Source: Acidimicrobiia bacterium (GTDB lineage: Bacteria > Actinomycetota > Acidimicrobiia > Spongiisociales > UBA5794). From it: a DNA stretch of 64,000 nt. The number at the start of each line of letters is the position of its first letter. Position 1 is the stretch's first letter. The position numbers and the translations under genes are program-made. The notes below the pieces were generated by a model. That model made no database searches, was not told the origin of the DNA, and was given only the letters and a program-made list of their open reading frames with translations. The stretch is from assembly GCA_026985095.1 (NCBI GenBank), contig JALSQW010000029.1, positions 1-64,000 of the forward strand. Direction: 5' to 3'. Shown piece by piece: positions 1 through 64,000 of the stretch.

Positions 1-478
1 AGGCGTGGACGTACACGGCGTCAGGGATCGCGGCCGCCGGTCAGTACGCCAACGTCGGGAAGGTCACCGCGACCGGGCCCAACGAGGAGTCCGTCTCGGC
101 GACCGACCCGTCCCACTACATCGGCGTTCCCATCCAGGCGCCCTCCGTCGACATCGAGAAGGCCACCAACGGTGTCGATGCCGACACCCCGACCGGGCCC
201 GCGATCACGGTGGGCGATCCGGTCACCTGGACCTACGTGGTCACCAACACCGGCAACGTCGACCTGACAGGGGTCACGGTGACCGACGACCAGGGCGTCG
301 TGCCCGTGTACCAGTCCGGTGACGACGGCGACGGTGTGCTCGAGCCGGGCGAGGCGTGGACGTACACGGCGTCAGGGATCGCGGCCGCCGGTCAGTACGC
401 CAACGTCGGGAAGGTCACCGCGACCGGGCCCAACGAGGAGTCCGTCTCGGCGACCGACCCGTCCCACTACATCGGCGT
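1..478 (+). repeat. 127-bp perfect direct repeat within the surface protein gene (period 351 bp)
   Basis: Bases 1-127 and 352-478 read identically, base for base. The offset of 351 bp equals 117 codons, one complete DUF11 unit. Perfect identity at synonymous positions means recent duplication or ongoing gene conversion. The array extends upstream beyond the window edge, so copy number is unknown. Confidence 0.93.
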
Positions 479-1208
479 CTCCAACCCGGCGATCGACATC
501 GTCAAGACGCTGACCAACGAAGGTGGCTTCGTGCCCCTCGGCGGGACCGCCACCTTCGAGATCGTCGTGACCAACACCGGCGACGTTCCGTTGACCGACG
601 TGACCGTCACCGACCCGCTCACCCCGGCGTGTGACCGAACCATCGGCGATCTCGCGGTCGGTGCGTCGAGCACCTACACCTGCGACGCACCGAACGTGAC
701 CGCGTCGTACACGAACGTCGCCGACGTGGTCGGGACCGGACCGGGAGGCGAGAAGGTCACCGATACCGATCCGGAGCCCGTCACCGTCGTGGCCGCCAGC
801 GGCCTCATCGGCGACACGGTGTGGCACGACGTCAACAAGAACGGCAAGCAGGATCCGGGGGAGAAGGGCATCGCCGGCGCCAAGGTGAAGCTCACGAACC
901 TGGATACGAACGAGGAATCGTTCCAGACGACGAACTCCGACGGGAAGTACCTGTTCTCGGCCTTGCCCGCCGGTCGGTACCGGGTCGAACTGGTCAAGTC
1001 GTCGGTCTCGGGTGAGTTGACCACGCCCGGGGTCTTCACGCCGACGCTGGCCGAGGGCGAAGCCAGCCTGACGAACGACTTCGGGCTCGCCGACGCGTTG
1101 CCCAACACCGGCATCGACACCGACGTGTTGCTCTTGATGGCTGCCGTGCTGCTCGCCGGAGGCGCGGTGACCCTCACCGTGACCCGCCGCCGCGCCGATC
1201 TCGCCTGA
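3..1208 (+). CDS. Sortase-anchored surface protein with DUF11-type repeats and an SdrD B-like domain (5' truncated)
   Basis: The frame is open from the first bases, so the gene begins outside the window; 401 residues are visible. They show at least two copies of a 117-residue DUF11-like unit (pattern VTNTGNVDLTGVTVTD), a diverged third unit, an SdrD B-like/Cna-type fold (starts LIGDTVWHDVNKNG, about residues 268-360), then LPNTG (366-370), a hydrophobic stretch and an RRR-rich tail. LPxTG plus membrane segment plus positive tail is the known sortase sorting signal, so the protein is most likely covalently attached to the cell wall. No sortase gene is in the window. Adhesion or an S-layer-like role is inference only. 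A hairpin terminator follows directly. Confidence 0.88.
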   Translation, partial: AWTYTASGIAAAGQYANVGKVTATGPNEESVSATDPSHYIGVPIQAPSVDIEKATNGVDADTPTGPAITVGDPVTWTYVVTNTGNVDLTGVTVTDDQGVVPVYQSGDDGDGVLEPGEAWTYTASGIAAAGQYANVGKVTATGPNEESVSATDPSHYIGVSNPAIDIVKTLTNEGGFVPLGGTATFEIVVTNTGDVPLTDVTVTDPLTPACDRTIGDLAVGASSTYTCDAPNVTASYTNVADVVGTGPGGEKVTDTDPEPVTVVAASGLIGDTVWHDVNKNGKQDPGEKGIAGAKVKLTNLDTNEESFQTTNSDGKYLFSALPAGRYRVELVKSSVSGELTTPGVFTPTLAEGEASLTNDFGLADALPNTGIDTDVLLLMAAVLLAGGAVTLTVTRRRADLA

Positions 1209-1223
1209 GCGGCCTCGACACCC

Positions 1224-1257
1224 GATGTGGGGGAGCGTTCCGGCGCTCCCCCACATC
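1224..1257 (+). terminator. Hairpin terminator after the surface protein gene
   Basis: Perfect 14-bp stem (1224-1237 with 1244-1257) and a 6-base loop, 15 bases after the stop codon. No T-run follows. The same U-less GC-rich hairpin recurs at several gene ends in this window. Confidence 0.7.
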
Positions 1258-1294
1258 CCGTCGGAGCCATGACCGACGGCGATCTCACGCGTCG

Positions 1295-1300
1295 TAGGCT
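1295..1300 (+). promoter_or_regulatory. -10-like TAGGCT, likely leaderless promoter of the methyltransferase gene
   Basis: TAGGCT lies six bases before the GTG start codon and no Shine-Dalgarno sequence is visible. This spacing places the transcription start at or next to the start codon. No good -35 element is seen. Confidence 0.4.
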
Positions 1301-1306
1301 TCCGTC

Positions 1307-2368
1307 GTGCTCTCCACCCGCCTCGCCTCCCGGATCGCTGCCGACGGCCCGATACCGTTCGACGAGTTCATGGCTGCCTGCCTGTACGACGAGGCAGGGG
1401 GGTACTTCACCGCCGGTCCTCTCCGCTCGGTCGCGGCCGGGGACTTCCTCACCAGCCCCGAGGTGAGCCCCTGGTTCGGCACCATGCTGGGTCGTTTCGC
1501 TCTCGGGGTGCGCCGGAGGTTGGGACGACCGGGCCGGTTCCGGGTCGTCGAGGTCGCAGCCGGCTCCGGCTCCCTGCTTCGCTCGCTGCGCCGGGAACTT
1601 CCCGAGGGAGCCCAGATCGACGCCATCGAAACCTCCGCCGCGGCGCGACGGGCGCTGCGCGGTCTCCTCGGCGATGATCGTGTCCACTCCCGGATGGACG
1701 ACCTCCCGCCCCGGTTCGATGGGGTCGTCATCGCCAACGAGCTGATGGACAACCTCCCGGTCGCCGTCGCGGTGCGGGCGGGAAGCGGCTGGGAGGAGCG
1801 TTGGGTCGGTCACGACGCCGATGGGTTCCATCTCGTTGCCGCCCCGTGCCGTCCGGCGGTGGCCCGATGGTGTGACCGCCACGCCGGCGTCGTCCCCGAC
1901 GATGGCATCGTGGAGGTCCAGCTCGCGGCCGGGGAGTGGCTGCGAGCGGCCCTCGGCCGTCTCGGTCGGGGAGCCGTGGTGGTCATCGACTACGGAGGCA
2001 CCGCCGAGGAACTGGCCGGGCGGCGTGCGGAGGGGACGCTTCGCACCTACCGAGGCCACCATCTCGGGCCCGACCCGTTGCTCGAGCCGGGAGCCAACGA
2101 CATCACGGTCGACGTCGACTTCGGGGCCCTCGTCGCGGTGGCCGAAGACGCCGGTGCGGTGACCGAGCTGACCACACAGGCGGCGTTCCTCGAGGATCTC
2201 GGCCTGCGAGACGAGATCGAGCGCCTCCGAAGGCGGGAGCGTGAGCTGGCTGCCTCGGGCGAGACGATGGGCCGGCTCCAGGTGCGCTCGGAGGCGACCG
2301 ACGCCGAGACCCTGCTGCACCCTCGCGGCCTCGGCGACTTCCGGGTCCTCGTGGCTCGCAAGGGATGA
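1307..2368 (+). CDS. SAM-dependent methyltransferase, MidA/NDUFAF7 (DUF185) family
   Basis: 353 residues starting at GTG. The N-terminus (IPFDEFMAACLYDEAGGYF) and a SAM-binding motif I (VVEVAAGSGSLLRSL, about residues 80-95) identify the DUF185/MidA family. The mitochondrial homologue NDUFAF7 dimethylates an arginine in complex I; the bacterial substrate is not established. Length is usual for the family. The gene appears monocistronic: a terminator lies upstream, 231 bp without a gene follow, and the probable promoter abuts the start codon. Family assignment is firm; function as a protein arginine methyltransferase is inferred by homology. Confidence 0.85.
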   Translation: MLSTRLASRIAADGPIPFDEFMAACLYDEAGGYFTAGPLRSVAAGDFLTSPEVSPWFGTMLGRFALGVRRRLGRPGRFRVVEVAAGSGSLLRSLRRELPEGAQIDAIETSAAARRALRGLLGDDRVHSRMDDLPPRFDGVVIANELMDNLPVAVAVRAGSGWEERWVGHDADGFHLVAAPCRPAVARWCDRHAGVVPDDGIVEVQLAAGEWLRAALGRLGRGAVVVIDYGGTAEELAGRRAEGTLRTYRGHHLGPDPLLEPGANDITVDVDFGALVAVAEDAGAVTELTTQAAFLEDLGLRDEIERLRRRERELAASGETMGRLQVRSEATDAETLLHPRGLGDFRVLVARKG

Positions 2369-2599
2369 GGGCGGCGTGGCCTCGGTCGGCGGTCGTCGAC
2401 CTCCATCGGCGTCCCGTCCCGCACATTCGGGAGGCCGCGGACACCCGGCCGCGTTCGCGCTCCCCAGAGCAGGCGGACGCCCTTCCCCTCACCGTGATCG
2501 AGTCACTCTCCGCGCGCGTAGCGCCACGAACAGGTAGCGTGGAGGGGAACCTCGGGAGCGCTACGGAGCGTCTCATCCACAGCCGAGAACGAGGAGGTC

Positions 2600-3193
2600 A
2601 TGGTGCGAAGAGCCCTTCCCTGGCTGGTCGCCACGGTCGTGGTCCTGGCGGCCTGCGCTGCCCCCGCCGGCGACGGAGGCGAGGCGATCGCCACCACCAC
2701 GACGGTGGGTACCGGAGGCTCCCCGGCTCCCACCACCGAGGCGGCCACGGACGACCGGAGCGACGCGCCCACACGAGAGAGCACCACGTCGGGCACCGCC
2801 GTCGACGACGCCAACGAGGAGGAACCGGTGACGAACGAAGGATCGGCCGAGGCAAGCGAAGGCACGGTCGCCCCGACCGATGACGGTCACCGCGTCGAAG
2901 AGCTCCCTTCGGAGCCACCGACCGGGGTCGTGGAACCCGGTCTCGATCCGCTCATCGGCCAGGCCAAGGCCGATCTCGCCGACCGGCTCGGCATCCCGGT
3001 CGACGACATCGAGACGGTGTCCGCCGAAGCCGTCGTCTGGCCCGACGGCAGCCTGGGGTGTCCGCAGCCGGGCATGGAGTACACCCAGGTCCTCGTCGAC
3101 GGTGCCAAGATCGTCCTGTACGCCCAGGACAAGACGTGGGAGTACCACTCGGGCGGGACGAGAGCTCCGTTCCTCTGCGTGACGCCCGGCTGA
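2600..3193 (+). CDS. Secreted lipoprotein with a Ser/Thr/Ala/Glu-rich linker and a conserved WPDGSLGC domain
   Basis: 197 residues. The N-terminus is a classic lipoprotein signal (MVRRALPWL, hydrophobic core, VLAAC lipobox with Cys about residue 18). A low-complexity Thr/Ala/Glu linker (about 20-110) is followed by a small globular domain with WPDGSLGCPQPGM and a second Cys near the C-terminus (FLCVTPG), so one disulfide is likely. Such domains occur in uncharacterised actinobacterial lipoproteins; function is unknown. The start is supported by GAGGAGG just upstream. A TAGCGT at 2535-2540 could be its -10. Nothing else is recognisable in the 231-bp gap before it. Confidence 0.8.
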   Translation: MVRRALPWLVATVVVLAACAAPAGDGGEAIATTTTVGTGGSPAPTTEAATDDRSDAPTRESTTSGTAVDDANEEEPVTNEGSAEASEGTVAPTDDGHRVEELPSEPPTGVVEPGLDPLIGQAKADLADRLGIPVDDIETVSAEAVVWPDGSLGCPQPGMEYTQVLVDGAKIVLYAQDKTWEYHSGGTRAPFLCVTPG

Positions 3194-3218
3194 TCGCCGT
3201 CGAGGTCGAAGGCCGGAT

Positions 3219-4034
3219 CTAGGGCAGCACCCCGTCGAGGAAGTCCTGCACCCAGTCGCGAGCCCAGGCCCGATCCATGCGGAACACGCCGCCGGTGCCG
3301 GCACAGTTGCCGTTGATCCCGAAGGACGTCACGCCTCCGACGACGTTGGTATCACCGATGAAGTTCGGGCCGCCGGAATCCCCGAAGCACGTTCCGCCGG
3401 TCGCCTGGTTGTTGGACAACAGCAGCGAGAAGTCGCCGGTGAAGCCGGGCACGTTGATCTGGATGAGATGGGGATTCGCCACCATCCTCACCCGCTCGGC
3501 TTCGACGAACACCGGGTTGATCTGCTGGAGCCCGTACCCGACCGCCGTGAAGGCCACATCCTGGAGGCCGCGTCGGTTCGCCAGCCGATCGAGTTCGTCC
3601 TCGGCAGGGAGCGCCCCGTATTCGGGCATGACGATCGGCTCGTCGAGGACGACGACGCCGACGTCCCGCAGGAAGAAGGCGGCCGGGTCGTAGTCGGGAT
3701 GGGCGTACGGCGTTCCGCCCACGTCGCCGGTGTACGGATATCCGTTGGCGGGGATGCCGCTATCGACATCGGCGTCGAACCAGATCTCGACGCGGTCGGC
3801 CCCGTCGGTGCAGTGTCCGGCCGTCAGGAACACCGTCGACGACAGCAGCGTGCCGCTGCAGCGCCACATCGGTGTGAGGTTCCCGGCGTCGTCGTAGCCC
3901 TGGGCGACCATCAGCCCGACGTACGGGTGGCCGTCGCCGTCGAGGTCGCCGTCGGTGATGGCGCCCGCTGGGACCGCGACGAACGCGGTGAGGAGCGCCA
4001 GGACCCCGAGCAGGATCCACAGTCTCTTCGACAT
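3219..4034 (-). CDS. Secreted trypsin-like serine protease (peptidase family S1)
   Basis: 271 residues with a Sec signal peptide (cleavage near residue 25, VPAGA). The catalytic triad is visible: TAGHC with His74, DVGVVVLD with Asp124, and GDSGGP with Ser220. Cysteines around His74 and Ser220 are placed as for the usual disulfides, and the size fits an S1 domain without accessory modules. The start ATG is preceded by AGAAAGGACGA. It lies downstream of a larger secreted subtilase on the same strand, but a strong hairpin separates them, so it is probably transcribed separately. Substrate is unknown; an extracellular degradative role is inferred. Confidence 0.92.
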   Translation of the reverse strand: MSKRLWILLGVLALLTAFVAVPAGAITDGDLDGDGHPYVGLMVAQGYDDAGNLTPMWRCSGTLLSSTVFLTAGHCTDGADRVEIWFDADVDSGIPANGYPYTGDVGGTPYAHPDYDPAAFFLRDVGVVVLDEPIVMPEYGALPAEDELDRLANRRGLQDVAFTAVGYGLQQINPVFVEAERVRMVANPHLIQINVPGFTGDFSLLLSNNQATGGTCFGDSGGPNFIGDTNVVGGVTSFGINGNCAGTGGVFRMDRAWARDWVQDFLDGVLP

Positions 4035-4141
4035 GGAGTCGTCCTTTCTCTCGTAGCCGAGAGAAAAGCGGCGCCCGCCGCGTTCGTCACCCCAGGCGCG
4101 GGAGGCGCTTTCCCCCTGTTGCCGTGTCGACGATAGCGGAC

Positions 4142-4178
4142 GCGAGGAGGGGGCGGACCCAGTCCGCCCCCTCCTCGC
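4142..4178 (-). terminator. Strong hairpin terminator after the S8 protease gene
   Basis: Perfect 17-bp stem (4142-4158 with 4162-4178) around a 3-base loop, 19 bases beyond the subtilase stop codon. No U-tract on either strand. Confidence 0.75.
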
Positions 4179-4196
4179 CTGCCGTGCGGGAGGATC

Positions 4197-7100
4197 TCAG
4201 TCGAAGTGACGTCCACGCCACGGTGGACGGCGCTTCTTGATCTTCCCCGACTCGGAGGCGATCGCCGTTCCCTCGAAGGCGTCGCTGGTCATCTCCACGT
4301 CGTTCCTCCACTTGCCGTGGCGAACGGCGAGGGCGTCGAAGGTGATCGTGTGGGTCTCACCCGGTGTGGGCGCCCCGGTCAGGACCCGGAGGTCCGTACC
4401 CGGCGTGTCCCACGGGTTCGTCCCGACCCCGTCGAAGTAGTACTGGTCACCCACCGTGCCGTCGGCGGTCTCGGCACCGACGGTGCCGTCGGTGGTGTCG
4501 CCCGTCGAGGCGGCGTAGGTGAACCAGATCTTGTCGGTCCCGCGTTCGACCCACACCTGGAAGGTGAAGGTCGACGACGGGTCGCCGAACCGAGGGACGT
4601 TCTCCCATTCGAAGACGTCCCAGCTCTCGGGCCCGCCGGCGCTGAGGGTCGCCGAGTACCAGTTCCCACCCGCCGACAGGTCCAGGTCGGTCCACCAGGG
4701 CACGATGAGGTTGTTCGGCAGCGTCGGATCGGGGATCGGAGCGTTCGCTCCGCCCGTCGCCGTGCCGCTCGCCGTCCCCGCCTCGATCGTTCCGTTGACC
4801 GACCAGATCCCGTCGACGTAGTGGTTGCCGGCGTACCAGAAGTCGAGCCCGGTCAGCAGCAACGCTCCGTCATCGGCGTTGCCCGGCAGCGGCGCTGGGG
4901 CGACACCGAGGCTCGCCAGCGAGAAGTAGCCGAAGGGCGCCGGCTCCTGGACGATGGACACCGGCGGCGGGATCGCCGGCGCCAAGGCGCCGGAGAACTC
5001 GACCCGGCGGACGCCCGTCTGGTCGCCACCGACGACGCTGCCGGGGAACACGACGAGCTTCCTCGGCAGGTTGTCGACGACGTCCACCTGGACCGTCTCG
5101 AAGGTCGTGTTCGTCACCTCGATCGTGCATGTCATCCGCTCGAACTGTCTCAGCTCGGTGGGATCGCACGACTTCGACAACGTGACGGCCGCCTGCTGTC
5201 GCTTGATGGCGATCGGGATGTGCAGATCGGCGCCGGGTCCGTCCAGGATCAGCGTCGCGAACCGCATCTCGCCCTCGGGCACCCGGCGGGCGTCGATGGT
5301 GATGTCCATCGTCGCTTCGCCGTTCTTCGGTACCCGCAGCTTCTTCGGGACCCGGATCTTCAGGTCCTTCGGCGCCTTGACCTTGACCTTCCAGGTCTTC
5401 GTCTTGCCGACCTCGTTGGTGAACGTGCGCTGGACCGTGATCTTGCCCGGAAGGACCGGGATCCAGATGCTGGCCAGGTTGTCGTTCCACTCCTTGCCTT
5501 GGTTGGCCAGGAAGTCGGCAGCCGACTCGTCGAGGGTGAGCCCGACCTCGCCGGCCTCCTCGAGATCGATCCGGCCCGAGCCCATGTCGAAGGCGTCGGC
5601 CGGCGTCACGCCGTCCTCCTTCGTCACGTGCTTGGTGCGGGCGCTCATCATGAGCGCCGACTTGATCTGCGCCGGTGACCAGTCGGGATGCATCTGCACG
5701 AGCAGCGCTCCAGCGCCCGCGACGTGCGGCGACGACATCGACGTGCCCTGGATCGACTGGAACAGCTCACCGGGTACGCCACCCTCGATAGTCGCCGGAA
5801 GCGGGGTGTGTCCCGCCAGGATCTGGACGCCCGGGGCGGTGACGTCGGGCTTGATCGTCAGGTACCCGTCTCCTCCTCGCGACGAGAAGGCGGCCATCAC
5901 GTCGCCCTGGACCTCGGTGGCGGTGCCCTGGGTGAAGGTCGCCATCACCCCGGTGTGGGTCGTGACGAAGTCCACCAGCGCGGTGCCGTCGTCCACCTCG
6001 AGATGCACGCTCGGGATGAAGTGGTTGTCCGTGGCGAGACCCTGCAACGTCGGGTTGTACAGCAACATGCCGACGGCGCCCTGCTGCATCGCGTTGAAGC
6101 TCTTCGCCACCCTGGCGATCGCCCCGCGTTCACACACGACGATCTTCCCGGTGTAGTCGTAGGTCCCGGGCGTCGATTCCAGGCAGAGTGGATCGGCCGG
6201 GTCGGCCATCACCACCTCGGTCGGCGTCGAGATGCCCGTCGTGACCGACGCACCCTCCATGGTCAACGTGTCGCCGTTGTCGGCGGTCACGGTCACCTCG
6301 GAGATGAAGAACCGGTCCGTCGTCGAGGCACCCACCGTGGTGATCCACGGGGCGTCGCCGGGCGAGCCGACCGTGTTCGGTCCCGGGCCGGAGTTCCCCG
6401 CGGAGGTGGCGACGAACACGCCGGCGTCGAGCGCGGCGAGGAACGCCAGGGCGTCGGCGTCGGTGTACGGGTCGGACTGGCCGCCCCCGATCGAGTAGTT
6501 GATCACGTCGACGCCGTCGGCGACGGCCTGGTCGATGGCCAGGACGAGGTCCGAGCCGAAGCAGCCGAGATCGCCGCAGGCCTTGTACATGGCGACGTGG
6601 GCTCGGGGAGCGATCCCGGAGACCTCTCCTCGAGGGATGCCGAGCAACGTGGCGGGGACGCCGTGGTTGCCGGCGGCCGTCGACGCGGTGTGGGTGCCGT
6701 GGCCGTTGTCGTCGCGAGCCGACCGGAACTCCGTCGGCAGCAGCAGGCCGGACGAGGCGTAGGCGGGCATGGCCCAGGTCGCCCCGATCAGCTTGTTGTT
6801 GCAGGTGAACGGTGCATCCCCGGGGGTGCTGCTCCCGAAGTCGCAGTTGGTGCCGGTCCACGAGGCCGGCGGCGCGGGGAAGGTCCCGTCGTCGGCGAAG
6901 CTCGGGTGCTCGGGCCAGATGCCCGTGTCGACCACACCGACGACGACGCCTTCACCGGCGTTCTCCGGGCCGCCGACCTCGTCCCACGCCTCGTCGGCGC
7001 CGATGAACTCCGGGCTGACGGTGGTCTGGGTCTGGCGGAACTCGTTGGCGAACACGCCGGTGACCCCGGCGACGGCGCCCAGAGCGTCGAGCTTGCCGGT

Positions 7101-7493
7101 CGAGACCAGCAGGGCGGCGCCGTTCATGACGTGCGAGTACTGGGCGAGGACCTCCCCGCCGACCGCGGCGGCCACGTCGGCGGCGGTCGTCGACTCGTCG
7201 AACGAGACGATGACCGAGGCCTTCCCTGCGGCCAGGAACCCATCGCCGATCGTGACCCCTTCGGAGCGGGCCACCGACCTGGCGCGGCTCATGGCGGCCA
7301 GGATCGCGGCTTTGTCGACCTCGACGGGTCGTTCCTTCTTGGGTGAGGCAGGAGCAGCAACGCTCCCCGATACGGTGACCGCGTCGGCGGTCTGGGTGAG
7401 GCTGCCGGCCTCCTGGGCGACCGCCGTGACCGGTGTGAGCACCGATACGGCGAGCGCCAGGACAGCGAGCAGCACGAACGTGCGTCTGGACAC
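4197..7493 (-). CDS. Secreted subtilisin-like serine protease (S8) with PA insert and C-terminal Fn3-like and DUF11-like domains
   Basis: 1098 residues from the GTG at 7493, chosen because a purine-rich AAGGGGG precedes it and a typical signal peptide follows (VSRRTFVLLAV to about residue 27). An in-frame upstream extension has no signal character. Order: I9-type propeptide (about 90-155), S8 catalytic domain with Asp189 (VVDTGIW), His265 (GHGTHTAST), Asn367 (SAGNSGP) and Ser585 (GTSMSSPH), and a PA domain inserted at about 425-515. An Fn3-like beta domain and a DUF11-like segment (TLSKSCDPTELRQFERMTC) follow, then a beta-rich tail ending KKRRPPWRGRHFD. The architecture matches plant cucumisin-like and bacterial exported subtilases. 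Extracellular proteolysis is expected. Confidence 0.93.
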   Translation of the reverse strand: MSRRTFVLLAVLALAVSVLTPVTAVAQEAGSLTQTADAVTVSGSVAAPASPKKERPVEVDKAAILAAMSRARSVARSEGVTIGDGFLAAGKASVIVSFDESTTAADVAAAVGGEVLAQYSHVMNGAALLVSTGKLDALGAVAGVTGVFANEFRQTQTTVSPEFIGADEAWDEVGGPENAGEGVVVGVVDTGIWPEHPSFADDGTFPAPPASWTGTNCDFGSSTPGDAPFTCNNKLIGATWAMPAYASSGLLLPTEFRSARDDNGHGTHTASTAAGNHGVPATLLGIPRGEVSGIAPRAHVAMYKACGDLGCFGSDLVLAIDQAVADGVDVINYSIGGGQSDPYTDADALAFLAALDAGVFVATSAGNSGPGPNTVGSPGDAPWITTVGASTTDRFFISEVTVTADNGDTLTMEGASVTTGISTPTEVVMADPADPLCLESTPGTYDYTGKIVVCERGAIARVAKSFNAMQQGAVGMLLYNPTLQGLATDNHFIPSVHLEVDDGTALVDFVTTHTGVMATFTQGTATEVQGDVMAAFSSRGGDGYLTIKPDVTAPGVQILAGHTPLPATIEGGVPGELFQSIQGTSMSSPHVAGAGALLVQMHPDWSPAQIKSALMMSARTKHVTKEDGVTPADAFDMGSGRIDLEEAGEVGLTLDESAADFLANQGKEWNDNLASIWIPVLPGKITVQRTFTNEVGKTKTWKVKVKAPKDLKIRVPKKLRVPKNGEATMDITIDARRVPEGEMRFATLILDGPGADLHIPIAIKRQQAAVTLSKSCDPTELRQFERMTCTIEVTNTTFETVQVDVVDNLPRKLVVFPGSVVGGDQTGVRRVEFSGALAPAIPPPVSIVQEPAPFGYFSLASLGVAPAPLPGNADDGALLLTGLDFWYAGNHYVDGIWSVNGTIEAGTASGTATGGANAPIPDPTLPNNLIVPWWTDLDLSAGGNWYSATLSAGGPESWDVFEWENVPRFGDPSSTFTFQVWVERGTDKIWFTYAASTGDTTDGTVGAETADGTVGDQYYFDGVGTNPWDTPGTDLRVLTGAPTPGETHTITFDALAVRHGKWRNDVEMTSDAFEGTAIASESGKIKKRRPPWRGRHFD

Positions 7494-7551
7494 AAGGCCC
7501 CCTTCGTTCCCTCGTCCGATTGGTTTTCCGTCGAGGCTCCGTCCGTGCCGG

Positions 7552-7582
7552 CACCGTCGAGCGGCTTTCACGCTCGACGGTG
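7552..7582. repeat. 12-bp inverted repeat in the S8 protease upstream region
   Basis: CACCGTCGAGCG and its exact complement flank a 7-base spacer (7552-7563 and 7571-7582), about 60 bases upstream of the protease start. It could be an operator, a 5'-UTR hairpin, or a terminator for transcription from further upstream. Nothing else is seen in the divergent 205-bp gap except the htpX -10. Confidence 0.6.
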
Positions 7583-7686
7583 GCCTCCCCGGTGCGGGGT
7601 CGGGTCCTCTCGACGCCATCCTACGCGCACACGGTGGTCGCGCGCCAACGGTACGTGACTCTGGGCCCCTTGCCGGTGGGTGCCGT

Positions 7687-7692
7687 TACCCT
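7687..7692 (+). promoter_or_regulatory. -10-like TACCCT, likely leaderless promoter of htpX
   Basis: TACCCT lies six bases before the htpX ATG with no Shine-Dalgarno between them. The -35 is not recognisable. Confidence 0.4.
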
Positions 7693-7698
7693 GGCGGC

Positions 7699-8565
7699 AT
7701 GGCCAACAACCTGAAGACCGTCGCTCTCCTCGGTTTCCTCGGCGGCGTGTTCGTCGTCGTCGGTTGGGCGCTGGGCGGCACGACGGGCGCCCTGGTCGCG
7801 CTCGGGTTCGCGGCGGCCATGAACCTGTTCATGTACTTCAACTCGGACAAGCTGGCGCTTCGGTCCGCACGAGCCCAGCCCCTGTCGGAATCCGATGCCC
7901 CGCAGCTCCACGCGATCGTCCGGACCCTCGCCGAGCGGCAGGGGATGCCGATGCCGAGGCTCTATCTGATCGACGCTCCCCAACCGAACGCGTTCGCCAC
8001 GGGTCGAAGCCCGAAGCACGCCGCGGTCGCGGTGACCAGCGGCATCCTCCAGATCATGACGCCGCAGGAACTCGAGGGTGTGCTCGCCCACGAGCTCGCC
8101 CACGTGGCGAACCGCGACATCCTCATCTCCACCGTGGCCGCCACGATCGGTGCCGCGGTGACCTTCCTCTCCCGGATGGCGCTGTGGTCGTCGATGGGTC
8201 GCCGTCGGGACTCGGGCGCCGCGGGCCTCGTGATGTCCCTGGTGGCGATGATCCTGGCGCCCATCGTCGCGCTGATCGTGCAGATGGCGATCAGCCGCTC
8301 TCGTGAGTTCCAGGCCGACCGGTCCGGGGCGTTGACCACCGGTTCGCCCTTGGGTCTCGCCTCGGCACTCCACAAGCTCGAACGGGGAACGTCCCAGATC
8401 CCCATGCAGGTCGACCCCGCCGTCTCGCAACTGTTCATCGCCGACCCGCTCAAGGCCCTGGAGGGCCGTCGGGGCGGCAATGCGCTCACCCGGTTGTTCT
8501 CGACGCATCCGCCGATCGACGAGCGCATCGCTCGCCTCGAGCAGATGGCCTCGGGGATCCGCTGA
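7699..8565 (+). CDS. htpX: Membrane zinc metalloprotease HtpX (M48B)
   Basis: 288 residues. Two N-terminal hydrophobic segments (about 8-27 and 29-47), zinc-binding HELAH at 131-135, two further hydrophobic segments (about 145-195) and the third zinc ligand Glu204 in SREFQADRSGA. HtpX degrades misfolded membrane proteins in the cytoplasmic membrane. The ATG at 7699 is used because the conserved N-terminus begins there; the upstream extension of the frame lies antisense to the S8 protease gene. Likely monocistronic. Confidence 0.94.
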   Translation: MANNLKTVALLGFLGGVFVVVGWALGGTTGALVALGFAAAMNLFMYFNSDKLALRSARAQPLSESDAPQLHAIVRTLAERQGMPMPRLYLIDAPQPNAFATGRSPKHAAVAVTSGILQIMTPQELEGVLAHELAHVANRDILISTVAATIGAAVTFLSRMALWSSMGRRRDSGAAGLVMSLVAMILAPIVALIVQMAISRSREFQADRSGALTTGSPLGLASALHKLERGTSQIPMQVDPAVSQLFIADPLKALEGRRGGNALTRLFSTHPPIDERIARLEQMASGIR

Positions 8566-8606
8566 CAGGCCGGCGATCGGGCGGACCGTTGAGCATCGGC
8601 ATCGGC

Positions 8607-8612
8607 TAACCT
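8607..8612 (+). promoter_or_regulatory. Possible -10 (TAACCT) for the tRNA-tuf-rpmG transcription unit
   Basis: TAACCT lies 37 bases before tRNA-Tyr. The same hexamer appears before glmS and other genes here. No convincing -35 at 16-18 bases, so this is tentative. Confidence 0.3.
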
Positions 8613-8648
8613 TCCGGCCCTGCATCACGTCTCGTGGGGACGTGGCGC

Positions 8649-8731
8649 GCCGGGATGCCCGAGCGGCCAAAGGGAGCAGACTGTAAATCTGCCGGCTCAT
8701 GCCTACGGAGGTTCGAATCCTTCTCCCGGCA
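8649..8731 (+). tRNA. tRNA-Tyr (anticodon GTA)
   Basis: 83 bases, class II with a long variable arm. Acceptor GCCGGGA pairs with TCCCGGC; the anticodon loop CTGTAAA has GTA at 8683-8685; the T-loop is TTCGAAT. CCA is not encoded. Confidence 0.95.
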
Positions 8732-8782
8732 CGACGCGGAGGTTGTGCCCGTCTCGAAGCGGTCACTAGCCTTCGGGCGACG

Positions 8783-8854
8783 GCCCCCTTAGCTCAGTGG
8801 CAGAGCACTTCCATGGTAAGGAAGGGGTCCCGGGTTCGAATCCCGGAGGGGGCT
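8783..8854 (+). tRNA. tRNA-Thr (anticodon GGT)
   Basis: 72 bases. Acceptor GCCCCCT pairs with AGGGGGC; anticodon stem CTTCC/GGAAG with GGT at 8815-8817; T-loop TTCGAAT. CCA is not encoded. It reads ACC and ACT codons. Confidence 0.95.
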
Positions 8855-8883
8855 CTGCGGCCGACGAGGCCGCCGTCCAATGC

Positions 8884-8957
8884 GGCGGAGTAGCTCAGAC
8901 GGTGAGAGCGCTCGACTCATAATCGAGAGGTCGGCGGTTCGAGTCCGCCCTCCGCTA
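8884..8957 (+). tRNA. tRNA-Met, elongator type (anticodon CAT)
   Basis: 74 bases. Anticodon stem CTCGA/TCGAG encloses CAT at 8918-8920. It lacks the GGG/CCC anticodon-stem pairs of initiator tRNA. CAT could also be a lysidine-modified tRNA-Ile, but Thr-Met directly before tuf/rpmG is the usual actinobacterial order. The first acceptor pair is G-T. Confidence 0.88.
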
Positions 8958-8997
8958 CGGACCAACGCAACCGACAACCGACCAGCTCGGAGGAGCA

Positions 8998-10204
8998 GCA
9001 CCATGGCGAAGGCGAAGTTTGAGCGGACGAAGCCGCATGTGAATATCGGGACGATGGGTCATATCGATCATGGGAAGACGACGTTGACGGCGGCGATCAC
9101 GAAGGTGTTGGCTGAGCGGGGTGAGGGGTCGACGGAGTTCACGGCGTTCGATGAGATCGATAAGGCGCCTGAGGAGCGTGAGCGGGGGATCACGATCGCG
9201 ATCGCGCATGTGGAGTATGAGACGCCGAATCGTCATTATGCGCATGTGGATATGCCGGGGCATGCGGATTATGTGAAGAACATGATCACGGGTGCGGCGC
9301 AGGTGGATGGGGCGATCTTGGTGGTGTCGGCGGCGGATGGTCCGATGCCGCAGACGCGTGAGCATGTGTTGTTGGCGCGTCAGGTGGGGGTTCCGTACAT
9401 CGTGGTGTTCATGAACAAGGTGGACATGGTCGATGATGAGGAGCTTCTGGATCTGGTGGAGTTGGAGGTTCGGGATCTGTTGACCGAGTATGAGTTCCCC
9501 GGTGATGAGGTGCCGGTGGTGCGGGGGTCGGCGTTGAAGGCGTTGGAGGGGGATGCGGAGGCGGCGGCGCAGATCGTGGCGTTGATGGAGGCGGTGGATT
9601 CGTATGTGCCTGAGCCGGTGCGGGAGACCGACAAGCCGTTCTTGATGCCGATCGAGGATGTGTTCTCGATCACGGGTCGGGGGACGGTGGTGACGGGCCG
9701 GGTGGAGCAGGGGACGCTGCATGTGGGGGATCAGGTGGAGATCGTGGGGATCCGTGATCTGCAGACGACGACGGTGACGGGGATCGAGATGTTCCGGAAG
9801 CTGTTGGATGAGGCGCAGGCTGGGGACAATGTGGGGTTGTTGTTGCGGGGGATCGGGAAGGATGATGTGGAGCGGGGTCAGGTGGTGGCGGCTCCGGGGT
9901 CGATCACGCCGCATACCGAGTTCGAGGCGCAGGTGTATGTGTTGACCAAGGAGGAGGGTGGTCGGCACAATCCGTTCTTCGATGGGTATCGGCCGCAGTT
10001 CTATTTCCGGACGACGGATGTGACCGGGACGGTGCATCTGCCGGAGGGGGCTGAGATGGTGATGCCGGGGGACAATACGGAGATGCGGGTGGAGTTGATC
10101 GCGCCGATCGCGATGGATGAGGGGTTGCGGTTCGCGATCCGTGAGGGTGGCCGGACCGTGGGTGCGGGTCGGGTCACCAAGATCATCAAGTAACCGGGCT
10201 GAAC
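8998..10204 (+). repeat. 1207-bp direct repeat, copy 1 (tuf)
   Basis: Identical by eye to 28041-29247, from five bases before the ATG to eleven bases after the stop codon. The flanks diverge at once on both sides. The exact overlap with the gene indicates gene conversion between the two tuf copies. Confidence 0.9.
9003..10193 (+). CDS. tuf: Elongation factor Tu, copy 1
   Basis: 396 residues. EF-Tu delivers aminoacyl-tRNA to the ribosome as a GTP complex. Motifs: G1 GHIDHGKT, G3 DMPGH, G4 NKVD, then domains 2 and 3 ending [11 protein letters not shown]. The ATG follows GGAGGAG. It sits 45 bases after tRNA-Met and before rpmG, the classical tufB position (tRNA-tuf-secE-nusG). Protein and DNA are identical to the second copy. 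Codon usage is odd: Asp is mostly GAT, His CAT, Tyr TAT, and Gly/Arg/Leu/Val/Thr/Pro/Ala mostly end in G, whereas neighbours overwhelmingly use C-ending codons. Long reading frames on the opposite strand are a by-product of this bias. Confidence 0.97.
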
Positions 10205-10232
10205 CCCGACACGACGACGAAAGAGTCAGGCC

Positions 10233-10394
10233 ATGGCCTCAGACAAGCGACCGCCGATCACCCTCGCGTGCGAGGAATGCAAACGGCGCAACTACGTGAC
10301 CACGAAGAACAAGACCAACACGCGCGAGCGGCTCGAGCTGAAGAAGTACTGCCGGTGGTGCCGCAAGCACACGCCGCACAAAGAGACCCGGTGA
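10233..10394 (+). CDS. rpmG: 50S ribosomal protein L33 (zinc-binding form)
   Basis: 53 residues, at the short end of the family. Two CxxC pairs (CEEC, residues 13-16, and CRWC, about 42-45) form the zinc-ribbon of C+ L33. It lies 39 bases after tuf and is followed by a strong hairpin, so it is probably the last gene of the tRNA-tuf unit. rpmG before secE-nusG is the usual actinobacterial place. Confidence 0.94.
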
Positions 10395-10404
10395 TCGGGT
10401 CCGA

Positions 10405-10437
10405 CGATGGGGGCCGGCGATCCGCCGGCCCCCATCG
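10405..10437 (+). terminator. Hairpin terminator after rpmG
   Basis: Perfect 15-bp stem (10405-10419 with 10423-10437) and a 3-base loop, 10 bases past the stop codon. No U-tract. Confidence 0.78.
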
Positions 10438-10489
10438 CGTCCGCAGCCCGGCGGCGTCGGCCGTGCGGCTCGTCGGCGGGTCGATGCGG

Positions 10490-10495
10490 TAGCCT
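10490..10495 (+). promoter_or_regulatory. -10-like TAGCCT, likely leaderless promoter of the dehydratase-sigma-anti-sigma operon
   Basis: TAGCCT is six bases before the ATG of the MaoC-type gene, with no Shine-Dalgarno. The -35 region is GC-rich without a TTGACA-like match, so an alternative sigma factor, perhaps the one encoded in this operon, is possible. Confidence 0.38.
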
Positions 10496-10501
10496 GCGCC
10501 G

Positions 10502-11398
10502 ATGCTGCCCGACGAGCGACTCACCCCCGCCGACGTGGAAGGCCTCACCCTCGGGCCCGTCGTGACGCGTCCAGATCCCGAACGGATCGAGGCGTTCGTG
10601 GCGGCCACTGGCGACGATCCGGAACGCTGGGCGGGAGCTGCGCCTCCGGGCTACGCCGCGGCGCTCCTGTTCCGGGTCGCCGGAGGGTTCCTGTGGGATC
10701 CCCGGCTCAGCGACGAGCGACGAACGCTCCTCCACGTCGACCAGGAGTTCGGTTTCCGTCGCCCGATCCCCGTCGGGGTCGACCTGGCGGTGACCGGCAC
10801 CGTCCAGCGGGTCCGCCGCCGTGGGGAGGCGTCGTTCGTGACGTTCGTGGCGGAGGTGCGCGACGGCGCCGATGTGGTGTTGGGGAGCCGGTCCACGTTC
10901 CTCATGTCCCCCGAGGCCGCTTCCGATCCCGGTCCCGATCCGGGTGAGCCGCCTGCGGTCGAGCGTGGGATCACCGAGGTGCCCGAGGCGGTCACGCTCG
11001 ATCGGCTCTCGTCGGGTGTCTCGCTGGCGAAGTCGGCCAGCCGGGAGGACCTTGTCCGCTACGCCGCGGCCACCGGCGACCTCAACCCGATCCACTGGGA
11101 TCACGACGCGGCCAGGGACGCCGGGCTCCCCGGCGTGGTCGTCCACGGGCTCCTCCTGCATTCGTGGATGTCGCAGCTCGCGTCCGTAGCGTCGCGGGAG
11201 GAGCAACCCATCGTGTTCATGAAGACGCGGTTCCGTCAGCCCCTGCGACCGGCCCAGCAGGCGACCGTGACGGCCGGACTCAAGGAGCTGGCCCACGACG
11301 GGAAGGACGCGGCGTTGGCGCTGGCCGTCGAATCCGGCGGCGAGACCCTCGTCTCGGCGGCGGCCACGGTCCGCCTCCACACCGACGTAACCCGATGA
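10502..11398 (+). CDS. Double hot-dog (MaoC-type) hydroxyacyl dehydratase, HadA-HadB-like fusion
   Basis: 298 residues: an N-terminal MaoC-like half (about 1-140) and a C-terminal half with the hydratase-2 motif GDLNPIH, giving catalytic Asp193 and His198. In mycobacteria the separate hadA and hadB genes, dehydratases of fatty-acid synthase II, lie at this same place between rpmG and secE, so this is probably the fused counterpart acting on (3R)-hydroxyacyl-ACP or -CoA. Substrate is inferred. The stop codon overlaps the start of the sigma factor gene (ATGA), so translation is coupled. Confidence 0.86.
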   Translation: MLPDERLTPADVEGLTLGPVVTRPDPERIEAFVAATGDDPERWAGAAPPGYAAALLFRVAGGFLWDPRLSDERRTLLHVDQEFGFRRPIPVGVDLAVTGTVQRVRRRGEASFVTFVAEVRDGADVVLGSRSTFLMSPEAASDPGPDPGEPPAVERGITEVPEAVTLDRLSSGVSLAKSASREDLVRYAAATGDLNPIHWDHDAARDAGLPGVVVHGLLLHSWMSQLASVASREEQPIVFMKTRFRQPLRPAQQATVTAGLKELAHDGKDAALALAVESGGETLVSAAATVRLHTDVTR

Positions 11399-11967
11399 CC
11401 GTCGAGGGGGTCGGATCGGTCGAAACCGGGGCCCTCGTCGCCCAGGCCCAGGCCGGGGACGCGAGGGCCTTCGGGGAGCTGATGACGAGACACCGCGCGG
11501 AGGTGTACGCCGTGGCGTTGCGGATGGTGGCGGATCGAGAGATGGCCGCCGATGTCACCCAGGAGGCGTTCGTCCGCGCCTGGCGAGGCCTTCCCCGTTT
11601 CCGTGGGGAGAGCCGGTTCTCGACCTGGATCCACCGCATCGCGATCAACGTCTCGCTCGATCATCGCAAGCGCAAGAACCGGGAACGGACGACCTCGATC
11701 GATCACCCGTCGGTGCCCGAGCCCACCGACGGGGGCCTCACGCCGGAGCGGGCGGCGGAGAGCGTCGCCCTCCGCGACGATCTCGAGGCGGCGCTGCGGG
11801 CGCTGCCGGACGACGCCCGCACCGTCGTCGTGCTCAAGGACGTGCACGGGTGGTCCCACGGCGAGATCGCCGAGCATCTCGGGATCACCGTGACCGCAGC
11901 AAAGGTCCGGCTGCACCGTGCGCGCAAGCAGCTCCGCTCGATGCTGTGGCCCAAGGTCCGGCCATGA
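11395..11967 (+). CDS. ECF-family RNA polymerase sigma factor
   Basis: 190 residues. Region 2 is seen at about 20-85 (core-binding DVTQEAFVRAWRGLPRF, then FSTWIHRIAINVSLD), a linker follows, then region 4 (LRALPDDARTVVVLKDVHG, helix-turn-helix to about 180). The start ATG overlaps the previous stop codon by ATGA, and the stop overlaps the next start the same way, forming a three-gene translationally coupled unit. The partner anti-sigma is encoded immediately downstream, as usual for this class. The regulon is unknown. Confidence 0.93.
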   Translation: MTVEGVGSVETGALVAQAQAGDARAFGELMTRHRAEVYAVALRMVADREMAADVTQEAFVRAWRGLPRFRGESRFSTWIHRIAINVSLDHRKRKNRERTTSIDHPSVPEPTDGGLTPERAAESVALRDDLEAALRALPDDARTVVVLKDVHGWSHGEIAEHLGITVTAAKVRLHRARKQLRSMLWPKVRP

Positions 11968-12269
11968 GCGGCGGTCTCCGTCCCGGCTGCAGGGTGGTCT
12001 CGTCGATGTTGCCATGGCTCGAGGACACCGACGCCGTGGAGCGCCTCCTCGGGGGCCACGTGAGGACCTGCCTGCGCTGTCAGGCAGAACAGGCCCGATA
12101 CCGTGCGCTTCGTCGACGGATGGCGGGTCTCGACCTGCCCGTCCCCGCTGCGACGCTCCGGCCGACCCCACGACGCAGAGTGTTCCGAGGTCTTGCGGGC
12201 GCCGCGGTCGTGGCCGCGGCGTTCGGTACGGCCGCCGTGGTCGGCTACCGGCGGGCTCGGGTCGCGTGA
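11964..12269 (+). CDS. Zinc-finger anti-sigma factor, membrane-anchored
   Basis: 101 residues. The ZAS motif H-x3-C-x2-C is present (His32, Cys36, Cys39; HVRTCLRC), with Cys9 as a possible fourth ligand. A single C-terminal transmembrane helix (about 73-95) ends in YRRARVA with almost nothing outside, so a large extracytoplasmic sensor domain is absent. Such proteins hold ECF sigma factors inactive. Overlap with the sigma gene supports pairing. The ATG at 11964 is chosen because of the ATGA coupling. Confidence 0.85.
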   Translation: MSGGLRPGCRVVSSMLPWLEDTDAVERLLGGHVRTCLRCQAEQARYRALRRRMAGLDLPVPAATLRPTPRRRVFRGLAGAAVVAAAFGTAAVVGYRRARVA

Positions 12270-12357
12270 TCACCGGGCGTGGGCGGTCCGGCGCCGTCGA
12301 GGGCATCGGGGTGTCCGATCGGGGAAGGTTCCGGGAACCCGACGGGCATCGACGAGG

Positions 12358-12387
12358 TTTACACTTCGAGAGGACGACTCATATACT
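12358..12387 (+). promoter_or_regulatory. Promoter for tRNA-Trp-secE-nusG (TTTACA-18-TATACT)
   Basis: TTTACA at 12358-12363 and TATACT at 12382-12387 with an 18-bp spacer. The tRNA begins 26 bases after the -10. It is one of the best sigma-70-like matches in the window. Confidence 0.75.
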
Positions 12388-12412
12388 CCCGCTGCGGGCC
12401 CCGGCCGCCCGG

Positions 12413-12486
12413 AGGGGTGTAGCTCCAACTGGCAGAGCGCCGGTCTCCAAAACCGGAAGTTGTGGGTTCGAGTCCCGCCACCCCTG
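12413..12486 (+). tRNA. tRNA-Trp (anticodon CCA)
   Basis: 74 bases. Acceptor AGGGGTG pairs with CACCCCT; anticodon stem CCGGT/ACCGG with CCA at 12447-12449; discriminator G. Lies 22 bases before secE, the usual actinobacterial arrangement. Confidence 0.95.
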
Positions 12487-12507
12487 CAACCCAGGAGGGA
12501 TGTAAAC

Positions 12508-12792
12508 GTGAATCGCGAGATGCGTCGGCTTCAGGCGAAAGAAGAAGAGCGCGCCAAGAAGCGGCGCCAGGACCGGTCGCGCCCCACCAAGAAGGAGCGG
12601 ACCTCCGTCCAGCAGTTCGTTCGCGAGGTGCGCCAGGAACTCAAGAAGGTCGCATGGCCCTCCCGTCAGGAGCTGATCACCTACACCGCCGTCGTGTTCC
12701 TGGTGACGACCACGCTCACCTTGCTGATCTTCGGTCTGGATTGGGCGTTCAACAAGACGATCTTCACGTTCCTCGAGAACGCGGCGGTCTGA
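12508..12792 (+). CDS. secE: Preprotein translocase subunit SecE
   Basis: 94 residues from GTG, preceded by AGGAGGG at 8-base spacing. A basic N-terminal region (about 1-40, KKRRQDRSRPTKKER), the conserved amphipathic helix with ELKKVAWPSRQEL, and one transmembrane segment (about 60-80) are typical of single-span SecE. It clamps SecY in the translocon. An ATG-TAA pair between the Shine-Dalgarno and the GTG cannot be the start. nusG follows after 4 bases. Confidence 0.93.
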   Translation: MNREMRRLQAKEEERAKKRRQDRSRPTKKERTSVQQFVREVRQELKKVAWPSRQELITYTAVVFLVTTTLTLLIFGLDWAFNKTIFTFLENAAV

Positions 12793-12796
12793 CGCG

Positions 12797-13477
12797 ATGG
12801 AAGAGACGATGACCCAGGACGCGATCTCGGGCGCGGGCGACAAGGAACCGGACGCGACGTCCGAGGCGGACGCCCAGGACGCGGCGGTCGAGGAACCGGC
12901 GGCCGTCGAGGAGCCCCCCAAGCCCCTCAGCCCCTATGACCTGCCGGGTTCGTGGTACGTGGTGCACTCGTACTCGGGATACGAGAACAAGGTCAAGGCC
13001 AACCTCGAGACGCGGGTCAAGTCGATGCACCTCGAGGACAAGATCTTCGACGTCGTGATCCCGATGGAGGACGTCGTCGAGTACAAGGGCGGCAAGAAGG
13101 TCACGGTCCAGCGGAAGAAGTTCCCCGGCTACATCCTCGTGCGGCTCTACATGGACGACGATTCGTGGTACGCCGTGCGCAACACGCCGGGCGTCACCGG
13201 CTTCGTCGGATCCGGCACCAAGCCGACGCCGTTGTCACGGCGGGAGGTGGAACGGATCCTCGGTGTCTCCAAGGAGGAGGGCAAGAAGGAGAAGCCCACG
13301 TTCAAGCCCCTCTGGGAGGTCGGCGAGACCGTGCGGGTGGTCGAAGGCCCCTTCGCCGACTTCAACGGCGTCATCGAAGATATCAACGTCGACCAGTCGA
13401 AGGTCCGCGTGCTCGTGGACATCTTCGGCCGGGAGACCCCGGTCGAACTCAACTTCGACCAGATCGTCAAGTACTGA
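12797..13477 (+). CDS. nusG: Transcription termination/antitermination factor NusG
   Basis: 226 residues. After an acidic, disordered N-terminal extension of about 45 residues rich in Asp, Glu and Ala, the NGN domain begins at WYVVHSYSGYENKVKANL and the KOW domain at VGETVRVVEGPFADFNG. NusG binds the RNA polymerase clamp and couples it to Rho or the ribosome. Acidic N-terminal extensions are common in actinobacterial NusG. Confidence 0.96.
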   Translation: MEETMTQDAISGAGDKEPDATSEADAQDAAVEEPAAVEEPPKPLSPYDLPGSWYVVHSYSGYENKVKANLETRVKSMHLEDKIFDVVIPMEDVVEYKGGKKVTVQRKKFPGYILVRLYMDDDSWYAVRNTPGVTGFVGSGTKPTPLSRREVERILGVSKEEGKKEKPTFKPLWEVGETVRVVEGPFADFNGVIEDINVDQSKVRVLVDIFGRETPVELNFDQIVKY

Positions 13478-13508
13478 TCCAGTGAGCTGATCAAGCGAGG
13501 TTCCCCCG

Positions 13509-13937
13509 ATGGGTCGAAAGAAACTGATGACCGTGCTCAAGCTGCAGATCCCCGCGGGTCAGGCCAGCCCGGCTCCGCCGGTGGGTCCCGCGCTGGGCCA
13601 GCATGGCGTCAACATCATGGACTTCGTCCAGGCCTACAACAACGCGACGGCGTCGCAGGCCGGGACGATCATCCCGGTCGAGATCTCCATCTACGAGGAT
13701 CGCTCGTTCACGTTCGTCACCAAGACACCACCGGCGGCGGTGTTGCTCAGGCAGGCGGCGAAGGTCGAGAAGGGATCGCCGGAGCCGCACAAGGTGAAGG
13801 TGGGGACGGTCACCAAGGAGCAGGTGCGACAGATCGCCGAGACCAAGATGCCCGACCTCAACGCCAACGACATCGACGCGGCCATGAAGATCGTGGCGGG
13901 CACGGCCCGCTCGATGGGCATCGACGTCGTCGACTAG
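13509..13937 (+). CDS. rplK: 50S ribosomal protein L11
   Basis: 142 residues, normal length. It begins [19 protein letters not shown] and contains the proline-rich linker ([13 protein letters not shown]) and C-terminal rRNA-binding domain ([14 protein letters not shown] region). L11 with 23S rRNA forms the GTPase-associated centre, the thiopeptide target. It lies 31 bases after nusG and 85 before rplA. Confidence 0.97.
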
Positions 13938-14022
13938 GCGAGGCAGTCAGCAAGCGCCCCCGAGGGGCGATCGATCGGTGGGAGGGATCCGATGGGATCC
14001 CGCTCGGACCACGGAGGTGAGC

Positions 14023-14739
14023 ATGAAGAAATCGAAGAAGCGACTCGACGCCGAGCGTCGCTACGACAAGCACACGGCGTACGCTCCCGAAGACGCCCTC
14101 GGGCTGGTGAAGGACCTGGCGTACGCGAACTTCGACGAGAGCGTCGATGTCGCGTTCCAGCTGGGGATCGACCCCCGTCAGGCGGACCAGATCGTCCGGG
14201 GGACCGTGTCCCTCCCCCACGGGACGGGCAAGGACGTTCGCGTGGCGGTGTTCGCCGAGAGCGACAAGGCCCGCGAGGCCGAGGAGGCCGGCGCCGACAT
14301 CGTCGGCGGCAAGGAACTGGCCGATGCCATCACGTCGGGGGCTCAACCGCTCGACTTCGACGTCGTCGTGGCGACCCCGGACATGATGCCGGTGGTCGGC
14401 AAGTTGGGCCCCGTCCTCGGCCCTCGGGGGTTGATGCCGAACCCGAAGTCCGGCACGGTCACCCAGGACGTCGGCAAGACCGTGGCGGCCTTCAAGGCCG
14501 GACGGGTCGAGTACCGCAACGACCGCTACGGCAACGTCCACGTGCCGATCGGCCGGGTGTCGTTCCCCCTCGAGGACCTGGTCGACAACCTGGTGGCCAT
14601 CTCCACCGAGGTGATCCGCGGCCGTCCCGCAGCGGCGAAGGGGCAGTATCTGCGCAAGGTCGCGGTGTCCTCGACGATGGGTCCGGGCGTGGCGATCGAC
14701 ACCGGTCAGCTCGAAGCCCTCGTCAAGGCGCGACGCTGA
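14023..14739 (+). CDS. rplA: 50S ribosomal protein L1
   Basis: 238 residues from an ATG preceded by GGAGGTG. The two-domain L1 core is seen, with the hallmark [20 protein letters not shown] and the C-terminal [15 protein letters not shown]1 forms the mobile stalk at the E site and in many bacteria represses its own mRNA. Upstream in-frame start codons exist but lack the conserved N-terminus and a ribosome site. Confidence 0.97.
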
Positions 14740-14790
14740 GAGGTGACCATCCTCGGCGAGGACCTGCGCGCCAGGCGCGCGGGAAACCCG

Positions 14791-14819
14791 TTGCATCCGG
14801 CTCCGAGTTCGGTCATACT
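14791..14819 (+). promoter_or_regulatory. Promoter for the rplJL leader (TTGCAT-17-CATACT)
   Basis: TTGCAT at 14791-14796 and CATACT at 14814-14819, 17-bp spacer. Transcription from here would give a leader of about 465 bases before rplJ. Confidence 0.65.
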
Positions 14820-15031
14820 CGGGGTACATAACGGAGGTACCCGGCGCCGGTGGCAGGGACGATCCACCACCGTTCCCGAGAGCGGATCGCGATCATCCCG
14901 GTTCACGGTCGACCGGCCCCTACCCCGGTCGGCCCACGGGATGGACCGAGTAGATGGCTTCCTGGCCCGCCGTCTGCCCGAATCCTCATAGAGCGATCCG
15001 TTCTCCCGGTACCGGCGAACCTCCGTTTGGC

Positions 15032-15064
15032 GCTCGTGCCCGGCTCCACCAGCCGGGCACGAGC
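15032..15064 (+). terminator. Terminator-like hairpin inside the rplJ leader
   Basis: Perfect 14-bp stem (15032-15045 with 15051-15064) and a 5-base loop, followed by CGTTCTG. It could end read-through from rplKA or act as an attenuator of the leader transcript. Confidence 0.6.
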
Positions 15065-15178
15065 CGTTCTGGGAGCGTGGCCCATTCGATCGCCGTCGCG
15101 CTACACTGCCGTTCGCACGAACCCCATACCGACCCGAGACCGTCGGTGGTCATCGACCCCAATGCCGTGATCGCGGCG

Positions 15179-15240
15179 CCGACGCAGGTCGTCCTTCCGA
15201 GGACCTCCGCCGTCTCGCGTCGGAGGTCCCGTTGCGTCGG
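15179..15240 (+). promoter_or_regulatory. Two-part stem-loop before rplJ, candidate L10 leader
   Basis: An outer 8-bp helix (15179-15186 with 15233-15240) and an inner perfect 9-bp helix (15201-15209 with 15221-15229) are separated by a strongly asymmetric internal loop (14 bases on one side, 3 on the other). An asymmetric loop is what the L10 binding site looks like in other bacteria. The rplJ start codon lies 51 bases further on. Confidence 0.5.
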
Positions 15241-15291
15241 GACGGCCGGGGTGAGGGCGAGACGACGAGCCCACCTGAGAAAGGACGACGC

Positions 15292-15981
15292 ATGCCACGG
15301 CCCGAGAAGGTCCAGGCGGTCGCCGAGATCAAGGAACGCCTCGAGGAGGCCAGCGCGGTCTTCCTCGCGGAGTTCGCTGGGCTGTCGGTGAAGGAGCAGC
15401 AGGAGCTCCGGCGCGGGCTGCGCGGCAACGACGCCGAGTTCAAGGTCGTCAAGATGACCTTGGCCAGGCGGGCCGCCGACGAGCTGGGTCTCGACGTCCT
15501 CGACGATCTGCTGACCGGACCGACGGGGCTGACCTTCGCGCAGGGCGATCCGGTGACCGCCGCCGCGGCGTTGGCGGACTTCGCCAAGACCCACGAGGCG
15601 CTCAAGGTGAAGGGCGGCCTCCTCGGAGGCGAGTTCCTCACCCCTGAGCGGGTCGGGGAGTTGGCGAAGATCGAGCCTCGTGAGGTGCTGCTGGCGAAGA
15701 TCGCCGGAGCGATGAAGGCGCCCCTGTCGCAGATGGCGGGCCTCCTCGCCGCCTTGCCGCGCAACGCGGCGACGGTGATGCAGCAGCTCTTGGAGATCAA
15801 GGAGCAGGAGGCGCCGACCACGGCCGCAGACGAGCCGGAGGCTGAAGCTGCCGAGCCGGAGGCTGAAGCTGGCGATGAGACGCCGGCCGAGGCCGCGCCC
15901 GCGGCGTCCGACGATGCTTCCGACACCGATGGCGAAGATCCCGACGGAACAACGGCCCCCGAGGCCGAGGAGGATGAGTGA
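15292..15981 (+). CDS. rplJ: 50S ribosomal protein L10 with acidic C-terminal extension
   Basis: 229 residues; the family usually has 165-180. The first 175 are a standard L10 ([21 protein letters not shown]-terminal helix that carries L12 dimers). The remaining 55 are almost only Glu, Asp, Ala, Pro, Thr, Ser and Gly and include a 7-residue tandem repeat ([14 protein letters not shown]). The ATG follows AAGGACG. L10 anchors the L7/L12 stalk. rplL follows after 2 bases. Confidence 0.95.
15832..15873 (+). repeat. 21-bp tandem repeat, two copies, in the rplJ tail
   Basis: 15832-15852 and 15853-15873 differ at one base. They encode EPEAEAA and EPEAEAG, suggesting that the acidic tail grew by slippage or duplication. 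Confidence 0.85.
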
Positions 15982-15983
15982 CG

Positions 15984-16373
15984 ATGGCGAAGATGACGAC
16001 CGACGAGTTGCTTGGCGTCTTCGAGGAGATGACGGTTCTCGAACTGTCGGAGTTCCTCAAGGCGTTCGAGGAGAAGTTCGATGTGACCGCAGCCGCCCCG
16101 ATGGCGGTCGCCATGGCCCCCGCCGGGGGCGGCGAGGCCGGCGGCGGAGCCGCCGAGGAGAAGGACGAGTTCGACGTCGTGCTGACCTCGGCGGGCGACA
16201 AGAAGATCCAGGTCATCAAGGAGGTTCGCTCCCTGACCAACCTCGGTCTCAAGGAAGCCAAGGCCCTCGTCGACGGAGCGCCGGCCCCGGTGCTCGAAGG
16301 CGTCGACAAGGAGACCGCCGAGAAGGCCAAGGAGGCGCTCGAGGCCGCCGGCGGCAGCGTCGAGCTGAAGTAG
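15984..16373 (+). CDS. rplL: 50S ribosomal protein L7/L12
   Basis: 129 residues, normal length. N-terminal dimerisation domain ([20 protein letters not shown]), an Ala/Gly-rich hinge (about 40-58) and the C-terminal factor-binding domain ([20 protein letters not shown], ending AAGGSVELK). It recruits EF-G and EF-Tu. The ATG at 15984 is preferred over GTG at 15978 because the GGAGGA lies about 10 bases upstream of it. Confidence 0.96.
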
Positions 16374-16382
16374 CCGGGGGCG

Positions 16383-16413
16383 GGGAGTCGCCTGGATCGC
16401 CCAGGCGACTCCC
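16383..16413 (+). terminator. Terminator/attenuator hairpin between rplL and rpoB
   Basis: Perfect 13-bp stem (16383-16395 with 16401-16413), 5-base loop, no U-tract. In many bacteria partial termination here sets the ratio of L7/L12 to RNA polymerase. Confidence 0.72.
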
Positions 16414-16452
16414 GCGACCGCACCCGCCCCGGACGGGCCGGCAGAGAGGACC

Positions 16453-16482
16453 TTGACGACCACGCTCCCGAGGGTGTATCTT
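16453..16482 (+). promoter_or_regulatory. Promoter for rpoBC (TTGACG-18-TATCTT)
   Basis: TTGACG at 16453-16458, TATCTT at 16477-16482, 18-bp spacer, located after the rplL hairpin. It would give an rpoB leader of about 180 bases. An additional TAGTAT at 16559-16564 lacks a matching -35. No gene lies in the 298-bp gap. Confidence 0.68.
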
Positions 16483-16671
16483 CGATGGAGCAGTTGAAGA
16501 TGTTCCACACCTCTCCGCTGGAAGAGCCGGGGTAGCTATGCGCTATCCTGGCTTGTGCTAGTATCCTCCCCCTTGCCGTCCGATCCCTACCCGCGTCCGA
16601 TCTCGTCCCAGCCATCCGCCGATCGTGTGCCGTCCACGATCGATGCCCGTCACGAATAGGAGGAACCGCCC

Positions 16672-19600
16672 TTGGCCCGTGCGCGTTCGACCCGTCTTTC
16701 CTTCGCCAAGATCCCCGAGGTGCAGCCGGTCCCGGACCTGCTCGCCGTCCAGCGGGACTCCTTCCACCAGTTCCTCGAGAGCGGACTCGCGCAGATCTTC
16801 AAGGAGATCTCGCCCATCGAGGACTTCACGGGCAACCTCGCGCTCGACCTCGCCGAGCACCGCTTCGGTGAGCCCACCCTCAGCATCGAGGAAGCCAAGG
16901 ACCGAGACGACGACTACAGCCGACCCCTGTTCGTCACCGCCCGGTTCTTCAACCGCGAGACGGGCGAGATCAAGGAGCAGCAGGTCTTCCTCGGCGACTT
17001 CCCGATGATGACCGACAACGGCACGTTCATCATCAACGGCACCGAGCGCGTCGTCGTCAGCCAGCTCGTGCGCAGTCCCGGGGTCTACTTCGACAAGTCG
17101 ATCGACAAGACCTCCGACCGCGACATCTACTCGGCGAAGGTCATCCCCGGCCGCGGCGCCTGGCTCGAGATGGACATCGACAAGAAGGACACCGTCGGCG
17201 TTCGCGTCGACCGCAAGCGGCGACAGTTCGTCACCACCTTCATCCGGGCCCTCGGGATCGCCGAGTCCGACGAGGAGATCCTCGACCTGTTCGACGGTTC
17301 CGAGCTGATCCGCAACACCCTCGAGAAGGACCCGACGACCACCCGCGACGAGGCCCTGTTGGACCTGTACCGGAAGCTGCGGCCGGGCGAGCTCACCACC
17401 GTCGAATCCGCCAGAGGCCTCATCAACACCCTCTTCTTCAACCCGAAGCGCTACGACCTGACCCGGGTCGGCCGCTACAAGCTGAACCAGAAGCTGGGTC
17501 GCCCCCAGATCGACCTCGACGCCTACGTGCAGACCGAGGACGGCCTCTTGGACACCGAGGACATCCTCGCCGCCATCCGCTACCTCATCGCCCTCCACGA
17601 AGGCCGGGAGGGCTACCGGACCGACGACATCGACAACTTCCAGAACCGGCGGATCCGCACCGTGGGCGAGCTGATCCAGAACCAGATCAGGGTCGGCCTC
17701 AGCCGTCTCGAGCGGGTCGTCCGGGAGCGGATGACCACCCAGGATCCCGAGGCGATCACCCCCCAGAGCCTCATCAACATCCGGCCCGTCGTGGCGTCGA
17801 TCAAGGAGTTCTTCGGCACCAGCCAGCTGAGCCAGTTCATGGACCAGCCGAACCCCCTCGCCAGCCTCACGCACCGGCGCCGGCTGTCGGCCCTCGGACC
17901 CGGGGGCCTGTCGCGCGAACGTGCCGGGTTCGAGGTCCGCGACGTGCATCCGTCGCACTACGGGCGGATGTGCCCCATCGAGACCCCCGAAGGTCCGAAC
18001 ATCGGTCTCATCGGCTCGTTGGCCACCTTCGCCAAGGTCAACCGCTTCGGGTTCATCGAGACTCCCTACCGGCGGGTCGTCGCCGGCAAGGTGACCAACA
18101 AGATCGACTTCCTCACCGCCTCGGAGGAGGAAGGCCACATCATCGCCCAGGCCAACGCGCCGCTCAACGACGACGGTTCGTTCGTCAACGACCGGGTTCT
18201 CGTCCGTCTCACCGGCGGCGACGTCGACTACGTGTCGCCGGACAAGGTCGACTACATGGACGTCTCGCCCAAGCAGATCGTGTCGGTGTCGACCGCCCTC
18301 ATCCCGTTCCTCGAGCACGACGACGCCAACCGGGCGCTCATGGGCTCCAACATGCAGCGCCAGGCGGTCCCGCTCCTGCACGCCGAATCGCCGCTGGTGG
18401 GGACCGGCATCGAGGCCAAGGCGGCCCAGGACTCCGGCGACGTGGTCCTCAGCGCCGTCGATGGGCAGGTGGTCGAGGTCACCGGCGACGAGATCGTCGT
18501 CAAGGAGACCGGCAGCAACAAGAAGCATCGCCACAAGCTCCTCAAGTTCGAACGGTCGAACCAGGGCACCTGCATCAACCAGCGCCCGGTCGTCGCCGAG
18601 GGCGACAAGGTCAAGAAGGGCTCGGTCCTGGCCGACGGACCATCCACCGAACAAGGTGAGCTCGCCTTGGGCCGGAACCTGCTGGTGGCGTTCATGCCAT
18701 GGGAGGGCCACAACTTCGAGGACGCGATCATCCTGTCGGAGCGGCTCGTCAAGGAGGACATCCTCACCTCGATCCACATCGAGGAGCACGAGATCGAGGC
18801 CCGCGACACCAAGCTCGGCGCCGAGGAGATCACCAGGGACATCCCCAACGTGGCCGAGGAGGTCCTCCACGACCTCGACGAGCGGGGCATCATCCGTATC
18901 GGCGCCGAGGTCGGCCCGGGCGACTACCTCGTCGGGAAGGTCACCCCGAAGGGCGAGACCGAACTGACCCCCGAGGAGCGGCTCCTCAGGGCCATCTTCG
19001 GCGAGAAGGCCCGAGAGGTCAGGGACGTGTCCCTCAAGGTCCCCCACGGCGAGTCCGGCAAGGCGATCGCGGTCAAGGAGTTCTCCAGGGAGGACGGCTA
19101 CGACCTTCCCCCCGGGATGAACGAACTGGTCCGGGTCTACATCGCGAAGCTGCGCAAGATCTCTCAGGGCGACAAGCTGGCCGGACGGCACGGCAACAAG
19201 GGCGTCATCGCCAAGATCCTCCCCGAAGAGGACATGCCCTTCATGGAGGACGGCACCCCGGTCGACATCATCCTGTCACCGCTGGGTGTCCCGTCTCGCA
19301 TGAACCTCGGACAGGTCCTCGAGACGCACCTCGGATGGGCCGCCGCCCAAGGATGGGAGCCGTTCGACGACCTGGAGAGCCCGGCGGCGAAGGGCGCCAA
19401 GCCCTGGACCAAGGTGGCGACGCCGGTGTTCGACGGCGCGCACGAGGACGAGGTCCTCAAGGTGGTCGAGAAGGCGCTCCCGAACCGGGATGGCCACAAG
19501 CTCGTCGACCCGTCCGGCAAAGCCACGCTGTACGACGGCCGCTCCGGCGAACCCTTCGACTCGAAGATCACCGTCGGGTACATCTACATCCTGAAGCTCG

Positions 19601-20025
19601 TGCACCTGGTCGACGACAAGATCCATGCCAGGTCCACCGGCCCGTACTCGATGATCACCCAGCAGCCCCTCGGGGGCAAGGCCCAGTTCGGCGGTCAGCG
19701 GTTCGGGGAGATGGAGGTCTGGGCCCTCGAGGCCTACGGCGCCGCCTATGCCCTCCAGGAGCTGCTCACGATCAAGTCCGACGACGTTCGCGGACGGGTC
19801 AAGGTCTACGAGGCCATCGTCAAGGGCGAGAACATCCCCGAGCCGGGCATCCCCGAGTCGTTCAAGGTCCTCATCAAGGAGATGCAGAGCCTGTGCCTGA
19901 ACGTCGAGATGCTGTCGGCGGGTGAGGAGGTCGAGCTCAAGGAGCTCGAGGAGGACGTGTTCCGCACGGCCGCCTCGTTGGGCATCGACATCTCCCGTCC
20001 CGAGAAGGCCGAGGTCAACATCTGA
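16672..20025 (+). CDS. rpoB: DNA-directed RNA polymerase subunit beta
   Basis: 1117 residues from TTG, supported by AGGAGGA (16659-16665) and by the conserved start [16 protein letters not shown]. The rifampicin region is near residues 384-410: [11 protein letters not shown], then P-N-P-L, then [13 protein letters not shown]. Asp391, His401 and Ser406 equal E. coli 516, 526 and 531 and are wild type; the position equal to 518 is Pro393. C-terminal hallmarks such as [19 protein letters not shown] are present. Length is slightly below actinobacterial norms (about 1150-1180). rpoC follows after 47 bases. Confidence 0.98.
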
Positions 20026-20072
20026 TGAACGCGACACGTCCATGCAGCACACACGGAGCCGGGGAGTAGCAG

Positions 20073-24011
<3,939 letters not shown>

Positions 24012-24030
24012 GCGCCGCCGAGCGGCGAAC

Positions 24031-24062
24031 CGATGGAGGCGGCCGACAGGCCGCCTCCATCG
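24031..24062 (+). terminator. Hairpin terminator after rpoC
   Basis: Perfect 14-bp stem (24031-24044 with 24049-24062) and a 4-base loop, 19 bases after the stop codon. No U-tract. Confidence 0.78.
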
Positions 24063-24089
24063 CGTCGGGGGGTTGGCCGGCCTGCGACG

Positions 24090-24095
24090 TAGAGT
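24090..24095 (+). promoter_or_regulatory. -10-like TAGAGT, likely leaderless promoter of the M50 protease gene
   Basis: TAGAGT is six bases before the ATG; no Shine-Dalgarno between. Together with the terminator just upstream this separates the gene from rpoC. Confidence 0.4.
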
Positions 24096-24101
24096 CTGTC
24101 C

Positions 24102-24839
24102 ATGGTGAGGTTCCGCCTCCTGGGCGTCCCCGTCGGCGTGCACTGGTCGTTCGGTTTCGTCGCGGTGCTCGGGCTCGGCGTCTACGAAGGATGGGAGTTG
24201 GCGGCGTGGACCGCGGCGGTCTTCGTCGCGGTGATGCTCCACGAGTCGGGTCACGCGTTCGTGGCCCGAGCCCTCGGTGCCCAGGTGGAGGGCATCACGT
24301 TGTTCGCCCTGGGCGGTCTGACGACATGGCGCGCGGTCCGACCGATCTCTCCCGGCCGTCGGTTCGTCATCGCCGCGGCCGGATCGGCCGTCGGGATCGC
24401 GGCGGGGCTCGCGGTTCTCGGACTGGGCCGGCTCGGGTTCCTCGACGGCGTGCCATCGCTCGGCTTCGTGTTCCTGCAAGCGTTCGTGTGGGCCGGCCTC
24501 GGGTGGGGGATCCTCAACTGGATCCCGGTGCTGCCGCTCGATGGCGGCCACATGATGGAGAGCCTGCTGGCGATCGTCGCGCCCCGCCGAGCCGTCGTGA
24601 TCGCCAAGGGGGTGTCGCTCGTGGTGGGAGTGGCGCTCATCGCGTTGGCGTTGCGGTACGGAGAGCGTTTCCTGGCGTTCTTCCTGGTGTTCATCGTGCT
24701 GGCCGGTCTCCGGGATCGGTCCGGGTCGATGTCCGCCGAGCCCGACGGCGCCGGCGAGGCCGACGAACCGCTGCGGCCTGCTCCGCCTGCGCCCCCGGAG
24801 TCGTCCCGCCCGGAGGGTCCCCCGGAGTTCCCGATCTGA
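24102..24839 (+). CDS. Site-2-type intramembrane zinc protease (M50 family)
   Basis: 245 residues with about six hydrophobic segments. Zinc motif HESGH (about residues 47-51) and the distal LPLDGGHM motif, whose Asp is the third ligand, define the M50B/SpoIVFB-like group. These proteases cut membrane-bound substrates within the bilayer, often anti-sigma factors. No PDZ or CBS domain; a Pro/Glu-rich cytoplasmic tail ends the protein. The nearby single-span anti-sigma (11964-12269) is a conceivable substrate, but that is speculation. Confidence 0.88.
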   Translation: MVRFRLLGVPVGVHWSFGFVAVLGLGVYEGWELAAWTAAVFVAVMLHESGHAFVARALGAQVEGITLFALGGLTTWRAVRPISPGRRFVIAAAGSAVGIAAGLAVLGLGRLGFLDGVPSLGFVFLQAFVWAGLGWGILNWIPVLPLDGGHMMESLLAIVAPRRAVVIAKGVSLVVGVALIALALRYGERFLAFFLVFIVLAGLRDRSGSMSAEPDGAGEADEPLRPAPPAPPESSRPEGPPEFPI

Positions 24840-24862
24840 GGTCGAGACGGGTCGCCGTCGTC

Positions 24863-24892
24863 TTGCGCGTTAGCTCACGGCCCTCCTATACT
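24863..24892 (+). promoter_or_regulatory. Promoter for the str/S10/spc operon (TTGCGC-18-TATACT)
   Basis: TTGCGC at 24863-24868, TATACT at 24887-24892, 18-bp spacer. It gives an rpsL leader of about 185 bases. No other promoter is evident until after map, although internal ones cannot be excluded. Confidence 0.75.
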
Positions 24893-25082
24893 CCCGGGGA
24901 CCGGTTTCCCGCCGGAGCCCGCGCTTACCTTGAGGCGTTCTGCGGAACGTTGTCGTGAGCGGAGCGGCTCACAGAAGGGATCGGCGAGGCCACGTCGTGG
25001 CAGCGCCGATTTTTCGTTCGTCAGAACCCCTCTCCTCGGATGGAGGGATGGGGTGCGCCGAGAAGAGAGAGACGACACCAAC

Positions 25083-25454
25083 GTGCCGACCGTACAGCAG
25101 TTGGTCCGCCAGGGCCGCAAGCCGAAGCCGAAGAAGTCGAAGACGCTCGGACTTGCGGGTTCGCCGCAGCGACGCGGGGTCTGCACCCGCGTCTACACCC
25201 AGACCCCGAAGAAGCCGAACTCGGCCCTCCGGAAGGTGGCTCGCGTCCGGCTCACCTCGGGGGTGGAGGTCACCGCCTATATCCCCGGCGAGGGACACAA
25301 CCTGCAGGAGCACTCGATCGTCCTCGTTCGCGGCGGACGGGTGAAGGACCTCCCGGGTGTGCGCTACAAGGTCATCCGCGGTGCCCTCGACGCGGCAGGG
25401 GTCGACGGCCGCAGGCAGGCGCGGTCCCGCTACGGCACCAAGAAGGAGAGCTGA
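25083..25454 (+). CDS. rpsL: 30S ribosomal protein S12
   Basis: 123 residues from GTG (conserved start [14 protein letters not shown]). The decoding-site loops [12 protein letters not shown] and [14 protein letters not shown] carry Lys at both classic streptomycin-resistance positions, so no resistance substitution is seen. First gene of the str cluster; rpsG begins 2 bases after the stop codon. An in-frame extension upstream has no ribosome site. Confidence 0.97.
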
Positions 25455-25456
25455 GC

Positions 25457-25924
25457 ATGCGACGGGCACCAGCAGAGGTACGCAAGCTCGACCCCGATCC
25501 GGTCTACGGGAGCGTTCTCGTCAGCCAGATCATCAACAAGGTCCTGCTGCGAGGCAAGAAGGGCGCCGCCCGCCGGATCGTCTACGGGGCGATGGACATC
25601 ATCGAGACCCGCACGGGCTCCGATCCGCTCCCCGTGGTCAAGCGGGCCATCGACAACGTGCGACCGACCCTCGAGGTGCGGTCCCGCCGGGTCGGCGGGT
25701 CGTCGTACCAGGTGCCCGTCGAGGTTCGACCTCGTCGCGCCCAGACCCTGGCGGTGCGCTGGCTCGTCGAGTTCGCCCGCAAGCGCAAGGAGCCGACCAT
25801 GGCACAGCGGCTCGCCAACGAGCTGCTCGACGCCGCCAACCGCACCGGAGCGGCCGTCAAACGCCGCGAAGACGTCCACAAGATGGCGGAGTCCAACAAG
25901 GCCTTCGCCCACTACCGCTGGTAG
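25457..25924 (+). CDS. rpsG: 30S ribosomal protein S7
   Basis: 155 residues, normal length. It shows the conserved [15 protein letters not shown], the beta-hairpin [14 protein letters not shown] and the C-terminal [15 protein letters not shown]7 nucleates assembly of the 30S head and is a translational repressor of the str operon in E. coli. The Shine-Dalgarno AAGGAGAG lies in the end of rpsL. Confidence 0.97.
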
Positions 25925-25946
25925 CGAAGAAGAGAAGCAGAAGATC

Positions 25947-28031
<2,085 letters not shown>

Positions 28032-28040
28032 AAGGAGGCC

Positions 28041-29247
28041 GCACCATGGCGAAGGCGAAGTTTGAGCGGACGAAGCCGCATGTGAATATCGGGACGATGG
28101 GTCATATCGATCATGGGAAGACGACGTTGACGGCGGCGATCACGAAGGTGTTGGCTGAGCGGGGTGAGGGGTCGACGGAGTTCACGGCGTTCGATGAGAT
28201 CGATAAGGCGCCTGAGGAGCGTGAGCGGGGGATCACGATCGCGATCGCGCATGTGGAGTATGAGACGCCGAATCGTCATTATGCGCATGTGGATATGCCG
28301 GGGCATGCGGATTATGTGAAGAACATGATCACGGGTGCGGCGCAGGTGGATGGGGCGATCTTGGTGGTGTCGGCGGCGGATGGTCCGATGCCGCAGACGC
28401 GTGAGCATGTGTTGTTGGCGCGTCAGGTGGGGGTTCCGTACATCGTGGTGTTCATGAACAAGGTGGACATGGTCGATGATGAGGAGCTTCTGGATCTGGT
28501 GGAGTTGGAGGTTCGGGATCTGTTGACCGAGTATGAGTTCCCCGGTGATGAGGTGCCGGTGGTGCGGGGGTCGGCGTTGAAGGCGTTGGAGGGGGATGCG
28601 GAGGCGGCGGCGCAGATCGTGGCGTTGATGGAGGCGGTGGATTCGTATGTGCCTGAGCCGGTGCGGGAGACCGACAAGCCGTTCTTGATGCCGATCGAGG
28701 ATGTGTTCTCGATCACGGGTCGGGGGACGGTGGTGACGGGCCGGGTGGAGCAGGGGACGCTGCATGTGGGGGATCAGGTGGAGATCGTGGGGATCCGTGA
28801 TCTGCAGACGACGACGGTGACGGGGATCGAGATGTTCCGGAAGCTGTTGGATGAGGCGCAGGCTGGGGACAATGTGGGGTTGTTGTTGCGGGGGATCGGG
28901 AAGGATGATGTGGAGCGGGGTCAGGTGGTGGCGGCTCCGGGGTCGATCACGCCGCATACCGAGTTCGAGGCGCAGGTGTATGTGTTGACCAAGGAGGAGG
29001 GTGGTCGGCACAATCCGTTCTTCGATGGGTATCGGCCGCAGTTCTATTTCCGGACGACGGATGTGACCGGGACGGTGCATCTGCCGGAGGGGGCTGAGAT
29101 GGTGATGCCGGGGGACAATACGGAGATGCGGGTGGAGTTGATCGCGCCGATCGCGATGGATGAGGGGTTGCGGTTCGCGATCCGTGAGGGTGGCCGGACC
29201 GTGGGTGCGGGTCGGGTCACCAAGATCATCAAGTAACCGGGCTGAAC
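28041..29247 (+). repeat. 1207-bp direct repeat, copy 2 (tuf)
   Basis: Identical by eye to 8998-10204. The boundaries coincide with the gene plus a few flanking bases. Confidence 0.9.
28046..29236 (+). CDS. tuf: Elongation factor Tu, copy 2
   Basis: 396 residues, the same protein and DNA as copy 1. It sits in the tufA position (rpsL-rpsG-fusA-tuf) directly before rpsJ. The ATG is preceded by GAAGGAGG. The same C-poor, G/T-ending codon choice is seen, which cannot be a local compositional effect because fusA and rpsJ on either side use C-ending codons. Two tuf genes at both ancestral loci is the enterobacterial pattern; most actinobacteria keep one. Confidence 0.97.
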
Positions 29248-29270
29248 AGGAAGTAGAGGACGACGACACG

Positions 29271-29582
29271 ATGGCATCTGAGCACCGGATCCGGATCCGA
29301 CTGAAGGCGTACGACCACTCGGTCGTCGACGAGTCGGCGCGCAAGATCGCGGAAACCGTGGTCCGTACCCAGGCGAAGATCAAGGGACCGGTGCCGCTGC
29401 CGACGAAGATCCATCGGTACTGCGTCATCCGGGGTCCCCACGTCGACAAGACGAGCAGGGAGCACTTCGAGATGCGGATCCATCGGCGACTGATCGACAT
29501 CATCGATCCGACGCCGAAGACGGTGGACTCGTTGATGCGGCTCGATCTGCCCGCCGGTGTGGAAGTGGAGATCAAGACGTGA
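29271..29582 (+). CDS. rpsJ: 30S ribosomal protein S10
   Basis: 103 residues ([39 protein letters not shown]). First gene of the S10 cluster, 34 bases after tuf. In other bacteria S10 (NusE) also joins NusB/NusG in antitermination. The stop codon overlaps the GTG of rplC (GTGA). Confidence 0.97.
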
Positions 29583-30217
29583 AGACGATCATCGGAGAGA
29601 AGCTGGGCATGACCCAGGTCTTCGACGACGACAACCGGGCGATCCCCGTGACCGTCGTGAAGGCCGGGCCGGTCCGCGTCATCCAGATCAAGCGCCCCGA
29701 GACCGACGGGTACGGGGCGATCCAGATCGCGTTCAAGGAGATGTCGGCGGACAAGGCCACGCGTCCGGCGGTCGGGCACTTCGCCAAGGCCGGCGTCGCT
29801 CCCCACCGGCACATCGTCGAGGTGCGGGTCGATGACCCGGACGCGTTCGAGCCGGGTCAGGAGATCAACGTCGGTGACGTCCTCGAAGCCGGCAAGAAGG
29901 CGGACGTCACGGGCATCACCAAAGGCAAGGGGTTCGCCGGGGTCATCAAGCGCCACGGCTTCGCCGGCCAAGGAGCCAGCCACGGTGCCCACAAGGTGCA
30001 TCGCGCCCCCGGCGCGATCGGTGCCTGCGCGACACCTGCTCGGGTGTTCAAGGGCAAGCGGCTTCCCGGGCGGATGGGGTCCGATCGGCAGACCATCATG
30101 AACCTCGACGTCGTCCAGGTGGATCCGGAGCGGAACCTGGTCCTGGTGCGGGGTGCGATCCCCGGCCCCAAGGGCGCGATCGTCGTACTGCGGGAGGCGG
30201 TGAAGGCCCATGGCTGA
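29579..30217 (+). CDS. rplC: 50S ribosomal protein L3
   Basis: 212 residues from GTG overlapping the rpsJ stop. Begins [18 protein letters not shown]; the peptidyl-transferase-facing loop [20 protein letters not shown] is conserved. An early assembly protein of the 50S subunit. Overlaps rplD by 8 bases. Confidence 0.96.
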
Positions 30218-30899
30218 GGCACGCACGGCCGAGCTCTACGCAGCCGACGGAACCCGCAAGGGCGAGGTCGACCTGGCACCGGAGATCTTCGGTATCGAGC
30301 CGAACATCCCGGTGATGCATCAGGTCGTCACCGCGCAACTCGCGGCAGCGAGGGCAGGCACCCATTCGACCAAGACCCGGGCCGAAGTTCGCGGCGGCGG
30401 CCGCAAGCCCTGGAGGCAGAAGGGTCTCGGACGTGCCCGGCAGGGATCGATCCGGGCGCCCCAATGGGTCGGCGGCGGTGTCGCCCACGGTCCCAAGCCG
30501 CGCGACTACTCCCAACGCACGCCCAAGAAGATGCGTCGCCTGGCCTTGCGCAGCGCCCTGTCGGCGCGGGCGTCCGAGGGTCAGATCAAGGTCGTCGAGA
30601 GCTTCGACGTCTGGGACGAGCCGAAGACCAAGCGGGCCGCGGAGCTCCTGGCGGCGATGGGGGTGACCGGCAAGGTGCTCCTCATCGCCGAGGATCACGA
30701 ACGGGCCGCCATCAAGTCGTTCCGCAACATCGACGGGGTCATCGCGTCGAACCTGGGCCAGGCCAACACGTACGACGTGCTGTGGGCCGACACGATCATC
30801 ATGTCCAAGGGCACGCTCGACCTCGGTCAGGGCGCCCCCCGCGGCACGGAAGCCCATGCCGCCGGTCGGACGGACGAGGCGGGAGGTGAGGACGCATGA
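30210..30899 (+). CDS. rplD: 50S ribosomal protein L4
   Basis: 229 residues. The extended exit-tunnel loop is recognisable ([37 protein letters not shown]). The C-terminal 20 residues ([20 protein letters not shown]) are a poorly conserved tail. In E. coli L4 represses the S10 operon; no such leader can be judged here. Confidence 0.95.
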
Positions 30900-31183
30900 A
30901 GGATCCTCGCGACGTGATCCTCGAGCCGGTCGTCTCGGAGAAGTCCTACGACCTGATCGAGGATCTCAACACGTACACCTTCATCGTGGATCGGCGGGCC
31001 AACAAGACCGAGATCAAGGAAGCCGTCAAGGCGATCTTCGAGGTCGATGTCGTCTCGGTCAACACGATGAACCGGAAGGGGAAGCGGAAGCGGACCGGAT
31101 GGAGGTTCGGTCGACGCAAGGACACCAAGCGGGCGCTGGTCAAACTGGCTCCCGGCAGCTCGATCGACATCTTCGAGGTATGA
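30896..31183 (+). CDS. rplW: 50S ribosomal protein L23
   Basis: 95 residues, normal length ([36 protein letters not shown]). It lines the exit tunnel rim and docks SRP and trigger factor. Start overlaps the rplD stop codon. Confidence 0.96.
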
Positions 31184-31187
31184 CACC

Positions 31188-32021
31188 ATGGGTGTGAAGA
31201 AGCGCAAGCCGACATCGCCGGGCCGCCGGTTCCAGACCGTCTCCGACTTCGAGACCATCACGAAGTCGACGCCGGAGAAGCGCCTGCTCGACAAGAAGAA
31301 GCGTTCGTCCGGGCGCAACAGCTACGGGCGGATCACGTCGCGTCATCGCGGTGGTGGGCACAAGCGGCGCTACCGGATCATCGACTTCCGGCGGACCAAG
31401 GACGGCGTTCCTGCCAAGGTGGCCGCCATCGAGTACGACCCGAACCGGAACGCGCGGATCGCCCTGTTGCACTACGTCGATGGAGAGAAGCGCTATATCC
31501 TGGCTCCCGTCGGGATCGAGGTCGGCGACATGCTCGAGTCGGGGTCGTCGGCCGATATCCGCCCGGGCAACGCGCTTCCGCTGCGGAACATCCCGACCGG
31601 CACCGTCGTGCATGCCGTCGAGCTCCGTCCCGGTGGTGGGGCCAAGCTCGGGCGCTCGGCAGGCACCGCCATCCAGCTGATGTCGAAGGAGGGCAAGCTC
31701 GCGCTGCTCCGTCTGCCGTCGGGGGAGATGCGCAACGTGCCGCTCGACTGTCGAGCGACGGTCGGCCAGGTGGGCAACCCGGAGGCCGAGCTGATCAAGA
31801 TCGGCAAGGCAGGACGGAGCCGGTGGAAGGGCAAGCGCCCGCAGTCCCGCGGCGTCGCCATGAACCCGGTGGATCATCCCCTCGGGGGCGGTGAAGGCAA
31901 GAGCTCGGGCGGCCGTCATCCGGTGAGCCCATGGGGCAAGCCGGAAGGCCGAACCCGCAAGAAGAACAAGGCCAGCGACAAGTACATCGTTCGCAGGCGC
32001 ACGAAGAAGGGTCGGAGGTAA
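31188..32021 (+). CDS. rplB: 50S ribosomal protein L2
   Basis: 277 residues. Hallmarks: [20 protein letters not shown], the SH3-like core, and the C-terminal [20 protein letters not shown] containing the conserved His near the peptidyl transferase centre. Confidence 0.97.
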
Positions 32022-32025
32022 CCCC

Positions 32026-32304
32026 GTGGCTCGGAGTCTCAAGAAGGGTCCGTTCGTCGACGAGCATCTGCTCCGCAAGATCGAGACCGCCAACGCGAAG
32101 GGCGAGAAGCGGGTGATCCGTACCTGGAGTCGCCGGTCGACGATCACGCCGGAGATGGTCGGTCACACGATCGCGGTGCACGACGGACGCAAGCACGTCC
32201 CCGTGTACATCAGCGAATCGATGGTCGGCCACAAGCTCGGCGAGTTCGCGCCGACCCGCACCTTCCGAGGTCACGCGGGTGAACGCTCTGCGAGGAAGCG
32301 ATGA
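32026..32304 (+). CDS. rpsS: 30S ribosomal protein S19
   Basis: 92 residues from [22 protein letters not shown] and [20 protein letters not shown] are conserved. Forms a heterodimer with S13 in the 30S head. Overlaps rplV by ATGA. Confidence 0.97.
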
Positions 32305-32645
32305 GGACGCACGCCAAGGCGAGGTTCATCCGGCAGTCGCCGTACAAGGTGCGACGGGTGCTCGATCTGGTTCGGGGCCTCCCGGTCGGTGAAGCTCGGG
32401 TGATCCTCGAGCATACGAACCGGCGCGCCGCCGACGCGATCTTGAAGTGCCTCGATTCGGCCGTCGCCAATGCCGAGCACAACCTGGCGCTGGACGCCGA
32501 TGAGCTCTTCGTAGCCGAGGCGTACGCCGATGAAGGGCCGACGCTGAAGCGCTGGCGCCCCCGTGCCCGGGGCCGGGCCACGAAGATCAGGAAGCGCACG
32601 AGCCACATCACGATCGTCGTCGCAGACGAAGAGGAGAACGAATAG
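32301..32645 (+). CDS. rplV: 50S ribosomal protein L22
   Basis: 114 residues. [19 protein letters not shown] at the start; the tunnel-constriction beta-hairpin ([20 protein letters not shown]) is intact with no macrolide-resistance type deletion. The stop codon shares a base with the rpsC start. Confidence 0.97.
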
Positions 32646-33760
32646 TGGGCCAGAAGATCCACCCCTACGGGCTGCGACTCGGCATCGTCACCGATTGGAA
32701 GTCGCGCTGGTACTCCGAGAAGGACTACGCCGCTCAGGTCAATGAGGACCATAAGATCCGCAGCTACATCACCGGTGAGCTCAGGCGCGGGGCGATCTCG
32801 CGGATCGACATCGAACGCATCGGTGACAAGAAGGTCCAGATCGACGTCCATACGGCGCGACCGGGGGTCGTGATCGGTCGCGGCGGTTCGGAGGCGGACC
32901 GGCTCCGGCGAGGCCTTGAGGACCTGACCAACCGCCTCGTGAAGTTCAACGTCATCGAGGTTCAGAACCCCGAGACCGACGCCCAGCTCCTGGCTCGCAG
33001 CGTCGCCGACCAGCTCGAGGGACGCGTGTCGTTCCGGCGGGCCATGAAGCGGACCGTGCAGACCGCGCTCAAAGCCGGCGCCGAAGGTGTGCGGGTGCAG
33101 GCCTCGGGGCGGCTCGGAGGCGCCGACATGGGTCGGCGCGAGTGGTACCTCGAGGGACGTGTCCCGCTGCACACCCTGCGCGCCGACATCGATTTCGGCC
33201 GAGCCACCGCGCACACCACCGTCGGTACGGTCGGGGTCAAGGTGTGGGTCTACAAGGGCGACGTCGTCGAGACCGGTGGCCTGAGCCGAGAGCGGATCGC
33301 CGCCGAGGCCCGCCTCGCCGCCGGCGGACCGTCGCAGCGTCGGCGCCGTTCGGCGAAGTCGAGGGCCGAAGCGGCCGCCGGCGGCGGCCGGGAGCGCAAG
33401 CTCATCGAGGCCGGTGGCGGCAAGCGGGTCGTCGAGGCCGGTGGCGGCAAGCGCAAGGACGGCGGCAAGCGCCTGATCGAAGCCGGTGGCGGGAAGAAGC
33501 CGACGACGTCGGAAGCCGCCGCCGAATTCGCCGAAGCCCGCGAGGTCGTCGAGGAGGCGACAGCGGTGGTGCCGCTCGAGGCGACGTCGTCGCCGGACGC
33601 GGAGGCGTCGGAGGTCACCGCCCCAGCCGCCGAACCGGCGCCCGAGCCGCTCGTCGAGGAGACCCCGGCCGCCGAGACGGCCACCGAGGAGGCCCCTGAG
33701 CCCGAGGCGGCCGAGGAGACCGAGGCCACCGAGGCCACCGACGAGGGAGGTGACGCCTGA
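32645..33760 (+). CDS. rpsC: 30S ribosomal protein S3 with a long C-terminal extension
   Basis: 371 residues from GTG, versus about 210-280 in most bacteria. Residues 1-225 are normal S3: KH domain with [14 protein letters not shown] and the C-terminal domain ending near [12 protein letters not shown]. The extension has a basic part with three IEAGGGK/VEAGGGK repeats (about 254-284), then an 85-residue acidic part rich in Glu, Ala, Pro and Thr. S3 is at the mRNA entry and has helicase activity with S4 and S5; the tail would project at the solvent side of that entrance. Its role is unknown. Confidence 0.95.
33405..33496 (+). repeat. Three imperfect repeats encoding EAGGGK in the rpsC tail
   Basis: TCGAGGCCGGTGGCGGCAAG at 33405 and again at 33432 is exact; a third copy at 33477-33496 has two changes. 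They mark the start of the S3 extension. Confidence 0.8.
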
Positions 33761-34173
33761 TGCTGATGCCGAAGCGGACCAAGTACCGCAAGACGCACAA
33801 GGGTCGGATGACCGGCAAAGCCAAGGGCGGCACCAAGGTGTCCTTCGGCGACTACGGGCTCCAAGCGCTCGAGCCGGGCTGGATCACGTCCCGTCAGATC
33901 GAAGCCGCACGGATCGCCATGACCCGCAAGATCAAGCGTGGAGGGAAGGTCTGGATCACGATCTTCCCCGACAAGCCCATCACCGAGAAACCCGCCGAGA
34001 CCCGCATGGGATCGGGCAAGGGCAACCCCGAGTACTGGGTGGCCGTCGTCAAGCCGGGACGCGTCATGTTCGAGATGGCCGGCGTCGACGAAGAGCTGGC
34101 TCGCGAGGCGATGCGGCTCGCCGGGCACAAGTTGCCGGTCAAGACCAAGTTCGTGAAGCGGGAGGACACATGA
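33760..34173 (+). CDS. rplP: 50S ribosomal protein L16
   Basis: 137 residues ([19 protein letters not shown]; Ser-Gly-Lys-Gly near residue 85). Contacts the A-site tRNA elbow. The start shares a base with the rpsC stop (TGATG). Confidence 0.97.
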
Positions 34174-34388
34174 AGACCGCCGAGCTCAGAGAGCTCACCT
34201 ACGCGGAGCTCGGCGACAAGCTCGCCGAGGCCAAGGAGGAGCTCTTCAACCTGCGATTCCAGCTCGTCACGAACCAGTTGGACAACACCACCAGGATCAC
34301 CCAGGTCAAGCGCGAGATCGCTCGCATCAAGACGGTGATGCGGGAACAGGAGATCGCCGCATGGCAGCAGGCCCAGGAGGAAGCGTGA
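34170..34388 (+). CDS. rpmC: 50S ribosomal protein L29
   Basis: 72 residues, two long helices ([40 protein letters not shown]). Located at the tunnel exit with L23. Overlaps rplP by ATGA. Confidence 0.95.
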
Positions 34389-34642
34389 TGGAACGAGCAC
34401 GCCGCAAGACCAGGACCGGCGTCGTCGTCTCCGACGCGCGGGACAAGACCGTCACCGTCGAGGTTCGGGACACCAAGCGGCACCCCAAGTACGGCAAGAC
34501 CGTCCCTGTCCGTCGGCGTTTCCACGCGCACGACGAGACCAACGACGCCAAGCTGGGTGACACCGTGAAGATCGTCGAGACCCGGCCGCTGTCGAAGACC
34601 AAGCGCTGGCGCGTCGCGGAGATCGTGGAGCGGGCCCGATGA
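34388..34642 (+). CDS. rpsQ: 30S ribosomal protein S17
   Basis: 84 residues. OB-fold core with [20 protein letters not shown] and [20 protein letters not shown]. The ATG is used; a GTG one codon earlier is possible. Primary 16S rRNA binder. Confidence 0.95.
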
Positions 34643-35007
34643 TCCAGCAAGAGACGCGGCTCAAGGTCGCAGACAACTCGGGCGCACGGGAAGTGCTCGT
34701 CATCCGGGTCCTCGGCGGATCCGGTCGGCGGTACGCGTCGTTGGGCGACGTCGTCGTCGCCACCGTCAAGGACGCCACGCCCGGGGGCACGGTCAAGAAG
34801 GGTGAGGTGGTCAAGGCCGTCGTCGTGCGGACCAGGAAGGAGAACCGTCGCGAGGACGGCACCTACATTCGCTTCGACGACAACGCGTGCGTCATCATCA
34901 ACGACCAGCAGCAGCCTCGCGGGACCCGGATCTTCGGACCGGTCGGCAGGGAGCTGCGCGACCGCCGTTTCATGCGCATCGTCTCGTTGGCCCCGGAGGT
35001 CCTCTGA
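34639..35007 (+). CDS. rplN: 50S ribosomal protein L14
   Basis: 122 residues, the invariant length. [19 protein letters not shown] and [15 protein letters not shown] are conserved. Lies at the subunit interface. Overlaps rpsQ (ATGA) and rplX (TGATG). Confidence 0.97.
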
Positions 35008-35312
35008 TGAAGCTACGCGCAGGCGACCACGTCAAGGTCATCACCGGCAAGGACACGGGCAAGGAGTCGAAGATCGCCAAGGTCTTCCCCGACGAGAACC
35101 GGATCATCGTCGAAGGGGTCAACACCGCCAAGCGCCACCAACGGCCCCAGGGTCAGGCGATGCAAGGCGGGATCATCGACAAGGACATGCCCATCGACGC
35201 CTCCAACGTGATGATCATCTGCAAGGAGTGCGGGCCGACCCGGATCGGGTTCCGCATCGAGGAGAACGGGATCAAGGTCAGAGTGTGCCGGAAATGTGGA
35301 GGTGAGCTCTGA
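35007..35312 (+). CDS. rplX: 50S ribosomal protein L24 (with CxxC pairs)
   Basis: 101 residues. N-terminal KOW ([20 protein letters not shown]) and a C-terminal extension with CKEC and CRKC (last 30 residues), which looks like a small zinc ribbon, as found in some bacterial L24 proteins. An assembly initiator of the 50S subunit. Confidence 0.96.
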
Positions 35313-35869
35313 TGGAGCCGCGCCTCAAGACGAAGTACAAGACCGAGGTCATCGACCAACTCAAGGAGCAGCTCGGCCTCGACAACGTGATGCAGGTTCC
35401 ACGCCTGGTCAAGATCGTCGTCAACATGGGTGTCGGCGATGCCGCCCAGGATGCCAAGCTGATCGACGCCGCCGTCGAGGACCTGCGCACGATCACCGGC
35501 CAGCAGCCGAAGATCAACCGGGCACGCAAGTCGGTGTCGAACTTCAAGATCCGCGAGGGCATGCCCATCGGAGCGTCGGTGACCTTGCGGGGTGACCGGA
35601 TGTGGGAGTTCTTCGATCGTCTCGTAGCATTGGCGATCCCGCGTATCCGCGACTTCCGTGGGCTCAGCCCGAAGGGCTTCGACGGTCGTGGGAACTACAG
35701 CTTCGGTGTCACCGAACAGCTCATCTTCCCCGAGATCGACTACGACAAGGTCGTCAAGGTCCGGGGCATGGACATCACGTTCGTGACCACCGCCGACAAC
35801 GACGAGCAGGGCAAGGCGTTGCTCGACGCCTTCGGGTTCCCTTTCCGACGGCAACAAGTGAGTGTGTGA
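35312..35869 (+). CDS. rplE: 50S ribosomal protein L5
   Basis: 185 residues. [19 protein letters not shown] and [19 protein letters not shown] are diagnostic. Binds 5S rRNA and contacts the P-site tRNA. Overlaps the rplX stop codon; rpsN follows after 3 bases. Confidence 0.97.
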
Positions 35870-35872
35870 GAC

Positions 35873-36178
35873 ATGGCGAAGAAATCCAAGATCGTGAAGA
35901 ACCAGAAGCGCAAGATGCTCGTCGAACGGTACGCCGAGCGGAGAGCCGAGCTGCTGGCGATCATCAAGGACCCGGAGGCCTCCTACGAGGACAAGCGCGA
36001 GGCGTACGCCGCCATCGCCAAGCTCCCACGCGACTCCTCCGCGACCCGCTATCGCAACCGATGCGGCGTCTCTGGCCGGCCTCGGGCCTACTTCCGTAAG
36101 TTCGGCATGTCCCGGATCGCCGTCCGCGAGCTCGCCCACCAAGGCGAGCTTCCCGGGGTGAGAAAGGCGTCGTGGTAG
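35873..36178 (+). CDS. rpsN: 30S ribosomal protein S14, zinc-free long form
   Basis: 101 residues with no CxxC motif ([21 protein letters not shown]-terminal [11 protein letters not shown]). This is the C-minus type known from E. coli; the position in the spc cluster is usually occupied in actinobacteria by the 61-residue zinc-binding form. Confidence 0.96.
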
Positions 36179-36180
36179 CC

Positions 36181-36573
36181 ATGTACACCGACCCCATCGC
36201 CGACATGTTCACCCGGATCCGCAACGCCAACCAGGCGTTGCATCCCGAGACCGGCATGCCGTCGTCGAAGATCAAGGAGGAGATCGCCCGGATCCTCGCC
36301 GAAGAAGGGTTCGTCGACTCCTACAAGGTCGTCGACGCCAGGGTCGGCAAGGAACTGACGGTCCGTCTCCGCTACTCGGGTCGCGAACCGGTCCTCCACG
36401 GCCTCCGCCGGGTCTCCAAGCCCGGCCGGCGGGTCTACAAGGGCGCGTCCGAGATCCCGCGCGTCAAGGGCGGCATCGGCGTCGCCATCGTCTCCACCTC
36501 CCACGGCCTCATGACCGACCGGGAGGCGCGCCGTCGCAACATCGGCGGCGAGATCATCGGCGAGGTGTGGTGA
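36181..36573 (+). CDS. rpsH: 30S ribosomal protein S8
   Basis: 130 residues ([17 protein letters not shown]-terminal [20 protein letters not shown]). The ATG 2 bases after rpsN fits the conserved N-terminus; a GTG three codons earlier is possible. In E. coli S8 represses the spc operon at the rplE start. Confidence 0.96.
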
Positions 36574-36574
36574 C

Positions 36575-37111
36575 ATGAGTCGCATCGGCAACAACCCGAT
36601 CCCGTTGCCGGCGGGCGTCGAGGTATCGGTCGCCGGCACCACGGTCACCGTCGAGGGCCCCAAGGGGACCCTCACCCAGGCGATCGACCCCCGGATCACC
36701 GTCACCGTCGACGACGGTGTCGTCACGGTGTCGCGGGCCGACGACGAGCGCGAGAGCCGAGCGCTCCACGGATTGTCACGGGCGCTGATCGCCAACATGG
36801 TCACCGGCGTCGCCGAGGGGTACCGCAAGGAACTGCAGGCCGTCGGTGTCGGCTACCGTGCCGCCCTCAAGGGCAAGACGCTCGAGCTGCAGGTCGGGTT
36901 CTCGCATCCCGTCCAGATCGACGCCCCCGAGGGCATCGACTTCGAGGTCCCCGAACCGACCAAGATCGTCGTCAGCGGCATCGACAAGCAGAAGGTCGGG
37001 CAGGTCGCGTCCGACATCCGGCGGGTCCGTCCCCCCGAGCCCTACAAGGGCAAAGGGATCCGGTACGTCGGCGAGCAGGTTCGTCGCAAGGCAGGGAAGG
37101 CAGGAGTCTGA
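36575..37111 (+). CDS. rplF: 50S ribosomal protein L6
   Basis: 178 residues, duplicated fold; [20 protein letters not shown] at the start and [20 protein letters not shown] near the end. Contacts the sarcin-ricin loop region. Confidence 0.97.
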
Positions 37112-37464
37112 TGAGGGGTTCACGAGCGGACGCTCGCCGTCGACGCCATTTCCGTGTCCGCAAGAAGGTGTCCGGCACCGCGCAGCGGCCACGCCTGGCG
37201 GTCTTCCGGTCCAACCGGTACATCTACGCCCAGATCATCGACGACGAGGCCGGCAAGACCATCGTCTCGGCGTCGTCCCGGGAGGCGTCCTTGAAGGACG
37301 CGACGCTGACCGTCGACGTCGCCAAACAGGTCGGTGCACTCATCGGCGCCAGGGCCAAGGAAGCAGGGATCGACGCGGTCGTCTTCGACCGCGGCGGGTT
37401 CCCGTTCCACGGTCGTGTCCAGGCGCTCGCCGAAGCAGCCCGCGAAGCCGGGCTCGAGTTCTAG
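37111..37464 (+). CDS. rplR: 50S ribosomal protein L18
   Basis: 117 residues. Basic N-terminus, then [20 protein letters not shown]; ends AAREAGLEF. Binds 5S rRNA. The ATG shares a base with the rplF stop codon. Confidence 0.97.
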
Positions 37465-37473
37465 GAGCGCTCA

Positions 37474-38058
37474 ATGGATCGCAATCGCAGCAGGGACAGG
37501 AACCGGGATCGTCGGGACCGTCGGGAGAAGCCCGAGTTCGACGAGCGGGTCATCACGATCAACCGGGTCGCCAAGGTCGTCAAGGGTGGACGGAGGTTCT
37601 CGTTCACCGCCCTGGTGACGGTCGGGAACGGAAAGGGCCAGGTCGGCGTTGGGTACGGCAAGGCCAAGGAAGTGCCGACCGCGATCCAGAAGGCGTTCGA
37701 GATCGCCAAGAAGAACATGTTCGACGTCCCCATGGCGGGACAGACGATCATCCACGAGGTGATCGGTGAGCAGGGAGCCTCGCGGGTTCTCCTCAAGCCG
37801 GCCGCGCCCGGAACCGGGGTCATCGCCGGCGGCGCCGTTCGGCAGATCCTCGAGGCCGCCGGGATCAAGGACGTCCTCGCCAAGTCCCTCGGCTCGCCCA
37901 CCCACATCAACGTCGCCAAGGCCACGGTCAACGCCCTCCAGGCCCAACAGCGTCCCGACGAGGTGGCGCGGGCACGAGGCAAGAAGGCCGAGGACATCTT
38001 CCCGCCGGCGCTGCTCGCCGCCTACCGCTCCGCCGAGTTGATGAAGACGCAGGTGTGA
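37474..38058 (+). CDS. rpsE: 30S ribosomal protein S5
   Basis: 194 residues. A charged Arg/Asp-rich N-terminus, then [20 protein letters not shown], where no spectinomycin-resistance change is obvious, and [20 protein letters not shown]. Helps decoding and the mRNA helicase activity. Confidence 0.97.
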
Positions 38059-38060
38059 CG

Positions 38061-38246
38061 ATGGCCAAGACCCTCAAGATCACCCTGGTGCGCAGCACCA
38101 TCGGCGAGAAGCCCAAGACCAGAGCGACCGTCGAGAGCCTCGGCCTGCGGAAGATCCGCCAGAGCGTCGAGCGGCCCGACTCGCCCGACGTGCGGGGGAT
38201 GATCTTCCGCGCCAAGCACCTACTCGACGTGGAGGAGATCGGATGA
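38061..38246 (+). CDS. rpmD: 50S ribosomal protein L30
   Basis: 61 residues (KTLKITLVRSTIGEKPKTRA; MIFRAKHLLDVEEI). Non-essential in several bacteria but retained here between rpsE and rplO in the standard order. Confidence 0.95.
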   Translation: MAKTLKITLVRSTIGEKPKTRATVESLGLRKIRQSVERPDSPDVRGMIFRAKHLLDVEEIG

Positions 38247-38689
38247 AGCTCAAACTGCATCACCTTCGGCCGGCCGAAGGATCGAAGAAGAAGAAGATCC
38301 GCGTCGGTCGGGGCGAATCGGGTCGTCGAGGCAAGACCGCCGGACGCGGGACGAAGGGCCTCAAGGCCCGCAACAAGGTCCGTCCCGGGTTCGAGGGCGG
38401 GCAGATGCCGCTGCAGCGCCGGCTCCCGAAGTTGAAGGGCTTTCGCAACCCCAACCGCATCGACTACACGGTCGTCAACGTCGAGCGCCTCGCCGGGTTC
38501 GACGCCGGTTCGACGGTGACGCCCGACGAGCTCAGGGCCCACGGGCTCATCAAGGCGCGGGGGAGGGTGAAGGTCCTCGGTCAGGGCGAGATCGATCGTC
38601 CGTTGACCGTCAAGGCCCACGCCTTCAGCCTCGGTGCCGTCGAGAAGATCCAAGCCGCCGGCGGTACCGTCGAGATCATCGAGTCGTGA
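38243..38689 (+). CDS. rplO: 50S ribosomal protein L15
   Basis: 148 residues. KLHHLRPAEGSKKKKIRVGR, GRGTKGLKARNKVRPGFEGG and QRRLPKLKGF are diagnostic. Late assembly protein. secY follows after 32 bases with AGAGGAG before its ATG. Confidence 0.97.
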   Translation: MKLKLHHLRPAEGSKKKKIRVGRGESGRRGKTAGRGTKGLKARNKVRPGFEGGQMPLQRRLPKLKGFRNPNRIDYTVVNVERLAGFDAGSTVTPDELRAHGLIKARGRVKVLGQGEIDRPLTVKAHAFSLGAVEKIQAAGGTVEIIES

Positions 38690-38721
38690 ACCGTCTCCCC
38701 ACCTAGAGGAGCCAACAACCC

Positions 38722-40032
38722 ATGCTCACCGCCTTCAGGAACGCCTTCCGGATCGCCGACCTCCGGAACAAGATCCTGTTCACGTTGGCCATCTTCGCCC
38801 TGTACCGGCTCGGTTCGGTCATCCCGGTCCCCGGCGTCAGCCTGGCCCGGGTGAAGGAGTTCGCCGACGCCGCCAGCCAGCAGGGGTTCGTCGGTCTCCT
38901 CAACCTGTTCTCCGGCGGCGCCTTGACACGGATGTCGGTCTTCGCGCTGGGCATCATGCCCTACATCACGGCATCGATCATCCTTCAGCTCCTCGCCGTG
39001 GTGATCCCGAAGCTGCAGGCGCTGCAGGACGAAGGCGAGCACGGTCAGAAGGTCATCACGCAGTGGACCCGGTACGTCACGGTCATCTTGGCGCTGCTCC
39101 AGTCGATGGGCTTCACGTTCCTGTTCCACTCCGGGCAGCTCACCAACGGCGTGGATCTCGTTCCCGACTTCACGACCCGCAACATCATCCTCATCGTCGT
39201 CACCATGACGGCCGGGACGGCCCTGCTCATGTGGATGGGTGAGCTCATCACCCAGCGGGGCATCGGTAACGGCATGTCGCTGCTCATCTTCGTCAGCATC
39301 GTCAGTCAGATCCCGTCCCAGCTCGGGATCCTGCGCGTGAACTCCCAGCCCTACCAGTTCATCGTCATCCTGGCGGTCATGCTCGCCTTGACGGTGGGGA
39401 TCATCTTCATCGAGCAAGGGCAGCGGCGGATCCCGGTGCAGTTCTCGCGGCGGGTTCGGGGTCGCAAGGTCCTCGGTGGTCAGTCGACCTACATCCCGTT
39501 GAAGGTCAACATGGCCGGGGTGATCCCGGTGATCTTCGCCACCTCCATCATGTACTTCCCGGCGTTGATCGCTTCCGTGCTGCCTCCGACCGGGTGGGGC
39601 AACTCGGTGCGCAACTGGATCAACAACAACCTGTTGTCCTCCGGTGCAGGAGGCGGGTTCTCTCCCTCGATCTGGTACATCCTCGTCCTGGCCCTGCTGG
39701 TGGTGTTCTTCACCTACTTCTACACGGCCATCCAGTTCGATCCCGAGCGTCAGGCCGACATGATCCAACGCCAGGGCGGATTCATCCCCGGCATCCGTCC
39801 GGGTCGGGCGACCGTGCGCTACCTCGAGCACGTGCTGAGCCGGATCACCCTCCCCGGCGCGCTCTACCTGGCCATCGTGACGATCACCCCGTCGCTGTTC
39901 GGTTACCTGTGGAGCGTCCCGGTGGGCCTGTCGGGCGTGTCGATCATCATCGTCGCGGGGGTCGCCCTCGAGACGACCAAGCAGATCGAGTCGCAGTTGA
40001 TGATGCGGAACTACGAGGGCTTCCTGTCCTGA
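38722..40032 (+). CDS. secY: Preprotein translocase subunit SecY
   Basis: 436 residues with about ten hydrophobic segments. NKILFTLAIFALYRLGSVIP (TM1), plug region GALTRMSVFALGIMPYITAS, and the cytoplasmic loops GQRRIPVQFSRR and GFIPGIRPGRATVRYLEHVL are typical. The channel partner of SecE (12508-12792). Confidence 0.97.
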   Translation: MLTAFRNAFRIADLRNKILFTLAIFALYRLGSVIPVPGVSLARVKEFADAASQQGFVGLLNLFSGGALTRMSVFALGIMPYITASIILQLLAVVIPKLQALQDEGEHGQKVITQWTRYVTVILALLQSMGFTFLFHSGQLTNGVDLVPDFTTRNIILIVVTMTAGTALLMWMGELITQRGIGNGMSLLIFVSIVSQIPSQLGILRVNSQPYQFIVILAVMLALTVGIIFIEQGQRRIPVQFSRRVRGRKVLGGQSTYIPLKVNMAGVIPVIFATSIMYFPALIASVLPPTGWGNSVRNWINNNLLSSGAGGGFSPSIWYILVLALLVVFFTYFYTAIQFDPERQADMIQRQGGFIPGIRPGRATVRYLEHVLSRITLPGALYLAIVTITPSLFGYLWSVPVGLSGVSIIIVAGVALETTKQIESQLMMRNYEGFLS

Positions 40033-40045
40033 TGGTGGTGGGTTG

Positions 40046-40609
40046 ATGGGCCGACGCATCCTCTTCCTCGGGCCTCCCGGGGCTGGAAAGGGAACCCAGG
40101 CGTCGATGCTGGCCCGGGCGCTGGGAGTTCCACACATCTCGACCGGGGACATGTTGCGGGCCGCGGTCGCCGCCGGGACGGACCTCGGCCGGCGGGCCGA
40201 GGCGATCATGGCCCGCGGCGACCTGGTGCCCGACGACCTCGTGGTCGCCTTGGTGGAGGAACGCCTCGCCGAGCCGGACGCCGCGTGTGGCTATCTGCTC
40301 GATGGGTTCCCCCGCACCCTCGAGCAGGCCGCGGCGCTCGACGAGGCGGTCGGCGAGGGCGCCATCGAGATCGCGTTGCTTCTGGAGGTTCCCGAGGACG
40401 AGCTCGTCGGCCGCCTCCTCCACCGGGCCCGCGAGCAGGGGAGGGCGGACGACACGGAGGAGACCATCCGGCGACGGCTGCAGGTGTACCGCGAGGAGAC
40501 CGAGCCCCTCGTCGAGCACTACGGCGATCGTGTCGTGAGGATCGACGGGGTCGGTACCATCGAGGACGTGTTCGCCCGCATCGTCCTCACCCTCGCGAGA
40601 ACCCCATGA
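40046..40609 (+). CDS. adk: Adenylate kinase, short-lid form
   Basis: 187 residues. P-loop GPPGAGKGTQ at 9-18, AMP-binding STGDMLR and LLDGFPRTLEQA. The lid (about 120-135, LHRAREQGRADD) is short, without the zinc-binding insertion, as in mycobacterial Adk. Interconverts ATP+AMP and 2 ADP. A TTG one codon upstream is an alternative start. Overlaps map by ATGA. Confidence 0.96.
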   Translation: MGRRILFLGPPGAGKGTQASMLARALGVPHISTGDMLRAAVAAGTDLGRRAEAIMARGDLVPDDLVVALVEERLAEPDAACGYLLDGFPRTLEQAAALDEAVGEGAIEIALLLEVPEDELVGRLLHRAREQGRADDTEETIRRRLQVYREETEPLVEHYGDRVVRIDGVGTIEDVFARIVLTLARTP

Positions 40610-41385
40610 GCCTCGGAACCAAGGTCATCACCACCAAGTCCGCCGCCGACTTCGCCAAGATGGAGGTCGCCGGTCGCTGCGTCGCCGCGGTGCACGATGC
40701 CGTTCGTCGCGCCGCCGAGCCGGGCGTTTCGATGAAGGAACTCGACGCCGTCGCCGCTGAGGTGATCGGCGAGCATGGTTGCCGGCCCTCGTTCCTCGGC
40801 TACCACGGCTACCCGGCGACCATCTGCACGTCGCCGAACAACGTCATCGTGCACGGCATCCCCGGCGACTACCGGCTGCGGGAGGGTGACATCCTGTCGG
40901 TCGACGCCGGTGCCATCTACGAGGGATGGCACGGCGACGCCGCCTTCACGATGGCGATCGGGGAGGTGCCCGAAGAGGTGCAGGAGCTGCTCGTGGTGAC
41001 CGAGCAGGCGCTCTGGAACGGGCTCCGTCAGGCCCGAGCGGGGAACCGTCTGGGCGACATCGGTCATGCCATCGAGGCCACCGCCGAACCTCACGGGTAC
41101 GGCGTCGTTCGCGAGTACATCGGCCATGGCATCGGTCGCCAGATGCACGAGGCGCCCAACGTCCCCAACTACGGCAAGGCGGGACGAGGGATGAGGTTGA
41201 AGGAGGGTTGGGCGCTGGCGATCGAACCGATGTTCAACCTCGGCGGCGCCGAAACGGCCGTCCTGGACGACGGATGGACCGTGGTCACCGCCGACGGGAG
41301 CCTGTCGGCGCACTTCGAGCACACGGTGCTCATCACTCCCGAGGGGCCCAAGGTGTCGACACTGCCCGAGCCCGTCCTGCTTTGA
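40606..41385 (+). CDS. map: Methionine aminopeptidase, type I
   Basis: 259 residues. The five metal ligands are recognisable: two Asp (SVDAGAIYEGWHGDAAF), His in GHGIGRQMHEAPNVPNYG, Glu in ALAIEPMFN and Glu in FEHTVLI. It removes initiator methionine from nascent proteins. Normally followed by infA; here it is followed by an unrelated ion-channel gene. Confidence 0.96.
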   Translation: MSLGTKVITTKSAADFAKMEVAGRCVAAVHDAVRRAAEPGVSMKELDAVAAEVIGEHGCRPSFLGYHGYPATICTSPNNVIVHGIPGDYRLREGDILSVDAGAIYEGWHGDAAFTMAIGEVPEEVQELLVVTEQALWNGLRQARAGNRLGDIGHAIEATAEPHGYGVVREYIGHGIGRQMHEAPNVPNYGKAGRGMRLKEGWALAIEPMFNLGGAETAVLDDGWTVVTADGSLSAHFEHTVLITPEGPKVSTLPEPVLL

Positions 41386-41418
41386 CGTCGGGTCCTTTGG
41401 CGGCGGCGGTGCCGTCGA

Positions 41419-41424
41419 TATCCT
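41419..41424 (+). promoter_or_regulatory. -10-like TATCCT before the potassium channel gene
   Basis: TATCCT seven bases before the ATG, with TTGGCG 16 bp upstream (41397-41402) as a possible -35. No Shine-Dalgarno, so a leaderless mRNA is likely. Confidence 0.45.
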
Positions 41425-41431
41425 CGCCCGC

Positions 41432-42154
41432 ATGGCCGCCCCCTCCGAGGCTCTCGTTCGCTGGGACCGGCGCATGCGGGGGCCCATCGTCGTCGCGGCG
41501 CTGGCTCCGCTGGTCACGGTCGTGGCGCTCCCGGCGGGCCCGGCCGGTCTGCTGCTCCTCGTCGACCTGGCGGCATGGGCCGTGTTCGTCGTCGACCTCG
41601 GCGCGCGGATGCGGCTCGATCGCCGGTACCTGCGCTCGGGTGAGGGCCTGTTCGACCTGTTCATCGTCGTCTTCACGTTCCCCTGGTACGTGGTGCCGGC
41701 GGTCGGAAACACGGCGTTCCTGGCGGTGTTCCGCCTCGCCCGGTTACTCCGTCTCGTCTCCGCGACCCGCCTGGGTGAACGGCTCCGGTTCCTGCTCGAC
41801 CGCCTCGGGCCGATGGCGATCGTCCTGGCCGTGTCGTCGTTCGTGTCGTCGATCATCCTGTTGCGGGCGGAACCTGCCGAGGCGGGTTTCCGGACCCTGG
41901 GCGACACGCTCTGGTGGTCGATCGTCACGTTCACGACGGTCGGCTTCGGCGACCTCGTCCCGACGACCCCGATCGGACGGTTCGCCGGGGTGATCATGAT
42001 GCTCGTCGGCCTCGCTGCCCTCGGGACGGTCGCCGGTGCGTTGGCTTCCATGTTCGGTGGCGAACACGCCGCTAGCGAGGACGCCGAGATCGCGGCGCTC
42101 CGTGCCGAGGTGGCCAGGCTCGCGGCGGCGGTGGAACGACTGGCCGGAGAGTAG
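41432..42154 (+). CDS. Voltage-gated-type potassium channel (six-helix, Kv-like)
   Basis: 240 residues. Six hydrophobic segments, an S4-like helix with Arg101, 104 and 107 at three-residue spacing (FRLARLLRLVSATRLGERLR), a pore with selectivity filter TVGFGD (169-174), and a cytoplasmic coiled-coil tail (about 213-240, EIAALRAEVARLAAAVERLA) likely for tetramerisation. The filter has Phe instead of the usual Tyr, as in some other bacterial potassium channels. Potassium selectivity is inferred. Convergent with the next gene. Confidence 0.87.
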   Translation: MAAPSEALVRWDRRMRGPIVVAALAPLVTVVALPAGPAGLLLLVDLAAWAVFVVDLGARMRLDRRYLRSGEGLFDLFIVVFTFPWYVVPAVGNTAFLAVFRLARLLRLVSATRLGERLRFLLDRLGPMAIVLAVSSFVSSIILLRAEPAEAGFRTLGDTLWWSIVTFTTVGFGDLVPTTPIGRFAGVIMMLVGLAALGTVAGALASMFGGEHAASEDAEIAALRAEVARLAAAVERLAGE

Positions 42155-42181
42155 GCCACGAGCGTCGGGGACGGCGGGTCG

Positions 42182-43531
42182 TCAGTCGATCGGGGCGACG
42201 AACCGACGCCACCAGGCGCCGAGCCGCTCCGCGTGGTGGCCGGCCACGGCCACCATGTGGTTCCCCAGCGGGGCGTCGAGGACCCTGTGCAGTGCATCTC
42301 GGGCGGTCACCTCGACGGTCATCTGGGTTCGGCACAGGCCGGCGGAACGGTCCGTCGGAACGATCGTGCCCTGGGCGAGCCAGAGGCGGTCGAGCTCCTC
42401 CCCGCCGATCCGCAGCAGCGTCACCGGTCCGGGCGGGATCGTCCCATCGATGCCCACTCCACGGTCCGATTCGAAGTGGCTCTCGAGGCGATAGGAGGTG
42501 ACGAGCTTCCTCGGCACCGTGCAGTGGGCGAGCAGGATGCGGGAGGCGTCGACGTCGATCCGGGCCGGGTTCGCCATCCACCCGAGGGCGTCGAGGAGGA
42601 GCCGTGCCCACAGCAGTCCGATGGTGGAGACCACGTCGCCTTCGCATCCGGCCGTGAGGCCCTCGTCGTTGAGCTCGGAGAGCGCGACACACCCGGTCGT
42701 GTCGAGGACCGAGATCAGATCGAAGCACCGAAGGGACACCGCGTCGAGGCGCTCCTCGTCGATCAGGGCCCGCAGGGCGTCGTAGATCCCTCCGGCGCGG
42801 TCGATCTCACCCAGCGACCGGTCCGATGCGGCGGCTGCGGACACGAGATCGGCGGCGGACGCCGCGTCGGGCGAGAACCGTGCGTAGAGGCGCTCGAGGC
42901 CGATCGGCACCACTTCGGGGCCCCATACCCGTCGCACGACCGCGGGATCGGGGTTCGAGGCGACGAGCCAGTCGGACGGCTCGCCCACGAGACCGATCCT
43001 CGTCCCCCGGAGCCGGGCGTCGACGGTGAGGTCGCGGACGGCCTCGTCGAGGAGGGGACCTGCCCGATCGAGGTCGGGGAGATAGACGATGCGGCCTCGA
43101 CCTCCGAGCTGATGGATCCGGGCGAGAGCCTCGAGGGCGGCCGGGAGGGCGTTCTGGTCGGGATGGGCCACGAGGGTCACGAACCGGCCCCGTCGGAGCG
43201 TCCGGTCCCACGTCTCGAGGATCCGATGTTCGGTGCCGCCGGTGAGGACGAAGAGCAGCGCCGGAGGCCCGGAGGGATCGAGGGCGTCGACCAGTCGTCC
43301 ACCCAGGGCGTCGACGACGTGCCGGTAGCGGCCGACGATCGTCTCGAGCGCCGCCGCGTCGTGGAGCGGGGACGCGATCGGGACGAGATCGAAACGGGCG
43401 ATCGGGACACCTCCTCGTCCTGGCAATCGAACCACCGCACCACGTCGGCGACCAGGGACGAAGGTCCCGACCGGCCAGGACCGGAGGGGGGATCGGGTGC
43501 GGTCAGGCGCCGAGGGCGTCGGCGAGCTCAC
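42182..43531 (-). CDS. L-fucose isomerase-like protein (FucI C-terminal domain family)
   Basis: Up to 449 residues. The C-terminal half carries the family pattern: RCFDLI, ALSELNDEGLTAGCEGDVVS, MANPARID, LLAHCTVPRKL, RLESHFESDRGVGIDGTIP and GPVTLLRI. The Glu-Gly-Asp and the His of HFES are the expected metal/substrate residues. Members act as ketose-aldose isomerases or are uncharacterised; substrate unknown. The start is uncertain: the ATG at 43531 overlaps the upstream HAD gene by 29 bp, and a GAGGAGGTG at about 43400 has no ATG/GTG/TTG at proper distance. Probably cotranscribed with the HAD gene. Confidence 0.75.
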   Translation of the reverse strand: MSSPTPSAPDRTRSPLRSWPVGTFVPGRRRGAVVRLPGRGGVPIARFDLVPIASPLHDAAALETIVGRYRHVVDALGGRLVDALDPSGPPALLFVLTGGTEHRILETWDRTLRRGRFVTLVAHPDQNALPAALEALARIHQLGGRGRIVYLPDLDRAGPLLDEAVRDLTVDARLRGTRIGLVGEPSDWLVASNPDPAVVRRVWGPEVVPIGLERLYARFSPDAASAADLVSAAAASDRSLGEIDRAGGIYDALRALIDEERLDAVSLRCFDLISVLDTTGCVALSELNDEGLTAGCEGDVVSTIGLLWARLLLDALGWMANPARIDVDASRILLAHCTVPRKLVTSYRLESHFESDRGVGIDGTIPPGPVTLLRIGGEELDRLWLAQGTIVPTDRSAGLCRTQMTVEVTARDALHRVLDAPLGNHMVAVAGHHAERLGAWWRRFVAPID

Positions 43532-44165
43532 CGAGGTCGGCGACGACGAACGCCGGGGTCGGCTGCAGCGGGCTGAGGACCTGCCCCGGTCGGGTCACGA
43601 ACGCTCCGGCCGCGCCGGCGTGCATCGCCCCGGCGACGTCCCAGTCGTGGGCGGCCACCATCACCATGTGATCGATCGGGACGGCCAGTCGGGCGGCGGC
43701 GGTCCGGTACACCTCCGGCGCCGGCTTGAACCGGCGCACCATGTCGACGGTGAGGATCTGCGCCAGGTAGGGGGCGATCCCCGCGTTGGTCAACTGCGCC
43801 TTCGCCGTGGCCGGCGGTGAGTTCGTCAGTGCCGCCATCGGGATCCCCGCCTCGGCCATCCGTTCGATGGCCGGCAGGACGTCGGGGTGGGGCGGCAGGC
43901 TACGGATACGGCCGAGGATGTCGTCGCGAACCTCGTCGGTCACCTTCGCCGCCCTGCCCGCACGGACCATGTCGAAGGCGGCCGCGGCCAGATCGGTGAA
44001 CGGGTGGTAGTCGTCGACGATCGCGGACACGAACGACAGCTTCAACAAGGTGGCGAACCACGTGGAGGCCACCGCCTCGTCCCCGAAGGCCTCGGCGAAT
44101 CCGCTCCGGATCGGGCCCAGATCGAGGAGCGTCTCGTTGACGTCGAACACGAGGAACCGTTCCAT
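43503..44165 (-). CDS. HAD-superfamily hydrolase, 2-haloacid dehalogenase-like
   Basis: 220 residues. HAD motifs in order: DVNETLLDL (nucleophile Asp8), LTNSP, RFKPAPEVY (Lys), and AAHDWDVAGA. The DxNxTL form of motif I and the cap between motifs I and II resemble type II L-2-haloacid dehalogenases, though many such proteins are phosphatases of unknown substrate. Start ATG has TACGTT six bases upstream and no Shine-Dalgarno. Confidence 0.85.
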   Translation of the reverse strand: MERFLVFDVNETLLDLGPIRSGFAEAFGDEAVASTWFATLLKLSFVSAIVDDYHPFTDLAAAAFDMVRAGRAAKVTDEVRDDILGRIRSLPPHPDVLPAIERMAEAGIPMAALTNSPPATAKAQLTNAGIAPYLAQILTVDMVRRFKPAPEVYRTAAARLAVPIDHMVMVAAHDWDVAGAMHAGAAGAFVTRPGQVLSPLQPTPAFVVADLGELADALGA

Positions 44166-44171
44166 GAACCA

Positions 44172-44177
44172 AACGTA
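44172..44177 (-). promoter_or_regulatory. -10-like TACGTT, likely leaderless promoter of the HAD gene
   Basis: On the minus strand TACGTT is followed by six bases and the ATG. Divergent from the rpmJ promoter 39 bp away. Confidence 0.38.
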
Positions 44178-44215
44178 GCCGACGTCCGCCCTCGAGGTGG
44201 GGACGGCAGCGGGAT

Positions 44216-44245
44216 TTGCCGTTAGCCGTGCGCCATCCCTATGAT
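44216..44245 (+). promoter_or_regulatory. Promoter for the rpmJ-rpsM-rpsK-rpsD-rpoA-rplQ operon (TTGCCG-18-TATGAT)
   Basis: TTGCCG at 44216-44221 and TATGAT at 44240-44245, 18-bp spacer. It gives a leader of about 140 bases before rpmJ. The alpha operon is thus an independent unit here, cut off from spc by the inserted genes. Confidence 0.75.
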
Positions 44246-44393
44246 TCCGTCTCGGCCCGGAGCCGGGCCGTGTTCCTCTGTGGCAGAAGGAAGACGACGA
44301 CGCGTCGATGCGGACCGCCGTCGAGCCGCCCCCGAATGTCCTGTTCCGGGCGGAGCGACGCCCGACCGCCCCGACCGATCACGACAGGTACCG

Positions 44394-44510
44394 ATGAAAG
44401 TCTCAGCGTCAGTCAAGAAGATGTGCGAGCACTGCCGGATCGTTCGCCGGCATGGTCGGGTGTGGGTCATCTGCCCGCGTAACCCGCGGCACAAGCAGCG
44501 TCAGGGGTAG
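44394..44510 (+). CDS. rpmJ: 50S ribosomal protein L36 (zinc-binding form)
   Basis: 38 residues. Cys11, Cys14, Cys27 and His33 ([13 protein letters not shown]) form the C+ zinc site. Ends KQRQG. One residue longer than the common 37-residue form. Starts the alpha operon; infA, its usual upstream neighbour, is not present in the preceding 3 kb. Confidence 0.93.
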
Positions 44511-44517
44511 GAGAGCA

Positions 44518-44895
44518 ATGGCCCGGATCGCCGGTGTAGACCTTCCGAGAGACAAGCGGATCGAGATCGCCCTCACGTACATCTACGGGGTCGGGCGTAG
44601 CTCGGCGTCCAAGATCGTCGAGGCACTCGACATCGATCCGGGCACCAAGGTCCGTGATCTCACGGACTCCGAGGTGTTGCGCATCCGTCAGTTCATCGAC
44701 GCCAACTTCGAGGTCGAAGGCGATCTGCGTCGTGAGGTCGCCCAGAACATCAAGCGCAAGATCGAGATCGGTTCCTACCAGGGTCTCCGGCATCGCCGCG
44801 GCCTGCCCGTCCGCGGCCAGCGGACGCACACGAACGCCAGGACCCGGAAGGGTCGGCGGGCACCGATCGCCGGGAAGAAGAAGGTCAAGAAGTAA
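44518..44895 (+). CDS. rpsM: 30S ribosomal protein S13
   Basis: 125 residues ([40 protein letters not shown]). The Lys-rich C-terminus contacts tRNA. The ATG has GGAGAG upstream. Shares a base with rpsK. Confidence 0.97.
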
Positions 44896-45281
44896 TGGCG
44901 AGACAACAGGGAAGACGGCGCCGCGTCAAACGCAACATCCACCACGGACAGGCGCACATCAAGGCCACGTTCAACAACACGATCATCACCCTGACCGACC
45001 TGGACGGCAAGGTGGTGGGATGGTCGTCGGGCGGTTCGGTCGGCTTCAAGGGCTCCCGCAAGTCGACGCCGTACGCCGCTCAGGTCGCTGCCGAGCAGGC
45101 TGCCCGCAAGGCCGGTGAGATGGGGATGCGCAAGGTCGACGTCATCGTGTCGGGATCCGGTTCCGGCCGCGAGACCGCCATCCGTACCCTCCAGAACATG
45201 GGCATCGAGGTCACCGGTATCCGCGACGTCACCCCGATCCCGCACAACGGATGCCGTCCCAAGAAGCGGAAGCGGGGCTGA
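44895..45281 (+). CDS. rpsK: 30S ribosomal protein S11
   Basis: 128 residues. [40 protein letters not shown] and the C-terminal [13 protein letters not shown]. Forms the platform next to the mRNA exit. Confidence 0.97.
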
Positions 45282-45284
45282 GCG

Positions 45285-45890
45285 ATGGCGCGTTACACCG
45301 GACCGAGGACCAAGGTCAGCCGTCGAGCCCGTCAGCTCCTCGACGAGAACAAGGCCAAGTACTTCGACCGTCGCCCGTACCCGCCCGGCGAGCACGGTCG
45401 GGGCCGCATCCGCGAGTCCCAGTACATGGTGCAGCTCCGTGAGAAGCAGAAGCTCAAGCACATCTACGGGGTCCTCGAGAAGCAGTTCCGTCGCTACTAC
45501 ACCGAAGCGGCGCGCAGGAAGGGCATCACCGGCACGAACCTGCTGCAGATCCTCGAAGCTCGACTCGACAACGTCGTGTACCGAGCCGGTCTGGCCGCCA
45601 CGAGGCCTCAGGCCCGCCAGCTCGTCAACCACGCCCATTTCCTGGTCAACGGCAAGAAGGTGGACATCCCGTCGTACCAGGTTCGCGCCGGCGACGTGGT
45701 GACGGTGAAGGAACGCAGCAAGGACGTCCTCCCGATCCTGCACTCGGTCGACACCGTCGATCGCCCCGTTCCCGAATGGCTCGACGTCGACAAGGACGAG
45801 CGCAAGATCGTCGTCAAGGACCTCCCCAGCCGGGAACAGATCGACACCGACATCCAAGAGCAGCTCGTCGTCGAGCTGTACTCGAAGTAG
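45285..45890 (+). CDS. rpsD: 30S ribosomal protein S4, zinc-free form
   Basis: 201 residues. N-terminus MARYTGPRTKVSRRARQLL without any cysteine, so it is the C-minus type; the S4 RNA-binding domain is LEARLDNVVYRAGLAATRPQ. Normal length. S4 nucleates 30S assembly. Confidence 0.96.
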   Translation: MARYTGPRTKVSRRARQLLDENKAKYFDRRPYPPGEHGRGRIRESQYMVQLREKQKLKHIYGVLEKQFRRYYTEAARRKGITGTNLLQILEARLDNVVYRAGLAATRPQARQLVNHAHFLVNGKKVDIPSYQVRAGDVVTVKERSKDVLPILHSVDTVDRPVPEWLDVDKDERKIVVKDLPSREQIDTDIQEQLVVELYSK

Positions 45891-45937
45891 CAGTAGCCCA
45901 GACCGAATCACGCAGTAGACCAGCAGAGGAGTCCGCC

Positions 45938-46891
45938 GTGCTCATCACGCAGCGACCCGCCATCGAAGAGGAACGCGTCAACGACACCAGGTCCCGGTTC
46001 ATCGTCGAACCGTTGGAGCCGGGTTTCGGGTACACGCTCGGGAACACCCTGCGTCGGACGCTGCTGTCCCGGATCCCCGGTGCAGCCATCACGTCCGTCC
46101 GGATCGAAGGCGTCCAGCACGAGTTCTCCACCATGGAGGGCGTCGTCGAGGACGTCGTCGACTTCATCTTGAACCTCAAACAGGTCGTGCTTCGCATCGA
46201 CGTCGATGAGCCGCAGACGTTGTACCTGTCCGCCAAGGGCAAGGGCGAGGTCACCGCGGGCGACCTCAAGGTGCCCGCCGGCGTCGAGGTCGTCAACGGG
46301 GACATGCACCTCGCCACGATGTCGGCCTCCGGCAAGCTCGAGGTCGAGATGACCGCCGAGCGTGGCGTCGGCTACCGCTCCGCGGAGAAGAACAAGAAGG
46401 CCGAGGCCATCGGCGTGATCCCCATCGACTCGATCTTCTCGCCGGTACGAAAGGTCTCGTACCGGGTCGAGAGCACCCAGGTGGGGCAGATGACCGACTT
46501 CGACAAGCTCGTGCTCGATGTGGAGACCGACGGTTCGGTGACCCCGTCCGAGGCCATGTCGTCGGCCGGCGGGACGTTGCGCAACCTGTTCGAGCTGATC
46601 GCCGACATGGACGACTACCAGGCCCTCGTGCCCGACGACATGGTGCAGCAGGAGGTCTCCGGCCAAGAGCACCTCGACCTGCCGATCGAGGCGCTCGACC
46701 TGTCCGAGCGTCCCCGCAACTGCCTGCGGCGTGCCCAGATCCAGACCGTCGGCGAGCTCATCGAGAAGACCGAGGACGACCTGCTCAACATCACGAACTT
46801 CGGCCAGAAGAGCCTGGAGGAGGTCACTGCCAAGCTCGATGAGCTCGGCTTCTCGCTCAAGTCCGCCCAGGACAGTGAAGGTGGCGTCTGA
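45938..46891 (+). CDS. rpoA: DNA-directed RNA polymerase subunit alpha
   Basis: 317 residues from GTG (AGAGGAG upstream). N-terminal dimerisation domain with [21 protein letters not shown]-terminal domain [20 protein letters not shown] and [19 protein letters not shown] for UP-element DNA and activators. An in-frame extension into rpsD is not supported by conservation. Confidence 0.97.
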
Positions 46892-47241
46892 TGCCGAGGC
46901 CGAAGAAGGGTCCCCGCCTCGGTGGGAGCCCGTCGCATCAGCGGAAGATCCTGGCCAACCTGGCCGGTCAGCTGATCGTCCACGAACGTGTGACGACGAC
47001 CCGGGCGAAGGCGAAGCTCCTGCGTCCGTACGTCGAGAAGATCATCACCAAAGCCAAGCGCGGTGACCTCCACGCTCGTCGGACGGTCCTCGCCAAGGTC
47101 GGCGACACCGAGGTCGTGACGAAACTGTTCGACGAGGTCGGTCCCCGCTACGCGGAACGACCGGGAGGCTACACCCGGATCACCAAGCTGGGGCCTCGCC
47201 GCGGCGACGGTACCGAGATGGCCCTCATCGAGCTCGTCTGA
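46891..47241 (+). CDS. rplQ: 50S ribosomal protein L17
   Basis: 116 residues. [20 protein letters not shown] and [20 protein letters not shown]. Last gene of the alpha operon; truA, which often follows, is about 5 kb away here. Confidence 0.97.
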
Positions 47242-47256
47242 GCGAGCCGGGGAAGC

Positions 47257-47718
47257 TCAGTCGGTCGCCAGGATCCCTTCGCGGACGACGACCACCGGGA
47301 CCGGCGCGTCCAGCAGGATCCGGGTGAGATGGCGGCCGACGCTGTCGTGTCCCCGGACGCCGACGGTGAGGGACTCTGCGCCGGCGTCGGTCACGATCGA
47401 CCGCAGCACCTCGGGAAGATCCCCGAAGGCGATCTCGTAGGACACCATCACCCCGTCGGTGTCGCCGACGGCCTCGTGGAACCAACGTTTCACCGCCGCG
47501 AGCTTCTCTCGCTGGTACTCGTCGACCACCGGTCTGGCGTCCGGCTCGGGCTCGTGGATCTGGTAGCGGTAGGCGGCGACCGGGGCGGTATCGATGGCGC
47601 TGGATCCGACGACGTGGGCGACGATCAGGTCCGCTCCGGCCCGTCGAGCCTGCGCCATCGCGTAGCGGGCGGCGTCGACGGACGCACGGGTCAGGTCGGT
47701 CGCGATCACCATTCGCAT
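47257..47718 (-). CDS. Universal stress protein (UspA family), single domain
   Basis: 153 residues from the ATG at 47718 (GAAGGAG upstream). It begins with MRMVIATDLTRASVDAARYA and ends with a nucleotide-loop-like VGVRGHDSVGRHLTRILLDA and VPVVVV, the ATP-binding Usp pattern (G-x2-G-x9-G-S/T, imperfect here). Usually a dimeric stress-related protein. A TAACCT about 37 bases upstream could be its -10. Confidence 0.85.
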   Translation of the reverse strand: MRMVIATDLTRASVDAARYAMAQARRAGADLIVAHVVGSSAIDTAPVAAYRYQIHEPEPDARPVVDEYQREKLAAVKRWFHEAVGDTDGVMVSYEIAFGDLPEVLRSIVTDAGAESLTVGVRGHDSVGRHLTRILLDAPVPVVVVREGILATD

Positions 47719-47781
47719 CGGCGCTCCTTCGCTCGTCGGCTGCAGGTTACCCGGAGGCGTGCGCCGCCGTTCGGCGCCGTC

Positions 47782-47787
47782 TAGTCT
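47782..47787 (+). promoter_or_regulatory. -10-like TAGTCT before the TRAP transporter genes
   Basis: TAGTCT eight bases before an ATG at 47796 that opens a six-codon frame ending in TGA at 47814-47816, which overlaps the DctQ start (ATGA). This looks like a leaderless mini-ORF coupled to the transporter gene. Confidence 0.4.
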
Positions 47788-47812
47788 CTCGGTCCATGGA
47801 GGACGGCAGCCG

Positions 47813-48475
47813 ATGACCGACAGCGTGACCGCGTCGGAACGCAAGGGGCAGGAGGCGACCGGCCTGTGGCGTGCCGCCCTCGCCTACGAACGGGTCGTCG
47901 ACACGATCAACGAGAAGGCCGGGTCGGTCACGCCGTACATCGTGATCGTCGTCGTCACGGTCGGGTTCACGAACGTCGTGCTCCGGTACCTGGGTCGGTT
48001 CCTCGAGACCCGCCTGGTCAACAACTACTGGCTCGAGTCCCAGTGGTACATGTACTCGCTCGTGTTCCTGCTCGGATTCGGCTACATCCTCAAGCACCAG
48101 ATCAACGTGCGGGTCGATTTCTGGTGGGCCGAGCAACCGTTGCGGACCAAGGTGTGGATCGACGTCATCGGCCACATCATCGCTCTCATCCCCTTCACCC
48201 TCGTCGGGCTCTGGGTGAGCCTGAGTTGGGTCCTCTCCTCGTTCACGTCGCAGACCGGCAGCTTCACGACCTGGAAGATCTGGACCATATGGGAGAACAG
48301 CCCCGACCCCAGCGGCCTCCCGCGGGCCCCCATCAAGGCGATGATCCTCGTCGGGTTCGGACTGTTGTTCCTCCAGGCCCTCGCCGAGATGGTGAAGCTG
48401 GTCGCCGTGCTCACCGGACACGAGGACTGGGTGGAGCTGCCCGTGGAGCACGAAGCACCGATGAGGATCGAGTAG
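47813..48475 (+). CDS. TRAP transporter small permease (DctQ-type)
   Basis: 220 residues with four hydrophobic segments (about 40-62, 85-105, 120-145 and 180-200) and conserved LKHQINVRVDFWWAEQPLRT. Longer than typical DctQ, like the mannitol/chloroaromatic subgroup. With the large permease it forms the sodium-driven membrane unit. The GGAGGA Shine-Dalgarno lies inside the upstream mini-ORF. Confidence 0.88.
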   Translation: MTDSVTASERKGQEATGLWRAALAYERVVDTINEKAGSVTPYIVIVVVTVGFTNVVLRYLGRFLETRLVNNYWLESQWYMYSLVFLLGFGYILKHQINVRVDFWWAEQPLRTKVWIDVIGHIIALIPFTLVGLWVSLSWVLSSFTSQTGSFTTWKIWTIWENSPDPSGLPRAPIKAMILVGFGLLFLQALAEMVKLVAVLTGHEDWVELPVEHEAPMRIE

Positions 48476-48487
48476 AGGAGGCCGGGC

Positions 48488-49825
48488 ATGGGTGGTTGGT
48501 TGGCCGTCATCATGTTCGTGCTCTTCCTCGTCCTGCTGCTCGTGGGCTACCCGGTGGCGTTCTCCTTCGCCGGGACCGCCGTCGTGTTCACGTTCCTCGG
48601 CGTGGCGCTGGGGGTGATCGACACGACGTTCCTCAGGTTGCTGCCCAACCGCTGGTTCGGGGCGATGTCGGACTTCACGTTGCTGGCGATCATCTTCTTC
48701 GTGTTCATGGGCGCCATCTTCGAACGGTCCGGCCTCGCCGAGGAGCTCCTGACGACGATCGCCATGATCCTGGGGCCCATCCGAGGCGGCCTGGCGCTGA
48801 CGGTGGTGTTCGTCGGGACGCTGCTGGCGGCGGCGACCGGCGTCGTGGCGGCCACCGTCATCGTGATGGGGTTACTCGCGCTGCCGGTCATGGTGCGTCA
48901 CGGGTACGACCACAAGCTGGCGACGGGCGTCATCGTGGGTTCGGGAACGATGGCCCAGCTCGTGCCGCCGAGCCTCGTCCTGGTCCTGCTCGCAGGCGTG
49001 GCCGGCGTGTCGGTCGGTGACCTGTTCCTGGGGGCGTTGATCCCGGGGATCATCCTGTCGGGTCTCTACGCCCTGTACGCCTTCGTGGTGGCGGTTCTCC
49101 AGCCGCACAAGGCGCCGCCGATGCCGCCGGAAGAGCGCACCCACCACGGTTGGGCGCTGACCCGCAAGGCCATGGTGGCGGTCGTGCCGCCGCTGCTGCT
49201 CATCTTCGCCGTGTTGGGCAGCATCTTCTTCGGCATCGCCTCGCCCACCGAAGCCGGGGCGGTGGGGGCCTTCGGCGCCGCGTTCTTGGCGTTCGCCAAC
49301 CGCAACCTCACCTGGGAGGTCATCAAGGGATCGGGCCGGGCGACGGCCGACATCACGGCACTGGTGTTGATGATCCTGTTCGCGTCGACGTTCTTCGCCC
49401 TGGTGTTCGATCGCCTCGGTGGTCAGCGGTTCGCCACCAACCTGCTGACGGACCTGCCGGGGGGCAAGTGGGGGTTCATCATCACGTCGATGATCGCCAT
49501 CTTCATCCTGGGCATCAACCTGGAGTTCATCGAGATCACGTTCATCGCGATGCCGATCTTCATCCCCGCAGCCGTCGCGCTGGACGTCAACCTGATCTGG
49601 TTCCTCGTGTTGGTCGCCATCAACCTCAACATGGCGTTCATCTCGCCGCCGGTCGGGTTCTCCTTGTTCTACCTCCAGTCGGTGGCGCCACCCGAAGTGA
49701 AGACCGGGGACATCCACAAGGGCGCGTTACCGTTCATGGCGCTGCAGGGCGTCGCGCTCGTCATCGTGATGCTGTTCCCGATCACCGTCGACTGGCTCGT
49801 CCAGCTCTCCCGCGCCACCACCTGA
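48488..49825 (+). CDS. TRAP transporter large permease (DctM-type)
   Basis: 445 residues, about twelve transmembrane segments. Family motifs: [62 protein letters not shown] and [20 protein letters not shown]. It starts 12 bases after the small permease. The DctP-type binding protein is encoded convergently just downstream. Confidence 0.93.
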
Positions 49826-49850
49826 GACCCCGTTGCCGTCACGAACGCGA

Positions 49851-49880
49851 CGAGGGGGCGGCCGTGGGGCCGCCCCCTCG
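49851..49880. terminator. Bidirectional hairpin terminator between the TRAP permease and binding-protein genes
   Basis: Perfect 13-bp stem (49851-49863 with 49868-49880) and a 4-base loop in the 76-bp convergent gap. Symmetric, so it can serve both transcripts. Confidence 0.75.
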
Positions 49881-49901
49881 CTTCGTCGCGTCGGTGGTCG
49901 C

Positions 49902-51059
49902 TCAGGTCTGCAGGGCGCTCGTCTGGAGCATGCCGAGCTCGGCCAGGCCCATCCAGTTGTAGCTCTCCTTGCGGAACGTGTCCCAGTGGTCGAACACCGT
50001 GGCGAAGTCGGCGTCCTGTCCCTTGAGCTCCTCGAAGAGCTCGTCGGCGGCATCTTTGGAGGCCTGCATCACGTCGTCGGGGAACGGCAGGATGGTCACG
50101 TTGCCGCCGTCGATGATCTCCTTCAACGCCTCGGGGTTCCGGACGTCGTACTTGGCCATCATCGTCGCGTTGGCCGTGTACGCGGCAGCCTCGACGATGG
50201 CCTGGTACTCCTCGGGGAGGTTGTTCCACTCGTCGAGCCCGATCTCGACCTCGAGGGATGGGCCCGGCTCCCACCATCCCGGGTAGTAGTAGAACTTGGC
50301 GACCTCGTTGAACCCGAGCTTGGTGTCGTCGTAGGGGCCGACCCATTCGGTGGCGTCGATGTTGCCGGTCTGGAGCGCCTGGAAGATCTCGCCGCCGGGG
50401 AGGACCTGGACGAGGACCCCCAGCTTCTCCATCACCTTGCCGCCCAGGCCGGGGATCCGCATCTTCAGCCCCTGCAGGTCACCGACGTTGTTGATCTCCT
50501 TGTTGAACCAGCCGCCCATCTGGGTGCCGGTGTTCCCGGCGGGGAACTGGATCAGGTTGAACTTCTCGGCGTACAGGTCCTGCATCATCTTCAGGCCGCC
50601 GCCCTCGTACAGCCAGGCGTTCTGCTGACGGTACGTCAACCCGAACGGCAACGCTGTGCCGAAGGCCGTCACCGGGCTCTTGCCGATGTAGTAGTACGAC
50701 GCCGTGTGTCCGGCCTTGATGCCGCCTTCCTGCACCGACGGAAGCACCTCGAGGCCCCCGACGAGCTCACCGGCTTCACGGGCGTTGATGATGAACTTCC
50801 CCCCGCTGAGCGCCTTGACCGTCTCGGCGAAGGTCTCGGCGCCGCCGAAGATCGTGTCCAGGCCCCGCGGCCAGCTCGTCGCCATGTCCCAGGTGATGTC
50901 CGGCAGGCTGGCGCTGTTGTCGGCCGCGGCGTCGCTCGCGTCGTTGGCCGAGCACCCCGCGATCGCCAATGTCATCCCACCGACGGCGGCGACACCGGCC
51001 GTGGTGAGGAACTTGCGCCGGTCGAAGGCGACCTGATCCGGATCGACTCTCTTGCCCAT
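49902..51059 (-). CDS. TRAP transporter solute-binding protein, DctP/TakP-type, Tat lipoprotein
   Basis: 385 residues from the ATG at 51059 (GAGGAGG upstream). The N-terminus has a Tat motif ([10 protein letters not shown]) and a lipobox (AIAGC). The body shows TRAP binding-protein features of the TakP/mannitol-chloroaromatic subgroup: [50 protein letters not shown] and [10 protein letters not shown]. TakP binds 2-oxo acids, so an organic acid is a reasonable guess but unproven. Convergent with its permease genes, which is unusual. Confidence 0.9.
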
Positions 51060-51174
51060 GTGGTCCTCCTCGTCCAATCCGTTCCCGCGCACCCGATGCG
51101 CATGTACCGGGCGCCGTCGCAGCATACCCGGTGCGACCCCTGCCCTGCAGGAGTTCGTCGCTCCCGCCGGCCAC

Positions 51175-51735
51175 TCAGGCGGCGAACGACGCCAGGCGGT
51201 CGATGGCCCGGCGGGTCGACAGATCCAGCTCGTACGGATCGAGCCCATCGAGCGGGACCCAGCGGGCGTCGGCGACCTCGGCGTCGGGGACGAGGTCGCC
51301 CGAGCGGGCCACGAACGCGAACCGGAGGTCGAAATGCTCGTGCGCGGGTTCGTCCGTGCGGGGAGGGATCGGATGGATGTCCAGGTCGAACAGACCCGGG
51401 ACCAACAGGCGGAGATCGGCGACCCCGGTCTCTTCGGCGATCTCCCGACGGGCCGCGGCCTCCGGGGACGGATCCGACGGGTCGATGTGGCCCCCGGGTT
51501 GGAGCCACCGCCCGAGCCGGCGATGCTCGATCAACAGCACCGCGGCACGATCGGGCGACATCACGAACCCGGAAGCCGTGAAGTGCCCGGGGGTGAACAG
51601 GCTCCTGGTGCACGGACGCGGTGAGGCGGCGGTCAGCGTCAGCATCCGGGTCCGAACCGGGTCGTCGCCCGGGTACCGCTCGAGGGCGGCGACGAGGGCG
51701 GCGTGGCGTTGGTCGAGATCGGGTGGGCGGGTCAT
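51175..51735 (-). CDS. Nudix hydrolase
   Basis: 186 residues. The Nudix box [24 protein letters not shown] is present at about 81-104, with REIAEE as catalytic core and a slightly longer insertion than the classic G-x5-E spacing. Substrate unknown. The ATG has TAGCCT eight bases upstream, another possible leaderless start. Confidence 0.87.
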
Positions 51736-51797
51736 CGGTGGCGAGGCTAGGGCGGTGGGTCCCGGTAACCTGACCCGCCAACCGAGAGGGAGTTCCG

Positions 51798-52325
51798 TTG
51801 GGAGCCGTGCTTCATCGCCTGCTGCAGACGTTGCGTTTCGAACGCGACGCCTTCGTGTGGATGGACCTGAACGACCGAGCCACCGGCGACGGGCTCCTCC
51901 TGGTGGTCGTCACCCAGATCCTCCTGCTGCTCGGCAACGGTCAGAGCCTCCTCGGACTGGCGCTGGGCTTCAACCAGGTCATCGGCTCGTTGCTGAGCGC
52001 CATCGTCTTCTGGCTGGTGTACTCGGGGATCACCTACGCGGCCAGTCGGTACCTGTTCTCGGGGCATCTCGGGTACGCCACGGTGCTGCGCATCGCCGGG
52101 TTCGCCTATCCGACCTTGCTCTTGTGGTTGTTCACGACCCGCGTGCTGCCGTCGTCGGGGCTCGCGGCGTTCATCCTGGGTGCGGTCTGGTTGCTGGCCA
52201 TCGTCGCCTACGGCGTCCACTATGTCGCCGACCTGCCCCTCGAGAAGGCGGCTGCGTCGGCCATCCTCGGCCTCGTCGGCTGGGTCATCGTGGCGGCGAT
52301 CTTCAGCGGCGGGATCATCTTCTGA
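51798..52325 (+). CDS. YIP1-family-like membrane protein
   Basis: 175 residues from TTG (GAGAGGGAG upstream). Five hydrophobic segments; ALRFERDAF-like start and a final LVGWVIVAAIFSGGIIF. Resembles YIP1-domain proteins of unknown function. A TAACCT at about 51767 may be the -10. Five bases separate it from truA, so they are probably cotranscribed. Confidence 0.68.
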   Translation: MGAVLHRLLQTLRFERDAFVWMDLNDRATGDGLLLVVVTQILLLLGNGQSLLGLALGFNQVIGSLLSAIVFWLVYSGITYAASRYLFSGHLGYATVLRIAGFAYPTLLLWLFTTRVLPSSGLAAFILGAVWLLAIVAYGVHYVADLPLEKAAASAILGLVGWVIVAAIFSGGIIF

Positions 52326-52330
52326 CGGCG

Positions 52331-53101
52331 ATGCCGACCATCCGCCTCGACATCGCCTACGACGGCACCGGCTTCCACGGCTACGCCCGTCAACCCGGGG
52401 TGCGGACCGTGCAGGGGGAGCTCGAGGCGGCGCTGGCGCCGTTCGTGTCGCCCCTCGAGACCGTCGTCGCCGGACGGACCGATCGAGGCGTCCACGCCAG
52501 CGGCCAGGTGGTGTCGTTCGTCGCCTCCGGGGACCTCGATCTCGACCGCATCCGCCGGTCGCTCAACCGGCGTCTCGGACCGGAGATCGCGGTCCTGCGA
52601 GCGGCCCATGCCCCCGACGGCTTCCACGCTCGGTTCTCCGCCACCGGTCGCGCCTACCGCTACCGGATCCTCGACCGGGAGGCGCCCGACCCCTTCGTCG
52701 CCCGCACGACGCTGCACGTTCCCACACGCCTCGACGTCGACGCCATGGATCGAGGCGTCGCCGCCTTCGTCGGTGAGCACGACTACGCCTCGTTCTGTCG
52801 GAACCGGGACGGGAAAGTGACGGTGCGGGAGGTCCGATGGGCCGGATGGCGGCGGACGGGCGACATCGTGGAGCTGTCGATCGCCGCCAGCTCGTTCTGT
52901 CATCAGATGGTGCGCTCGATCGTGGCCTTGTCCCTCGAGATCGGCCGGGGCCGCGTCGGTGTCGAGGAGGTGCCGCGGATCATCGACGCCCGGGACCGAG
53001 CCGAGGCGAAGGGCGCCGCTCGGCCGCACGGCCTGACCCTGGTCGGGGTGGGCTATCCGGGCGAGGAGTTGCGACCTCCGGCGTGGATCGCCCAGCGATG
53101 A
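52331..53101 (+). CDS. truA: tRNA pseudouridine(38-40) synthase TruA
   Basis: 256 residues. Catalytic Asp51 in AGRTDRGVHA; also LDIAYDGTGFHGYARQP, RAYRYRIL and SSFCHQMVRSIVALSLEIG. Modifies the anticodon stem-loop of many tRNAs. In other actinobacteria it lies directly after rplQ; here seven genes intervene. Confidence 0.95.
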   Translation: MPTIRLDIAYDGTGFHGYARQPGVRTVQGELEAALAPFVSPLETVVAGRTDRGVHASGQVVSFVASGDLDLDRIRRSLNRRLGPEIAVLRAAHAPDGFHARFSATGRAYRYRILDREAPDPFVARTTLHVPTRLDVDAMDRGVAAFVGEHDYASFCRNRDGKVTVREVRWAGWRRTGDIVELSIAASSFCHQMVRSIVALSLEIGRGRVGVEEVPRIIDARDRAEAKGAARPHGLTLVGVGYPGEELRPPAWIAQR

Positions 53102-53104
53102 CCG

Positions 53105-54526
53105 TCAGATCAGTCGATAGGGGTGATGAGCCTTGGGTTCCGCCACCCGGTACCCCTCGGCCCGGAGGTCGTGGGCGAGGGCATCCATGCCGCGGTGGCG
53201 CTCCCCATGCACGAGGAACACCTCACGAGGTGCGCCGGCATGGGAGACCCATTCGATGAGCTCATCGTGGTCGGCGTGCGCGGAGAAGCCGTTGATGGTG
53301 TAGATGCGGGCTCGGACCGCGATCTCCTCGCCGAAGAGACGGATCCTGTCGGCCCCGTCGATGATGGCCCTCGCCGGTGTCCCCTTGGCGGCGTAGCCGA
53401 CGAAGACGACGCTGCACTCCTTCCGCCACAGGTTGTGCTTGAGGTGGTGCTTCACGCGTCCGCCGGTCGCCATGCCCGAACCCGCCAGGATGACCGCACC
53501 GCTGCGCACGTGGTTGATCTGCATCGAGGCCTGCACGTCGCGGGTCATCTGGAGGCCGGGCGGACGGAACGGGTCGTCGCCGTGGTGGAGCTGCGCGTAC
53601 GTCTCGGGATCGACCGCTTCGGGGTGATGGAGGTAGATCTCGGTGGCGCTGATCGCCATGGGGGAATCGAGGTAGACGGGCATCATGCGGGGAAGTCGCC
53701 CGTCTTCGCACGCCTCGCGGATGAAGTAGAGGACCTCTTGGGCCCGTTCGAGGGCGAAGGTGGGGATGATGACGTTGCCGCCGCGTCGGAGCGTGTCGTC
53801 GATCGCCTCGTACAGTTCGGTCACCGACGCTTTCACCGACTTGTGGCGGCGGTTCCCGTAGGTCGATTCCATGACGACGTACTCCGACGGCGGCGGCGGG
53901 GTCGGGTCGCGCATGATCGGGCGCCCGTGGTTGCCGATGTCCCCCGAGAAGGTGACCCTGCGGACCTCGTCGCCGGTGGTGATGTCGACCACGACGGTTG
54001 CGGAGCCGAGGATGTGGCCGGCATCGAGGAACGTGGCGTCGATGCCGGGGCCGATCCGGATCGCTTCGCCATAGGTGGCGTTGCGGCCGAAGAAGCCCAT
54101 CGCCCATGCGGCGTCGGCGGTCGTGTAGAGCGGTTCCTTCGGTTCCCTTCCCTCCCGGCGGGCCTTGCGGGCGTCGCGTTCGGCGTCCTCCTCCTGCAGC
54201 TTGGCGGCGTCGAGGAGGACCAGCTCGGCGAGCTCCCGGGTGGCCGCGGTGGCCACGATCTCGCCTCGGAACCCGCGATCGACCAGCAGCGGGATCCGGC
54301 CGCAGTGGTCGAGGTGGGCGTGGGTGAGCACGAGCACGTCGATCGTCGCCGCATCGAAGCCGAAGGGCTGCTCGTTGTCGTGTTCGAGGTCGTCGCTTCC
54401 TTGGAACATCCCGCAGTCGACGAGGATGCGGGTCCCGTTGGCTTCCAGGAGATGGCACGAGCCGGTGACCTCTCCGGCGGCGCCGTGCACCGTGAGCGTG
54501 GCTCCATGCGGCGGTGTGCGGGTCAT
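53105..54526 (-). CDS. MBL-fold beta-CASP ribonuclease (YSH1/CPSF-like)
   Basis: 473 residues. Metallo-beta-lactamase motif THAHLDH (68-74), further ligands in [10 protein letters not shown] and FSGDIG, beta-CASP motifs [24 protein letters not shown] and [14 protein letters not shown], and a final RNA-specificity segment with [13 protein letters not shown] and VHGERH. The family cleaves RNA endo- and/or exonucleolytically. Distinct from RNase J in lacking its C-terminal domain. Confidence 0.9.
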
Positions 54527-54540
54527 CGGCGGCGCTCCGG

Positions 54541-54570
54541 TTGGTCATTGAACGGCCGACCCGATAGCAT
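54541..54570 (+). promoter_or_regulatory. Promoter for rplM-rpsI (TTGGTC-18-TAGCAT), possibly bidirectional
   Basis: TTGGTC at 54541-54546, TAGCAT at 54565-54570, 18-bp spacer, 62 bases before rplM. The complementary strand reads TATGCT over 54566-54571, a possible -10 for the divergent nuclease gene: the 7-mer TAGCATA has the TAnnnTA symmetry of bidirectional promoters. Confidence 0.55.
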
Positions 54571-54632
54571 AGGGCACCGCTCCCGGACCTCGTCTCGGGA
54601 GTGTCTTCACGCCGCGTCTCCCGAGGACCCCC

Positions 54633-55097
54633 ATGAGAGCCAAACTGCAGAGAACGTTCACCCCCACGCCGGCGGACATCGATCGTACCTGGTACGTGGT
54701 GGACGCGACGGATGCGCCGCTCGGCCGGATGGCGTCGGAGATCGCCAAGATCCTCCGGGGCAAGCACAAGCCGACGTTCGCCCCCCACATGGACGGTGGC
54801 GACTTCGTGATCGTGGTGAACGCCGCCAAGATCCGCGTCTCGGGCAACAAGGAGACCGACAAGGTCTACTACCGACATTCGGGCTACCCGGGCGGGCTCC
54901 GAGCCGAGACCCTCGGCGACGTGCGACGGAAGTACCCCGAGCGTCTCGTGGAGTCGGCGGTCCGAGGCATGCTCCCGAAGAACAAGCTCGGGCGGCAGAT
55001 CATCAAGAAGCTGAAGGTGTACGGCGGTCCGGATCACCCCCATGCCGCCCAGTCGCCCGAACCGCTCGAGATCAGCTACGGAAAGGTCGGTTCCTGA
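54633..55097 (+). CDS. rplM: 50S ribosomal protein L13
   Basis: 154 residues. [33 protein letters not shown] and [20 protein letters not shown]. Early 50S assembly protein. Overlaps rpsI (TGATG). Confidence 0.96.
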
Positions 55098-55495
55098 TGG
55101 CCAAGCCGAAACCGTTGACCCAGGCGACCGGCCGTCGCAAGCGCTCGGTCGTGCGTGTCCGTCTCTATCACGGGGACGGCAAGATGATCCTCAACGGCAA
55201 GGAGCTCGAGGAGTACTTCCCCGAACCGACCCATCAGATCAGGGTCAAGGAGCCGTTCAAGGTCGTCAACGCCGAAGGGCGCTACGACGTCCACGCCAAG
55301 CTCGAAGGCGGTGGACCGACGGGTCAGAGCGACGCGCTCCGCCTCGGTATCGCCCGGGCGCTGGTGGCGATCGATGCGGACCTGCGGCCGGCGTTGAAGC
55401 GTGAAGGCATGTTGACCCGAGACGCTCGCGTCGTCGAACGCAAGAAGTACGGGCTCCGCAAGGCCCGAAGGGCACCGCAGTTCACGAAGCGTTGA
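55097..55495 (+). CDS. rpsI: 30S ribosomal protein S9
   Basis: 132 residues; [20 protein letters not shown] and the terminal [17 protein letters not shown] that reaches the P-site tRNA. Always paired with rplM. Confidence 0.97.
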
Positions 55496-55559
55496 CGGGC
55501 GTCCAGGCGTCGGCCGTCGAGGCGGTGGGGACACCCCGGGCGACGGAAGGGGCCCATCC

Positions 55560-56897
55560 GTGACCGACCCATCCGTGACCGAACGGACGTTGTTCGGCAC
55601 CGACGGTGTGCGAGGCCGCGCCAACTCGGAGTTGACCGTCGACCTCGCGGTCGGATTGGCGAGGGCGGCGGGCAGGATGACCGATCTTCCGGTGGCGATC
55701 GGCCGCGACCCCCGGCGTTCGTCACCGATGCTCGCTGCCGCCCTGATGGCCGGGTTCAACTCGGTCGGCGTCGACGTCGTCGATCTCGGGATCGTCCCCG
55801 TCGGCGCCGTGTCGCGACTGGGTCGCGACATCGACGCCGGTTTCGGTGTGATGGTCAGCGCATCGCACAACCCCGCCGAGGACAACGGGATCAAGTTCTT
55901 CGGACGGAACGGGACGAAGCTGTCCGACGAGGAGGAGGCTGCCATCGAGGCCGCCTATCGCAGCGGCCGCCCCGCCGGTGTGCCCGTCGGCTCGGCGGTG
56001 GGGATCCAGACCGTGATGACCGACGCCACCGAGCGCTATGTGGACCGACTGGCGGCGACCGTGCGGTACTCCATGCGCGGGTTGGAGTTCGTCGTCGATT
56101 GTGCCAACGGTGCGGCCTTCCGGGCCGCACCGTTGCTGTTCGACAAGGTCGGAGCGACCGTCGAGATCATCAACGACGAGCCCGACGGGATGAACATCAA
56201 CGACCGGTGTGGCGCCACCCGACCGGAGACGGTCGCCGCCGCGGCGCGGGGGAGGGTCGGGCTCGCGTTCGACGGCGACGCCGATCGGCTGATCGCCGTC
56301 GACGAGGACGGAGCGGTCGTCGACGGGGACGTGCTGATGGCGATCTTCGCCAACTGGCTGCACGAACAGGGCCGGCTGCAGAACGACACGGTCGTCGTGA
56401 CGGTGATGTCCAATCTCGGCTTCCACGAAGCGATGCGGTCGATCGGCGTCGAGGTGATCCAGACCGCGGTGGGTGACCGCTACGTCCTGGGGGCGATGCG
56501 GCGCACCAGAGCGGTGATCGGTGGCGAGCAGTCGGGACACGTGCTGCTCGAGGACCGCACGACGGGCGACGGGCTCCGCACGGCGCTGCGCCTGATGGAG
56601 GTCATGGCGGCCACCGGCCGGGAGCTGCGGGAGCTGCGCACGGTGATGACGGTCTATCCCCAGGTCCTGCGCAACGTGGAGGTCGCCGACAAGGATCGGC
56701 TCGGAGACGACGCCGAGATCGCGGCAGCGATCGCCGACGGGGAGCGGACCTTGGGAGACCGGGGCCGCATCCTCGTGCGGGCATCGGGCACCGAACCGCT
56801 CGTGCGGGTCATGGTCGAGGCACCGTCCGAGGAACAGGCGGCACGGGTCGCCGACTCGATCGCCGAGGTGGTCGCTCGTCGGATCGGGCGACCCTGA
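55560..56897 (+). CDS. glmM: Phosphoglucosamine mutase
   Basis: 445 residues from GTG (GGAAGGGG upstream; a GTG five codons later is possible). LFGTDGVRGRAN, phosphoserine Ser102 in SASHNPAEDNGIKFF, metal-binding DGDADR (238-243) and ASGTEPLVRVMVE near the end. Converts glucosamine-6-P to glucosamine-1-P for UDP-GlcNAc and cell wall synthesis. Located 64 bases after rpsI and followed by glmS, the previous enzyme of the pathway. Confidence 0.96.
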   Translation: MTDPSVTERTLFGTDGVRGRANSELTVDLAVGLARAAGRMTDLPVAIGRDPRRSSPMLAAALMAGFNSVGVDVVDLGIVPVGAVSRLGRDIDAGFGVMVSASHNPAEDNGIKFFGRNGTKLSDEEEAAIEAAYRSGRPAGVPVGSAVGIQTVMTDATERYVDRLAATVRYSMRGLEFVVDCANGAAFRAAPLLFDKVGATVEIINDEPDGMNINDRCGATRPETVAAAARGRVGLAFDGDADRLIAVDEDGAVVDGDVLMAIFANWLHEQGRLQNDTVVVTVMSNLGFHEAMRSIGVEVIQTAVGDRYVLGAMRRTRAVIGGEQSGHVLLEDRTTGDGLRTALRLMEVMAATGRELRELRTVMTVYPQVLRNVEVADKDRLGDDAEIAAAIADGERTLGDRGRILVRASGTEPLVRVMVEAPSEEQAARVADSIAEVVARRIGRP

Positions 56898-57163
56898 GGC
56901 CTTCGGCTGATCCTCGGGTAACCTGGGGTCCACAACCGAAGCCGGGTCGGACGAGCTGTCTCTGGAGCGCCTGCCCTCACCTCGGGTGAGGAGACGAGGA
57001 AGAGGGAGTATCGAACCGTCGGCGGATGCCCTCTCGGCCGTTCACGGTCGTGACGATGCGGAGCAAAACCGGGAGCGATCCCGACACAGAGGCCGCATCG
57101 GTGTGAAACGGGAGCCTTCCCGTTCCCGCTCCTCCGACCCCATCGACGATGGGAGGTCGCGCC
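56898..57163 (+). promoter_or_regulatory. Structured leader upstream of glmS, candidate regulatory RNA
   Basis: No coding frame with support. A TAACCT at 56919-56924 could start a transcript with a leader of about 230 bases. Perfect helices in order: 7 bp at 56975-56981/56985-56991; 6 bp at 57001-57006/57029-57034; 8 bp at 57054-57061/57093-57100 enclosing a 5-bp hairpin with a GCGA (GNRA) tetraloop at 57070-57083; and 7 bp at 57107-57113/57118-57124. The ribosome site follows. I do not recognise a known riboswitch or the glmS ribozyme. Confidence 0.55.
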
Positions 57164-58984
57164 GTGTGCGGGATCATGGGATACGTTGGGCCCCAGCAGG
57201 CGGCCCCGATACTGCTCGACGGGCTGACCCGCCTCGAGTACCGCGGCTACGACTCGGCGGGCATCGCCGTGGCCGGCGGGGGGATCGAGATCCGCAAGGC
57301 GGAGGGCAAGATCGAGCGCCTGGCGGCGCTGATCGACTCGGAGCCGATCGCCGGCAACGCCGGCATCGGACACACCCGATGGGCCACCCACGGCCCACCG
57401 TCGGACCGCAACGCCCATCCCCACGCCGATCCGACCGGCGACTTCGTCGTCGTCCACAACGGCATCATCGAGAACTTCTACGCGTTGCGTGAGGAGTTGC
57501 AGGCGTCGGGAGCGGCGTTCGCCTCCGACACCGACACCGAGGTCCTCGCCCATCTCGTCGCGTCCGAGTACGACGGCGACCTCGTGAACGCGGTCCGAAA
57601 GGCCGTGGCTCGCGCCACCGGCGCGTACGCCCTGGTGGTGATGGCCAGGGCCGAGCCGGGGAGGATCGTCGCCGTCCGCAAGATCAGTCCGCTCGTCGTG
57701 GGCCTCGGCGACGGGGAGAACTTCCTGGCGTCGGACATCCCGGCGGTGCTCCATCGGACCAGGGACTTCCTCATCGTGGAAGACGACGAGCTGGTCGTCA
57801 TCGACGCCGACGGGGCGTCGATCGAGACGATCTCGGGCGACCCGGTGCGACGGGAGATCTTCCACGTGTCGTGGGACGCGGAACAGGCCGAGAAGGCCGG
57901 GTTCGACCATTTCATGGCGAAGGAGATCCACGAACAGCCGTCGGTCATCTCCGAGACCCTGGCCGGGAGGCTCGAGGACGACCGGGTGCTTCTCGAGGAG
58001 GCGGCGTTCGACGACGACTTCGTGCGGGGGATCGGGACGCTGTGGATCACCGCCTGTGGGACGGCGTACCACGCCGGTCTCGTCGGCGCCGAGGTGTTCC
58101 GCCGGACCCTACGGATCCCCACCCGAGTCGAGTACGCGCACGAGCTGCGGTACCACGAGCCGCTCGTCGCGCCGGGCGACCTGGCGGTGGCGATCTCGCA
58201 GTCGGGGGAGACCGCCGACACCTTGGCGGCTGCCCGCCTGGCCGGCGAGCTGGGTGCCCGCGTGCTGGCCCTCACGAACGTCGTCGGGAGCACCCTGAGC
58301 CGGGACGCCGACGACATCGTGTACACCCGTGCCGGCCCGGAGATCTCGGTGGCGTCGACGAAGGCCTACCTGGCCATGCTCATCGGCCAGTACCTGCTGG
58401 CGCTGCGCCTCGGCCGGGCGAGGGGCACCCTCGACGAGGGGCTCGCCCGGCGGATCACCGCCGGCCTCCGCCGTTTGCCGGAGATGGTCGAGGAGGTCCT
58501 CCGGAGCGAGGAGGACGTGATGGCGGCGGCAGCGTCGATGGTGGATGCCGACGACGTCTACTTCATCGGGCGTGGCCTCGACTACGCCGTCGCCATGGAG
58601 GGGTCGTTGAAGCTGAAGGAGATCTCCTACCTGCACTCCGAGGCGATGCCGGCCGGCGAGCTCAAGCACGGCACGTTGGCGTTGGTCACCGAGGGGGTAC
58701 CGGTCATCGTCGTGGTCACCCAACGCGACGTCTACGACAAGACCTTGTCCGCGGTCCAAGAGGTCAAGGCGCGAGGCGCACGGGTGATCGCCGTCGCCTA
58801 CGACACCGACGAGGAGATCGGGAAGTTCGCCGACGTCGTCCTTCGGATCCCCGAGGGCGAGGACCTGCTCGCTCCGGTCACCGCCGTCGTCCCGCTCCAG
58901 CTCCTCGCGTACCATGTCGCCCGACTGCGGGGTCACGACATCGATCAGCCGAGGAACCTGGCGAAGTCGGTCACCGTCGAGTAG
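57164..58984 (+). CDS. glmS: Glutamine-fructose-6-phosphate aminotransferase (isomerising)
   Basis: 606 residues. The GTG at 57164 is chosen because the catalytic Cys must be residue 2 (VCGIMGYVG) and GGGAGG lies 7 bases upstream. The N-terminal glutaminase domain has RLEYRGYDSAG, GHTRWATHG and VVHNGIIENF; two SIS domains follow (ACGTAYHAG, SQSGETADTLAA, KELKEISYLHSEA-like) and the protein ends DQPRNLAKSVTVE. First committed step to UDP-GlcNAc. acpS follows after 19 bases. Confidence 0.96.
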   Translation: MCGIMGYVGPQQAAPILLDGLTRLEYRGYDSAGIAVAGGGIEIRKAEGKIERLAALIDSEPIAGNAGIGHTRWATHGPPSDRNAHPHADPTGDFVVVHNGIIENFYALREELQASGAAFASDTDTEVLAHLVASEYDGDLVNAVRKAVARATGAYALVVMARAEPGRIVAVRKISPLVVGLGDGENFLASDIPAVLHRTRDFLIVEDDELVVIDADGASIETISGDPVRREIFHVSWDAEQAEKAGFDHFMAKEIHEQPSVISETLAGRLEDDRVLLEEAAFDDDFVRGIGTLWITACGTAYHAGLVGAEVFRRTLRIPTRVEYAHELRYHEPLVAPGDLAVAISQSGETADTLAAARLAGELGARVLALTNVVGSTLSRDADDIVYTRAGPEISVASTKAYLAMLIGQYLLALRLGRARGTLDEGLARRITAGLRRLPEMVEEVLRSEEDVMAAAASMVDADDVYFIGRGLDYAVAMEGSLKLKEISYLHSEAMPAGELKHGTLALVTEGVPVIVVVTQRDVYDKTLSAVQEVKARGARVIAVAYDTDEEIGKFADVVLRIPEGEDLLAPVTAVVPLQLLAYHVARLRGHDIDQPRNLAKSVTVE

Positions 58985-59003
58985 ATCACCCGAAGGGAGC
59001 GCC

Positions 59004-59387
59004 GTGGAGATCGTCGGGCTGGGCGTCGACCTCGCCGAGGTGAGTCGCGTACGGCGCCTCCTCGACCGGTACGGGCAACGGTTCAAGGAACGATGCTTCA
59101 CCGACCACGAATGGGGCTACGCGCACCGCTTCGTCGACCCCTCCGCCCGCCTCGCTGCCCGATTCGCGGGGAAGGAGGCGGTCATGAAGAGCTTGGGAAC
59201 CGGGTGGCGTCGCCTGCGGTGGACCGACATCGAGATCACCGGCGGCGGACCGCCGCGGGTGCGGTTGGCCGGGACGGCGCGGGAACGGGCCGCCATGCTC
59301 GGGGTCGTCGAGGTGAAGATCACGATCACCCACACCGACTCCCAGGCCCTGGTGTTGGCCGTGTCGCTGGCGGAGCACCCGACGTGA
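59004..59387 (+). CDS. acpS: Holo-[acyl-carrier-protein] synthase
   Basis: 127 residues from GTG (GAAGGGA upstream). Metal ligands Asp9 (GLGVDLAEV) and Glu58 (FAGKEAVMKSLG) are present; ITHTDSQALVLAV ends the fold. Transfers phosphopantetheine from CoA to ACP. The stop overlaps the start of nnr (GTGA). Confidence 0.94.
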   Translation: MEIVGLGVDLAEVSRVRRLLDRYGQRFKERCFTDHEWGYAHRFVDPSARLAARFAGKEAVMKSLGTGWRRLRWTDIEITGGGPPRVRLAGTARERAAMLGVVEVKITITHTDSQALVLAVSLAEHPT

Positions 59388-60808
59388 AACCCGTCGTCAC
59401 CCCCGAGGAGGCGGCCCGTCTGGATGCGGGATCGCCCGTCCCCGTCGACGTCCTCATGGACCGGGCCGGACACGGGGTCGCCCGGGTCGCCGCCGAGATG
59501 GGCATCGGCTACGGATCGGAGGTCGTCGTACTGGCCGGCCGCGGCAACAACGGTGGCGACGGGTACGTCGCAGCACGCTACCTGGCTGGTCGCGGGGCGC
59601 AGGTCACCGTCCGGTCGCTCGGGTTCCCCAAGGGCGACTTCTCGCCGGCGCGGCGCGCGGCGACCGCCGCCGTGCGGTCCGGGGTCGCGGTGGAGCCGCT
59701 GGGTCGCCCCGACCGACGATGGGATCTGCTCATCGATGCGGTGTTCGGCACCGGGTTCCACGGCGTGCTCGGAGAGGCGCTGCACGGGTGGACGGAGCTG
59801 TCCGTTCCGGTCCTGGCGGTGGATGTCCCTTCTGGCCTCGACGCCCGGACCGGCGAGGTGCGCGGCCCGGCCTTCACGGCGACGAGGACCGTCACGTTCC
59901 ATGCCCTCAAGACCGGCCATCTCCTGGGGGAGGGGCCCGACCGGTGCGGCCGCATCGACGTCGTCGACATCGGACTCGTCGACGGACGCGCCGAGCTGGC
60001 GGTCTGCGAGGAGGAGGACGCGCCGTGGCCTCGACGACCCAGGACGGCCCACAAATGGTCCGTCGGGTCGGTGCTGGTCGTCGGCGGCGCGCCGGGGATG
60101 ACCGGCGCCGCCACCCTGGCCGCCGACGGGGCGCTGCATGCGGGCGCCGGAGCGGTGGCCATCGGTTGCGCCGCCGATCTGCAGCCGGTGTACGCCACGA
60201 TGCGGCCGGGAGTGTTGACGGCGACGGTGGGGGGAGGGAGTCGTCTCGGTGGCGACCCGGCACCGGTGCTGGCGCGGTCGGAACGCTACCGGGTGCTGGC
60301 GCTGGGACCGGGGCTGGGACCGGTGGAGTCCGGGTTCGTCGAAGCGATCCTCGATGGATGGCCCGGACCCGTCGTGCTCGACGCCGACGGCTTGAACGCG
60401 CTCGACGGCGTGTCGGCGTTGGCGAGACGCCGCTCCCCGACGGTGATCACCCCCCATGCAGGCGAGTTCCGCAGGCTGACCGGGGAGGCTCCCAGCTACC
60501 TGGCGGCTCGTGACCTGGCCGCGTCGGCGGGTGTGGTGGTGGTCCTGAAGGGCAATCCGACGTTCGTGCTGGGCGCCGAGCGGTGGGTGGTCGTCGCCGG
60601 TGGGCCCGAGCTGGCGACGATCGGCACCGGCGACGTGCTGACCGGGATGATCGCCGCGTTCGTCGCTGCCGGGTTGCCCGTCGAGACGGCGGCGCGGTCG
60701 GCCGCCTACCACCACTCCATGGCGGGGCGGCGCCTGTTCGCCCGCCAGGTCGTCACCGCCGAGGACCTGGCCGTCGAGGTCGGGCGGCGCTCAGGGGGTC
60801 GACGGTGA
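59384..60808 (+). CDS. nnr: Bifunctional NAD(P)H-hydrate epimerase/dehydratase
   Basis: 474 residues from GTG overlapping acpS. N-terminal YjeF_N epimerase domain (VLAGRGNNGGDGYVAARYL; VDVPSGLDARTGEV), C-terminal ribokinase-like dehydratase domain (HKWSVGSVLVVGGAPGMTGA; catalytic ATIGTGDVLTGMIAAFV). Repairs damaged NADH and NADPH hydrates. Its 3' end overlaps the convergent nosL gene by 18 bp. Confidence 0.94.
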   Translation: MKPVVTPEEAARLDAGSPVPVDVLMDRAGHGVARVAAEMGIGYGSEVVVLAGRGNNGGDGYVAARYLAGRGAQVTVRSLGFPKGDFSPARRAATAAVRSGVAVEPLGRPDRRWDLLIDAVFGTGFHGVLGEALHGWTELSVPVLAVDVPSGLDARTGEVRGPAFTATRTVTFHALKTGHLLGEGPDRCGRIDVVDIGLVDGRAELAVCEEEDAPWPRRPRTAHKWSVGSVLVVGGAPGMTGAATLAADGALHAGAGAVAIGCAADLQPVYATMRPGVLTATVGGGSRLGGDPAPVLARSERYRVLALGPGLGPVESGFVEAILDGWPGPVVLDADGLNALDGVSALARRRSPTVITPHAGEFRRLTGEAPSYLAARDLAASAGVVVVLKGNPTFVLGAERWVVVAGGPELATIGTGDVLTGMIAAFVAAGLPVETAARSAAYHHSMAGRRLFARQVVTAEDLAVEVGRRSGGRR

Positions 60809-61270
60809 GCTCCCGATCCGCTCGGCGGGGATCGCCACCAGCTCGTCCCAGGTCATGACCGTACCTCCCGACCCGGCCGCGAACCGTTCGGCCGCCTTCC
60901 GGTCGGCGAACGCGAAGATGCCGTACCCCATGGGGGTCTGGCCGGTGGCGGTCGCGACGTAGAACGCCGCATCGGCATCCACCCATTCCTCGGTGTCGGC
61001 GTCGTGGACCCATACCGTCGCCCGATCGAGCTCGCCGGTTTGGTGGCCATGGACGAGGAGCCCGCCCAGATCGTCGAACTTCTCGACCGTGCCATCCGGC
61101 AGCCGGTACGCAGTCGCGAACCGCGGCTCGGAGATGATCATCCCGCACTGGACGCAGATGTCCCTGCCGTATGCGATCTCGGGTGGACCGCTGGTCGGTT
61201 CCTGCCGGGCGCAGGCGCTCGCCAAGAGCGGGAGGACGATCGCCAGCATCATGGGGAGCACCCTGCGCAC
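60791..61270 (-). CDS. nosL: NosL-type copper-binding lipoprotein
   Basis: 159 residues from GTG. Lipoprotein signal (LLASAC, Cys about 20) and the NosL core with CVQCGMIISEPRFATAY and FDDLGGLLVH, where CxxCGM is the copper-binding motif. NosL delivers Cu(I) for assembly of the copper centres of nitrous oxide reductase. One base after the permease gene, so it is the last gene of the nos operon. Confidence 0.9.
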   Translation of the reverse strand: MRRVLPMMLAIVLPLLASACARQEPTSGPPEIAYGRDICVQCGMIISEPRFATAYRLPDGTVEKFDDLGGLLVHGHQTGELDRATVWVHDADTEEWVDADAAFYVATATGQTPMGYGIFAFADRKAAERFAAGSGGTVMTWDELVAIPAERIGSSPSTP

Positions 61271-61271
61271 G

Positions 61272-62162
61272 TCACACGTCCTTCGAGGTCCGGAAGCGGA
61301 TCCATGCGCCGACGCTGGGGAGGATCATCCACAGGACGAGCACACCGACGATGACGGGCATGAGCGCCGGACCGAGCGCGTCGACGGCATAGGTCCCGGC
61401 GGGTCCGAGGATGTCCAGGGACCCGACGAAGGATCCGAGCGCGGCGAGTCTGAACGCTTCGATCGGGTTCGCGACCGTGGCGAAGAACAGGGCATCGACC
61501 GGCATCCTGGTGGCCACCGCGGTTCCCATGAGCCCGAGGTCGCCGAGGAACACGAAGGCCAGCCACACGAACACGGCAACGCCGAGGGCGGACGAGGCTC
61601 GTCGGGTGAAGGCGCTGATGAACATCCCGACTCCCAACATCGCGATCACCAGGATCCATGCCAGCAGGGTGATCCGCAGGAACGCTCCCGCCTGGGCACC
61701 GCCACTGCGGATCGCGGTGACGATCCCGGCTGCCCCGAATCCCGCCGATGCCGCCGCCAGCAGGGCGGCAGACAGTCCGAGGTGGAACCCCCAGAACGCC
61801 TCGGTGCGATTGACCGGATGGCTGAGGAGGAACCGGAGCGCGCCGCTCTCGCGTTGGGCGGCGATGCTCTGGGCTCCCAGGGTGAGGCCCATGAGTGGGA
61901 CGATGACCTGAACCAGGGCGACGAGCGACGCGGCGGTCCGACCGAAGCTGGCCGAGCCCGCGATGCGGGAGCCTGGCAGGGCGACGCTCGCCAGGACGCC
62001 GGCGAGGAGGGCGAAGGCGATCGCCCACATCCAGAACCATCGGCTCCGAACCGCGTCGTCGAGTTCCTTGTGGGCGATGGCGAGGGTCGCTCGCCACTGG
62101 GCACGTTCGGGGAGGTCGGGGAGCGACCTCCCGGTGGTCGGCTTCGTCGCGGTCGCGGTCAT
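61272..62162 (-). CDS. nosY: ABC transporter permease, NosY-like
   Basis: 296 residues from the ATG at 62162, which overlaps the ATPase stop (ATGA). A cytoplasmic N-terminus, IAHKELDDAVRSRWFW, and six hydrophobic segments match ABC-2/NosY permeases. With NosF and NosD it forms the complex that supplies sulfur/copper-site maturation of NosZ in denitrifiers. Identity as NosY relies on context. Confidence 0.87.
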   Translation of the reverse strand: MTATATKPTTGRSLPDLPERAQWRATLAIAHKELDDAVRSRWFWMWAIAFALLAGVLASVALPGSRIAGSASFGRTAASLVALVQVIVPLMGLTLGAQSIAAQRESGALRFLLSHPVNRTEAFWGFHLGLSAALLAAASAGFGAAGIVTAIRSGGAQAGAFLRITLLAWILVIAMLGVGMFISAFTRRASSALGVAVFVWLAFVFLGDLGLMGTAVATRMPVDALFFATVANPIEAFRLAALGSFVGSLDILGPAGTYAVDALGPALMPVIVGVLVLWMILPSVGAWIRFRTSKDV

Positions 62163-63013
62163 GACCACACCTCCAGATCCTCGATCTCCACTCCCGCTCG
62201 GTACAGCACCTTGAGCGCCTCGCCCTTCCGTTGGGCCGGCACCTCGACGACGATCCCTGCCGCGTTGAGGCGAGCGTCGAACCCGTCGGCTGCCAGGGCC
62301 GCTCGTGCCTTGGCGGTGCTGTCCGCGTCGAGGAGGATGTGCAACCAGACACGGAGGCCGAGTTGGTCGGCGAGTTCCGCCGGGGCGCATTCGGTGACGA
62401 TCCTGCCGCTCTCCATGGCTACGACCCGATCGACCAGCATCCCCATCTCCTCCATGTGGTGGGTGGTGAGCAGGATCGTGCGGCCTTCGTCGCGGAGGTG
62501 TTCGAAGAGCTCGATCGCCTCTTCCCGGCTGTGGGCATCGAGACTCGACGTGGGCTCGTCGAGGAGCAGGATGGGCGGATCGGGGATGAGTGCCGAGGCG
62601 AGGGCCAGCCGCTGCTTGAGGCCGCCGGAGAGCTCCGCGATCCGCTTGCGGCGGTGATCGCCGAGGCGGAAGGTGTCGATGAGCTCGTCGACACGGCCGG
62701 TGTCGATCCGGCGGAGCGACGCCGAGAAGTCGAGGACGTCGACCACGGCCATGTCGTCGTAGAAGGAGAGCTCCTGGGCGACGTACCCGATGTGGCTCCG
62801 GACCGCCTTGCCTCGGGAGGCGGCATCGAGCCCGCCCACGTGTACGGTCCCCTCGTAGCCGGCCAAGCCCAGGATGCAGCGCACGACGGTCGTCTTCCCG
62901 GCGCCGTTGGGTCCCCACAATGCCACGGCCTCCGCCTCGGCGACGTCGAGGGAGAACCGGTCGAGGACGGTCAAGCTCCCGTATCGCTTCGTCAGCTCCT
63001 CGATGTGGATCAT
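62159..63013 (-). CDS. nosF: ABC transporter ATP-binding protein, NosF-like
   Basis: 284 residues. Walker A GPNGAGKTT (about 34-42), Q-loop YVAQELSFY, signature LSGGLKQRLALASAL, Walker B ILLLDEPTSSLD, and His switch LLTTHHMEEMG. A C-terminal extension of about 80 residues follows the nucleotide-binding domain, as in NosF. The start overlaps the end of nosD by 4 bases. Confidence 0.9.
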   Translation of the reverse strand: MIHIEELTKRYGSLTVLDRFSLDVAEAEAVALWGPNGAGKTTVVRCILGLAGYEGTVHVGGLDAASRGKAVRSHIGYVAQELSFYDDMAVVDVLDFSASLRRIDTGRVDELIDTFRLGDHRRKRIAELSGGLKQRLALASALIPDPPILLLDEPTSSLDAHSREEAIELFEHLRDEGRTILLTTHHMEEMGMLVDRVVAMESGRIVTECAPAELADQLGLRVWLHILLDADSTAKARAALAADGFDARLNAAGIVVEVPAQRKGEALKVLYRAGVEIEDLEVWS

Positions 63014-64000
63014 CCCAGGGACCTCCTTCGACGGGTCGAGAGCACGATCGTTGCGGCGAACGCCTCCATGGTGAGGGAACCCACGAGCAGCGCCGCGCTC
63101 GGTCGAACGCCGAGATCGAACGGCGGCTCCGGTGGCGCCGGGGGGCTGATCAGCGGGGCGGGGTCCTCGACCTTGGGCCTCGGTTTGATGACGGGGAACG
63201 CCCGGGCGGCCAGGTCGAGGGCTCGGGCCGCTGGCGTTTCGCTGAACAGCATGATCTCGGGGTTGCGGTCGAGGAGGTGGTCGTAGAGGTCGTCGAGTCG
63301 GTACGGCACGTCCCCGATCCCGTCCCCGTCGGCGTCGTAGCCGGCATAGTCGGACCAGTGGTTCCCGATCCCGTCCTTGGACCATTCGTTCCCCGAGAAG
63401 CGGCCGCCTCCTTGGACCGTCACCTGGACGGTGTTGTCGACGAAGGAGTTCTCCCAGAAGACGTTGTGCTCGACCGACGGCAGGAAGAGCGCCCCGATCT
63501 GGTTGTAGGCGAAGAGGTTGCCGCGGAACCACTGCTCGATGCCGACCGTCTGGGGCGAGTTGTCGAGGAAGACGCCGACCCGGTTCCCGACCAGGAGGTT
63601 GTCCTCGAGCAGCGCACCGTCCATGTCCTTGAGGCCGACGCCGTAGCCGCTCGGTCCGTTGTTCCCCGAGATGAGGTTGCGGCGGAGCACCAGGTCCTTG
63701 CTGTACATCAGGAAGGAGCCGACGCTGTTGTCCACGAGCGCGTTGGCTTCGACGAGCGCCCGGTCGCTGTACATGAAATGCAGTCCGTATCGACCGTTCG
63801 AGATCCGATTGCCCCGGATCTCGAGGTCGTCGCAGAACCAGAACACGGCATCGCGTCCGCCGTCGACGACGTTGTTGGCGACGACCGAGCGATGGGATTC
63901 CCAGAGCCGGATCCCGTCGCCGCGGCGGGCGACGAAGACGTCCTTGGCGCCGATGATGTTCCCTTCGACCACCGAGTCGGGGGCCTGATGCAGGAAGATG
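63010..64000 (-). CDS. nosD: NosD, periplasmic beta-helix copper-site assembly protein (5' truncated by window end)
   Basis: About 330 residues visible, open at the right edge. Typical NosD right-handed beta-helix repeats: DVFVARRGDGIRLWESHRSV, ISNGRYGLHFMYSDRALVEA, FLMYSKDLVLRRNLISGNNG, then NHWSDYAGYDADGDGIGDVP and a C-terminal membrane anchor (about the last 35 residues, LLVGSLTMEAFAATIVL) ending in RRRRSLG. In denitrifiers NosD acts with NosF and NosY in maturing NosZ. nosZ is expected upstream, outside the window. Confidence 0.92.
   Translation of the reverse strand, partial: IFLHQAPDSVVEGNIIGAKDVFVARRGDGIRLWESHRSVVANNVVDGGRDAVFWFCDDLEIRGNRISNGRYGLHFMYSDRALVEANALVDNSVGSFLMYSKDLVLRRNLISGNNGPSGYGVGLKDMDGALLEDNLLVGNRVGVFLDNSPQTVGIEQWFRGNLFAYNQIGALFLPSVEHNVFWENSFVDNTVQVTVQGGGRFSGNEWSKDGIGNHWSDYAGYDADGDGIGDVPYRLDDLYDHLLDRNPEIMLFSETPAARALDLAARAFPVIKPRPKVEDPAPLISPPAPPEPPFDLGVRPSAALLVGSLTMEAFAATIVLSTRRRRSLG

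Follow-up and report, generated by a model that had tools for sequence, protein, structure and literature searches.

What precedes glmS in this actinobacterial genome, and how might it act on the gene? In the window, by which we mean the whole stretch of 64,000 nucleotides that was analysed, glmS (57164..58984, plus strand, GTG start; TIGR01135, 779 bits, above cut-off) lies downstream of glmM, the gene for phosphoglucosamine mutase (55560..56897, plus strand; NCBIfam TIGR01455, 498.6 bits, above cut-off). The region discussed here, 56898-57163, stops one base short of the glmS GTG at 57164, and every feature in it is given on the plus strand. Among named genomes, Acidimicrobiia metagenome-assembled genomes (MAGs) are the nearest relatives; the GlmS of one of them, L002, is 96% identical to that of the window. 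A preliminary description made from the letters had found five helices in the region, including an 8-bp helix, a hairpin with a GNRA (GCGA) loop and A-rich flanks. It called the element unassigned, suggested a metabolite-sensing riboswitch or a separate small RNA, and proposed an Rfam scan.

Identity of the structured leader

The scan, covering both strands of the 64 kb, found a single family in the region, the glmS ribozyme (RF00234), at 56955-57109 (91.7 bits, E=6e-20, with a score cut-off of 37 bits). The alignment spans the full model, positions 1-167, and the ribozyme core occupies 56967-57100. Across the window, four tRNAs are the only other Rfam matches; three of their genes are clustered at 8649-8957 and one more is found at 12413-12486.

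All of the expected parts can be assigned. The predicted self-cleavage site lies between A(-1) and G1 (56966..56967; AGCGCC in the Rfam alignment), in a strand made of A followed by GCGCC (56966-56971). The P1 hairpin (56975..56991) pairs CCTCACC with GGTGAGG (56975-56981/56985-56991). It is followed by the core strand GACGAGG (56993-56999), in which G56996 is the counterpart of G39 (PMC11602151 numbering), a catalytic-site base in B. subtilis. P2 (AGAGGG/CCCTCT, 57001-57006/57029-57034) has between its arms the core strands AUCGA (57010-57014) and CGGCGGAUG (57020-57028). The P3/P3.1 pseudoknot, GGCC-GTTCAC-GGTC-GTGA (57036..57053), is conserved in relatives and is composed of P3 (GGCC/GGTC, 57036-57039/57046-57049) and P3.1 (TCAC/GTGA). 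The P4 domain (57054..57100) consists of a perfect 8-bp helix, CGATGCGG/CCGCATCG (57054-57061/57093-57100), an A-rich flank or internal loop, AGCAAAAC (57062-57069), and P4.1, CGGGA-GCGA-TCCCG (57070-57083), with its GNRA tetraloop GCGA at 57075-57078. The helices listed in the preliminary description are therefore all present, as P1-P4.1 of the glmS ribozyme.

As for conservation and covariation in relatives, the absence of which that description had named as telling against its element, in f1, the window's family, the ribozyme stands before glmS in 44 of 50 genomes sampled, and P1 has a covarying stem with a variable loop. Together, the covariance-model score and the recurrence of the same structure in those 44 genomes rule out chance helices. 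Six f1 genomes (G207, G304, G349, G359, G375 and G377) gave no ribozyme match, which may reflect loss or assembly gaps.

Judged by its sequence, the element before glmS is a complete glmS ribozyme, a member of a known family, and its cleavage is predicted to depend on GlcN6P. It was thus rightly perceived as a cis element of glmS that is structured and senses a metabolite, while the label "unassigned" has to be dropped. A new, unrelated riboswitch or a separate small RNA was a natural thought for a structured region without an annotation familiar to the author. We give that reading practically no credence and reject it, given a full-length match of 91.7 bits with all core motifs.

Compared with RF00234 as known from Bacillus subtilis and Thermoanaerobacter tengcongensis, the whole fold, the cleavage site between A and G1, the core strands, the position before glmS, the P3/P3.1 pseudoknot and the P4 with an A-rich internal loop and a GNRA tetraloop are the same. 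What differs is that the window's element adds a hairpin P5, a hairpin that hides the Shine-Dalgarno (SD), and a long-range helix P0 across the cleavage site, three features absent from the earlier list of helices.

A helix across the cleavage site

The window's leader contains a -10-like box, TAACCT (56919..56924), and in most of the family's aligned leaders a TANNNT box occupies about this position; a -35 box was not found in most of them. The -10-like box would imply a transcription start near 56930. The motif ACAAC(N)GAA (56932-56940), which lies after the box and upstream of P0 and is strongly kept in f1 leaders, probably represents the first transcribed bases. Downstream of the ribozyme, f1 leaders contain two more hairpins before glmS, P5 and the SD-hiding hairpin, and they are near-uniform in length (mostly 192-212 nt from G1 to the start). 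P5 itself (AACGGGA-GCCT-TCCCGTT, 57107..57124) is directly 3' of the ribozyme, and an equivalent hairpin of freely varying sequence directly follows P4 in nearly all of the Acidimicrobiia leaders listed.

The leader segment between the -10-like box and the cut contains the reverse complement of the anti-SD strand. In the window this 5' strand of P0 (an anti-anti-SD), GGGTCGGACGAGC at 56944..56956, pairs with the anti-SD strand GCTCCTCCGACCC at 57128..57140, just upstream of the SD, in a helix of 12 bp (8 bp, one C.C mismatch, 4 bp). P0 encloses the whole ribozyme together with P5 and is mostly outside the Rfam model.

The letters of P0 vary among relatives. Most f1 leaders have GACCGGAG/CUCCGGUC; the window's genus differs in both strands, with GGGUCGGA/UCCGACCC. 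Further compensatory examples are L146 (GAUCGGAG/CUCCGAUC), L106 (GGGACCGAA/UUCGGUCCC), L005 (GAGACG..GUGAUGCG/CGCAUCAC..CGUCUC) and L010 (CGGAGAUAC/GUAUCUCCG), and, in f3, L085 (GGCCACGAC/GUCGUGGCC) and L084 (CGAACAGAGC/GCUCUGUUCG). The f8 leader of L021 has GAAUGCUGGAG/CUCCAGCAUUC. Family f12 (1-Mb, AT-rich genomes; L107, L151, L277-L296) keeps P0 nearly invariant as AACGAGCAA/UUGCUCGUU, with one compensated variant, L296. Its leader from the TATAAT box to the cut is ~20 nt, little more than the P0 strand, and its downstream hairpin is likewise conserved.

For an alignment-free test, the best uninterrupted helix between each leader and its own downstream region was compared with those of swapped partners in 10,000 permutations. 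No permutation reached the real pairing in f1 (n=39; 0/10,000) or in f3 (n=24; 0/10,000); the counts were 7/10,000 in f71, an actinobacterial family outside the class (n=16), 70/10,000 in f2 and 115/10,000 in f7. The signal was not significant in f77 and f61 with the sample at hand, and it was absent in Bacilli (n=29; 2803/10,000). Sequences within a family are kin, so these counts are not exact probabilities. Null controls argue that kinship is not enough by itself to produce the signal: taken as a control, the stretch 77-118 nt before the cut gave 8244/10,000 in f1 and 8826/10,000 in f3. Hence shared base composition can be rejected as the cause of P0 in these two families. The same control returned 156/10,000 for Bacilli, meaning that composition effects do exist there. 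Column-wise covariation in a sequence-only alignment of f1 was borderline (96.4, with a permuted mean of 85.5 and a maximum of 98.0), since the P0 helix shifts register.

Several suggestions can be made regarding the role of such a helix. With no more than ~15 nt between the P0 strand and the predicted transcription start, P0 could shield the 5' end of the mRNA. The uncut RNA would be double-stranded there and would resist pyrophosphohydrolase or RNases, and the cut would expose a single-stranded 5'-OH end. We regard this as improbable: in f1, f2, f5 and f8 the downstream strand of P0 is the anti-SD strand itself, and protection of the end leaves both this overlap and the fixed place beside the SD unexplained.

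Access to the SD and a possible switch

In the minimum-energy fold of 57101-57172, the window forms the hairpin CGACC-CCATC-GAC-GATGG-(GA)-GGTCG (57135..57159), which covers the SD, GGGAGG at 57151-57156, and overlaps the 3' strand of P0. When the leaders of relatives are folded, their SD is hidden too. The median probability that the SD is unpaired is 0.012 for 67 ribozyme-led glmS starts; for 47 further starts with an identical SD core, taken from the window and related loci, it is 0.415. The SD arms also match their own upstream arm better than the arms of other leaders (0/2000 shuffles). Several leader strands imitate the SD arm, as does GGAGAUGC against GGAGAUCGC in L007, L102 and L138. 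L087 and L158 carry a ~40-nt hairpin-forming insertion between the anti-SD strand and the SD; their strands GGUCUCC and GGAGAUC are still complementary despite it.

The anti-SD strand can serve either P0 or the SD hairpin, and hence the two are mutually exclusive. In the fold model, holding the P0 strand unpaired lifted SD freedom in f1 from 0.09 to 0.61, compared with 0.31 for an equally long random segment (p=5e-11); in f2 it went from 0.05 to 0.43, compared with 0.20 (p=5e-4). The window's own leader showed no rise in this model (0.48 to 0.39). The effect was not significant in f3 (p=0.25) and was absent in f12, although P0 itself is conserved in both; there P0 may serve another function, or an additional one. 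A broader sample of Bacilli showed a slight rise as well (0.45 to 0.56; 0.44 with a random segment), so that the holding test is not fully specific. A literal two-state fold of f1, in which a stand-in hairpin replaced the ribozyme, had a modest effect: the SD was free at 0.08 in cut RNA, 0.23 in uncut RNA with its own leader and 0.17 with swapped leaders.

We consider it quite probable that the glmS ribozyme is joined here to a translation switch controlled by cleavage, and we offer the whole explanation as a proposal. The sequence contains what it is built on, namely a complete ribozyme, the complementarity of P0, and an SD hairpin that shares the anti-SD strand. At low GlcN6P the RNA would stay uncut and P0 would form around the ribozyme once the anti-SD strand has been transcribed. 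With this strand held in P0, the SD would emerge free and glmS would be translated. At high GlcN6P the ribozyme would cut between A56966 and G56967, probably within the lag of ~30 nt that separates completion of P4 (57100) from synthesis of the anti-SD strand (57128-57140). The 5' fragment of ~35 nt would then be lost, the anti-SD strand would pair with the SD, and translation would stop. Of the two pairings, P0 is the one that needs RNA 5' of the cut; hence cleavage should remove the activating strand and leave the SD hidden. The B. subtilis ribozyme cuts at a rate of ~0.36 per second (PMC11602151), and from this rate and the order of synthesis we infer that a cut made during transcription could beat the formation of P0. 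A fragment cut off after P0 has formed would be slow to dissociate, which counts against the switch. The 5'-OH end made by cleavage would also let RNase J decay proceed, as in Bacillus subtilis. RNase J is encoded in the genome (TIGR00649, 474 bits), so decay by the classical route has probably been retained.

That route might be all there is. The leader would then be a plain glmS ribozyme with cleavage and RNase J decay as its only output, P0 would be a closing helix that aids folding or insulates, and the SD hairpin would be an unrelated brake. The mechanism is established in Bacillus (PMC3997798) and this genome has the nuclease; moreover, f3 and f12 conserve P0 although holding it leaves the SD unfreed in the model. 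Nevertheless, Bacilli ribozymes fold without P0, and a mere closing helix needs neither the anti-SD strand as its partner, as in f1, f2, f5 and f8, nor mimicry of the SD arm. We therefore judge the plain ribozyme unlikely, though it has more in its favour than protection of the 5' end. With slightly less confidence than we place in the switch at this locus, we favour the wider view that P0 and the SD hairpin are a true expression platform in which catalysis directly controls translation in addition to decay. On this view the device would occur widely in Acidimicrobiia, would extend to one or more further actinobacterial families and would be missing from Bacilli.

Known systems and distribution

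The glmS ribozyme is the textbook case of a riboswitch without an expression platform. P0, severed by cleavage, and the SD hairpin together seem to form a new expression platform, one that has not been described for this ribozyme. The canonical output is RNase J decay without such a platform, whereas here a covarying P0 shares a strand with the SD hairpin. Access to the SD is reportedly the output of the translational T-box riboswitches of Actinobacteria; these differ in that their ligand is tRNA and no cleavage takes place.

The missing expression platform is the point on which a 2024 review argued that glmS is not a riboswitch. A 2026 study that modelled the covariation of aptamers and expression platforms reported that glmS lacked any covarying overlap (PMC13273304). 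By its description, its sequences were extended downstream, and it would therefore miss a strand that is mostly upstream of the Rfam model. If correct, our proposal would answer the question that this study posed and left open, and it would mean that nature has wired RNA self-cleavage to translation by discarding a cis activator strand.

A similar logic is known in enteric bacteria. The SD of E. coli glmS is hidden by a stem-loop and is freed when GlmZ pairs with the anti-SD strand (PMC4651636). In both cases a hidden SD would be freed by another RNA on the anti-SD strand, but GlmZ is a trans-acting, Hfq-dependent small RNA, while here the strand is in cis and would be removed by self-cleavage. 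One might ask whether the released fragment of ~35 nt could itself work as a trans-acting small RNA, for example on the anti-SD strand of other glmS transcripts, to which it is complementary just as GlmZ is to the enteric leader (PMC4651636). This seems very improbable to us, as such a fragment would activate glmS at high GlcN6P, the wrong sign for feedback.

Other systems also link a ribozyme reaction to expression. In C. difficile, a c-di-GMP-II riboswitch combined with a group I self-splicing ribozyme places expression under the control of a small molecule (PMC9481103); there, an allosterically controlled intron is spliced, whereas the element here would lose a pairing strand through GlcN6P-dependent cleavage. 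In engineered twister and hammerhead switches the SD is placed in a ribozyme stem, and self-cleavage alters access to it (PMC5052635). These are man-made and of opposite sign, since cleavage frees the SD.

The proposal, if true, would also extend a drug target and a part for synthetic biology to actinobacteria. The preliminary description knew of no actinobacterial precedent for the element, and this part of it proved mistaken: the ribozyme is carried by 162 of the 395 sampled genomes of the class and by 75 of 396 in the phylum. Within the open-licence literature, we found no paper treating the glmS ribozyme in Acidimicrobiia; the 2011 consensus paper (10.1261/rna.2590811) might mention an actinobacterial member or P0. 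The description had also placed ribozyme regulation of glmS in Firmicutes. It is indeed the same glmS ribozyme that is found here, and 55 of the 61 genomes of a Bacilli sample have it; the occurrence in the class and in the phylum means that it is not restricted to Firmicutes. Ribozymes upstream of glmS were also seen in MAGs labelled Binataceae (L055, 2680-2836; L057, 2547-2702), Ktedonobacteraceae (L052, 1816-1982), Terrabacteria group ANGP1 (L029, 2591-2850; L030, 2602-2779) and Armatimonadetes (L022, 1500-1698), well outside Firmicutes.
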